A stretch of 37,989 bases of DNA from an uncultured Alphaproteobacteria bacterium (GTDB taxonomy: Bacteria; Pseudomonadota; Alphaproteobacteria; Caulobacterales; Parvularculaceae): positions 1-37,989 of the forward strand of contig CADEDN010000032.1 in the NCBI GenBank assembly GCA_902826095.1, given 5' to 3'. The notes under the pieces are model-generated. The model did no database searches. It saw only the letters and a program-made list of their open reading frames with translations, and had not been told where the DNA came from. Below, piece by piece: positions 1 through 37,989 of the stretch. The position numbers and the translations under genes were made by a program. Position 1 is the first letter of the stretch. Each line of letters begins with the position of its first letter.

Positions 1-206
1 TCGTCAAACGCGCGCTAGAGCTTTCCGCCTCCGCGATCATCCTCGCGCACAACCACCCGTCGGGGGATCCGACGCCGTCGCGCGCCGACATCGAGATGAC
101 GAACCAGATCGTCAAGGCGGCGCAAGCGTTGAACATCCGCGTGCACGATCACCTGATCATCGGCCAAAGGAGCGAAGCCAGCTTCAAGGGTCTGGGGCTG
201 CTTTAA
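1..206 (+). CDS. radC: RadC family JAB/MPN+ domain protein, C-terminal part
   Basis: Partial gene: the reading frame is open from the window edge (first complete codon at 3) to TAA at 204-206, giving the last 67 residues. It contains the JAMM metal-binding signature of the RadC family, H-N-H-P-S-G-D followed by P-S-R-A-D (His, His and the Asp about ten residues later), then the usual ending with V-H-D-H-L-I-I and a terminal F-K-G-L-G-L-L. RadC proteins are named as DNA repair factors, but the family's biochemical role is poorly defined; the JAB fold suggests a zinc-dependent hydrolase. The N-terminal helix-hairpin-helix part would lie upstream of this window. The next gene starts 144 bp downstream with its own ribosome binding site and no obvious terminator between them. 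Confidence 0.93.
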
Positions 207-350
207 GCGCATCTTGTGCATCGTGTGCTGATTGCGCTGCGTCGAAACGCGATCGCGCCTGTTGAAAAACCGACATCGGACCATCACCGCGATGTCACGA
301 AACGGGACTAACGCCTCATCGGCTTGATGATCAGCCGAGAGGAGAACTTC

Positions 351-2273
351 ATGTTCGACGACAAGATTCAATCGCTCAATCGCGATCCCAATTTCGAACC
401 GGAGTGCAATGCGTCCGGCAACCGGCCGTTCGAGAGCGTGTGCGAGAGCCGTTTCGGGCGGCGAGACGTACTGCGCGGCGGGGTTGCGGCGCTCGCGCTC
501 GGTTTTGTCGGTTCGGCGCGCGCCGAAATCGCGACCGGCCCGCGCGCCCGTCTCGGCTTCGCGGCGATCCCGCAATCAACAGCCGATACGATCGTCGTGC
601 CGCAGGGCTACAGCGCCACGCCATTCATTCCCTGGGGGACGCCCATCACGGGTTCTTACCCCGCTTACCTTGACGGCGGCTTCAACACCGGCGCGGAGCA
701 GGAACAACAGATCGGGATGCATCATGACGGCATGCACTATTTTGCCATCAAGAGCACTGAGGGCGGCGTCCAGCGCGGCCTGCTCGCCGTCAATCACGAA
801 TATGTCGAGGAACAGTATCTTCACCCGAACGGCGCGACGATCATCAACAACGCGCGCTCGGTCGAGGATGAAGTCCGCAAGGAAATCGCGGCGCACGGCG
901 TTTCGATCATCGAGATCAGGAAATCCGAAGGCGGCTGGCGCGTTGTCAAGAGCGAGTACAACCGGCGCATCACTGGCGGCGCGCCGATGGAGCTGACAGG
1001 TCCCGTCGCCGGCTCCAACCTCGTGAAAACGATGTACTCGCCGGATGGAACGAAAGCCCGCGGCACACTCAACAATTGCGCGCACGGCTTTACCCCCTGG
1101 GGGACCTATCTCACCTGTGAGGAAAACTGGGCTGGCTATTTCTTCAACGCTGACGCCGTAAAGCCGCGCGAACACTCCCGCTACGGCGTACCCTCAAGCT
1201 TTGGCCGCTACGGCTGGGGCACGGTCGACTCCGTCGACGCTTATAAGCGCTTCAACGCATCGACGCGCGGCGCCTCGGCGACTGACGATTATCGCAACGA
1301 GCCCAATACGTTCGGGTGGGTCGTCGAGATCGATCCTTTCGATCCTGCATCGACGCCGAAAAAGCGGACGGCGCTCGGCCGATTCGCACATGAAGGCGCG
1401 TGGGTCGCGCCGGCGCGGAAAGGACGACCGATCGTCGTCTATATGGGCGACGACAGCCGGTTCGAGTATGTGTACAAATTCGTGTCAAAGGGCGTCTACG
1501 TGAAGGGCGGCGACAACCGGAACCTTCTGGACGACGGGACGCTCTACGTCGCGAAGTTCAACGACGACGGCTCCGGCCAATGGGTCGCGCTGGCGTTCGG
1601 CCGCAACGGCCTCACGCCGGAAAACGGCTTCGGCAGCCAGGCCGACATTCTCGTCAACACCCGCCTCGCCGCCGATTTCGTCGGCGCCACGCCGATGGAT
1701 CGTCCGGAATGGGGCGCCGTCGACGGTGAAACGCGCGACGTCTACATGACGTTTACGAATAATTCCCGCCGCACGGCGGGAATTTCGCCGAACCCCCGCG
1801 CGCCGAACCCTTACGGGCACATCATTCGCTGGCGCGAGCGCAATCTCCGCTATCATGCGACTGAGTTCGACTGGGACCTCTTCGTCCTCGCAGGACCCAG
1901 TTCCGACTCGAAGAATTTCGCGGCCCCCGGCGCGCCGGGTCTCGATGCGGCGAGCGAATTCTCGAGCCCGGACGGCTTGTGGTTCGATAATGGAATTCTC
2001 TGGATACAGACCGACGGCAACGCGTTCGGCAATGACCAGATGCTCGCCTGCGTCCCGGAGACCGGCGAAATCCGGCGGTTCTTCACCGGCGTCGCCAATT
2101 CGGAAGTAACCGGCGTCGTTTCGACGCCTGATCGGCGAACCTTGTTCGTCAACATCCAGCATCCCGGCGAGGATGAGCCTGGTTCTTCACACTGGCCGGA
2201 CGGCGGGTCCGTGCGGCCGCGCTCCGCGACTGTCATTGTTGAGCGGCTCGACGGCGGCGTCATCGGGCAATAG
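351..2273 (+). CDS. phoX: PhoX family alkaline phosphatase (DUF839), Tat-exported
   Basis: 640-residue protein of the PhoX/DUF839 family: secreted, metal-dependent (iron/calcium) phosphatases that release phosphate from organic monoesters in the periplasm. The N-terminus has a twin-arginine signal: R37-R38 followed by D-V-L-R-G and a hydrophobic stretch ending at about A58. Family marks include N-H-E-Y, the N-C-A-H-G-F-T-P-W-G-T block with T-C-E-E-N, G-D-D-S-R-F-E-Y-V-Y-K-F and a C-terminal P-D-G...P-R-S-A-T-V block. The frame is open from a TTG at 324, but ATG 351 is preferred because GGAG sits 6 nt before it. A strong terminator follows the gene, so it is probably monocistronic. I looked for a Pho box upstream and saw none, so phosphate control is not supported by the sequence. 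Confidence 0.92.
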   Translation: MFDDKIQSLNRDPNFEPECNASGNRPFESVCESRFGRRDVLRGGVAALALGFVGSARAEIATGPRARLGFAAIPQSTADTIVVPQGYSATPFIPWGTPITGSYPAYLDGGFNTGAEQEQQIGMHHDGMHYFAIKSTEGGVQRGLLAVNHEYVEEQYLHPNGATIINNARSVEDEVRKEIAAHGVSIIEIRKSEGGWRVVKSEYNRRITGGAPMELTGPVAGSNLVKTMYSPDGTKARGTLNNCAHGFTPWGTYLTCEENWAGYFFNADAVKPREHSRYGVPSSFGRYGWGTVDSVDAYKRFNASTRGASATDDYRNEPNTFGWVVEIDPFDPASTPKKRTALGRFAHEGAWVAPARKGRPIVVYMGDDSRFEYVYKFVSKGVYVKGGDNRNLLDDGTLYVAKFNDDGSGQWVALAFGRNGLTPENGFGSQADILVNTRLAADFVGATPMDRPEWGAVDGETRDVYMTFTNNSRRTAGISPNPRAPNPYGHIIRWRERNLRYHATEFDWDLFVLAGPSSDSKNFAAPGAPGLDAASEFSSPDGLWFDNGILWIQTDGNAFGNDQMLACVPETGEIRRFFTGVANSEVTGVVSTPDRRTLFVNIQHPGEDEPGSSHWPDGGSVRPRSATVIVERLDGGVIGQ

Positions 2274-2303
2274 CGCGTTCCACCCGCGCGCCTATTGCTG
2301 TTT

Positions 2304-2339
2304 CCGGCCGCCTGCGCACCTGGCGGCCGGTTTTTTTTT
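2304..2339 (+). terminator. Rho-independent terminator of phoX
   Basis: Nine-base perfect inverted repeat, CCGGCCGCC at 2304-2312 and GGCGGCCGG at 2322-2330, with a 9-nt loop and followed directly by nine T residues (2331-2339). It lies 30 bp after the phoX stop codon and before the pfkB-like gene, so it should separate the two transcripts. Confidence 0.93.
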
Positions 2340-2397
2340 GAGGGCGTCGCCCCGTTGTGATTGACGGCAGGGTCCGGCGACGCCGAATGTCCGGCGG

Positions 2398-3336
2398 ATG
2401 CCGCGCATCATCACCCTCACGCCGAACCCGACCTACGACTTCGCGGTCGACGCGCCGAAAGTCGAACCCAATCGTAAGCTCCGTTGCCTCAATCCGGCGA
2501 GCCATCCGGGCGGCGGCGGATTGAATGTCGCGCGCGCCGCGACGCGATTGGGCGCCGATACGCTGGCGATTTTCACGACGGGCGGGCTTTACGGCGCGGC
2601 GCTCAAGGGTCTCGTCGCAGAGGAGCACGTCCCGATGCGGACGATCGCGGTCGCCGGCGAGACGCGCCTCGCTTTTCATGTGCGCGACGTCGCGACGAAT
2701 GACGAGTACCGGTTCAATCTGCCGGGCGCGCCGATGGCGTCGTCGGAGCGCGCGGCGATGCTCGGCGCTGTCCGCGATGAAACGCGCGCGGGCGATTTTG
2801 TCGTCGGCTCGGGAAGCTTGCCGCCGATGCGGGACGACGGCGCGCAGGAGTCTTTCTGGGCGGACGTCGCCAGGGTCGCGAAATCGAATGGCGCGCGCTT
2901 TGTCCTCGACTCAATCAGCGGACTCGACACGGCGCTGAAGGAAGGCGCCTTCCTGCTGCGCCACAATGAACATGAATATCAGGGGCTCGCGGGCGGCGCT
3001 CTCAACTGGCCGGACGGGATCGCCGCCTTCGCGCAAGGCCTCGCGAAGAAAGGCGCCGCCGAGCGCGTCGTCATCACGCATGGCGGCGACGGCTCGGTGA
3101 TGGCGACGAAGGACGCTCTGATCTTCACCCCCGTGTTTCCGGTCCGCGCGCATAGCGCGGTCGGCGCCGGCGACAGTTTCGTCGCGGGCTTGGTTGTCGC
3201 CCTGTCGCGCGGGTCGGCGGACGCCGCCGCATTGCGATACGCCGCCGCCTGCGCCGCCGCCACGCGCCTTTCCAGCGGCACGTCGCTTTTCAGCAGGGAA
3301 GATGTCGAACGCCTTTATGCGTCCGGCGCCGCATAA
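2398..3336 (+). CDS. pfkB: PfkB-family phosphofructokinase / sugar kinase
   Basis: 312-residue ribokinase-fold kinase. It has both PfkB signatures: P-G-G-G-G-L-N-V-A-R-A near residue 38 and the ATP/catalytic loop S-A-V-G-A-G-D-S-F-V-A-G near the C-terminus, where the Asp is the catalytic base. The N-terminal T-L-T-P-N-P-T-Y-D, the K-L-R-C segment before the glycine motif and the G-T-S-L-F-S-R-E-D-V-E-R-L-Y-A end resemble Escherichia coli Pfk-2, so fructose-6-phosphate phosphorylation is the best guess; 1-phosphofructokinase or tagatose-6-phosphate kinase cannot be excluded. ATG 2398 has only a weak GGCGG before it. No other glycolytic gene is adjacent. The last about 20 codons have a diverged second copy at 4264-4332, beyond the outer membrane protein gene. 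Confidence 0.87.
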   Translation: MPRIITLTPNPTYDFAVDAPKVEPNRKLRCLNPASHPGGGGLNVARAATRLGADTLAIFTTGGLYGAALKGLVAEEHVPMRTIAVAGETRLAFHVRDVATNDEYRFNLPGAPMASSERAAMLGAVRDETRAGDFVVGSGSLPPMRDDGAQESFWADVARVAKSNGARFVLDSISGLDTALKEGAFLLRHNEHEYQGLAGGALNWPDGIAAFAQGLAKKGAAERVVITHGGDGSVMATKDALIFTPVFPVRAHSAVGAGDSFVAGLVVALSRGSADAAALRYAAACAAATRLSSGTSLFSREDVERLYASGAA

Positions 3337-3345
3337 ATCTCCGCT

Positions 3346-4056
3346 TTAGAATCGCCAGCGAACGCCGGCGCTTGCGGTGTAGCCGTCGATACGGCCGTCA
3401 TCGCGCGTCGTCGTCGGTCCCGAAAAGGCGACATCGACATTTGAAAACCTGAAATAACGGCCTTCGCCAAACAATTCGAGTCGGTCGGTCAATTCATAGG
3501 TCGCGCCGACCGCTGCATGTCCGGCGAATACGGTTTCGTCCGCCGAAGCGATCGGGCCCAGCGAGCCGCCGCTAAAAGCCTGGCTGGCGTCGAAGTCGAG
3601 AAATGCGGCGCCGGCGCCGCCGCCGATATAGGGGACGAGACGCTGATTATCGCTGAACCTCAGATCGGCGTAGGAGTTGAGATAGAGTGTCACCGCCGAC
3701 TGATCGCCGATTGTCTCTCCCCCGCCGGTGAAAACGAGATTCGACCCGTCGATGTCCGCGTCAATATAGCCGACCTCGATTTCGACGCGCGGCTGAATGA
3801 ACCCGAATATCCGCGTCGGCAACCGGTATCCGAGCGCGCCGCTGATCGTATAGCCAGTGTCGTATTCAAATTCAGTCTGGCCAAGGGGGCCGGTGAATTC
3901 GCTGTCATCCGCGAACACGCCGCCGCCGGATATTGAAACATAGGGCCCGGCGCGGCTCGAATTCGATTGCATCAGCTGACCCGCCGATGCGCCGGTCGCA
4001 AAAAAGACCGCCGCAATCGCGGCGCCGGTCGTCAAATTATGCTTTGTCGCTTTCAT
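3346..4056 (-). CDS. Outer membrane beta-barrel protein
   Basis: 236-residue exported protein. The N-terminus is a Sec signal peptide (K-A-T-K, hydrophobic core, cleavage around A-S-A/G-Q). The rest alternates polar and apolar residues with glycine/aromatic-rich strands and ends in G-V-R-W-R-F; a terminal Phe is the BamA recognition mark of outer membrane barrels. It resembles small 8-stranded OmpA/OmpW-like barrels (OMP_b-brl type). ATG 4056 is chosen because GAGGAC lies just upstream and the signal peptide starts there; the frame is open further to 4173. It is convergent with pfkB, with 9 bp between stop codons. A perfect GTGA-N6-TCAC palindrome lies about 100 bp upstream. The ligand, if any, is unknown; it may be structural. 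Confidence 0.82.
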   Translation of the reverse strand: MKATKHNLTTGAAIAAVFFATGASAGQLMQSNSSRAGPYVSISGGGVFADDSEFTGPLGQTEFEYDTGYTISGALGYRLPTRIFGFIQPRVEIEVGYIDADIDGSNLVFTGGGETIGDQSAVTLYLNSYADLRFSDNQRLVPYIGGGAGAAFLDFDASQAFSGGSLGPIASADETVFAGHAAVGATYELTDRLELFGEGRYFRFSNVDVAFSGPTTTRDDGRIDGYTASAGVRWRF

Positions 4057-4159
4057 CGTTTTGTCCTCATCTCGCGCTTGATGTCGTTTCCGCGGCGCGG
4101 AACCTTCATTGCGAGGAAGACTTTGCCTGAAGGCCCGATAAACCGCCTTTGACAAGCGA

Positions 4160-4173
4160 GTGATCGCGATCAC
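4160..4173. promoter_or_regulatory. CRP/FNR-like palindrome upstream of the outer membrane protein gene
   Basis: Perfect 14-bp palindrome GTGATCGCGATCAC, i.e. GTGA-N6-TCAC, which is the core spacing of CRP-family sites (TGTGA-N6-TCACA). It is centred 110 bp before the start codon at 4056 on the minus strand. No convincing -35/-10 pair could be placed, so the site rests on the palindrome alone. Confidence 0.4.
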
Positions 4174-4263
4174 CGATGAGCGAGGCGCGTCGTGAGGCCG
4201 AATGTCGACCGTCCGGCGACCTAATCGAGTTCCGGCAGGCGGCGTTGCATGCGCGCCGCCCAG

Positions 4264-4332
4264 ACGCGCCTTTCCAGCGGCGCGTCGCTTTTCAGCAAGG
4301 AAGACGTGGACCGGCTTTACGCTTCGCCGTGA
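4264..4332 (+). pseudogene. Remnant of a second pfkB-like 3' end
   Basis: Twenty-two codons plus TGA that match the last part of the intact pfkB gene at 3262-3336. Over the first 63 nt I count 54 identical positions, and 7 of the 9 differences fall in third codon positions. The peptide T-R-L-S-S-G-A-S-L-F-S-K-E-D-V-D-R-L-Y-A-S-P parallels the PfkB terminus. Upstream, 4239-4263 may be a shortened, frame-disrupted match to the preceding alanine-rich segment; beyond that similarity is lost. The fragment lies between the barrel gene and the 3' end of the convergent hydrolase (stop at 4336-4338). The third-position bias suggests it descends from a once-selected paralogue rather than from a recent copy. 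Confidence 0.75.
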
Positions 4333-4335
4333 GGC

Positions 4336-5784
4336 CTAAAATTTCGGCTCGAAGGACGGCGCGTCGACGATGATTTCTCTTTCAGAAATTTCTTCGCCGC
4401 GCATGAATTTGCCGATCGTTTCCGTGATCTGCGGCGACAGCATGAAGAGATTGTGCCCGGCGTTCGCGACAGTCACCGTCGTCAGATCGCGCAGGCCCGC
4501 GACCGCCGCCATTTGCTCCTTGGGATAGGTGCGCCCGTCGAGCGTGCCGATCAGCAGCAAGGTCGGGACTGCGCTATTCGGCGCGCTGCGGAATTCATCG
4601 CCGAGATCGAGATCGAGCGCGCCTGCAAGCTGCGGCATCGGATAGTTCAGGAGATCGGCAAGGAGCGCGGTTTCAGCTTCCTTCTCGATGCGGGCGAGGC
4701 GTTCGGCGCCGACGCCCGACGCGACATCCATAGCGAGCGGCATCAGGCGGAACGATTCCGGCGCGCCAGGCGTGATAAAACGGCCGATGAGCGCAGCGAC
4801 CGGATCGATTATGCCGGCGTCGACCGCTAGATAGAGCATGAGAAGGCGTGCCGCGCCCTCCGGATCGGCGATCGAGGCGCTCGCAGCCATCTGCATCACT
4901 TCCTTCGTGAGCAGCATGTCGGCGGCGCCGTTTTGCGTCGGCACGCGCATCATCACCGGCGCCGCATCGAGCTTGGCATGGACGCGCCGCATCAGCGCCA
5001 TGATGTCGGGATAGGCCGCCTTCGCCGCCGGCTCCCTGTCTATCGCCGTCTGAAGGCGGTCAAAATAGGCGTCGGTCTCGGATGGAAGCTTGACAGTCTG
5101 GTCGAGACCTTCGGCGCCGGTCAGCACCATTTTGTCGATGCGCGGTCCCATTTCCCTGACGGCGGCGAGGGCGAGATGCGTGCCATAGGAAATTCCCCAG
5201 AGCGTGATTTTCCTCGCGCCCAGATGAGCGCGAAGCGCGTCGAGGTCGCGCGCGCTTTCGACGGTCGTATAGCCGGCCGGATCAAACCCCTGCGCCCGCC
5301 AATAGGCGCCGCACTGTTCCGCCGCCTGGCGCAGGAGCGCTTTCAGTTCCGCCTTCGCGACCTTGCGGTCGACGGGAATGACGATTTCCGATGTGCATTC
5401 GGGCGCGGCTTCCGAGAAGCCCGTCCCGCGCTGGTCGAGGGCGATCACGTCGCCGAATTCGCGCATCGCCATGAACAAGGGAAAGCGCTCGCCTCCTGCG
5501 GCGCCGACGCCGGAGCCGCCCGGACCGCCGGCAAGGTAGACAATCGGCGCGCCGGGTTTGGCGCCGGTCGCCGGGAAGCGGACATAATGGATGTCAATCA
5601 GACGGCTCGCGGGATCGGTGCGGTTCTCCGGGACCGTCACGACGCCCCGGAACGAGTCGACCTTTTCTCCGCTCTGCGCTTCGAAGACATAGGCTGTTTC
5701 GGAGGGGGGTGTTTTCGAGGGCGACGTCGCACAGGCGCTAAGCGCGCAAAGGGAAAATGCGACGACGAGGAATCGGCTTTTCAT
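4336..5784 (-). CDS. Lipoprotein alpha/beta hydrolase (TAP / proline iminopeptidase-like)
   Basis: 482-residue protein with a lipoprotein signal: hydrophobic stretch then L15-S16-A17-C18, so it is probably anchored in the outer or inner membrane facing the periplasm. It has the alpha/beta-hydrolase marks of the tripeptidyl/prolyl aminopeptidase (TAP-like) group: G-G-P-G-G-S-G oxyanion segment near 86-92, D-Q-R-G-T-G near 117-122, nucleophile elbow G-I-S199-Y-G-T-H, Asp416 in L-I-G-T-L-D-G-R, and His444 in N-A-G-H-N-L-F. The likely role is removal of N-terminal residues from peptides, though esterases share this fold. ATG 5784 has only a weak GGA before it. It is divergent from the LytTR membrane regulator starting at 5920, which could control it. 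Confidence 0.86.
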   Translation of the reverse strand: MKSRFLVVAFSLCALSACATSPSKTPPSETAYVFEAQSGEKVDSFRGVVTVPENRTDPASRLIDIHYVRFPATGAKPGAPIVYLAGGPGGSGVGAAGGERFPLFMAMREFGDVIALDQRGTGFSEAAPECTSEIVIPVDRKVAKAELKALLRQAAEQCGAYWRAQGFDPAGYTTVESARDLDALRAHLGARKITLWGISYGTHLALAAVREMGPRIDKMVLTGAEGLDQTVKLPSETDAYFDRLQTAIDREPAAKAAYPDIMALMRRVHAKLDAAPVMMRVPTQNGAADMLLTKEVMQMAASASIADPEGAARLLMLYLAVDAGIIDPVAALIGRFITPGAPESFRLMPLAMDVASGVGAERLARIEKEAETALLADLLNYPMPQLAGALDLDLGDEFRSAPNSAVPTLLLIGTLDGRTYPKEQMAAVAGLRDLTTVTVANAGHNLFMLSPQITETIGKFMRGEEISEREIIVDAPSFEPKF

Positions 5785-5919
5785 TGAGCGTCCAACGGGT
5801 TGCTAACGCCGTCGATCTGGCCCGTCGTGCGGCGCAAATCACGCAGATTTCGGCCGGCGGCGCCGGATTTCCGCCGAGCGGCGGTGAATGGCGGCGGCAA
5901 ATCGGCTACCGGTCGCGCC

Positions 5920-7401
5920 ATGCGGTTTCTCTTCGGCGCAGTCTGCTTGATCTTCATCCACCTCCTCGGTCCTGCGGCGGCGGAGACGCTGCATGCGGGG
6001 GCGCTTGCGGTCTGCGGTCCAGGGGACGAAACGCCGCCCGATGAGGGCGCCGAATGCGATCAGACGACGATCGGCGCCGTCGATCCGCAGGGACGCGACA
6101 TCTGGATCCGCGGCGTCATCACCGCGCCGAAGGGTTTCGCCGACCATGGCCCCGTCGGCCTCTTCATCGCCGCCAAGGCATCGAGCGAGGTTTACTTGAA
6201 CGGCGTCCGGCTCGGCGCGAATGGGGCGCCTGGCGCCGCCAAGGCCCTTGAGTCGCCGGGACGCATGGACGCGGTTTTCCCGGCGCCGGACGGCCTCGTG
6301 CGCGCAGGCCCGAATGAGGTCGCCGTCCGCCTGTCGTCACACCATGGCTATCTGAAGCTGGGGCGGCCGGTGCACTGGATCGCGCTCGCCCCTTACGTCG
6401 ACCCGACGGCGGAAAGACTGAAATTCATGTGGCCGTCGCTCGTCGCGCTCGGCGTCATCTTGTCGGGCGCTCTCTATTTCGCCGTCGTCGCGGCGACCGG
6501 CGCTGACCGGCGCGACCCGATTCTCCTGTCGCTCCTGTCGCTCTTCGCCGCCGGGCAGCTCGTCGTCGAGGTCTCACGCAGCCTCTTCGCCTATCCCTAC
6601 CCTGTCCATGATCTCCGGCTGATCGCGATCGTCGTCATGTCGGCCGGGTTCGGACTGACTCTCGCCGCGTTCGTCATTTCGAAATTCGTCGTCACAGGGA
6701 AATTGCGGGCGCTCGCCGCCGTCGCATTGCTCACAGCCCTCACGATCGTCTTCGCACAGGGCTTTGACGCCAAAGCGGGATTTTCCGTTCTCGCCTCAAC
6801 CATCGCCAGCGCGGCGCTCTCGGCTGGCGCAGCTCTCCGCGGCGACAAGCAAGGCGCCGTCTACGCGGCGGCGCTTATTGTTTTCGCCGCATCGATCGTG
6901 TTGTTTCGAGGCGCCTTTCTCGACGCCGTCTTTTTCTTTGAAGTCGCGGCGCTGCTGCTCGTTCTCTTCGCGGCGCAGGCGATGACGCTTGAGCGCGAGC
7001 GGCGCGAGAGCGCCCTCGAGCGCGCGCGCTCGCATGAACTCGAAGCAGCGCTTGAACGCGCCAGCGAGAGCGACAAGCCGGCGGTGATTCGCGTCAACGG
7101 CGCGGGCGCCGTCAACGTCGTTCAGGCCGGCGACATCACGCATTGCAAAGGCGCCGGCGACTATGTCGAGCTTCACCTCGCGGACGGTCGCCATATCCTC
7201 CACAATGGCGCGCTCGCGCAGCTTGAGACGGAGCTGCCGCCCGCCTTCCTGCGCGTTCACCGGTCCTTTATTGTCAATACGAAGTTCGTGAAAACGCTGA
7301 CGCGGGAAAGCTCCGGCGTCGGCGCGCTTGCCTTGTCGAACGGCGCGGAAGTGCCGGTCAGCCGGCGGATCATGCCGAAAGTGCGGAACGCGCTTGCGTA
7401 A
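5920..7401 (+). CDS. 7TMR-DISM-like membrane protein with C-terminal LytTR DNA-binding domain
   Basis: 493-residue predicted one-component membrane regulator. Residues 1-21 form a signal peptide. About 25-165 is a periplasmic beta-rich segment with V-Y-L-N-G-V-R-L-G and N-E-V-A-V-R-L motifs like the DISM/jelly-roll sensor of 7TMR-DISM receptors. About 170-355 holds seven hydrophobic segments. A charged coiled-coil-like linker (E-R-E-R-R-E-S-A-L-E-R) follows, then a LytTR domain at about 389-493 with G-D-Y-V-E-L-H, F-L-R-V-H-R-S-F-I-V-N and a C-terminal P-V-S-R-R. LytTR domains bind promoter repeats, so DNA would have to come to the membrane. The frame is open from 5800, but ATG 5920 gives the signal peptide. 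It is divergent from the lipoprotein hydrolase and convergent with the serine-hydrolase operon. The target is unknown. Confidence 0.85.
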   Translation: MRFLFGAVCLIFIHLLGPAAAETLHAGALAVCGPGDETPPDEGAECDQTTIGAVDPQGRDIWIRGVITAPKGFADHGPVGLFIAAKASSEVYLNGVRLGANGAPGAAKALESPGRMDAVFPAPDGLVRAGPNEVAVRLSSHHGYLKLGRPVHWIALAPYVDPTAERLKFMWPSLVALGVILSGALYFAVVAATGADRRDPILLSLLSLFAAGQLVVEVSRSLFAYPYPVHDLRLIAIVVMSAGFGLTLAAFVISKFVVTGKLRALAAVALLTALTIVFAQGFDAKAGFSVLASTIASAALSAGAALRGDKQGAVYAAALIVFAASIVLFRGAFLDAVFFFEVAALLLVLFAAQAMTLERERRESALERARSHELEAALERASESDKPAVIRVNGAGAVNVVQAGDITHCKGAGDYVELHLADGRHILHNGALAQLETELPPAFLRVHRSFIVNTKFVKTLTRESSGVGALALSNGAEVPVSRRIMPKVRNALA

Positions 7402-7421
7402 CGCTCTTCTTAGGCCATGCT

Positions 7422-9089
7422 TCAGCTGAAGCGCCGGACAAAGGGCGTTCCGGAAAACAGCATCACTTGCGAGCGCCCGTTCACGAATCCCTCGAATTTC
7501 ACGCGCTCGGGCGATGTCTCATCGCCGATCCGCCACTCCCCGTTTTTCATCGCCGTCAGCAATTCTGCGTTGCCGATCCAGAGCTTGCCGTCGCGCGCGT
7601 AGACGTAAAGCGGGCCCGCCCAGCGGTCGTCATTATCATAGCGCCCGGCGAGCGCGCGAAGCGCGTCGGACGCCGGCGGCTTATAGCCGATCGAAGGATC
7701 GGCGAGATACTCCCTCTCGCCGACCCAGGCGCGCGCGGCCTTCTCGTTTTCGATTTCGACAACGACGCCGGTGACGGCGAAATCGGGGTCAGTCGTCGCG
7801 AACAATGACCCTGCGGCCTGCTGGAGCGCGCTGTCGCGGCCGTCCTTCAGCAGGCGGAGCTTGCCGCCGTCGGCGGCGATCTCGAAACTATCGCCATTCG
7901 CCGCGGTGAAGCGGCCGACATGCTGCTCCGGCTTTTCGAGCGCGATCATCGTCGATTTCGGCGCCGGCGCCGGAAGCTGCTCCTTGACGGCCCTCAAGAG
8001 CTCGCATGCGTAGGTCGAGACGCGCACGGGCCGGTAGTTCAGCGAATAATGAATGTTCCCCGATGCGAACGCCGCGACGCCCGCCGCCGCGTCGACATGC
8101 AGCGCCGAGCAGAACGAAATCATGCCGCCCGTGTGGTGGAGGTATTTGCGCCCGTCGATCTCGATGCGCGCGATCCCATTGCCGTATTTCGCGCCGGGCC
8201 CCCAGCCGTCCGCCGGATCGGCGAGAAATCGCTTCGCCGTTTCATCCGAAAAAACCGGCGCGCCCTTCCCGTCCGCGAGATCGAGAAGAAAGCGCAAGAA
8301 CTTCGCCATGTCGCCGCCGGTCGCAGCGATGCAGCCGGCGGGACTGTCGGAATCGACCCATGGCGTCGGCGTCATCGCGCCTGGACGCGGGTTCAAGCGA
8401 TCGGTCAGCGCCGGCTCATAGCCTTGCGCATAGCGATGACGATCCGCGACATGCATCGCCGCGACCGACTCGGCCATGTCGATTTTTTCAAGCACCCGCT
8501 TGCGAACGAGGTCTTCATAGAGTTCGCCGCTCGCCGCCGCGGCGATCATGCCGGCGAGCGCGTAACCGGCGTTCGAATAGGACCAGCCCTTGCCGGGCTC
8601 AAAGCCCGTCCTCAGGCCGCCTTGCGGAAAAATCGCCGAATCCGCCGGCAATCCCGAAGTATGGTTGAGGAGATGCTGGAGCGTGATCGCCTTTCCGCCG
8701 TATACGGACAATCCATTCAGCGTGTCCTCAAGTCTTGCGTCCGGAGAGAGTTTTCCTTCATCGATCAGCGAATAGGCCGCGAGCGCCGTGAACATTTTCG
8801 AGATCGAGCCGATCTGGAACAGATGATCGGGGCCGACCGGAATTTTCCTTTCGACATCGGCGAGGCCTGAGCGCACGAAACCTTCAAACCCGTCGCGTGT
8901 GACGACGGCGACCGTCATCCCGGGAACGCCCCAGTCGGCGCGGTGCTGTTCGACATAGGCTTCAAGCGCCTTCAGCGCTTTCTTTTCGGCCTTGCCTGCG
9001 CCGCGCGCCTCACTTGTCGCGCCGGCGCTTGACGCAAGTCCCGCCGCGATCGCCGCGCCGCCGATGAATATTCTGCGATTGACGTCCAT
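7422..9089 (-). CDS. Serine hydrolase, beta-lactamase/class C fold, Tat signal
   Basis: 555-residue protein. The N-terminus N-R-R-I-F-I-G-G plus a hydrophobic run is a twin-arginine signal. The catalytic domain has the S-x-x-K motif S95-I-S-K98 and the Y-S-N motif at 171-173, with N-H-T-S-G-L-P between them, typical of class C beta-lactamases, esterases and D-aminopeptidases (Pfam Beta-lactamase family). About 150 C-terminal residues form a lipocalin-like beta-rich extension as seen in D-aminopeptidase-type members. ATG 9089 follows GGAGGGG at good spacing. It is last in an operon after the asparaginase-like gene and another serine hydrolase, with 59 bp to the previous stop. The substrate is probably a peptide or ester in the periplasm; beta-lactam resistance should not be assumed. 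Confidence 0.87.
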   Translation of the reverse strand: MDVNRRIFIGGAAIAAGLASSAGATSEARGAGKAEKKALKALEAYVEQHRADWGVPGMTVAVVTRDGFEGFVRSGLADVERKIPVGPDHLFQIGSISKMFTALAAYSLIDEGKLSPDARLEDTLNGLSVYGGKAITLQHLLNHTSGLPADSAIFPQGGLRTGFEPGKGWSYSNAGYALAGMIAAAASGELYEDLVRKRVLEKIDMAESVAAMHVADRHRYAQGYEPALTDRLNPRPGAMTPTPWVDSDSPAGCIAATGGDMAKFLRFLLDLADGKGAPVFSDETAKRFLADPADGWGPGAKYGNGIARIEIDGRKYLHHTGGMISFCSALHVDAAAGVAAFASGNIHYSLNYRPVRVSTYACELLRAVKEQLPAPAPKSTMIALEKPEQHVGRFTAANGDSFEIAADGGKLRLLKDGRDSALQQAAGSLFATTDPDFAVTGVVVEIENEKAARAWVGEREYLADPSIGYKPPASDALRALAGRYDNDDRWAGPLYVYARDGKLWIGNAELLTAMKNGEWRIGDETSPERVKFEGFVNGRSQVMLFSGTPFVRRFS

Positions 9090-9148
9090 GAAGCCCCTCC
9101 GGTTCCGCCCAGCATAAGGCGAGTTGGCGAATGGGAAAGCGGGGAGCG

Positions 9149-10288
9149 CTATTGCGGCTCCTCGCCGTATTCCCACCACCAGGGCGTTCTTGTCTCGCCG
9201 AGAACAAAACGGACGAGCCTCGAATAGATCCTTTCCGCCCGCACGCTGTTCGACAAGAGGACGATGCAGCGCAAGCGCCGCTCCTGACAGACGACCATGT
9301 TGCCGGTCCAGTCATTGTGGCCGCCTTTGAACCATGCGAGCCCGGCGTCGTCCTGGTAGGTGACGAGACCCAAACCCGCCGAAAGGCCTATCTCCGGTCC
9401 GCGCGGGTCCGTCCAATCCAAATGGGAGGGAAATTGTCGCATCGACCTAATGTCGAGCTGCGGTCGCACAAGTTCGGCCCGCGCGTCTTTCGACAGGCCT
9501 TCGCCGCGAATGACGGCCGACCACAATTTCGACTGGTCGGATATCGTCGTATCCATCGACCCCGCCGCACTTGGGCGCAATCGTTCGTCATGCGGCTCGA
9601 AGGCGCCGTCAATCGCGTAGCCGTCCGCAAGGTCGTCGGCGAAGTCGGCTCGCCACTGAAGGCTCGTCCTTGTCAAGCCGAACGGGCCGAAAATGCGCCG
9701 CTGCGCTTCTGCTTCGAGGGCAAGCCCAAGACCTTCCTCGAGCGCGAGCTGAAGTATGTAAAAGCCCTCGCCGGAGTAGCCGTAACGAGCGCCGGGGTTC
9801 GCCCGGAATCGGAGTTTCCCGTCGTCCTCGATCCAGCGGAAATTCGCAAATCCGGTGGAGTGATTGAGCACATGCCGCGCCGTCAAAAGCCGCCAGCGCT
9901 CATCCGTCGCGAGATCGGCGAATTCCTCGTAGTCCGGCAGCGGTTTCGGCAGATATGCCGCGAGCGGCCTGTCAAGGTCGAACGAGCCTTCATCGACAAG
10001 CTGCAGCACGAGGTAAGCGATCATCGGTTTGGTGAGCGACGCGCCGTACATCACGGTGTCGGGCGTCAGCGGCAGCCGGCGTTCGACATTTCTCAAACCG
10101 TACGCGGCCGTGTGCACGACCTCGCCGCCGTCAATGACGGCGAGCGCAAGTCCCTTGACATCTTCTTCCGACATCAGGCGACGCGTCTCGGCGTCGATCG
10201 CCGGCAGAGCAGGAATCACAGGCGCGGCGCCATGGGCGCAAGCGGCGGCGAATGACATCGCCATCAGGGCAATGATCCTGGCTCTCAT
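9149..10288 (-). CDS. Serine hydrolase, beta-lactamase fold
   Basis: 379-residue exported protein. It has a short hydrophobic N-terminus with a possible lipid-attachment Cys17 (A-A-A-C, a weak lipobox). The nucleophile motif is S84-L-T-K87, N-H-S-T-G-F lies downstream, and the second motif is Y-S-G-E-G-F rather than Y-x-N, a substitution found in many esterase/peptidase members of this family. The C-terminal G-G-H-N-D-W-T-G supplies the H-x-G-like element. Its ATG at 10288 comes one base after the TGA of the upstream asparaginase-like gene (10290-10292), so translation is probably coupled. It is only distantly similar to the serine hydrolase that follows, so it is not a recent duplicate. The substrate is unknown. 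Confidence 0.85.
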   Translation of the reverse strand: MRARIIALMAMSFAAACAHGAAPVIPALPAIDAETRRLMSEEDVKGLALAVIDGGEVVHTAAYGLRNVERRLPLTPDTVMYGASLTKPMIAYLVLQLVDEGSFDLDRPLAAYLPKPLPDYEEFADLATDERWRLLTARHVLNHSTGFANFRWIEDDGKLRFRANPGARYGYSGEGFYILQLALEEGLGLALEAEAQRRIFGPFGLTRTSLQWRADFADDLADGYAIDGAFEPHDERLRPSAAGSMDTTISDQSKLWSAVIRGEGLSKDARAELVRPQLDIRSMRQFPSHLDWTDPRGPEIGLSAGLGLVTYQDDAGLAWFKGGHNDWTGNMVVCQERRLRCIVLLSNSVRAERIYSRLVRFVLGETRTPWWWEYGEEPQ

Positions 10289-10289
10289 T

Positions 10290-11291
10290 TCACTCGCGGT
10301 AGATCGCGACTTCCTTCCGGTCGCCTTGCTTGACGCCGCGGAACATGCCGGCGGAATTGAAATCCATGACGAAGGAGCCGTCCGGCGCGAGCACGATGAC
10401 GCCGCCGTCGCCGCCGGATTGCTGCAGGCGGTTGTGGATGACGTCCGTCGTCGCCGCGGCGATCGACTTGCCGCCATATTCGACTTGTGCGCAGATGTCG
10501 CGCGCGACGGTGAGACGGATGAAATACTCGCCCCAGCCCGTCGCCGACACCGCGCAGGATTCGTTGTCGGCGAAAGTCCCGGCGCCAATGATCGGCGCAT
10601 CACCGACGCGGCCGTAGCGCTTCAGCGTCATGCCGCCTGTCGACGTGCCCGCCGCGAGGTTTCCCGCAGCGTCGAGCGCGGCGGCGCCGACCGTGCCGTA
10701 TTTGAAATCATGCGGCGCGTCGCTTTCCTTCTCCTCGTCCGCGGCTTCCTTTTCTTTCTTCAATGCGTCTTTGTACTGGCGCCAGCGCAGTTCAGTCCGG
10801 AAATAGGAAGGCTTCACGAAGTCCATGCCCTGCCGCCTGGCGAATTCCTCGGCGCCGGCGCCGATCATCATCACATGCGGCGACTTCTCCATGACGGCGC
10901 GCGCGAGGCGGATCGGGTTCTTGACATGCGTCAGGCCGGCCGCGGCGCCCGCCGCTTTTGTTCGGCCGTCCATGATCGACGCGTCCAGTTCGTTCTTGCC
11001 CTCATGCGTGAAGACAGCGCCCCTGCCGGCGTTGAACAAGGGTGAATCCTCCATCAGAATGATCGCCGTTTCGACCGCGTCGAGCGCGGATCCGCCGCCT
11101 TCAAGAACGGCGTAGCCGGCGTCGAGCGCTTCGGAGAGCGTCGCCTTGTAAGCTTCCTCTTCAGTCGGCGTGTAGCGCCCTTTTTCGAGCGCGCCGGCGC
11201 CGCCGTGAATGACGATGGTGACGGGCGCGGATGCCTCTGCGGCGAGGGCGCTCGGCGCCATCGCGCAGGCGATCAGGAACGTGCGGAACAT
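10290..11291 (-). CDS. iaaA: Isoaspartyl peptidase / plant-type L-asparaginase (Ntn hydrolase)
   Basis: 333-residue precursor of an N-terminal-nucleophile amidohydrolase. The new N-terminus after self-cleavage would be Thr200 in K-Y-G-T-V-G-A-A-A-L-D, the classic family motif; the beta subunit also has G-T-S-T-G-G-M and R-V-G-D-A-P-I-I-G-A-G-T. The alpha subunit carries I-H-G-G-A-G near 28-33 and F-N-A-G-R-G. These enzymes hydrolyse beta-aspartyl dipeptides and L-asparagine. Unlike cytoplasmic IaaA, it has a signal peptide (about 1-18), so it probably acts in the periplasm. A highly charged K/E-rich linker (about 178-192) precedes the cleavage site. ATG 11291 follows AAGGAGG. It is the first gene of the operon with the two serine hydrolases. 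Confidence 0.9.
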   Translation of the reverse strand: MFRTFLIACAMAPSALAAEASAPVTIVIHGGAGALEKGRYTPTEEEAYKATLSEALDAGYAVLEGGGSALDAVETAIILMEDSPLFNAGRGAVFTHEGKNELDASIMDGRTKAAGAAAGLTHVKNPIRLARAVMEKSPHVMMIGAGAEEFARRQGMDFVKPSYFRTELRWRQYKDALKKEKEAADEEKESDAPHDFKYGTVGAAALDAAGNLAAGTSTGGMTLKRYGRVGDAPIIGAGTFADNESCAVSATGWGEYFIRLTVARDICAQVEYGGKSIAAATTDVIHNRLQQSGGDGGVIVLAPDGSFVMDFNSAGMFRGVKQGDRKEVAIYRE

Positions 11292-11406
11292 TGGCTGCCT
11301 CCTTGGTGCGCAACATCCGCGAGTGCGCCGGCGCAATCAACCCCATGGCGGGCCAAGGCCGGGCGCCTTGGCGGCGACGGCGCATTGCGTCTAAACCCTG
11401 CCCCGC

Positions 11407-12117
11407 ATGTCCTCCGATTCCTCTCCGCCCGCAGCGTTTGAAGCGGTCATCTTCGACTGCGACGGCGTGCTCGTCGATTCGGAAGTGCTGGCGATCCGCG
11501 GCGAACGATCGGCGCTCGCCGGCCTTGGGCTTCATTTCACGCCGGAAGACTATGTCCGCCGGTTTGTCGGCCTTCATGACGGCCTGTTCTTCGACGAGTT
11601 GAGAGCGGACTATCTCGCCTGCCACGGCAGAGCGGCGCCGGGCGATTTCGAGGAATTGGTGCTTGCCGGCCGACGCCGCGAAATGCCGGCGCTCACGATC
11701 ATCGACGGCGCCGATGCGGCGCTGACCGCGGCGCGCGCGCTGGTCGGCGCGATCGCCGTCGCCTCGTCGTCGCGCGCGCATTTTCTTGACGGAAAGCTGA
11801 AGCGGACAGGCCTTTTCGACCTTGCCGCGCCGCACATTTATTCCGCCGATCTCGTCGCCTGCGGAAAGCCGGCGCCCGACATCTTTCTGTATACGGCGGA
11901 CCGGCTCGGCGTCGCGCCGGCGCGCTGCCTTGTTCTTGAAGACAGCGTCAATGGCGTCAAAGCCGGCCTTTCCGCCGGGATGACGGTCTGGGGCTTTGTC
12001 GGCGGCGGACACTGTTTCGCCGGCTATGGCGAGCGGCTCGCCGAAACCGGCGCCGATCGCGTCATCGCGGATCATCGTGCGTTCAGCGCCGCGCTTTCAG
12101 CGACAAGCCGACATTGA
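11407..12117 (+). CDS. HAD-superfamily phosphatase/phosphoglucomutase-like
   Basis: 236-residue haloacid dehalogenase-type hydrolase of the beta-phosphoglucomutase/GpH-like subgroup. Motif I is F-D17-C-D19-G-V-L-V-D-S-E, where D17 is the nucleophile; motif II is A-S-S-S-R; motif III G-K-P-A-P-D; motif IV L-E-D-S-V-N-G-V-K-A-G. A helical cap domain lies between motif I and II. Likely substrates are small sugar phosphates, but HAD specificity cannot be read from sequence. It is transcribed away from the asparaginase operon, from a 115-bp divergent intergenic region. No clear Shine-Dalgarno precedes ATG 11407. Confidence 0.9.
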   Translation: MSSDSSPPAAFEAVIFDCDGVLVDSEVLAIRGERSALAGLGLHFTPEDYVRRFVGLHDGLFFDELRADYLACHGRAAPGDFEELVLAGRRREMPALTIIDGADAALTAARALVGAIAVASSSRAHFLDGKLKRTGLFDLAAPHIYSADLVACGKPAPDIFLYTADRLGVAPARCLVLEDSVNGVKAGLSAGMTVWGFVGGGHCFAGYGERLAETGADRVIADHRAFSAALSATSRH

Positions 12118-12175
12118 CCGGCCGCGCGGCGCCCCCTAGCGTCGCGGCGTTCAACAAGACCGGGAGGCAATCAAC

Positions 12176-12514
12176 ATGAAAAAACTCGCTCTCATCGCCG
12201 CGCTCGCGGCCTTCGCCGGATCGTCCGCGCTTGCTGCTTCGACGACCGTCGAATTCACGGGCGAGGACGGCGCGTCGCAAACCTGGAAATTCAAGGACGA
12301 CGGCACCGCCGAAGGGCCGGAGGGCGCGACGGCGACCTACACCTGGGATGAGCCGACGAGAAAACTCTGCGCGACCTTCGCCGGCGAAACGCCGCAAACT
12401 TTGTGCGCGACGTTCGGCCCGACCGAGGGGACCGGCGCCGTCGGCGAGACGTCCGCTTACACGCTAGACGACGGGCGCAAGGGCACGGCCATGATCGTCG
12501 CCAAGGAAGAATAG
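12176..12514 (+). CDS. Small secreted hypothetical protein
   Basis: 112-residue protein not matched to a named family. It has a clear Sec signal peptide (K-K-L-A-L-I-A-A-L-A-A-F-A-G-S-S-A-L-A, cleavage around residue 20). The mature part is acidic, threonine-rich and probably beta-structured, with two C-A-T-F repeats (K-L-C-A-T-F and T-L-C-A-T-F), whose two cysteines may form a periplasmic disulfide. GGGAGG at 12162-12167 is a strong ribosome binding site. A terminator follows at 12537, so it is probably the end of a transcript that may start at the HAD gene 58 bp upstream. Confidence 0.8.
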   Translation: MKKLALIAALAAFAGSSALAASTTVEFTGEDGASQTWKFKDDGTAEGPEGATATYTWDEPTRKLCATFAGETPQTLCATFGPTEGTGAVGETSAYTLDDGRKGTAMIVAKEE

Positions 12515-12536
12515 CGCGGCCGCCATCCGCGCCACG

Positions 12537-12565
12537 AAAGCCCGGTCGACAAGCCGGGCTTTTTT
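12537..12565 (+). terminator. Rho-independent terminator
   Basis: AGCCCGG at 12539-12545 pairs with CCGGGCT at 12554-12560 around an 8-nt loop, with an A-run before and a T-run (12560-12565) after the stem, so it may work in both directions. It closes the transcript of the small secreted protein and lies 28 bp before the threonine aldolase start. Confidence 0.9.
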
Positions 12566-12593
12566 CGTGCGCGACCTTTGCTATCTTCCGGGA

Positions 12594-13637
12594 ATGAATT
12601 TCGCATCCGACAACACGGCCGGCGTCCATCCGCAAATTCTCGCGGCGATCGCGCGCGCCAATGAGGGCGCCGCCACATCTTACGGGTCGGACCATCTCAC
12701 GAAACGCGTCGAGAAAAAATTCTGCGAAATTTTCGAGCGCGACGTCGCCGTCTATTTCGTCGCGACCGGCACCGCGGCGAACGGGCTCGCGCTCGCGACC
12801 ATGGCGCCGTCCTACGGCGCCGTCCTCTGCCATGAGGAAAGCCATATCCATATGGACGAATGCGCGGCGCCCGAATTCTTCATGGGCGGCGGCAAGCTCG
12901 TGCCGATCAAGAGCGCGAACGGCAAACTGACGCCGGACGCGGTCAAACAGACGCTGGCCGGTTATGCGCGCTGGCGCCCGCACGGCGCGCCGGCGCGCGT
13001 TCTTTCAATCTCGCAGGCAAGCGAATGCGGCACGCTTTATGCGGTTGGCGAGATCGGCGCGCTTGCAACGCTCGCGCATGAAAACGGCATGAAAGTTCAT
13101 GTCGACGGCGCGCGCTTCGCCAGCGCCGTCGCCGCGAGCGGAAAATCGCCGGCCGCGCTTGCCTGGAAGGCCGGCGTCGACGTTCTTTCTTTCGGCGGAT
13201 CAAAGAACGGGTGCCTCGCGGCCGAAGCGGTCGTCTTCTTCGATCCCGAAGACGCCGCCGATTTCGACTACCGCCGCAAACGCGCCGGCCATTTGTGGTC
13301 GAAATCGCGGTTTCTCGCGGCGCAGTTCGACGCCTATTTCGAAGGCGGTCTGTGGCTACAACTCGCCGCGCATGCGAACGCGGCGGCGACGCGGCTGGCG
13401 GAGGGCTTGAAAAAAGCCGGGGTCGAGATTGGCTATTCGACCGACATAAACGCGGTGTTTCCGGTGTTCGAGCGGGCACTCGCCGAACGCCTGCTCGCGA
13501 CCGGCGCGTCCTTCTACCCCTGGGCGACGCTTGGCGACTGGACCGGCGGCAATCTCTATCGGCTGCTTTGCTCATGGGCGACGCGGACGGAAGAAATCGA
13601 CGAATTCATCGCGCACGCGCAGGCAAGTCGGCAATAG
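12594..13637 (+). CDS. ltaE: Low-specificity L-threonine aldolase
   Basis: 347-residue PLP enzyme of the threonine aldolase family, which splits L-threonine/L-allo-threonine to glycine and acetaldehyde in the cytosol. It has the N-terminal F-A-S-D-N-T-A-G-V-H-P, the Y-G-x-D segment, the substrate-site H80 in C-H-E-E-S-H-I-H, Asp171 in H-V-D-G-A-R-F that pairs with the PLP nitrogen, and the Schiff-base Lys204 in S-F-G-G-S-K-N-G. Length fits the family. The frame extends to a GTG at 12567, but that start would lie against the terminator; ATG 12594 gives the conserved N-terminus. It is convergent with the downstream acetyltransferase. Confidence 0.93.
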   Translation: MNFASDNTAGVHPQILAAIARANEGAATSYGSDHLTKRVEKKFCEIFERDVAVYFVATGTAANGLALATMAPSYGAVLCHEESHIHMDECAAPEFFMGGGKLVPIKSANGKLTPDAVKQTLAGYARWRPHGAPARVLSISQASECGTLYAVGEIGALATLAHENGMKVHVDGARFASAVAASGKSPAALAWKAGVDVLSFGGSKNGCLAAEAVVFFDPEDAADFDYRRKRAGHLWSKSRFLAAQFDAYFEGGLWLQLAAHANAAATRLAEGLKKAGVEIGYSTDINAVFPVFERALAERLLATGASFYPWATLGDWTGGNLYRLLCSWATRTEEIDEFIAHAQASRQ

Positions 13638-13675
13638 CGGTTTTGAACGAGCCTTCCGTTCGCGCCGATCAGCGA

Positions 13676-14245
13676 TTATCCGCCGCCGGATCGATTCTCA
13701 CCGGCCGCGAGGTCCTTCTCCATCCGCCAGATCGGCACCTCGACGCCTGACCGGGTCGGCGAGCGGATCAGAGAGACCTTGCGATAACCGCAAGCCTCGT
13801 AGAGCGGCACGCCGGCGAGCGTCGCCCCCATTTCAAGCCGACGGAATCCCTCATCAGCGGCGGCGCGTTCGCACGTATCGAGGACAAGGCGGCCGATTCC
13901 GCGGCGAACCTGGTCGGGATGGGTGTACATCGCCCGGATTTTGGCGGCGTCGGTTTCCGGGTTGAGCAGGCCGGCGTCGCGCCCCGCCGAATGGTCGCCG
14001 CCGAAAAGCGTCTTGCGCCGGCTCCAGCCGCCGCAGCCGACAAGCGCGCCTTGATCCTCGACTGCGTAATAGGTCCGGTCGGCGATCAGCTGGGTGTCGA
14101 GCCCCATGACCTCCTTTGACGCGTCGATTTCGGCTGCGGACAGGAAGCCCTTTTGCAGCTCGGCGATTGATGCGGACATCAGGTCCTTGATGGCCGGAAT
14201 GTCGGATTCGGTCGCCAGTCGGATAAAAAGGGAATTGTTCTTCAT
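13676..14245 (-). CDS. GNAT-family N-acetyltransferase
   Basis: 189-residue acyltransferase. The acetyl-CoA pyrophosphate loop reads Q-V-R-R-G-I-G-R, preceded by the beta-strand I-R-A-M-Y-T-H-P; the C-terminal G-V-P-L-Y-E-A-C-G-Y is the usual GNAT motif B ending. The N-terminus I-R-L-A-T-E-S-D-I-P-A-I is typical. The acceptor substrate is unknown. It is divergent from the TonB-dependent receptor across about 209 bp and convergent with ltaE. ATG 14245 has a weak ribosome binding site. Confidence 0.88.
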   Translation of the reverse strand: MKNNSLFIRLATESDIPAIKDLMSASIAELQKGFLSAAEIDASKEVMGLDTQLIADRTYYAVEDQGALVGCGGWSRRKTLFGGDHSAGRDAGLLNPETDAAKIRAMYTHPDQVRRGIGRLVLDTCERAAADEGFRRLEMGATLAGVPLYEACGYRKVSLIRSPTRSGVEVPIWRMEKDLAAGENRSGGG

Positions 14246-14454
14246 GTGTTCCAGTCAAAACGGAGAAATCCGCCAAAAATCGTGGCGAAATTGCACCATT
14301 CGCGCAAGTTCCCTCACATAAGCGGCGACTACCGCTTTCGGGCGCAGGGAACCTGTCTAATGTCGCCTCAGCCCAGCTGTTAACCAGTTCGGTCAAGGTT
14401 ACTTGAAGGACGCGGGGCCTGGACCCCAAACCCAAAGGGAAGGAGATACGAAAG

Positions 14455-17202
14455 ATGAAAATGCGCATGTCTCTCAGGACGCTGTTGAGCTGCACCTCCA
14501 TTGCGACGCTAGCGATGGTTGCGGCCGCGCCGGCGCTCGCGCAAGAGCGCGAAGGCGAAATCGCCGACGAATCGACTGACGTCGTCATCACCGTCGGCAC
14601 GCGCAGGTCTGAACGATCCGCGTCGGATTCGCCAGCGCCGATCGACGTCGTCGACGGCAAGGAACTCCTGAACCAGGGCGACAACGACATCCAGAACCTC
14701 CTCCGGACGTCGGTTCCTTCCTACAACGTCAACACCCAGCCGATTTCCGACGCGGCGACGATCGTCCGCCCGGCGAATCTTCGCGGCCTGCCGCCTGACT
14801 CGACCCTCGTTCTCGTGAACGGCAAACGCCGTCATCGCGCGGCGGTCATTTCGTTCCTCGGCGGCGGCCTCTCGGACGGCTCGCAAGGCGCCGACATCAA
14901 CGTCTTCCCGGCGATCTCGCTGAAACAGGTCGAAGTGCTGCGCGACGGCGCGTCCTCGCAATATGGTTCGGACGCCATCGCCGGCGTCATCAACTTCGTC
15001 CTCCGCGACGATCGCGAAGGCGCGTCATTCGAAGCCGAGTGGGGCCAGACCTATGAAGGCGACGGTCAGCAATGGTCGGTTTCCGGCAATGTGGGGCTGC
15101 CGATCGGACCTGAAGGCTTCGTCAATATCTCCGCAGAATATGGCGAGACAGACGCCACCGACCGCTCGGTCCAGCGCGGCGACGCCGCTGCGCTGATCGC
15201 CGCCGGCAACACCGCCGTTCAGGACATTTCAGTCAACACCGTCACAGCCGATCACGTTCAGATCTGGGGCCAGCCGAACGTCAATGACGACATCAAGGTC
15301 TTCGTCAACAGCGCGATCCCGTTCTCCGACGCGTTTGAACTCTATGCGCTCGGCAATTATGCGGAGCGGCAGGTTGAAGGCGGGTTCTTCTATCGCAACC
15401 CGAACACGCGCGGCGGCGTGTTCTCGAACGACGGCGGCGCGACCTTGCTCGTCGGCGATCTGACGCCGAACGGCACCGGCGCCTGCCCTGTCGTCAATAT
15501 CGTCAACAACATTCCGGATCCGGTCGCGCTGGCCCAGATCGTGGCGGATCCGAACTGCTTCTCCTTTGTCGAGATGTTCCCGGGCGGGTTTACGCCGCGC
15601 TTTGGCGGCGACCTCAGGGACTACTCGGTCGTCGCCGGTCTTCGCGGCGGGCTCGGCGAGCGCTTCACTTACGACTTCTCGTTCACGCGCGGCGACAGCA
15701 AGGTCGAATTCTTCATCAACAACACGATCAACGCGAGCCTCGGGCCGAATACGCCGACGTCGTTCAATCCAGGCGCCTATGAGCAGAAGGACACGAACTT
15801 CAACGCGGACTTCACCTATGCGATGCCGAACAGCATTTTCTCGTCGGATCTGAACTTCGCATTGGGTTTCGAGCATCGGAAGGAAGAGTTCACGATCACC
15901 GCGGGCGATCCTGAATCGAACCTGATCGGACCATTGGCGGCCGCCTCGGTCGCCTTCCCGGCCGGGCAGGGCTTCTCCTCAAGTTCGAACGGCTTCCCGG
16001 GCTTTACGGCCGCAGCCGCCGGCGTCGACAGCCAGAAGAACTACGCGGTCTATGGCGAAGTCGAGACCGAAATCACCGAATACCTGACCGCGCAGGCGGC
16101 CGTCCGCTATGAAGACTTCTACGACTCCTTCGGCGGCACCACGAACTGGAAGGCAGGCCTCAAATACGACGTCACGGACAATTTCCTTGTGCGTGCGACC
16201 TATTCAACCGGCTTCCACGCCCCGACGGCGGGCCAGGCGAACGTCATCAATACGACGACGCAGTTCAATGGAGCGACGCTTGTCGATCTCGGCACGATTC
16301 CGCTCTCCAGCGGAGCGGGCCAGTTCATCGCCGACCGGCTCTTCCTGTCGACTGGCGCCCGTCCGACCCTTGGGCCGGAGGAATCGCGAAACGTGTCCGT
16401 CGGTTTCGCTTTCACCGGCGGCGGCTTCGGCCTGACGGTCGACTACTTCAACATCGCCGTCAGAAATCGCATTTCGCTGTCGGACACGCAGGACTTCCTC
16501 GCGGAACTGCTCGAATTCGCAGCCGAAACGCCTGCTGTCGTCATTCCCCCGGGTTCTTCCACGAGCCAGGTTCTGAATCTCCTCAGTGCAGCCGGCAAGC
16601 TGAACGCCGCAGACTTCACGGGCTTTGAGGACCTGTCGCAGTTCTCGTTCTTCACGAACGCGTTCGATACGCGGACGCAGGGCATCGACGTCGTCGCCAA
16701 CACGTCGTTCGACATGAGCTCGAGCTGGCGCACGACGGCGGCGCTCGCTTTCAACTGGACCGACACCGACATCACCGATTTCGGGCTCGGCGGCGCGGCG
16801 CCGCTCGGCGGCGGCCGCGCCAAGCAGATTGAGGACTCGTTGCCGGCGGTGCGCGGCAATCTCACCCTCAATCACTTCATCGGACCGTTCCGCGGCCTGA
16901 CCCGCGTCAACTACTACGGCAAATTCTTCGAGTGCCATGTCGACGCGACGAACAACGCCGCGCCGCCGACTTTCTGCGACCTGCCGCATTTTGGCGGCGC
17001 TCAAGTCACCGTCGACCTCGAAGCCGGCTATGAAATCGCCGAAGGCATCGAGATCATGGCGGGCGCGCAGAACGTCTTCGACTCCTATCCGGACGAACTC
17101 GATCCAGGCACCCAAGGGGTCGTCGGTTCGCGCTATCCGGCGGTCGCGCCGGGCGGCTACAAGGGCGGGTTCTACTACTTCCGCGTTCGCGCCGACTTCT
17201 GA
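14455..17202 (+). CDS. TonB-dependent outer membrane receptor
   Basis: 915-residue receptor that imports a large ligand across the outer membrane using TonB energy. Residues 1-29 are a signal peptide (A-P-A-L-A/Q). The plug domain begins after D-V-V-I-T-V-G-T-R-R (TonB-box-like) and contains I-Q-N-L-L-R-T-S-V-P, L-V-L-V-N-G-K-R-R and V-E-V-L-R-D-G-A-S-S-Q-Y-G-S-D-A-I-A-G-V-I-N-F-V, the standard plug blocks. The rest is a long barrel ending in Y-F-R-V-R-A-D-F. There is no N-terminal signalling domain, so it is not a FecA-type transducer. AAGGAG precedes ATG 14455. No ligand-specific gene is adjacent, so siderophore, vitamin or glycan cannot be chosen. A strong terminator follows. Confidence 0.95.
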   Translation: MKMRMSLRTLLSCTSIATLAMVAAAPALAQEREGEIADESTDVVITVGTRRSERSASDSPAPIDVVDGKELLNQGDNDIQNLLRTSVPSYNVNTQPISDAATIVRPANLRGLPPDSTLVLVNGKRRHRAAVISFLGGGLSDGSQGADINVFPAISLKQVEVLRDGASSQYGSDAIAGVINFVLRDDREGASFEAEWGQTYEGDGQQWSVSGNVGLPIGPEGFVNISAEYGETDATDRSVQRGDAAALIAAGNTAVQDISVNTVTADHVQIWGQPNVNDDIKVFVNSAIPFSDAFELYALGNYAERQVEGGFFYRNPNTRGGVFSNDGGATLLVGDLTPNGTGACPVVNIVNNIPDPVALAQIVADPNCFSFVEMFPGGFTPRFGGDLRDYSVVAGLRGGLGERFTYDFSFTRGDSKVEFFINNTINASLGPNTPTSFNPGAYEQKDTNFNADFTYAMPNSIFSSDLNFALGFEHRKEEFTITAGDPESNLIGPLAAASVAFPAGQGFSSSSNGFPGFTAAAAGVDSQKNYAVYGEVETEITEYLTAQAAVRYEDFYDSFGGTTNWKAGLKYDVTDNFLVRATYSTGFHAPTAGQANVINTTTQFNGATLVDLGTIPLSSGAGQFIADRLFLSTGARPTLGPEESRNVSVGFAFTGGGFGLTVDYFNIAVRNRISLSDTQDFLAELLEFAAETPAVVIPPGSSTSQVLNLLSAAGKLNAADFTGFEDLSQFSFFTNAFDTRTQGIDVVANTSFDMSSSWRTTAALAFNWTDTDITDFGLGGAAPLGGGRAKQIEDSLPAVRGNLTLNHFIGPFRGLTRVNYYGKFFECHVDATNNAAPPTFCDLPHFGGAQVTVDLEAGYEIAEGIEIMAGAQNVFDSYPDELDPGTQGVVGSRYPAVAPGGYKGGFYYFRVRADF

Positions 17203-17224
17203 TCGGCGAGGCTATCAACGACAG

Positions 17225-17254
17225 AAAAGGGGCGCAGCGCTGCGCCCCTTTTTT
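17225..17254 (+). terminator. Terminator of the TonB-dependent receptor gene
   Basis: Perfect palindrome with 12-bp arms, AAAAGGGGCGCA and TGCGCCCCTTTT, around GCGC, followed by more T residues and starting 22 bp after the receptor stop codon. The A/T tails make it symmetrical, so it could also stop minus-strand transcription arriving from the gene that ends at 17269. Confidence 0.93.
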
Positions 17255-17268
17255 ATCGCCGCCTCCGC

Positions 17269-17802
17269 TCAGCTGCGGCTGCTTGAAGTCCTCAATCGCG
17301 CCGCCGCGCTGTTCAGCAAGATTTTCGAATAGGCGCCGTGCAGCGGCAGCAACGCCGAAAAAAGCGGCGAACGGCTGTCGCCCGCTGCTTTTCGCCTCGT
17401 GACGACAGAGCCGAAATAAAGACGCGTATGCGTCGGCGATAGGCTGGAGAAGGGTTCGATCATCAGCCAGCAGCGCGTCGCCTTCAGGTAGTCGCAAAGA
17501 AGGATCTGGTCGGCGGCGCGCTCCTCGACGGACCACGCGGCGAAGTCGTCGCGAACGCCGGACGCGAGCGCGCGCCAATCAGCGGGGACCGAAGGCTTGC
17601 CGATCGCCTTCAGGAACCAGCGTTCAGGCTGAAAGGCGCGCGCGCTGAAAAAGGCCGCGATAAGGCCGTCAATGGCGACGGCGCCGGCTAAATCAATTGC
17701 GTAGCAATCGACGTGATCGCCGCGGTTCGCGTATCGCTCGGTGAGCGCGCCGCCGGGGCGGGCATGCGCCTTCGCGCGCGCGATGAAGGCGGGGTCCGTC
17801 AC
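17269..17802 (-). CDS. Conserved hypothetical protein (DUF2867-like)
   Basis: 177-residue cytosolic protein without signal or membrane segment. The order of its motifs (D-H-V-D-C-Y-A-I-D-L, then F-F-S-A-R-A-F..W-F-L-K, D-F-A-A-W-S-V-E-E-R, D-Q-I-L-L-C-D-Y, T-R-L-Y-F-G-S-V-V and a C-terminal L-H-G-A-Y-S-K-I-L-L) recalls the DUF2867 group, but that assignment is from memory of pattern and is weak. The start is GTG 17802 with AGGA a few bases before it. It lies 25 bp after terC and is probably the last gene of a hemH-terC-orf operon. Function unknown. Confidence 0.72.
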   Translation of the reverse strand: MTDPAFIARAKAHARPGGALTERYANRGDHVDCYAIDLAGAVAIDGLIAAFFSARAFQPERWFLKAIGKPSVPADWRALASGVRDDFAAWSVEERAADQILLCDYLKATRCWLMIEPFSSLSPTHTRLYFGSVVTRRKAAGDSRSPLFSALLPLHGAYSKILLNSAAARLRTSSSRS

Positions 17803-17827
17803 TTGATTCCTGCTCCTCCCGCGCCGC

Positions 17828-18604
17828 TCAATGCCCCGGCGAAGGCTCCGTCTTGCGCCTTGCGCGGATGTTCAAGAGTTCGACGAAGAGCGAGAAGGCG
17901 ATCGCGAAATAGAGATAGCCGCGCGGGATGTGGAATCCGGCGCCGTCGGCGACGAGCGCGACGCCGACAAGCAAGATGAAGGCGAGCGCCAGCATCTTCG
18001 TCGTCGGATGATCTTCGATAAAGCGGGCGAGCGGCGTCGCCGCAACCGCCATCACGATCGTCGACAAGATGACGGCGGCGAACATCACCGGCAGCAAGTT
18101 GGTCATGCCGACGGCGGTGATGACGCTGTCGAGCGAGAAGACGATGTTGATGACGAACAGCTGAAGGATGACGCCGCTGAAGGACGATTTGGCGTTCGCC
18201 TTCTCATGGCCGGCGCCTTCGACCGCGGCGTGAATCTCCTGCGTTCCCTTCCAGAGCAGGAACATGCCGCCTGCGAGCAGGATAAGGTCCTTCATCGTTA
18301 CGTCGGCGAAAGCGTGCTGCGCGTGCTCGTCGCCATGCGCGACGAATTTCGCGAGCCAGTCAGGCAGATGGAACAGCGGCTCCTTGTCGAGGCCGATGAT
18401 CCAGAAAATCCCGCCGAGCATCGCGATCCGGAGGAACATCGCGCCCCAGACGCCGATGCGCTGCGCGTTCTTCTGGGCTTTTCCCTTGAGATTGCCGACG
18501 GCGATCGACACAAAAAGCAGATTGTCGATGCCGAGAACGATTTCGAGAAAGGTCAGCGTGACAAGGCTGCCCCAGAATTCGGGCGACGCAAGAAGTTCGG
18601 TCAT
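17828..18604 (-). CDS. TerC-family integral membrane protein
   Basis: 258-residue inner membrane protein of the TerC/Alx/YkoY family. Both intramembrane acidic signatures are present: E-I-V-L-G-I-D-N-L-L-F-V-S near residues 21-33 and V-F-S-L-D-S-V-I-T-A-V-G-M in the second half; these are proposed to bind metal ions. About seven hydrophobic segments are visible, with a charged His-rich loop (H-G-D-E-H-A-Q-H) after the third. Family members are linked to manganese export, to tellurite or alkaline stress, and to metalation of exported proteins. It starts 12 bp after the hemH stop codon, so it is co-transcribed with ferrochelatase, consistent with a metal homeostasis role. Confidence 0.93.
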   Translation of the reverse strand: MTELLASPEFWGSLVTLTFLEIVLGIDNLLFVSIAVGNLKGKAQKNAQRIGVWGAMFLRIAMLGGIFWIIGLDKEPLFHLPDWLAKFVAHGDEHAQHAFADVTMKDLILLAGGMFLLWKGTQEIHAAVEGAGHEKANAKSSFSGVILQLFVINIVFSLDSVITAVGMTNLLPVMFAAVILSTIVMAVAATPLARFIEDHPTTKMLALAFILLVGVALVADGAGFHIPRGYLYFAIAFSLFVELLNIRARRKTEPSPGH

Positions 18605-18616
18605 GAGACGTTTCCC

Positions 18617-19627
18617 TTAGATCCAGCCGGCGGTTACTCGCGCAACGAGGGCTTCTAGCAGATCGATCGCATGAGGCGAATCATTGAGGCACGGAACAGC
18701 GGCGAATTTCTCGCCGCCCGCCTCATGAAACGCCTCAGCGCCGCCGATCGCGATTTCTTCAAGCGTTTCAAGGCAATCCGCCATGAAGCCCGGCGTCATG
18801 ACCGCGAGGCGCCTGACGCCCTTCGCGGCGAGATGGCGGATCGTCGCGTCGGTCGCCGGCGAAAGCCATTTCTCGGGGCCGAATTTCGACTGATAGGCGA
18901 GCGGGGCGAATTCCTCGCTCCAGCCCATCGCGGCCCTAATGCGCCGCGCGGTTTCTTCGCAATGCGCCGCATAGGGGTCGCCTTGCGCTCGCCAGCGCTC
19001 TGGCGCGCCATGGAATGACAAGATGACGCGCTCGGGCGTCCAGCCCTGGGCCGCGAAACATTGCTCGGCGGCGCGTTTCAGCGCGGCGACATAGAGCGGT
19101 TCTTCAAAGAATGGCGCGGCGATCCGGATTTCCGGCGCGCCGGTCGCGGCGCGCGCCGCCGCGACCGCGTCCTCGACGCCGCCGACGGTCGAGGGCGAAT
19201 ATTGCGGATACATCGGAACTGCCAGAATGCGCGCGCAGCCCGCCTCTTTGAGCGCCATTATCCGCTCACGGACGGACGGCGCGCCATATCGCATCGCGAA
19301 GTCGACGCGTCGGACGGCAAGACGCGCGCCGAGCGCCGTCGCCGTGTTTTTCGTATGAAAGCGCAGCGGCGATCCTTGGCCTGTCCAAATTCTGGCGTAG
19401 GCGCGCGCCGATCGCGCGGGACGCACATTGAGGATCACGCCGTGGAGCAAAGGCAGCCAGAGCCAGCGCGGATAATCGACGACCCGAACGTCGGAAAGGA
19501 ACTCCGCGAGATAGCAGCGCACGGCGTGCGCCGTCGGCGCATTCGGCGTGCCAAGATTGACGAGGAGGACGCCAGTCTCCGCGGCCCCGGCGGGCGGATG
19601 GGCGGTGCGCGGACTGCCTGAGGCCAT
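18617..19627 (-). CDS. hemH: Ferrochelatase
   Basis: 336-residue enzyme that inserts Fe2+ into protoporphyrin IX, the last step of protoheme synthesis. Signatures: L-V-N-L-G-T-P near 22-28, P-M-Y-P-Q-Y-S near 138-144, the metal-binding His206 in I-L-S-F-H-G-A-P-E, Y-Q-S-K-F-G near 245-250, and the acidic pathway E287-T-L-E290-E. Length is normal. ATG 19627 with GGAAG upstream is preferred; the frame stays open to 19765 but that extension does not resemble a ferrochelatase N-terminus. It heads a probable operon with terC and the hypothetical gene at 17269, and is divergent from the PiT-like gene. Confidence 0.96.
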   Translation of the reverse strand: MASGSPRTAHPPAGAAETGVLLVNLGTPNAPTAHAVRCYLAEFLSDVRVVDYPRWLWLPLLHGVILNVRPARSARAYARIWTGQGSPLRFHTKNTATALGARLAVRRVDFAMRYGAPSVRERIMALKEAGCARILAVPMYPQYSPSTVGGVEDAVAAARAATGAPEIRIAAPFFEEPLYVAALKRAAEQCFAAQGWTPERVILSFHGAPERWRAQGDPYAAHCEETARRIRAAMGWSEEFAPLAYQSKFGPEKWLSPATDATIRHLAAKGVRRLAVMTPGFMADCLETLEEIAIGGAEAFHEAGGEKFAAVPCLNDSPHAIDLLEALVARVTAGWI

Positions 19628-19778
19628 TTTCGCCAAACTTCCGTTGGCGGCGCCCGTCAATCCGGCCCCGCTCTTTCGATTGCGAATGTCACATAGCTGA
19701 AAGGAAATCGTCACGAAACTGAGATGAAAAAAAACGAGGTTCCGCGCGGATCTCGACCGACGCACTCGTTGCGCCGCA

Positions 19779-20771
19779 ATGGGGCATTTCGTGGAACTTG
19801 ACTATAATATCTGGGCGATCCTCGGTTTCGCCTTTGCCGCCTACGCCGTCGTCGGCAATGACGCGCTGCAGACGCTCGGCACTTTCATCAGTTCGAACCA
19901 GAAGCTCCCCTGGTGGGCGCTCTTTCTGTTCGCGGCGACGGTGCTCGCGGTCGTGTTTCTCATCGGCTGGATCCAGTTCGACGGCGATCCTTCCTGGGGA
20001 CGCCTGGCGAACGAAAAGAAATACCCGGTCTTCCATGTCGAATGGTATCATGTGATGCCGGCGGCGGCGCTCCTCATCATCACGCGCTTCGGCATCCCGG
20101 TTTCGACTAGCTTCATGATCCTTTCGATTTTCGCATCCGTTTCGGGGATGCAATCGATGATCGAGAAATCGCTCTGGGCTTACATCGTCTCCTTCGGCCT
20201 CGGTCTCGGCCTGTACGTCGTCCTCGCGCCGACCGTCGAGCGTTATTTCATGCGGACGCCGGAGAAAGCGCAAAAGCCGTTCTGGATCTTTCTGCAATGG
20301 GTGACGACGTCTTATCTCTGGGCGGTCTGGCTCATCCAGGACTTCGCCAATATCTATATTTTCCTGCCGCGAACGCTATCGGCGGGTGAGGCGAGCCTCA
20401 GCCTGCTCCTGATCGCCTTCCTATTGATGGTGACGTTCTTGTGGAAGGGCGGACCGGTTCAGCGAATCCTCAATTCAAAGACCAGCGTCTCCGACATCCG
20501 CTCGGCAACCCTCATCGACTTTTTCTACGCGTCGATCCTCGCCTATTTCGCCTGGGTGTCGAATACGCCGATGTCGACGACATGGGCGTTTCTCGGATTC
20601 ATCGGCGGGCGCGAGCTTGCGCTGGCGACGATCGACAAGGTCCGATCGCCCGGCGCGACGATGAAAATCGTCGCCACGGACGCAGGCAAGGCGCTGTTCG
20701 GGCTTGTCGTCTCGATCGGTCTCGCCGTCGGCCTGCCGCGGCTCGCGCAGGCGATGGCGGGGGCGACCTGA
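19779..20771 (+). CDS. Polytopic membrane protein with PiT (PHO4)-like motifs
   Basis: 330-residue membrane protein with about nine hydrophobic segments. Two features recall inorganic phosphate transporters of the PiT/PHO4 family: G26-N-D-A-L-Q-T-L-G-T-F near the first segment (compare G-A-N-D...G-T), and two copies of a P-V/M-S-T loop, G-I-P-V-S-T-S at 105-111 and N-T-P-M-S-T-T-W at 262-269, in equivalent places in the two halves. The usual His after the P-V-S-T-T motif is replaced. It is therefore probably a distant PiT-fold transporter of unknown substrate. ATG 19779 has a poor ribosome binding site; GTG 19791, preceded by GGGG, is an alternative start. Its stop codon abuts that of the convergent synthetase with no gap. 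Confidence 0.75.
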   Translation: MGHFVELDYNIWAILGFAFAAYAVVGNDALQTLGTFISSNQKLPWWALFLFAATVLAVVFLIGWIQFDGDPSWGRLANEKKYPVFHVEWYHVMPAAALLIITRFGIPVSTSFMILSIFASVSGMQSMIEKSLWAYIVSFGLGLGLYVVLAPTVERYFMRTPEKAQKPFWIFLQWVTTSYLWAVWLIQDFANIYIFLPRTLSAGEASLSLLLIAFLLMVTFLWKGGPVQRILNSKTSVSDIRSATLIDFFYASILAYFAWVSNTPMSTTWAFLGFIGGRELALATIDKVRSPGATMKIVATDAGKALFGLVVSIGLAVGLPRLAQAMAGAT

Positions 20772-22442
20772 TCACTCCGCCGCGCGCTTGAGCGCCGGGG
20801 CCGCGGCCTCGCCGGACTGGCGCGCCGCGAGGCGGTCGTCGATTTCAGAAAGGCGGGCCTCCCGCGCGCGCTTTTGCTCGTCGCTAAGGCCGACGCCGTC
20901 CGCGGCGAGGCGCGAGACCGCAATATAGTCGAGCTTGCCTGTGCCGAGAACGGGGACTGCTGCGACGGACACGATCTTTTTCGGGACTGCGATTTCGGGA
21001 ACGCCGTGGTTTTGCGCCCAGGCGAGAAGCAGCGCGCGGTCGGGCGAGGCCTTGTCGGTCACAAGCACGATCTGTTCGCCCTTCCGGTCGTCGGGAAGGA
21101 TCGCGGCGGCGTGCATGTTGTCGGGCCAGACCGCTGTCGCGCAGTTCTCGACGACCGCGAGCGAGACCATTTCCCCGCCGATCTTGGCGAAGCGCTTCAT
21201 CCGCCCACGGATCGACATATAGCCCTCGTCGTCGAAGGCGACGATGTCGCCGGTGTCGTGCCAGTCGCCTTCGGGCGGCTTCACGGCGCCCGGCGCGTCC
21301 GGCGTGATGTAGCCCTGCATGATGTTGGGCCCGCGCACGAAAAGCCGCTGGCCGCCGGAAAGACCTTCAACCGGCTCAAGGCGCGCAACGACGCCGGGGA
21401 GCAGCCGGCCGACCGTTCCCGCGCGAATGTCGCCCGGCTGGTTCGCGGCGAGGACGGGGCTCGCCTCGGTGACGCCGTAGCCTTCGAGCACCTCGAAGCC
21501 GAAACGGCGCTCGGCGATCTGGCGCGTTTCGTCCTTGACGCGCTCGGCGCCGCAGACCGCGATCCGCAGCGACGACATCTGCCCTTCCTCCGCCGCGCGC
21601 ATATATTGCTGCAGGAACGTGTCGGTCGCGAACAGGACCGTCGCGCCGGTGTCGAAAATCCGTTTCGGGACGATCTTCGTCTGCAGCGGCGAGGGATGCA
21701 GCACGACCGGATAGCCGTTTAGGATCGGCCAGAGCGTTCCCGCGGTCAGGCCGTAGCAATGGAAGGTCGGCAACGGATTGAAGAAAATGTCCGAGGGCAG
21801 AATTTTGACGTGTTCGGCGATCTGGTAGATGTTCGAGAGAATGTTCGAATGGCTGAGGGCGACGCCCTTGGGATCGCCTTCCGTCCCCGACGTGAAGAGA
21901 ATGATGCCGAGGCTGTCGGGATCGGGGCTCGCGGAAAACAAGCGCGGCAGGAGCGGCCCGAGCACGGCGCGCGCCTTGTCGACCGGCGTCAGCGCCTCTT
22001 TCATGTCTTCAAGATAGAGAAACTCGACCGCGCCCTTGAGGTCGTCGACGAGCCCTTCGAGCTTGCCGATCTCGATGAATTTGCGCGCGGTGACGACTTT
22101 CCTCACCTCCGCCGCGCGCGCCGCCGCCTTCAGATTGCGCGCGCCAGCGGTGAAGTTGAACATCGCGGGCGTGCGCCCCTGACTGAACGCCGCCATGAGC
22201 GCGATGACGGCGCCCGCGCCGGTCGGCAGCATGACGCCGACTTTTTCGCCCGTCGCGGTCGCGCGCGCCAGGGGCCCGCCAATCGCAAAGCTCGCTCTGA
22301 TGATTTCCTTGTAAGTGAGTTCGCGGCCGTCGCCGTCTGTCAGTGCGACGGCGTTCGCGCCTTTTTTGTGGGACGCTGCGAGCAGCGCATGGAAAATCGA
22401 TTTCCGCGCGCGCCGCTCAATGCGGCCGAGGGTCTGGTCCAT
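20772..22442 (-). CDS. Acyl-ACP/acyl-CoA synthetase (AMP-forming), Aas-type
   Basis: 556-residue adenylate-forming enzyme. The P-loop motif F-T-S-G-T-E-G-D-P-K-G is at 183-193, followed by L-P-T-F-H-C-Y-G-L-T-A-G, Y-G-V-T-E, W-H-D-T-G-D and the hinge R-G-R-M-K-R-F-A-K-I-G-G-E-M-V-S-L. The last segment and V-P-E-I-A-V-P-K-K-I...V-L-G-T-G-K-L-D closely resemble the acyl-ACP synthetase half of Aas (acylglycerophosphoethanolamine acyltransferase/acyl-ACP synthetase); the acyltransferase half is absent. It probably activates free fatty acids for phospholipid repair or uptake. Candidate starts are ATG 22442 (AGGGG 8 nt upstream, preferred) and ATG 22448. Two TetR-like operators overlap its predicted promoter. 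Confidence 0.88.
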   Translation of the reverse strand: MDQTLGRIERRARKSIFHALLAASHKKGANAVALTDGDGRELTYKEIIRASFAIGGPLARATATGEKVGVMLPTGAGAVIALMAAFSQGRTPAMFNFTAGARNLKAAARAAEVRKVVTARKFIEIGKLEGLVDDLKGAVEFLYLEDMKEALTPVDKARAVLGPLLPRLFSASPDPDSLGIILFTSGTEGDPKGVALSHSNILSNIYQIAEHVKILPSDIFFNPLPTFHCYGLTAGTLWPILNGYPVVLHPSPLQTKIVPKRIFDTGATVLFATDTFLQQYMRAAEEGQMSSLRIAVCGAERVKDETRQIAERRFGFEVLEGYGVTEASPVLAANQPGDIRAGTVGRLLPGVVARLEPVEGLSGGQRLFVRGPNIMQGYITPDAPGAVKPPEGDWHDTGDIVAFDDEGYMSIRGRMKRFAKIGGEMVSLAVVENCATAVWPDNMHAAAILPDDRKGEQIVLVTDKASPDRALLLAWAQNHGVPEIAVPKKIVSVAAVPVLGTGKLDYIAVSRLAADGVGLSDEQKRAREARLSEIDDRLAARQSGEAAAPALKRAAE

Positions 22443-22581
22443 GATCATCGCCCCTGTTGAAAGCGAGGCTCCCCTCAGCCCCAAAGCCGACGTTCCCGAA
22501 CGCGCACGGCTTATTGCGCCATGTTACAAGATGGAGAGTCGGCGGCCAAGCGCAAGCTGTTCGCCTCTCCCGCGCACTCGA

Positions 22582-22601
22582 ATGAGTGAGCGTTCACTCA
22601 T
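22582..22601. promoter_or_regulatory. TetR-like operator 1 at the synthetase promoter
   Basis: ATGAGTGA and TCACTCAT form perfect 8-bp arms around GCGT. It shares the half-site GTGA with operator 2 and overlaps the predicted -10 element (CATATG, 22599-22604) of the minus-strand promoter. Dyads of this size and sequence type are typical for TetR-family repressors; no such regulator gene is in the window. Confidence 0.7.
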
Positions 22602-22621
22602 ATGGGTGAAGACGGAGCTGG

Positions 22622-22640
22622 TCGCAAGTGAGCGCTCACT
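22622..22640 (-). promoter_or_regulatory. TetR-like operator 2 and -35 element of the synthetase promoter
   Basis: AGTGAGCGCTCACT (22627-22640) is a perfect 14-bp palindrome. Read on the minus strand it runs directly into TTGCGA (22627-22622), a -35-like element 17 bp from CATATG (22604-22599). The centres of operators 1 and 2 are 42 bp apart, four helical turns, so two repressor dimers could bind the same face of the DNA. Confidence 0.65.
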
Positions 22641-22789
22641 ATCGTTCGTTGAGTTCCTCGTTTCGAGGGCGCGGAGTTGGTGGGGTCGACCCCCATTTTC
22701 CGGCGGCGACGCGAGCAGTGACTTATTTTTCTCGCAATAGTGGAAAAATTTTCTCTTTAAAAACAATAGACTAAAGAGATTCGTCCAAC

Positions 22790-22821
22790 TTATCCCCACT
22801 TTATCCCCCATGTTATCCCAC
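22790..22821 (+). other. Cluster of DnaA-box-like 9-mers
   Basis: TTATCCCCA (22790), TTATCCCCC (22801) and TTATCCCAC (22813) are direct repeats 11 and 12 bp apart, about one helical turn. Against the standard DnaA box TTATCCACA they match at 8, 7 and 6 of 9 positions. They sit beside an AT-rich block that stands out from the GC-rich surroundings. Binding by DnaA is a hypothesis. Confidence 0.4.
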
Positions 22822-23075
22822 ACCTTCCGCGCGGCTTTAGAGTGTTTGCCAAGTGAGCCGGCGCCATTCGGGCGGCGGTCGACCATGAGGATCATTTGGT
22901 GTTTCTTGACCCATCGACGCTGACTTTGCCGGCCGCGCTTCGCGGAACGGCGGGCGGCGGGCGACAAAGTGAATTCGCCAGGCTTTTGGCGCGACGAAAA
23001 GCAGGGCTTTTCGCGCTGGAACCGGCATGGAAAGCCAGAAATTCAGAAGGGGGCGCCGGCGAAAAGCCGGGTGTT

Positions 23076-26000
23076 TCAGTGAAAGTCGCGCGACTTCGGC
23101 AAGATCGCGCGCAGGCGCTCCGTCTGCTCGGCGCGTTTTTGATCGCGCGCGCCGCGCGGATCGGCGCGCTCGCCGCCATGCCGGAACTCGTCGGCCGGCG
23201 CGTAGATTTCGGTCTCCGGGCCGTGCTCTTCGGACAGCGCCGCGAGCCCTGCCGTCAAATCCTCAAGCCGTGCGGCGATGAGGTGAATGACCTCGCCGTC
23301 GCGCTGGATATGGCCGCGGACGCCCATCAGCCTTGCGCCGAGCACGACGCGTCGGAACGCTTCGAACACTTTCGGCCAGATGATGATGTTAGCGGTGCCG
23401 GTTTCGTCTTCAAGCGTTGCGAAGATGACGCCCGACGCCGTGCCCGGCCGCTGGCGCACAAGAACGAGCCCCGCGACAGCGACGCCAGCGCCGTTCGCTG
23501 CGCGCGCGAGCGCCGCGCAGGGCCGGAAGGATTTTTCGGCGAGCGTCCGCCGCAGGAACGCCAGCGGATGCGCGCGCAGCGAAAGGCGGAGCGTCCGGTA
23601 ATCGTGGACCACTTCCTCGCCGACCGGCATCCGCGGCAGGGCGCGCTCGCTTTCCTGCTCAGCGGCGCGCGCGGCGGCGAGCAGCGGCGGCGCGTCTTCG
23701 GCGATCCCGTGGTCCAGCGCCTTCGCCGCCCACAGCGCGTCGCGCCGCGACAGGCCGAGCGAGGCGAAAGCGTCGGCGTCGGCCAGGCGTTCGACGACGG
23801 CGCGCGACACGCCGGTCCTCGCCCAGAAGTCCCTGACGCTGTCGAAGGCGACGCCGTCGTCATTGCGTCGCCGCGCGATCCGGCGCGCGTCTTCCTCCTT
23901 CAGTCCCTTGATCTGCCGGAGCCCGAGGCGGACCGCATGCGCGTGGCGCATTTCGCCGATCATCGACCAATGCTGTTCGGCGACGCGCGGGCGCGAGAAG
24001 CGCTCTTCGAGCGCGCAGTCGAAATCCGAATGATTGACGTCGGGACCGCGGATCTCGACGCCATGCTCCTTCGCGTCGCGGACAAGCTGCGCCGGCGCGT
24101 AAAACCCCAGAGGCTGCGCGTTCAGCATCGCCGCGCAAAAAACGTCCGGATACCGGCATTTAAGCCAGCAGGAGACGTAGACGAGAAGCGCGAACGAGGC
24201 GGCGTGGCTTTCCGGAAAGCCGTATTCGCCAAAGCCCTCGATCTGCTTGAAGCAGCGCGCCGCGAAATCGGCGCCATAGCCGCGCGCCTTCATGCCTTCG
24301 ATCATCTTCTCGGCGAACAGATGGATCGCGCCGGTCTTGCGGAATGTCGCCATGGCGCGCCGCAATTTGTCGGCTTCGGACGGGGTGAAGCCGGCGGCGA
24401 CGATCGCGATTTTCATCGCCTGCTCCTGAAAGAGCGGCACGCCGAGCGTCTTGCCGAGAACCTGTTCAAGCTCCTTCGACGGGAATTCGACTTTCTCTTC
24501 GCCGCGCCGGCGTCGCAGATAGGGATGCACCATGTCGCCCTGGATGGGCCCGGGGCGGACGATCGCGACCTCGATGACGAGATCGTAGAAATTCCGCGGG
24601 CGAAGGCGCGGCAGCATCTGCATTTGCGCGCGGCTTTCGATCTGGAAGACGCCGAGCGTGTCGGCGCGGCAGATCATGTCGTAGACGGCGCGCTCCTCGG
24701 CCGGGACCGTCGCGATGTCGAGACCGATCCCGTAGGCGCGGCGCAGCATCGCGAAGGCCCTGGCGATGCAGGTGAGCATGCCGAGCCCCAGAACATCGAC
24801 CTTGATGATGCCAAGCGTGTCGAGATCGTCCTTGTCCCATTCGACGAAAGTGCGATCGTCCATCGCCGCATTGCCGATCGGGATCAGCTCATCAAGCGGG
24901 CCCTCGGTGATCACAAAGCCGCCGGTGTGCTGCGAGAGGTGGCGCGGAAACCCTTTGATCTCGCGCGCGAGTTCGAGCGTCAGCGCGATCGTCGGCTCGT
25001 TCGGATCAAGCCCCGTATCCTCGGCGACGGCGTCGCGGATCGCGCCGTCGCGCCACCCCTTGGCCATGCCGGAAAGCGCGCTGACGGCGTCCTCGGACAA
25101 TCCCATCGCCTTGCCGACCTCGCGCAGAGCCGAGCGCGAGCGATAGGTGATGACGGTCGCGGCGATGCCGGCGCGCGTCCGGCCGTATTTGCGGTAGATA
25201 TATTGGATCACCTCCTCGCGCCGCTCATGCTCGAAATCGACGTCGATGTCGGGCGGCTCGCGGCGTTCGGCGGAGATGAACCGCTCAAAGAGGACGTCCA
25301 TCCGCGCAGGGTCGACCGAGGTGATCCCGAGCGCGTAGCAGACCGCCGAATTCGCCGCCGAGCCGCGGCCCTGGCAGAGAATTCCTTCGTCGCGCGCATA
25401 GCGCACGATGTCGTAGACGGTGAGGAAATAGGGCGCGTACTGAAGATCGCCGATGATCGAAAGCTCGGCGACGACCTGCTGGCGCACGCGCTCGGGCGCG
25501 CCGTTCGGATAGCGGCTCTGAAGGCCGAGAAGGGCGAGCCTTTCAAGCTCGGCCTGCGGGCTCGCGGAAAGGCCAGCCGATTCCTTCGGGTATTCATAGC
25601 AAAGCTCGTCAAGCGAGAACCGGCAGCGCCCGGAAAGATGCAAGGTCTCCTCGACCGCGCCCGGATGATCGGCGAAAAGCCGCGCCATTTCGGCGGGGGC
25701 CTTAAGATGCCGCTCGGCGTTGGCGCTAAGAAGAAACCCGGCTTTGTCGATCGTCGTCTTTTCGCGGATGCAGGTCAGCACGTCGGCGAGCCGCCGGCGC
25801 GACGGCGCGTGATAGAGCGCGTGATTGACCGCAAGAAGGGGAACGCGCGCGGCTCTTGCAAGGCAGGCGAGTTCATTGAGGCGGGCGGCGTCGGCGGGCC
25901 CGAACGCCCGCGCGCCGGCGAGCCAGACGTTTCCGGGAAAGGCTTCGCGAAGCCGGGCGAGAAGCTTTGCTCCCCCGCTGGCGGGGGAGCTGTCGAGCGA

Positions 26001-26489
26001 AACGAGACTGAGGGGGGCTGTGTCGATGCGTTCTACGGAATTACACGCCTCCCCGCTGTCGGCTTCGCCGACCTCTCCCCTGCTGCGCGGGGGGGAAGGG
26101 CGCTCACGCATAAGCGCCGCCGCGAAAAGCTGTCCCTCGCCGAATTCCAGCGCGTCGTCGAGCGTCAGATGACAGGCGCCTTTCGGCGCGCGCCTTTTGC
26201 CGCGCGTCAGCAATCGGCAGAGCCGCCCGTAAGCGGCCCGATCCGTCGGGTAAGCGAGAAGCTCCGCCTCCTGATCGACAAGGCGCAGGCGGACGGCCGG
26301 GACGAAGGGGACGCCCGCCTCCTTCGCGGCCGCATGCGCGCGCACGATTCCGGCGAAGGAATTGACGTCGGCGAGCGCGATCGCGGCGTGGCCGAGCGCG
26401 GCCGCCGCCGCCGCCATCTCTTCAGGGTGCGAAGCGCCGAGAAGAAAGGAGAAATTCGAAAAAGCGGCGAGTTCGGCGTAGCGGGTCAT
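23076..26489 (-). CDS. dnaE2: Error-prone DNA polymerase DnaE2 (ImuC)
   Basis: 1137-residue C-family polymerase that performs SOS translesion synthesis with ImuA and ImuB. It has an N-terminal PHP domain beginning F-S-F-L-L-G-A-S-H-P-E-E, then C-T-I/L-like D-V-L-T-C-I-R-E-K and H-L-K-A-P-A-E-M, the palm aspartates D414 and D416 in P-D-I-D-V-D-F, the D-V-L-G-L-G-M-L segment with the third acidic residue, and a C-terminal OB fold (A-G-L-V-L-V-R-Q-R-P-G-T-A). Residues about 127-174 are a low-complexity P/S/G-rich insertion encoded by a palindromic repeat, which helps explain why the protein is longer than the roughly 1030-1090 usual in the family. The ATG at 26489 has a weak ribosome binding site. 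imuB, its usual neighbour, is separated from it by hicAB on the other strand. Confidence 0.95.
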   Translation of the reverse strand: MTRYAELAAFSNFSFLLGASHPEEMAAAAAALGHAAIALADVNSFAGIVRAHAAAKEAGVPFVPAVRLRLVDQEAELLAYPTDRAAYGRLCRLLTRGKRRAPKGACHLTLDDALEFGEGQLFAAALMRERPSPPRSRGEVGEADSGEACNSVERIDTAPLSLVSLDSSPASGGAKLLARLREAFPGNVWLAGARAFGPADAARLNELACLARAARVPLLAVNHALYHAPSRRRLADVLTCIREKTTIDKAGFLLSANAERHLKAPAEMARLFADHPGAVEETLHLSGRCRFSLDELCYEYPKESAGLSASPQAELERLALLGLQSRYPNGAPERVRQQVVAELSIIGDLQYAPYFLTVYDIVRYARDEGILCQGRGSAANSAVCYALGITSVDPARMDVLFERFISAERREPPDIDVDFEHERREEVIQYIYRKYGRTRAGIAATVITYRSRSALREVGKAMGLSEDAVSALSGMAKGWRDGAIRDAVAEDTGLDPNEPTIALTLELAREIKGFPRHLSQHTGGFVITEGPLDELIPIGNAAMDDRTFVEWDKDDLDTLGIIKVDVLGLGMLTCIARAFAMLRRAYGIGLDIATVPAEERAVYDMICRADTLGVFQIESRAQMQMLPRLRPRNFYDLVIEVAIVRPGPIQGDMVHPYLRRRRGEEKVEFPSKELEQVLGKTLGVPLFQEQAMKIAIVAAGFTPSEADKLRRAMATFRKTGAIHLFAEKMIEGMKARGYGADFAARCFKQIEGFGEYGFPESHAASFALLVYVSCWLKCRYPDVFCAAMLNAQPLGFYAPAQLVRDAKEHGVEIRGPDVNHSDFDCALEERFSRPRVAEQHWSMIGEMRHAHAVRLGLRQIKGLKEEDARRIARRRNDDGVAFDSVRDFWARTGVSRAVVERLADADAFASLGLSRRDALWAAKALDHGIAEDAPPLLAAARAAEQESERALPRMPVGEEVVHDYRTLRLSLRAHPLAFLRRTLAEKSFRPCAALARAANGAGVAVAGLVLVRQRPGTASGVIFATLEDETGTANIIIWPKVFEAFRRVVLGARLMGVRGHIQRDGEVIHLIAARLEDLTAGLAALSEEHGPETEIYAPADEFRHGGERADPRGARDQKRAEQTERLRAILPKSRDFH
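25968..26111 (-). repeat. Composite palindromic repeat inserted in-frame in dnaE2
   Basis: About 140 bp inside the PHP-domain coding region. One end is a perfect hairpin, GCTCCCCCGC (25969-25978), TG, GCGGGGGAGC (25981-25990); the other holds GTCGGC-TTC-GCCGAC (26058-26072) flanked by C-rich and G-rich tracts. Translated it gives R-P-S-P-P-R-S-R-G-E-V-G-E-A-D-S-G-E-A...P-L-S-L-V-S-L-D-S-S-P-A-S-G-G-A, the recognisable peptide of an interspersed palindromic repeat seen in many alphaproteobacterial genomes, and unlike DnaE2 sequence. The frame remains open through it. Confidence 0.85.
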
Positions 26490-26495
26490 AAGGGC

Positions 26496-26532
26496 TTGAC
26501 CCGCTCCGAGGGTATGTGTATATATTTACACA
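26496..26532 (+). promoter_or_regulatory. hicAB promoter with palindromic operator
   Basis: TTGACC (26496-26501), a 17-bp spacer and TATATA (26519-26524) form a near-consensus housekeeping promoter. The -10 is embedded in TGTGTA-TATATT-TACACA (26515-26532), a perfect 6-bp inverted repeat that is a good candidate HicB operator for autoregulation. The -35 lies only 7 bp from the dnaE2 start codon (26489), so a bound repressor would sit over any dnaE2 leader. Confidence 0.8.
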
Positions 26533-26554
26533 AAAATCGAAACGGGGGAGCTGG

Positions 26555-26740
26555 TTGGACAGTCGGGAGATTATCCGAAAGCTCACTGGCGCCGGCTGGA
26601 TCGAGCACAGCCAGAAAGGGTCGCACAAACACTTCAAGCACCCCGAAAGGCCCGGAAAGATTACGGTCCCGCATCCGCGCAAGGATCTGCCGCCGAAGAC
26701 CGTCAAATCGATCCTGCGTGCAGCCGGACTCGCCGATTGA
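26555..26740 (+). CDS. hicA: HicA toxin (mRNA interferase)
   Basis: 61-residue HicA-family RNase with a double-stranded RNA-binding-like fold, which cleaves mRNA when HicB is lost. The sequence D-S-R-E-I-I-R-K-L-T-G-A-G-W-I, then Q-K-G-S-H24-K-H-F-K-H-P and I-T-V-P-H-P, K-D-L-P-P-K-T-V-K-S-I-L-R-A-A-G-L is the full family pattern, and His24 in G-S-H is the conserved catalytic residue, so the toxin looks intact. The start is taken as TTG 26555, after GGGGGAG and giving the normal N-terminus; an in-frame ATG at 26516 lies inside the operator and would add 13 residues. It is followed 21 bp later by hicB and is divergent from dnaE2. Confidence 0.9.
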   Translation: MDSREIIRKLTGAGWIEHSQKGSHKHFKHPERPGKITVPHPRKDLPPKTVKSILRAAGLAD

Positions 26741-26761
26741 AGAAAAAGGAGGAGTCGCGTC

Positions 26762-27169
26762 ATGAGGAGTTACATCGCCGCTCTTGAGCCGGACGGGCAG
26801 GGCGGCTTCGGCGTCTTCTTCCCCGATCTCCCCGGCCTTGCTTCGGCGGGCGACACCATGGACGAAGCGATGCGGAACGCGCTCGAGGCTCTTTGCGGTC
26901 ATGTCGCCGCGCTCAGGGACGACGGCGACCCGGTTCCGCCGCCGCGGTCGATCGACGCTATTTTCAGTCAGCCTACGGATGATATAGAAGGATGCCTTCT
27001 TGTGGCAATTCCCCTTCTTGAAACGGGCGGCGCGCAGGTGCGCGTCAATATCTCCGGCTCTCGCTTCGAGATCGACGCGATCGACGCTGCGGCGCGTCGG
27101 CGCGGGCTGACGCGGTCGGCGTTTCTTCTTCAGGCGGCGCGCGACAAGATCGCCTCCGAGACGGCTTGA
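26762..27169 (+). CDS. hicB: HicB antitoxin
   Basis: 135-residue antitoxin. The N-terminal HicB fold has Y-I-A-A-L-E-P-D-G-Q-G-G-F-G-V-F-F-P-D-L-P-G and a following A-G-D-T-M-D-E-A-M-R-N-A-L-E-A-L, which neutralises HicA. The C-terminal about 40 residues (V-R-V-N-I-S-G-S-R-F-E-I-D-A-I-D-A-A-A-R-R-R-G-L-T-R-S-A-F-L) form a ribbon-helix-helix DNA-binding domain, so this is an autoregulating HicB; the palindrome at 26515-26532 is the likely target. AAGGAGGAG precedes ATG 26762. The stop codon is 5 bp from that of imuB on the opposite strand. Confidence 0.92.
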   Translation: MRSYIAALEPDGQGGFGVFFPDLPGLASAGDTMDEAMRNALEALCGHVAALRDDGDPVPPPRSIDAIFSQPTDDIEGCLLVAIPLLETGGAQVRVNISGSRFEIDAIDAAARRRGLTRSAFLLQAARDKIASETA

Positions 27170-27174
27170 GGGCG

Positions 27175-28731
27175 TCATGCGAAAAATCCGTGCAGGAACC
27201 ATTTGGCGCCGTCCTCAAGGCGGCCCTCGCGGAAGACCCAGTAGCGGCGGCCCTTTTCATCCTCGATCCGGTAATAGTCGCGCGAGAAATCCTCGCCGCG
27301 CCGCCACTCGCCGAGAATGCGCTCCGGCCCCGCCGCGCGCGCCGTCCGATAGGCGACGCGCCGCCAGCGAAACTGGGCGGGCGGCCCGTCCGGCGCGAGC
27401 GCGGTCGCAAGGATCGGCTCGGGCGGATCGAGAAGCGAGAGCGGGCGCATCGCGCTTTCATTCGTCCACGGAACAGGCGGGAGAAGCGCGCTCGCGCGCG
27501 CCTCGGCGCGCTCTGGAATATGCGAGGCGACCGGCGACAGCCGAAAGACGGCGCGCCCCAGATGATTGGCGAGGCGGTCGCGCAGGGCGTCGACCTCCTC
27601 GCCGGCGCCGGTCTCGCGCGCCTGCGCCTTCGCCGCGTCGATCCGGGCCGTCGCAAAAGCGCTAAGGCGGAAGCTTTCAAAACCGAAGCCGGGATCGACG
27701 GGGCGCTCGCCCTTTTCAAGCTTAAGCCGCAACAGCCGCAGGATCGTTTCCGGCGCGCGCGAGGGCGCGCCAAGCGCGATGCGCACGGTCTCAAAACTCA
27801 TATCCATGCGAAAGAGCGAGAAATCGAAGCGGCGCGCGCCTTGTCCCGCGGCCTCGAGCTTTCGCGCAAGACGCGCCGCGAGATCGTCCGCGAGATGCAG
27901 CGTCGCGTCGATCGTCATCAGCGGCTCGGCGAGAACGGCGCTGGCGGAAAAATCCGCCGGCGGCGCGATCGGCGCGATCGGCTCGAAGAGGGCGCCGGTC
28001 GCCTGATCGAGGCGCTTCAGCAAGGCTTCGCCAAACCGCTTGCCAAGCTCCTTTCTGGGCCGCGCCATGACGGCGCCGACTGTTTTAAGGCCGAGGCTTT
28101 TGAGATCGTCGACGATGTCGGCCTCAAGCCGCAGCGCGGCGACGGGAAGCGGCGAAAGGGCGGATCGTTCGCCGCCGGACGGAATGACGGGGAAGGCGCC
28201 GAACGCCGCCGTCGCCCAGGCGCAGCCGGGCGTTCCGGCGATCGCGGCGCGCGCGTCAACGCCGATCCCGCGCAACCGGTTCGCCGCATCCTCGGCGAGC
28301 CGCGCTTCGCCGCCGAAGAGATGCGCGACCCCCTCAATGTCGATGAAGGCCGCGCCGAACTCCGGCGAGCCGACAAGCGGGGAATAGCGCAGCAGCGCGG
28401 CGAGAAGTCTTTGAAAGTCCCGCCTGTCCGCGGCGCGGTCGATCGCCGCGATATTGAGCGCGGGGAGAAGCGCGCGCGCCTCGGCGAGGGGCTGGCCTTC
28501 ATAAAGACCTTCCGCCGTCGCCGCGCGATCGAGCGCGGCGATCTTCAGCGCGTTTTCGGTTTTCTCATAGAGCGCGAGCGGCGCGGCCGGCCCCTTCATG
28601 CGCCGATGATGAAGATCGGCGGACAAATGCGGGAAGACGAGCGCCAAAATCCGGCGCTGGCTGGAAGCCTTGGGTTGATTCCGGCGCGGCGGCGGCGCCT
28701 CGGTCGGGGAGAACAAATCGTTTCTCGTCAT
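27175..28731 (-). CDS. imuB: ImuB, Y-family polymerase-like mutasome protein
   Basis: 518-residue Y-family-like protein that links DnaE2 to the beta clamp during SOS mutagenesis. It starts with about 30 extra residues, then R-R-I-L-A-L-V-F-P-H-L-S-A-D; the usual catalytic D-M-D-x-F is absent, and F-I-D-I-E-G-V-A-H-L-F-G-G stands where active enzymes have S-x-D-E, as expected for ImuB, which is not catalytic. The C-terminal R-P-L-S-L-L-D-P-P-E-P-I and Y-W-V-F-R-E-G-R-L...W-F-L-H-G-F-F-A are diagnostic. ATG 28731 (GGAG 7 nt upstream) is preferred over TTG 28746. Its first 167 bp overlap the end of imuA in another frame. The stop codon faces hicB. Confidence 0.93.
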   Translation of the reverse strand: MTRNDLFSPTEAPPPRRNQPKASSQRRILALVFPHLSADLHHRRMKGPAAPLALYEKTENALKIAALDRAATAEGLYEGQPLAEARALLPALNIAAIDRAADRRDFQRLLAALLRYSPLVGSPEFGAAFIDIEGVAHLFGGEARLAEDAANRLRGIGVDARAAIAGTPGCAWATAAFGAFPVIPSGGERSALSPLPVAALRLEADIVDDLKSLGLKTVGAVMARPRKELGKRFGEALLKRLDQATGALFEPIAPIAPPADFSASAVLAEPLMTIDATLHLADDLAARLARKLEAAGQGARRFDFSLFRMDMSFETVRIALGAPSRAPETILRLLRLKLEKGERPVDPGFGFESFRLSAFATARIDAAKAQARETGAGEEVDALRDRLANHLGRAVFRLSPVASHIPERAEARASALLPPVPWTNESAMRPLSLLDPPEPILATALAPDGPPAQFRWRRVAYRTARAAGPERILGEWRRGEDFSRDYYRIEDEKGRRYWVFREGRLEDGAKWFLHGFFA

Positions 28732-29458
28732 GACGCCACTCCACAAGAAAGGATTGATCGGGAGAAAGCCGGCAGAAACTCGCCGCCTTCTCGAGGGTCA
28801 CGAACCAGCGCGGCGAACCCGGCGCCTTCGCGTCGAACGGCGCCGGCCCGCTCGCGCGCGCCTCGACGCGCCAGCGCATGGAAGCGCCCGTCGGCGCCGC
28901 TTCGGAGGATGAATGCTGCGATCGCACAATGATCGGCGTCGCGCCGGAATATCCCGCCGCGAGGTGAAGCCGGCGGCTCGCCGTCAAGGTGAGGCGCGGC
29001 GCCGCGCCGGATACGATGAAGAGCGCCGCCGCGACCCCTTTCGTCCGCGCCGCCTCCTCCGCCGCGAAGAGGGCGTTCTCTTCCGTCCTTGCACGGATAA
29101 AGAACGCGCGCGCCGGATCGAGCCCGAAGGCCGAGAGCCCGCGCGCGGAAAGCGCGCCCGACCGCGCCGCCTCATGCGCGCGCTCGATGAAGACAAGCGC
29201 GCCGCCGCTCTCGCAAAGCCGCGCCGCAAGACCGAGCGCAAAGCCGAGCGCGGCGGGCGCGTCGCGATAATCGGGGCTGCGCATCTCATGAAGGACGCCC
29301 CCTTGCGCCGCGACGCCGGGCCAGAGGGCGAGCGCGCGAGCGCGCGCCGGCTCGTCCGCCAGCGGGGGAAGCGGCGCGGCGCGCGCGCCGCGCTCGATAT
29401 CGGCGATATGATCCCTCAGCCGCGCGAGCACGCCCGCGCGGACCATCGTCCGGTCCAT
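28565..29458 (-). CDS. imuA: ImuA, SOS mutasome accessory protein
   Basis: 297-residue RecA-like/SulA-related protein, the first gene of the SOS mutagenesis cassette. It has the expected L-R-D-H-I-A-D-I-E-R-G N-terminus, G-G-V-L-H-E-M-R, A-L-G-F-A-L-G-L-A-A-R, F-G-L-D-P-A-R-A-F-F-I-R-A-R-T-E-E-N-A-L-F-A-A-E-E-A-A-R, R-R-L-H-L-A-A-G-Y-S-G-A-T and R-W-R-V-E-A-R-A blocks. After the usual end near V-E-W-R-H-D-E-K-R-F-V-L-P it continues about 50 residues, which overlap imuB. The start ATG 29458 (AGGG adjacent) has an alternative ATG at 29446. It is preceded by a promoter with a LexA box. A hairpin (GGGCGACG/CGTCGCCC, 29482-29501) lies in the leader. Confidence 0.88.
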   Translation of the reverse strand: MDRTMVRAGVLARLRDHIADIERGARAAPLPPLADEPARARALALWPGVAAQGGVLHEMRSPDYRDAPAALGFALGLAARLCESGGALVFIERAHEAARSGALSARGLSAFGLDPARAFFIRARTEENALFAAEEAARTKGVAAALFIVSGAAPRLTLTASRRLHLAAGYSGATPIIVRSQHSSSEAAPTGASMRWRVEARASGPAPFDAKAPGSPRWFVTLEKAASFCRLSPDQSFLVEWRHDEKRFVLPDRGAAAAPESTQGFQPAPDFGARLPAFVRRSSSSAHEGAGRAARAL

Positions 29459-29557
29459 CCCTGTCCACCATTATCGGGCCCGGGCGACGTCCTCGTCGCC
29501 CCTGGCCGAAACCCCGTCAGCCCCGGAAACCGGATGGTCCTGGAGCGTCGGGCGATG

Positions 29558-29587
29558 ATTAGAACAAAGAAGGAACAAAAGAGTCAA
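29558..29587 (-). promoter_or_regulatory. SOS promoter of imuA with LexA box
   Basis: On the minus strand TTGACT (29587-29582) and TCTAAT (29563-29558) are separated by 18 bp. Within the spacer lies GTTC-N7-GTTC (29576-29562), the direct-repeat LexA box characteristic of alphaproteobacteria. The predicted transcript start is about 90-95 bp before imuA. No second such box was found near dnaE2. Confidence 0.88.
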
Positions 29588-29687
29588 GCGGGCTTTTATC
29601 CCCGCGATGATTTCAGGCGGTTTTCAGAAATCCCTGCCAGTGTTAGAGGCTCGCCCGCAGTTCAAAAGGACGTCCAAAAGGATCGGC

Positions 29688-30302
29688 ATGACGAATTATC
29701 TCCACAAGGGCGACCTCCCCGCCGGCTTCACCCTCGGCCCCGTCGTCGCAATCGACAGCGAAACCATGGGATTGAACCCGCACCGCGACCGGCTCTGCGT
29801 CGTCCAGTTGTCGTCGGGCGACGGAAACGCCCATGTCGTCCAGCTCAATACCGAAACCTACGACGCCCCCAATCTGAAGCGCCTCCTCGCCGACCCGAGG
29901 GTCCTGAAGCTTTTTCACTTCGCCCGCTTCGATATCGCCGCCTTCCAGTACTGGCTGAAGGTCGAAACGACCCCCGTCTACTGCACCAAGGTCGCCTCGC
30001 GCCTCACCCGAACCTTCACCGACCGGCACGGCCTCAAGGATCTCGCCAGGGACCTCATCAACGTCGATCTTTCAAAGCAGCAGCAATCCTCGGACTGGGG
30101 CGCCGAAACGCTGACCGAGGCGCAGATCGACTATGCGGCTTCGGATGTCCTCTACCTCCACGCCCTGAAGGAGAAACTCGACGCCATGCTCGCCCGCGAA
30201 GGGCGAACCGGGCTCGCCGAAGCCTGTTTCCGCTTCCTTCCGGCGCGAGCCGCGCTCGACCTCGCCGGCTGGCCCGAGATCGACATCCTCGCTCATTCGT
30301 GA
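29688..30302 (+). CDS. rnd: Ribonuclease D-like 3'-5' exonuclease (DEDDy domain only)
   Basis: 204-residue RNase D-type exonuclease. The DEDDy catalytic residues are visible: D-S-E-T in motif I, H-F-A-R-F-D in motif II, and Y-A-A-S-D-V-L-Y-L in motif III; L-S-K-Q-Q-Q-S-S-D-W is a typical RNase D stretch. It lacks the C-terminal HRDC domains of full-length E. coli RNase D (about 375 residues), a short form common in alphaproteobacteria. The likely role is 3' trimming of stable RNA. ATG 29688 follows AAGGA; the frame is open from 29607 but the extra residues are not conserved-looking. The gene leads into the lpt cluster after 112 bp. Confidence 0.92.
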   Translation: MTNYLHKGDLPAGFTLGPVVAIDSETMGLNPHRDRLCVVQLSSGDGNAHVVQLNTETYDAPNLKRLLADPRVLKLFHFARFDIAAFQYWLKVETTPVYCTKVASRLTRTFTDRHGLKDLARDLINVDLSKQQQSSDWGAETLTEAQIDYAASDVLYLHALKEKLDAMLAREGRTGLAEACFRFLPARAALDLAGWPEIDILAHS

Positions 30303-30414
30303 CGCCATCGAGACGATGCGTCGCGAAAAAACCGCAGGCCTTGCGTGAACTTCGCTTGGGGACAACTATATCCGAAGGATCGGGAGAACCGGGGCCTCGC
30401 CGCGCCCTGTCGGA

Positions 30415-31176
30415 ATGGCAATGACCGCAACCGCCGCCCCAACTGAGGCTCCCGTCGCTGCCGCGCGCACCAATCGCGGAACCCTTGAGCATTTGACGAT
30501 CAGGCGGAGAACGACCGGCGAAGAAGCCGCCGAGCGCGCAAAATTCATGCGCCGCATGCGCATCGTCCTGCCGGTCCTCGCCGTCATTTTGATCGCCGCT
30601 TTCTTCCTCAGTACGCGCAAGGGCGGGGGCGACAACGCCTTTCTCGACGATTTCGCCGAGGTTCAGACGACGACGCGGAATTTAAGCTCGGCCAAGCCGC
30701 AATTTTCCGGCGTCGATTCAAGCGGCAATCCCTATGAGATCACCGCCGAAACCATGAGCCAGAAGGCCGAGCGGAAGGAAATCGTCGAACTCGAAAGCCC
30801 GCGCGCCGTCACCAAGGGCGCCGACCGGGAATCGGTCGTCGCCGCCAGAGCGGGCGTCTTCAACACTGACGACAAACGCCTGCAGCTCGAAAACGGCGTC
30901 ACCTTCGAGCGCGCGATCGGGCGGGATAATTATGTCCTCAAAACGCCGGCCGCGACCGTCTCGATTGATGAGCAAACGGTCGTCAGCGATAAGGGCGTCG
31001 ACGGCGCAGGTCCTGGCGGATCGACGATCAAGGCGGACCGGATGAACGCCGACAACCGGAGCGGTACGGTCGTCTTCGAGGGAAATGTCAGTATGCGGAT
31101 TTATCCGAAGGAAGTCGAAAAAGCGGCCGACGCGCCGGAAGCCGCGCAAGAGCCGGAAAATGGAGATATCGAATGA
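30415..31176 (+). CDS. lptC: LptC, LPS transport periplasmic bridge protein
   Basis: 253-residue bitopic protein: a basic cytoplasmic N-terminus, one membrane segment at about 49-66 (I-V-L-P-V-L-A-V-I-L-I-A-A-F-F-L), then a periplasmic beta-jellyroll with P-Q-F-S-G-V-D-S-S-G-N-P-Y-E-I-T-A and several repeats of the OstA/LptC type. It passes lipopolysaccharide from LptB2FG to LptA. It is somewhat longer than E. coli LptC (191 residues), with an acidic A/E/P-rich tail. ATG 30415 and ATG 30421 are both possible starts. Its last codons overlap the lptA start (ATGA, 31173-31176), so the two are translationally coupled. Confidence 0.92.
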   Translation: MAMTATAAPTEAPVAAARTNRGTLEHLTIRRRTTGEEAAERAKFMRRMRIVLPVLAVILIAAFFLSTRKGGGDNAFLDDFAEVQTTTRNLSSAKPQFSGVDSSGNPYEITAETMSQKAERKEIVELESPRAVTKGADRESVVAARAGVFNTDDKRLQLENGVTFERAIGRDNYVLKTPAATVSIDEQTVVSDKGVDGAGPGGSTIKADRMNADNRSGTVVFEGNVSMRIYPKEVEKAADAPEAAQEPENGDIE

Positions 31177-31652
31177 TCAAGGCGGGGGCCTACATCATCG
31201 CGGCCGCGCTGTTCGCCGCCCCTGCGGGCGCGCAGCTCGCGCCGGCCGTCAGCGACGCGCCGATCGACATCACCGGCGATCGTCTTGAGGTCGTCGACGA
31301 CGTCGCCACCTGGGTCGGCAATGTGCGCGCCGTGCAGGGCGAGGCTATCCTCACGGCGGAAAAGCTCGTCGCCGACCTCGACGACGCCGGCGCGTTCAAA
31401 AGGATCCGCGCTGTCGGAACCGTGCGTTATTCAAACGGCAAGGAGGCGATCGCCGGCAAGGTCGGCGTCTATGACGCCGAAAAGCGAACGATCACCATTT
31501 CAGAGGACGTCGTCGTCACGCAAGGTGAACAAGTGATGACCGGCGGCACGCTCGTCTATTGGGTCGACACCGGCCGGCTTTTGTTCACCGCGCCGAGCGG
31601 GCGGCGCATCCGGGGCATTTTTTATGCCAAACAGGGCGATGAGCAGTCGTGA
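31173..31652 (+). CDS. lptA: LptA, periplasmic LPS transport protein
   Basis: 159-residue periplasmic protein with a 20-residue signal peptide (ending A-P-A-G-A/Q) and an OstA-like beta-jellyroll: I-D-I-T-G-D-R-L-E-V, G-N-V-R-A-V-Q-G-E-A-I-L-T-A-E-K-L, I-R-A-V-G-T-V-R-Y and V-V-V-T-Q-G-E-Q-V-M-T-G-G-T-L. LptA polymerises or bridges between LptC and LptD to carry lipopolysaccharide across the periplasm. It lies between lptC and lptB in the conserved order. Confidence 0.93.
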   Translation: MIKAGAYIIAAALFAAPAGAQLAPAVSDAPIDITGDRLEVVDDVATWVGNVRAVQGEAILTAEKLVADLDDAGAFKRIRAVGTVRYSNGKEAIAGKVGVYDAEKRTITISEDVVVTQGEQVMTGGTLVYWVDTGRLLFTAPSGRRIRGIFYAKQGDEQS

Positions 31653-31683
31653 TTTCATCAAACCTTAAAGAGAGACGCCGCTA

Positions 31684-32493
31684 ATGAGCGACAATATGAA
31701 TGTTCACTCCGCCCCAGCCAACGCCGACAAAACGGCGCGAGCGCCCCTCCGGCCGACCGTGGTCGAGGGCGACGGCGGACTGTTCGCCAGCAATCTCGGC
31801 AAGACCTTCAAGCGCCGACCCGTCGTTCGCGGCGTCTCGATGAGCGTCAAGCGCGGCGAGGTCGTCGGGCTGCTTGGACCGAACGGCGCCGGCAAGACCA
31901 CCTGCTTTTACATGATCACCGGCCTCATTCCGGTCGATTCCGGGTCGATTTCGATCGACGGCCATGATGTCACGCGTCTGCCGATGTATCAGCGCGCGCG
32001 GCTCGGCCTCGGCTATCTGCCGCAGGAAGCCTCGATCTTCCGGGGCCTAACGGTTGAACAGAATTTGCGCGCCGTTGTCGAACTCGTCGAGAAGAGCAAG
32101 GACAAGCAGCAGGCGCTGATCGACGATCTTCTGAACGAATTCAACATAACCCATATCAGGAACGCGCCCGCGCTTGCGCTGTCGGGCGGCGAGCGTCGAC
32201 GCGTCGAGATCGCGCGCGCGCTGGCGACCGGCCCCGCCTTCATGCTCCTCGATGAGCCGTTCGCGGGCATCGACCCTTTGGCGATCGCCGATATTCGCGA
32301 GCTTGTCCTGCATCTGAAGGACCGCGGCATCGGCGTTCTCATCACCGATCACAATGTGCGCGAGACGCTCGACATTATCGACCGCGCTTACATCATTCAC
32401 GAAGGCGAAGTCCTTATCGAAGGCGCGCCGGGGGACATCGTCGGCGATAAGGACGTAAGACGCGTCTATCTCGGCGACCGGTTCCAAATGTGA
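31684..32493 (+). CDS. lptB: LptB, LPS export ABC transporter ATPase
   Basis: 269-residue ATPase that powers lipopolysaccharide extraction with LptFG. Walker A G65-P-N-G-A-G-K-T-T73, Q-loop Y-L-P-Q-E-A-S-I-F, signature L-S-G-G-E at 166-170, Walker B F-M-L-L-D190-E191-P-F-A-G-I-D-P and switch His in I-T-D-H-N-V-R-E-T are all intact. It carries about 30 extra N-terminal residues compared with E. coli LptB (241 residues). It starts 31 bp after lptA and 20 bp before rpoN, so the operon probably continues into the RpoN genes. Confidence 0.96.
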   Translation: MSDNMNVHSAPANADKTARAPLRPTVVEGDGGLFASNLGKTFKRRPVVRGVSMSVKRGEVVGLLGPNGAGKTTCFYMITGLIPVDSGSISIDGHDVTRLPMYQRARLGLGYLPQEASIFRGLTVEQNLRAVVELVEKSKDKQQALIDDLLNEFNITHIRNAPALALSGGERRRVEIARALATGPAFMLLDEPFAGIDPLAIADIRELVLHLKDRGIGVLITDHNVRETLDIIDRAYIIHEGEVLIEGAPGDIVGDKDVRRVYLGDRFQM

Positions 32494-32513
32494 CCGGAGG
32501 GTAAGGGGCGTTT

Positions 32514-34025
32514 GTGGCGTTAGCTCCAAGGCTTGAATTCAGACAGTCCCAGCAGCTCGTCATGACGCCGCAGCTGCAGCAGGCGATCAAGCTGCTGCAG
32601 CTTTCAAATCTCGAACTCGCCGAGTTCGTCGAGCAGCAGCTTGAGGAAAATCCGTTCCTTGAGCGCGCCGCCGAACAGGAACCCGCCGAGACGGCCGAGC
32701 GCGCGCCCGCCGCCGACGGCGACGACAGCGGCGAGCAGGGCGATTCAGGATTGGATCTCGAAAGCGCCGGCGCGGCCGCGCGCGCTGAAGAAGCGCTCGA
32801 CGCGCCGCGGGAATCCGACTCGCCGCAATCCCCGGGCGAGGACGCCGAATACAAATCAAACGAATGGGCCAATGTCGGATCGGGCGGCGGATCCTCATTC
32901 GAAGATGATCGCGAATTCGGCGAAACGCTCACGCGCGACATTTCGCTCTGGGAGCATTTGACCGAACAGCTCCATGTCGCGACGCGCGACCCGCATGTGG
33001 TTTTTATCGGCGCCTATCTGATCGACCTGATTGACGAGGCGGGGTATCTTCGCGACGGCGTCGAGGACATCGCCCGGCGCCTCGGCGCCGAGCCTGCGGA
33101 TGTCGAACGAACGCTGCGGCTCATCCAGAGTTTTGAGCCGTCAGGCGTCGGCGCCCGTGATCTCAAGGAGTGTCTTAGCCTGCAGCTCGCTGACCGCGAC
33201 CGGCTCGATCCGACGATGCGGACTTTCATCGACAATATCGAACTGATGGCGAAGGGCGACCTCAAGGCGCTCATCAAGGCGACGGGCGCGGACGAAGAAG
33301 ACATCCGCGACATGATCGCCGAAATTCGCGCGCTGACTCCCAAGCCCGGTTACGCCTACGGCGCAGAGCCGGTGCAGGTGGTGACGCCCGACGTTATCGT
33401 CCGAAAGTCGCAGGATGGCGGCTGGAAAGTCGAGCTCAATTCCGAAACGCTGCCGAAAGTGCTCGTCAATCGCGTTTATTTCTCCGAAGTCTCGAAGGCG
33501 AAGTGCCGCGAGGAAGACACGCTCTTCGTCAGCGAGCAGTTCGCCAATGCGAACTGGCTGGTGAAGAGCCTCGACCAGCGCGCGCGGACCATTCTGAAAG
33601 TCGCAAGCGAGATCGTGCGCCAGCAGGATTCGTTTCTCGTCTACGGCGTGCGGCACTTGCGCCCGCTCAATCTGCGCGCCGTCGCCGATGCGATCGCGAT
33701 GCACGAATCGACTGTCTCACGCGTCACCGCCAATAAATATGTGGCGACGCCGCGCGGCATTTTCGAACTCAAATATTTCTTCACGGCGTCGATCGCATCG
33801 AGCGAAGGCGGCGAAGCGCATTCCGCTGAAGCCGTCCGCTTCCGCATCCGGGAGCTGATCGGCAATGAAGTTCCGGACGACGTTTTGTCCGACGACCGGA
33901 TTGTGGAAATTCTGCGCGGCGAGGGCGTCGACATCGCGCGCCGCACGGTCGCGAAATATCGTGAGACCATGAACATCGCCTCTTCCGTCCAGCGCCGGCG
34001 CGCGGCATTGCGCGAAGCGATCTGA
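32514..34025 (+). CDS. rpoN: RNA polymerase sigma-54 factor
   Basis: 503-residue sigma-54. Region I is glutamine/leucine-rich (Q-S-Q-Q-L-V-M-T-P-Q-L-Q-Q-A-I-K-L-L-Q) and interacts with activators; an acidic linker (about 55-125) follows; then the core-binding domain and the HTH segment with R-P-L-N-L-R-A-V-A-D-A-I-A-M-H-E-S-T-V-S-R-V-T. The RpoN box A-R-R-T-V-A-K-Y-R-E at 475-484 binds the -24 element. The start is GTG 32514 after GGAGGGTAAGGGG. Its place between lptB and hpf-ptsN is the standard proteobacterial order. Confidence 0.96.
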   Translation: MALAPRLEFRQSQQLVMTPQLQQAIKLLQLSNLELAEFVEQQLEENPFLERAAEQEPAETAERAPAADGDDSGEQGDSGLDLESAGAAARAEEALDAPRESDSPQSPGEDAEYKSNEWANVGSGGGSSFEDDREFGETLTRDISLWEHLTEQLHVATRDPHVVFIGAYLIDLIDEAGYLRDGVEDIARRLGAEPADVERTLRLIQSFEPSGVGARDLKECLSLQLADRDRLDPTMRTFIDNIELMAKGDLKALIKATGADEEDIRDMIAEIRALTPKPGYAYGAEPVQVVTPDVIVRKSQDGGWKVELNSETLPKVLVNRVYFSEVSKAKCREEDTLFVSEQFANANWLVKSLDQRARTILKVASEIVRQQDSFLVYGVRHLRPLNLRAVADAIAMHESTVSRVTANKYVATPRGIFELKYFFTASIASSEGGEAHSAEAVRFRIRELIGNEVPDDVLSDDRIVEILRGEGVDIARRTVAKYRETMNIASSVQRRRAALREAI

Positions 34026-34103
34026 GGGCTTTAATTCCGCGGACGAGGCCCGATATAACCAACGCGCCCCGCGCCGATGCGCCGGGCCAGCACGGAGGCC
34101 TCC

Positions 34104-34682
34104 ATGGACATTCAAGTCAGCGGCAAGAACATCGACCTCGGCGACGCCCTGCAGGCGCATGTCTCGGACCGGCTCTCCGAAGGCGTCGAAAAATATTTCG
34201 GCCGCGGAGCGGACGCCGTCGTCACCTTCACGAAGGAGCGGCATCTCGTCGAGTGCGAAATGACCGCTCATCTCTATTCAGGCGTCTTCCTCGCCGCGCA
34301 TGGCGACGGCGGCGACGCCTATGCGGCTTTTGAGACGGCCCTTGAAAAGCTCGAAAAGCGGGTCCGCCGCTACAAGCGGCGCCTCAAGAAGCACCATGTC
34401 AACGGCAAGGAGCCGCTTCCGGCCGAGGCCGCTTCCTACTACACCCTCGCGCCCCTGCCTGAGGAATTCGACGGCGACGCCGGTCACGAGGGCGACCCGA
34501 CGCCGGTTGTGGTCGCTGAAAAGCAGACCTCCCTGCGGGAAATGACCGTCGGGGCGGCCGTCATGCAGTTAGACCTTGCCGAAAGCCCGGCGATCGTCTT
34601 TAAGAACGCCGCCCACGGCCGGCTGAACGTCGTCTATCGTCGGCGGGACGGGCATATCGGCTGGATCGATCCGGCCCCTTGA
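34104..34682 (+). CDS. hpf: Ribosome hibernation promoting factor, long form
   Basis: 192-residue long HPF. The N-terminal domain (about 1-105: I-Q-V-S-G-K-N-I-D-L-G-D-A-L, then A-F-E-T-A-L-E-K-L-E-K-R-V-R-R-Y-K-R-R-L-K) binds the ribosomal A/P-site region. After an acidic linker the C-terminal domain (about 138-190: T-S-L-R-E-M-T-V-G-A-A-V-M-Q-L-D-L...F-K-N-A-A-H-G-R-L-N-V-V-Y-R-R-R-D-G-H-I-G-W-I) mediates 100S ribosome dimerisation. ATG 34104 follows GGAGG; an upstream open start at 34077 is less likely. It follows rpoN by 78 bp and precedes ptsN. Confidence 0.95.
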   Translation: MDIQVSGKNIDLGDALQAHVSDRLSEGVEKYFGRGADAVVTFTKERHLVECEMTAHLYSGVFLAAHGDGGDAYAAFETALEKLEKRVRRYKRRLKKHHVNGKEPLPAEAASYYTLAPLPEEFDGDAGHEGDPTPVVVAEKQTSLREMTVGAAVMQLDLAESPAIVFKNAAHGRLNVVYRRRDGHIGWIDPAP

Positions 34683-34686
34683 GACC

Positions 34687-34703
34687 GCCGGGAGCGACCC
34701 GGC
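34687..34703 (+). terminator. Possible attenuating hairpin between hpf and ptsN
   Basis: GCCGGG and CCCGGC form a 6-bp stem around AGCGA, 4 bp after the hpf stop. No T-run follows, so full termination is doubtful; it may protect the hpf mRNA 3' end or weaken read-through to ptsN. Confidence 0.35.
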
Positions 34704-34767
34704 ATTAACGGAGTGGTTCGACTGTCTCTGTATGCGTCGTCCGGCGCCGCGAACGGTCTCCAGTTTT

Positions 34768-35235
34768 ATGGGCTTATCAGAATTCCTTTCCCCCGACGCT
34801 GTCGTTCTTGATCTTGGCGCGAGCTGCAAGCGCGAAGCGCTGGCGGCGCTCGCCGACCGCGCGGCCAAGCTTACCGGCCTGCCGGCGGGCGCGATCACCC
34901 AGGCGCTGATGGCGCGCGAACAGCTCGGCTCGACCGGGGTCGGCCGCGGCGTCGCCATTCCCCATGGCAAGATCGCCGGCCTCGGCGAGATCGTCGGCCT
35001 GCTCGCCAAGCTGGAGACGCCGGTCGATTTCGAGGCGGTCGACGACCAGCCGGTCGATCTCATTTTCGTCCTGCTTGCGCCAGTCGACGCGACCGCGGCG
35101 CATCTGAAGGCGCTCGCCAAGGTCTCGCGGCTGTTGCGGGACGAGCGCGTGCGCGAAGCGCTGCGCGGCGCCGAAACGACCGAGGCTTTGTTTGCGATTG
35201 CGGCCGAAACGGCGCAGTCGAACGCTGCCGCCTGA
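34768..35235 (+). CDS. ptsN: PTS IIA-like nitrogen regulatory protein (EIIA-Ntr)
   Basis: 155-residue EIIA-Ntr, which receives phosphate from NPr/EI-Ntr and regulates potassium, nitrogen and stress responses. The phosphorylated His66 sits in R-G-V-A-I-P-H-G-K; L-S-P-D-A-V near the start, E-Q-L-G-S-T-G-V-G and L-I-F-V-L-L-A-P-V-D-A-T-A-A-H-L-K-A-L-A-K-V-S-R-L-L are family blocks. ATG 34768 gives the normal length; the frame extends to 34732 without a better ribosome binding site. It is the last gene of the rpoN cluster; the next gene is convergent. Confidence 0.95.
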   Translation: MGLSEFLSPDAVVLDLGASCKREALAALADRAAKLTGLPAGAITQALMAREQLGSTGVGRGVAIPHGKIAGLGEIVGLLAKLETPVDFEAVDDQPVDLIFVLLAPVDATAAHLKALAKVSRLLRDERVREALRGAETTEALFAIAAETAQSNAAA

Positions 35236-35255
35236 TTTCAAGCCTGCGCAAGGAT

Positions 35256-35275
35256 CCGTCAGTGAACGCTGACGG
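35256..35275. terminator. Possible bidirectional hairpin between ptsN and the DUF1150 gene
   Basis: CCGTCAG and CTGACGG form perfect 7-bp arms around TGAACG. The hairpin includes the stop codon of the minus-strand DUF1150 gene and lies 21 bp after ptsN. It lacks a T-run on either side, so its role as a terminator is uncertain. Confidence 0.4.
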
Positions 35276-35558
35276 GATTCATTTCGTGCTGGCGCGCGGC
35301 GGCGAAAGCCAGCGCCCGGTCGCCGACGAGCGCAATGCGCTGGCCGTCGCCGGAGTGAACTGAATAGAGCGTCGTATCGCCGGGGATATCGATTACGGCG
35401 CCGGTCTCGTCGTCGACGAGATCGTCGGAGACGTCCGACGCCAGCACTGTCCGGACATAGACAAGCTTCTTGCCGCCAAGTTCGGCGAGTTCGCGCTCGC
35501 TGACAGGAAGCTTCTCGCGCTTTTCCGTCGTCCGGTTCGCTTCTTTCCAATTGGCCAT
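35259..35558 (-). CDS. DUF1150 family protein
   Basis: 99-residue small protein of the alphaproteobacterial DUF1150 family. The family pattern is visible: E-L-A-E-L-G-G-K-K-L-V-Y-V-R-T-V near the middle, then T-T-L-Y-S-V-H-S-G-D-G-Q-R-I-A-L-V-G-D-R-A-L-A-F-A-A-A-R-Q-H-E-M-N-P-V-S-V-H to the C-terminus, which is the most conserved part. ATG 35558 follows GGAGG. Function is unknown. In many genomes the family is found beside a small heat-shock protein gene; none is present here. It is preceded by a 172-bp region of lower GC content that presumably carries its promoter. Confidence 0.88.
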   Translation of the reverse strand: MANWKEANRTTEKREKLPVSERELAELGGKKLVYVRTVLASDVSDDLVDDETGAVIDIPGDTTLYSVHSGDGQRIALVGDRALAFAAARQHEMNPVSVH

Positions 35559-35730
35559 CGGCCAACGCCTCCGTTCCACCCTTGAGAAGAACTCTTCGCC
35601 CTTCCCGATCAGGCCACAGATTGGCTATCAAACGGTGAAAACCCCGTAAGAAAGCTTTTAGCCCAGTTTGGGACGTATAGCTACAATATAACATTTCAAT
35701 GATCGAAACGGGGCGATTTCGCGATTGTGT

Positions 35731-36720
35731 TCAGCCGAACCGCCCCAGAATTGTCGCATAAAGAGACGGGTCGATGTTCCCGCCGGAGAGGGTGAGGCCG
35801 ATCGTTTTTCCTTCTCCCTTGAATTTCCTCGTGTAAACGGCGGCGAGCGCCGCGGCGCCGCCAGGCTCGACGACGAGCTTTAGATATTTCGCCGCGAAGG
35901 CGATCGTCTCTGAGACCTCGTCGTCCGTCACGGTGAAGCCCGCCCGCACATGGCGCTGAAGGATCGGGAACGTGATTTCCCCCGGGGTGGGGGAGGCGAG
36001 CGCGTCGCACAAGGTCTTTTGCGCGACATCGGCCTTGAGCCGCCGGCCGGCCCGGATCGACGCCCAGGTTTCGTCAAACCCCGCCGGTTCGGCGATCATC
36101 AATTCAGTGTTCGGCGAAATGTCAGCGAGGATCGTCGCGCAGCCCGCGGTCATGCCGCCGCCGCCGCAACAGACGATGAAGGCGTCGAATGCGGCGCCGA
36201 TCGCGCGCGCCTGCTCGACAGCCTCAAGCGCCAAGGTCCCTTGTCCCTCGATCGTGTCGACATGATCAAAGGGCGGCGCCAGCGCCAGAGAGCGCTCGGC
36301 CGCGATCGCCGCGCCGATCGCCTCGCGGTCTTCCGTATAGCGATCATAAAAGACGATGTCGCCGCCATAGGCCCTGACCTGCGCAACCTTGAAGGCGGGC
36401 GCGTCCTTCGGCATGACGATCGTCGCCGGCGCGCCGAACAGGCGGGCCGCCCGCGCGACCCCTTGCGCATGATTGCCGGACGACACAGCGAGCACGCCGC
36501 GCCGCCGCTCCTCGGGGGAGAGCATCGACAGGCGGTTCATCGCGCCGCGAAATTTGAACGAGCCGCCATGCTGCAAGGTCTCGGCCTTGATCAGCACGCG
36601 CGCGCCGGCGCGCTCGTTGAGCCACTCGTTTTCAAGGAGCGGCGTGACGATTGCGGCGCCTTTAATCCGCTGCGCGGCGGCCCTGACGCCGTCCGCCGTC
36701 GCTGCCCGCGCCCCCTCCAT
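35731..36720 (-). CDS. Threonine/serine dehydratase-like PLP enzyme (no ACT domain)
   Basis: 329-residue fold-type II PLP enzyme. The Schiff-base Lys56 is in G-G-S-F-K-F-R-G-A, S-S-G-N-H-A-Q-G binds substrate at about 80-87, and the phosphate loop is C-C-G-G-G-G-M at 184-190. It lacks a regulatory ACT domain, so it is of the catabolic or serine racemase/hydroxyaspartate ammonia-lyase type rather than biosynthetic IlvA. It probably deaminates threonine or serine to the 2-oxo acid. The start ATG 36720 overlaps the TGA of the upstream membrane protein by one base (TGATG), so translation is coupled. The frame stays open upstream to 36780 but inside that gene. Confidence 0.9.
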   Translation of the reverse strand: MEGARAATADGVRAAAQRIKGAAIVTPLLENEWLNERAGARVLIKAETLQHGGSFKFRGAMNRLSMLSPEERRRGVLAVSSGNHAQGVARAARLFGAPATIVMPKDAPAFKVAQVRAYGGDIVFYDRYTEDREAIGAAIAAERSLALAPPFDHVDTIEGQGTLALEAVEQARAIGAAFDAFIVCCGGGGMTAGCATILADISPNTELMIAEPAGFDETWASIRAGRRLKADVAQKTLCDALASPTPGEITFPILQRHVRAGFTVTDDEVSETIAFAAKYLKLVVEPGGAAALAAVYTRKFKGEGKTIGLTLSGGNIDPSLYATILGRFG

Positions 36721-37673
36721 CAGGCGGCCAGTCGCGTTTCGCCAGCGTTCGCCGCCGGCGCGCCGCGATCGGTGAGACAACGCCAGGCGGTGCCGGCGGC
36801 GACATTGACGATCGCGGTCGTGACGATCGTCGACAGATAAAGCGCGCCAGCGAAAAACGGGAATGAGGGATTGGAGAGGCTGAACAGTTTTGAAAGCTCC
36901 TGCATCAGCGGAATCATCGCCGTGCGAATCGCCGTCTGATCGGCGGCCGCCTCGCCGATTTTTTCAAAGTGCGGAAAAAGCCCGCCGAGGAACGGCCCCA
37001 TCGCGAGCGCGGCGACGATCGCAACGATGACGCCGATCAGGATCCAGAAGGCGAGCAGCCCCAAAACGCGATCGCGGGTCGCATTCCAGGCGAGGCCGAA
37101 GCCGATCGTCCGCGAGGCGATCGCCGCCGGGAAGAGAACGCAAAGCCGCAAGCGAAACCAGAATATCGCGAGATTGGCGATCAGTTCGCCAAGACCGTCA
37201 GAGGCGCTTCGCGCGCCCGGCGCGAGGAGCGCGATGATGAAGGAAAGGACGGCGCCGGCGAGCGCGCCGACCAGCGAAATCAACAAGATCATCAAGCTGA
37301 GGAGCGCAAAGCCGGCGAGCACGCGCAATTCGTCGCCGCCATATTGCAGATAGAACGGCAGGGTGCGCCGGTCGCCCCGGACAAGATGCGCAAGGCTCGC
37401 GACCGTCATCATCGGGAACGCGATCGCCGAGCCGGCGATCAAGACCAAAGTCCCCTTGCCGATCGCGCCGAGCGCGCTGGCCGCCGCGGCGGGTTCGGGA
37501 TTCTCGCCGAGTTCCAGTAATTCGATGAACCCCCCAAAGAGCGGCGAAAACGCGTAAAATTGCAGCGCGACGAGCAACAGCGCCGGCAGCCACAGCGCCT
37601 TCAGGAGATCAATCGCATGCTGGGCGAGATAGGCGAGCGTCGCGCTGAAAGCCTTGAAGACCGGAAATTTCAT
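36720..37673 (-). CDS. Polytopic membrane protein of unknown function
   Basis: 317-residue inner membrane protein with about six hydrophobic segments, grouped as one near the N-terminus (A-L-W-L-P-A-L-L-L-V-A-L-Q-F-Y-A-F), then G-T-L-V-L-I-A-G-S-A-I-A-F-P, a long pair around V-L-A-G-F-A-L-L-S-L-M-I-L-L-I-S-L-V-G-A, one at I-G-V-I-V-A-I-V-A-A-L-A-M-G, and a last one near Y-L-S-T-I-V-T-T-A-I-V. I do not recognise the family. ATG 37673 follows AGGAAAC; the frame continues to 37934 through repeat sequence, so the longer version is unlikely. It is co-translated with the dehydratase, which hints at an amino-acid-related role, but nothing in the sequence proves it. Confidence 0.78.
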   Translation of the reverse strand: MKFPVFKAFSATLAYLAQHAIDLLKALWLPALLLVALQFYAFSPLFGGFIELLELGENPEPAAAASALGAIGKGTLVLIAGSAIAFPMMTVASLAHLVRGDRRTLPFYLQYGGDELRVLAGFALLSLMILLISLVGALAGAVLSFIIALLAPGARSASDGLGELIANLAIFWFRLRLCVLFPAAIASRTIGFGLAWNATRDRVLGLLAFWILIGVIVAIVAALAMGPFLGGLFPHFEKIGEAAADQTAIRTAMIPLMQELSKLFSLSNPSFPFFAGALYLSTIVTTAIVNVAAGTAWRCLTDRGAPAANAGETRLAA

Positions 37674-37783
37674 TGTCCGTTTCCTGTGCGGCGCCGCATG
37701 GTCGAAGCGCTTTCTTTCATACGCCGTTTCGCCACCCGCGCCACCCGCGCCGGGGCGACAGGCTCGCCGATGTTCACCGCAAG

Positions 37784-37827
37784 CATCCTTCGCGACGCGA
37801 TGCTGCGCATCGCTCCTCAGGATGAGG
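37784..37827 (+). repeat. Interspersed palindromic repeat, copy 1
   Basis: 44-bp unit. Outer arms CATCCT (37784-37789) and AGGATG (37819-37824) enclose CCTTCGCGACGC, an inner hairpin GCGATG-CTGCG-CATCGC (37797-37813) and GCTCCTCAGG. The CCTTCG...CTCCTCAGG arrangement is a widespread alphaproteobacterial repeat. Confidence 0.75.
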
Positions 37828-37852
37828 CCTTGGTCTTTTGGGGCCGCCGCCG

Positions 37853-37904
37853 CCTCGCCCTGAGGAGCCTTGCGTCGCCAGCGACGCAAGGCGTCACGAA
37901 GGGC
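37853..37904 (-). repeat. Interspersed palindromic repeat, copy 2 (inverted)
   Basis: Same repeat in the opposite orientation: GCCCT (37857-37861) and AGGGC (37900-37904) flank an inner perfect hairpin with 12-bp arms, GCCTTGCGTCGC and GCGACGCAAGGC around CA (37867-37892). Read on the minus strand it has CCTTCGTGACGC and GCTCCTCAGGGCGAGG, matching copy 1 outside the variable hairpin. Confidence 0.78.
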
Positions 37905-37942
37905 CTGCATTGTCGTGGTCGGCGCGAATTCCATTTCCTTCT

Positions 37943-37970
37943 TCCCTAATCCCTAATCCCTAGTCCCTAG
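37943..37970 (+). repeat. Heptamer tandem repeat TCCCTAR x4
   Basis: Four uninterrupted 7-bp units: TCCCTAA, TCCCTAA, TCCCTAG, TCCCTAG. It lies 39 bp after palindromic repeat copy 2. Function unknown. Confidence 0.85.
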
Positions 37971-37989
37971 AGCGTCACGCAAATAACGC

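Follow-up and report, generated by a model that had tools for sequence, protein, structure and literature searches.

The SOS mutagenesis cassette imuA-imuB-dnaE2 in the window, by which we mean the whole analysed stretch of 37,989 nucleotides, is interrupted between imuB and dnaE2 by a HicAB toxin-antitoxin module on the opposite strand (Table 1). As assembled in the draft genome, the architecture imuA-imuB-[hicBA]-dnaE2 is certain, and the recurrence of an antiparallel HicAB module in a mutasome operon is well supported by a second case on a plasmid of Rhodoplanes serenus. We give somewhat better than an even chance to the explanation that an ordinary autoregulated HicAB module entered, in antiparallel orientation, at the point where imuB and dnaE2 overlap as ATGA, which would have left a noncontiguous SOS operon that is read through and on which HicB may form a roadblock. 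That the module came in by a single insertion, that the operon is read through, that HicB binds and that a roadblock forms is what we infer from the sequence.

Table 1 Features of the interrupted locus in the window and of its counterpart on Rhodoplanes serenus plasmid 1
Feature	Position	Strand	Remarks
dnaE2, error-prone polymerase, 1137 aa	23076..26489	-	NCBIfam NF004225, 1414 bits
Inverted repeat, predicted RNA hairpin	26477..26508	-	pairs part of dnaE2 start codon
Right ATGAC copy	26485..26489 (26489-26485)	-	its ATG starts dnaE2
Antisense open frame, 230 codons	26486..27178	-	from ATG overlapping imuB stop to TGA overlapping dnaE2 ATG
hicA promoter-like site TTGACC-17-TATATA	26496..26524	+	-35 box 6 nt from dnaE2 ATG
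HicB-type operator palindrome TGTGTATATATTTACACA	26515..26532		overlaps hicA -10; 25 nt from dnaE2 ATG
hicA toxin, 61 aa	26555..26740	+	TTG start after GGGGGAG; His24 present; Pfam PF07927; PDB 4c26, E 9.1e-16
hicB antitoxin, 135 aa	26762..27169	+	Pfam PF15919; PDB 6g1n, E 4.9e-16
dnaE2-ward promoter-like site TTGCCA-18-TATCAT	26979..27008	-	inside hicB; 10/12 matches
Left ATGAC copy	27174..27178 (27178-27174)	-	TGA gives the imuB stop; ATG is the relatives' dnaE2 start position
imuB, longest ORF	27175..28746	-	Pfam IMS and IMS_C; tblastn to relatives
imuA	28565..29458	-	NCBIfam NF033429; adjoins imuB upstream; ImuA tblastn matches, same place in relatives
LexA-type box GTTCCTTCTTTGTTC	29562..29576	-	upstream of imuA; exact GTTC-N7-GTTC
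Rhodoplanes dnaE2, annotated error-prone polymerase	2622-6047	-	
Rhodoplanes hypothetical gene	6046-6261	+	between dnaE2 and hicA; annotation
Rhodoplanes HicA	6311-6502	+	
Rhodoplanes HicB	6512-6925	+	
Rhodoplanes ImuB, Y-family polymerase	6963-8444	-	
Rhodoplanes imuA candidate	8434-9303	-	ImuA match at 40%

Genes of the interrupted cassette

The genes imuA, imuB and dnaE2 all lie on the minus strand in the kept order of the cassette, and hicA and hicB stand between imuB and dnaE2 on the plus strand. The product of dnaE2 matches the Pol III alpha domains of Pfam. That of imuA matches ImuA_translesion with 37.5 bits, which is under the cut-off of 150, and gave no match in the Pfam scan. As imuA overlaps the longest imuB ORF by 182 nt (28565-28746), we note that the true imuB start probably lies further inside this ORF. 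Within dnaE2, an in-frame insert in the PHP region (25965-26105) belongs to a palindromic interspersed repeat, for which 41 matches were listed in the same genome, this one included; the DnaE2 sequences of the five relatives shown in the alignment lack it.

HicA is matched by the family HicA_toxin with 76.4 bits (cut-off 27), and HicB by HicB_lk_antitox with 93.3 bits over 123 of the 123 model positions; an NCBIfam scan at E 0.001 gave no match to either protein. hicB is adjacent to and downstream of hicA, and its C-terminal DNA-binding domain is present according to Pfam and to the alignment with chain 6g1n, which covers residues 6-129. His24 of HicA is in register with an alanine of PDB 4c26, which we take to be the H24A mutant. 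A sequence-only reading of this DNA had described an intact antiparallel HicAB between imuB and dnaE2, with His24 and the DNA-binding domain preserved; its coordinates were right to the base, and the Pfam matches and both structural alignments bear the description out. The module shares its toxin-first order, Pfam families and His24 with the HicAB type II systems of E. coli, S. meliloti, B. pseudomallei and Y. pestis (HicAB3), whereas it differs from them in lying antiparallel inside an SOS operon and in having a predicted operator that doubles as the region upstream of dnaE2. The same genome holds two further HicA matches (G000:C41:5785-5958 and G000:C1:262722-262841), one with an in-frame TGA and one partial.

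Junctions and the empty site

The hicB stop (27167-27169) lies 5 nt from the imuB stop (27175-27177), and the hicA TTG start (26555) lies 65 nt from the dnaE2 ATG (26487-26489); these gene calls confirm the two distances that had been read from the sequence before. In nine of the ten nearest relatives on the DnaE2 tree (G001, G002, G003, G004, G011, G017, G019, G030, G038 and G052), the imuB stop and the dnaE2 start overlap as ATGA. The exception is G002, where imuB ends in TAA a few nucleotides before dnaE2. Several relatives carry the empty site as GCATGACCCG / ...TTCGCATGACCCG. Since ATGAC stands at both junctions in the window, the insert measures about 685 bp, beginning 6 nt ahead of the TTGACC -35-like box and ending 5 nt past the hicB stop. 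The 5-bp ATGAC flanks are possibly a duplication made on insertion. Against this, the match is only 5 bp long, and part of it is forced because both genes were kept, so that the imuB stop and the dnaE2 ATG had to survive. In the explanation we favour, a self-contained HicAB unit running from the -35 box to the hicB stop would have inserted antiparallel at the ATGA overlap, and ATGAC on both sides would have allowed imuB and dnaE2 to stay intact. The window thus shares with the imuA-imuB-dnaE2 SOS operon the three genes, their order and the LexA-type box before imuA, and differs from it in that the imuB-dnaE2 overlap is broken by 685 nt with an antiparallel gene pair.

That HicAB was merely misjoined between imuB and dnaE2 during assembly is scarcely credible. 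Although the genome is a 3.79-Mb draft in 58 contigs, the junctions coincide exactly with the ends of two ORFs, neither of which is disrupted, DnaE2 is well conserved (see below), and a matching layout is found on the complete Rhodoplanes plasmid.

A second case on a Rhodoplanes plasmid

The best plasmid match of the window HicB is Rhodoplanes serenus plasmid 1 (NZ_LR026982.1, 53,767 bp, complete), from searches that took in the best 60 of 534 plasmid records with ImuB and the best 60 of 119 with HicB. The plasmid carries the layout imuA-imuB-[hicBA]-dnaE2 with hicBA antiparallel, as in the window. Both loci share gene order, orientation and a palindrome near the dnaE2 ATG, which on the plasmid is the variant TGTGTA-N6-TGCGCA at a distance of 23 nt. 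Upstream of the imuA candidate we saw by eye GAACAAATAAAGAAC, of the form GAAC-N7-GAAC. The two loci differ in that the plasmid hicA lies 222 nt beyond the operator-like palindrome, with repeats between them, in that the hicA-ward promoter match is weaker than that of the window, and in that the comparable antisense frame stops before dnaE2. The repeats between operator and hicA (L181, 5566-5787) are CGCGGCTTCACCGCCGCGG palindromes.

In trees of ImuB (26 rows) and DnaE2 (27 rows) the two loci stand apart: the neighbours of the window are G011 and G019, and that of Rhodoplanes is G085. Given the well-supported branches, the HicAB label must have changed at least twice. These changes favour separate gains of HicAB; one old gain followed by repeated losses needs more changes than two gains. 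The HicB tree (45 rows) joins the window and Rhodoplanes in 2% of bootstraps and its deep branches are weak, so that by this tree alone the two HicB proteins may come from one origin. Taken with the mutasome trees, the Rhodoplanes HicAB was probably acquired separately from that of the window.

Distribution in relatives, class and phylum

The sequence-only reading had proposed a search of related taxa for imuB and dnaE2 separated by hicAB; none turned up in the 99 other genomes of the 100-genome set of relatives, own genome included, and the Rhodoplanes plasmid supplied the positive case. HicB of the window type occurs in six of these 99 genomes, at seven places, and HicA in 12; the eight genus mates among them have neither. 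Fetched flanks of the seven HicB places held no ImuB or DnaE2. A search across 385 class genomes, own included, found none of 43 other HicB places at a mutasome, with flanks of about 1.5-2 kb on each side, some ending at contig ends. With the Rhodoplanes HicB as query, 38 other places came up in 372 class genomes; each of them was one of the 43, and the flanks of the 22 loci newly named in this search held no mutasome genes. No match to ImuA, ImuB or DnaE2 lay within 6 kb of the two Paracoccus plasmid loci that are the next-best HicB matches. We also searched for a close donor of the module and found none, the best HicB identity being 54% (G459) and the best plasmid match 49% (Rhodoplanes).

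Gaps between imuB and dnaE2 are approximate, as DnaE2 starts were extrapolated on the assumption that 37 residues of the window protein are missing in relatives. On this footing, 68 same-contig pairs in the relatives have a median estimated gap of -6 nt, the largest being 430 and three being over 150 (five further ImuB rows were unpaired). In the class sample of 230 genomes, 87 pairs have a median gap of 44 nt and 21 exceed 150 (10 unpaired). The phylum sample of 349 genomes has 102 with ImuB, own included; 86 loci were read, leaving out G753, G558, G781, G690, a piece in G512 and genomes read before. Of these, 70 were measurable pairs, some from genomes also in the class sample, and 16 were unpaired; eight gaps exceeded 150 nt, and the queries used on this sample, HicA, HicB and FitA/PIN, gave no match at E 0.001.

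We examined the contents of gaps over 150 nt in three of three relatives and 15 of 21 class genomes (left out were G280, G286, G292, G245, G291 and G317). A codirectional pair of FitA-like antitoxin and PIN-domain toxin (VapBC-type) fills the gap in four class genomes of three families: G128 and G258, which belong to one genus, G127 and G302 (loci L156, L157, L158 and L160). Pfam was run on the proteins of G128, G302 and G127, and the PIN match of G128 is marginal (24.9 bits, cut-off 23.6). In G128, vapB starts 9 nt past the imuB stop and shares 4 nt with vapC, whose end falls about where dnaE2 starts. The gap of G127 has a second FitA-like ORF. Other gaps contain an antiparallel MerR regulator (G322, and G219 by likeness) or an antiparallel Uma2 protein (G229), these MerR and Uma2 loci being L154, L155 and L162, a DUF559 protein (G214) and a glyoxalase-like ORF named by eye (G077 and G089).

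The hicA promoter and a candidate HicB operator

The promoter-like site of hicA has nine of 12 matches, or 10 of 12 with a spacing of 19. The palindrome over its -10 box belongs to the type TGTGTA-N2-8-TACACA. Of 33 other hicAB loci, 12 carry this type in the 110 nt before hicA, 17 carry a looser form there, and 16 are without even that. Letter shuffles of the same stretches gave on average 0.0 (strict) and 0.01 (looser) loci. The operator alignment consists of eight sequences chosen as clear cases. HicB binding over the -10 box is described for BpsHicB and YpHicB3 in an extract of PMC11594946, and the window likewise has an operator-like palindrome over the -10; S. meliloti HicB binds its own promoter region, according to an extract of PMC6327479. 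In the window and in Rhodoplanes alike, the predicted operator lies in the stretch that read-through to dnaE2 crosses. HicAB would retain its own promoter, with the predicted operator close to the dnaE2 start codon, and either HicB or RNA polymerase at PhicA could form a roadblock to the dnaE2 message. Gating of dnaE2 by HicB is a plausible hypothesis.

Transcription towards dnaE2

The box before imuA has the form GTTC-N7-GTTC, which we take to be the alphaproteobacterial LexA motif. Of 20 relatives' loci, 11 have an exact counterpart. In nine of nine of L097-L105, the nearest loci checkable, it lies no more than about 300 nt from the ImuA match, and in L108 and L109 it stands 700-860 nt before that match. 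The fetched stretches of the other nine (L106, L107 and L110-L116, that of L106 being without the upstream region) have no exact box. In the window, no exact box was found upstream of dnaE2 or at hicAB. A site with one mismatch inside hicB (26864-26878) was dismissed as chance because the window has 31 such sites and 35.1 are expected. As the box stands only before imuA, a dnaE2 message must cross hicBA on the antisense strand unless dnaE2 has a promoter of its own; this point of the earlier reading holds, also in view of the median gap in relatives. No terminator-like sites were found on the minus strand in 26400-27300. The imuA message probably still extends into dnaE2 by read-through.

The LexA-controlled message would then cross hicBA in antisense and continue into dnaE2, which amounts to a noncontiguous operon, and its transcription would yield antisense RNA to hicAB. 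A noncontiguous operon is described for S. aureus menE-menC-MW1733-ytkD-MW1731 in an extract of a review (PMC7154746). The window shares with it operon genes that flank an opposite-strand gene, and differs in that what interrupts the operon is a toxin-antitoxin pair that brings its own repressor. A point against the noncontiguous operon is that the sequence separating imuB from dnaE2 may go untranslated on that strand and so be open to Rho termination.

The promoter-like site inside hicB is possibly a LexA-independent promoter of dnaE2; shuffles of the 901 bases scanned give a mean of 0.2 sites of its quality. It suits the alternative that HicAB came to lie here by chance and that dnaE2 has a constitutive promoter of its own, for example 27008-26979, with no regulatory link between them. 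We regard this as possible, although clearly less probable than the read-through operon. That other unrelated genes also occupy imuB-dnaE2 gaps in the class fits with it, but the orientation and a similar operator position recur in two cases that both mutasome trees place apart, and the Rhodoplanes plasmid has nothing comparable towards dnaE2, its best promoter match being 8/12.

The hairpin and the antisense frame at the dnaE2 start

The predicted hairpin over the dnaE2 start has -20.9 kcal/mol with a z of -4.46, and none of 200 shuffles is as stable. Counted by start position, the 38-kb window holds 22 perfect 9-bp hairpins with loops of 3-12; the hairpin is notable and not unique. One relative's junction, when folded, gave -16.1 kcal/mol and a z of -2.4. 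Together with 685 nt without known coding on the dnaE2 strand and the repeat insert in dnaE2, this strong hairpin speaks for a polar insertion, by which dnaE2 would be severed from SOS control and poorly expressed and the mutasome would be heading for loss. We find such a course distinctly unlikely, since, of the 266 columns in which the 21 other rows all agree, DnaE2 departs at one (range 0 to 14 across the 22 rows), and ImuB departs at none of 44. Both proteins are free of decay, although a very recent insertion would look alike.

The 230-codon antisense frame could keep translation coupled across the insert and limit Rho termination. It is weak evidence. We rejected it as a strong argument, as the probability that its coding parts are open is 0.29 under synonymous reshuffling with the window codon usage, and far longer antisense ORFs exist in the window, such as that at 22896-26765 (+, 1289 aa) over dnaE2. 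Long antisense frames are frequent in the GC-rich DNA of the window. Among 46 readable loci of 54 hicAB loci (L005, L132, L138, L168, L171, L173, L179 and L180 were dropped), five have the frame open throughout. At a GC of at least 0.60 (n=25), both embedded loci are open versus three of 23 free-standing ones, giving a Fisher p of about 0.03 calculated by hand and post hoc; two of the three open free-standing loci are near-identical Paracoccus loci.

Discussion

The interpretation of the sequence-only reading as a whole is partly supported. The collision of transcripts, the tie between SOS mutagenesis and toxin release and the limit on mutagenesis that it suggested are still hypotheses, and the recurrence of the layout in another bacterium had escaped it. 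Its remark that no HicAB-gated mutasome had been described agrees with our search of the PMC literature, in which we found no description of hicA with dnaE2 or of hicAB with imuB; subscription papers mostly fall outside its scope. Among the PMC papers that combine imuB and dnaE2 with toxin-antitoxin, no title names such genes in the operon. Papers in PMC that combine imuB, dnaE2 and vapBC concern mycofactocin, as far as their titles go, and the extract of the main text of a gene-neighbourhood study (PMC3765255) is without the words toxin, PIN domain or HicA.

A wider proposal joins the cases: toxin-antitoxin modules would land repeatedly at the imuB-dnaE2 junction and would then control mutagenesis by a HicB gate, an antisense-frame relay and FitA/PIN co-expression. 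HicB bound near the dnaE2 start would block the SOS message until the antitoxin is lost by degradation or by titration with HicA. In the window, the antisense frame, joined by ATGA at both ends, would be translated, and this would melt the dnaE2 hairpin and couple imuB with dnaE2, and the codirectional FitA/PIN modules would act as toxins co-expressed in the SOS response. We hold this proposal to be rather improbable.

The regulatory role of chromosomal toxin-antitoxin systems is disputed. If dnaE2 depends on HicB, error-prone replication would need both DNA damage and loss of the antitoxin, and the module would gain a concrete regulatory job. Even if HicAB is passive, the two antiparallel HicAB modules and the codirectional FitA/PIN modules form a natural series on how an operon survives an insertion on the opposite strand. 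The second case with the same layout makes toxin-antitoxin control of the timing of an error-prone polymerase testable.
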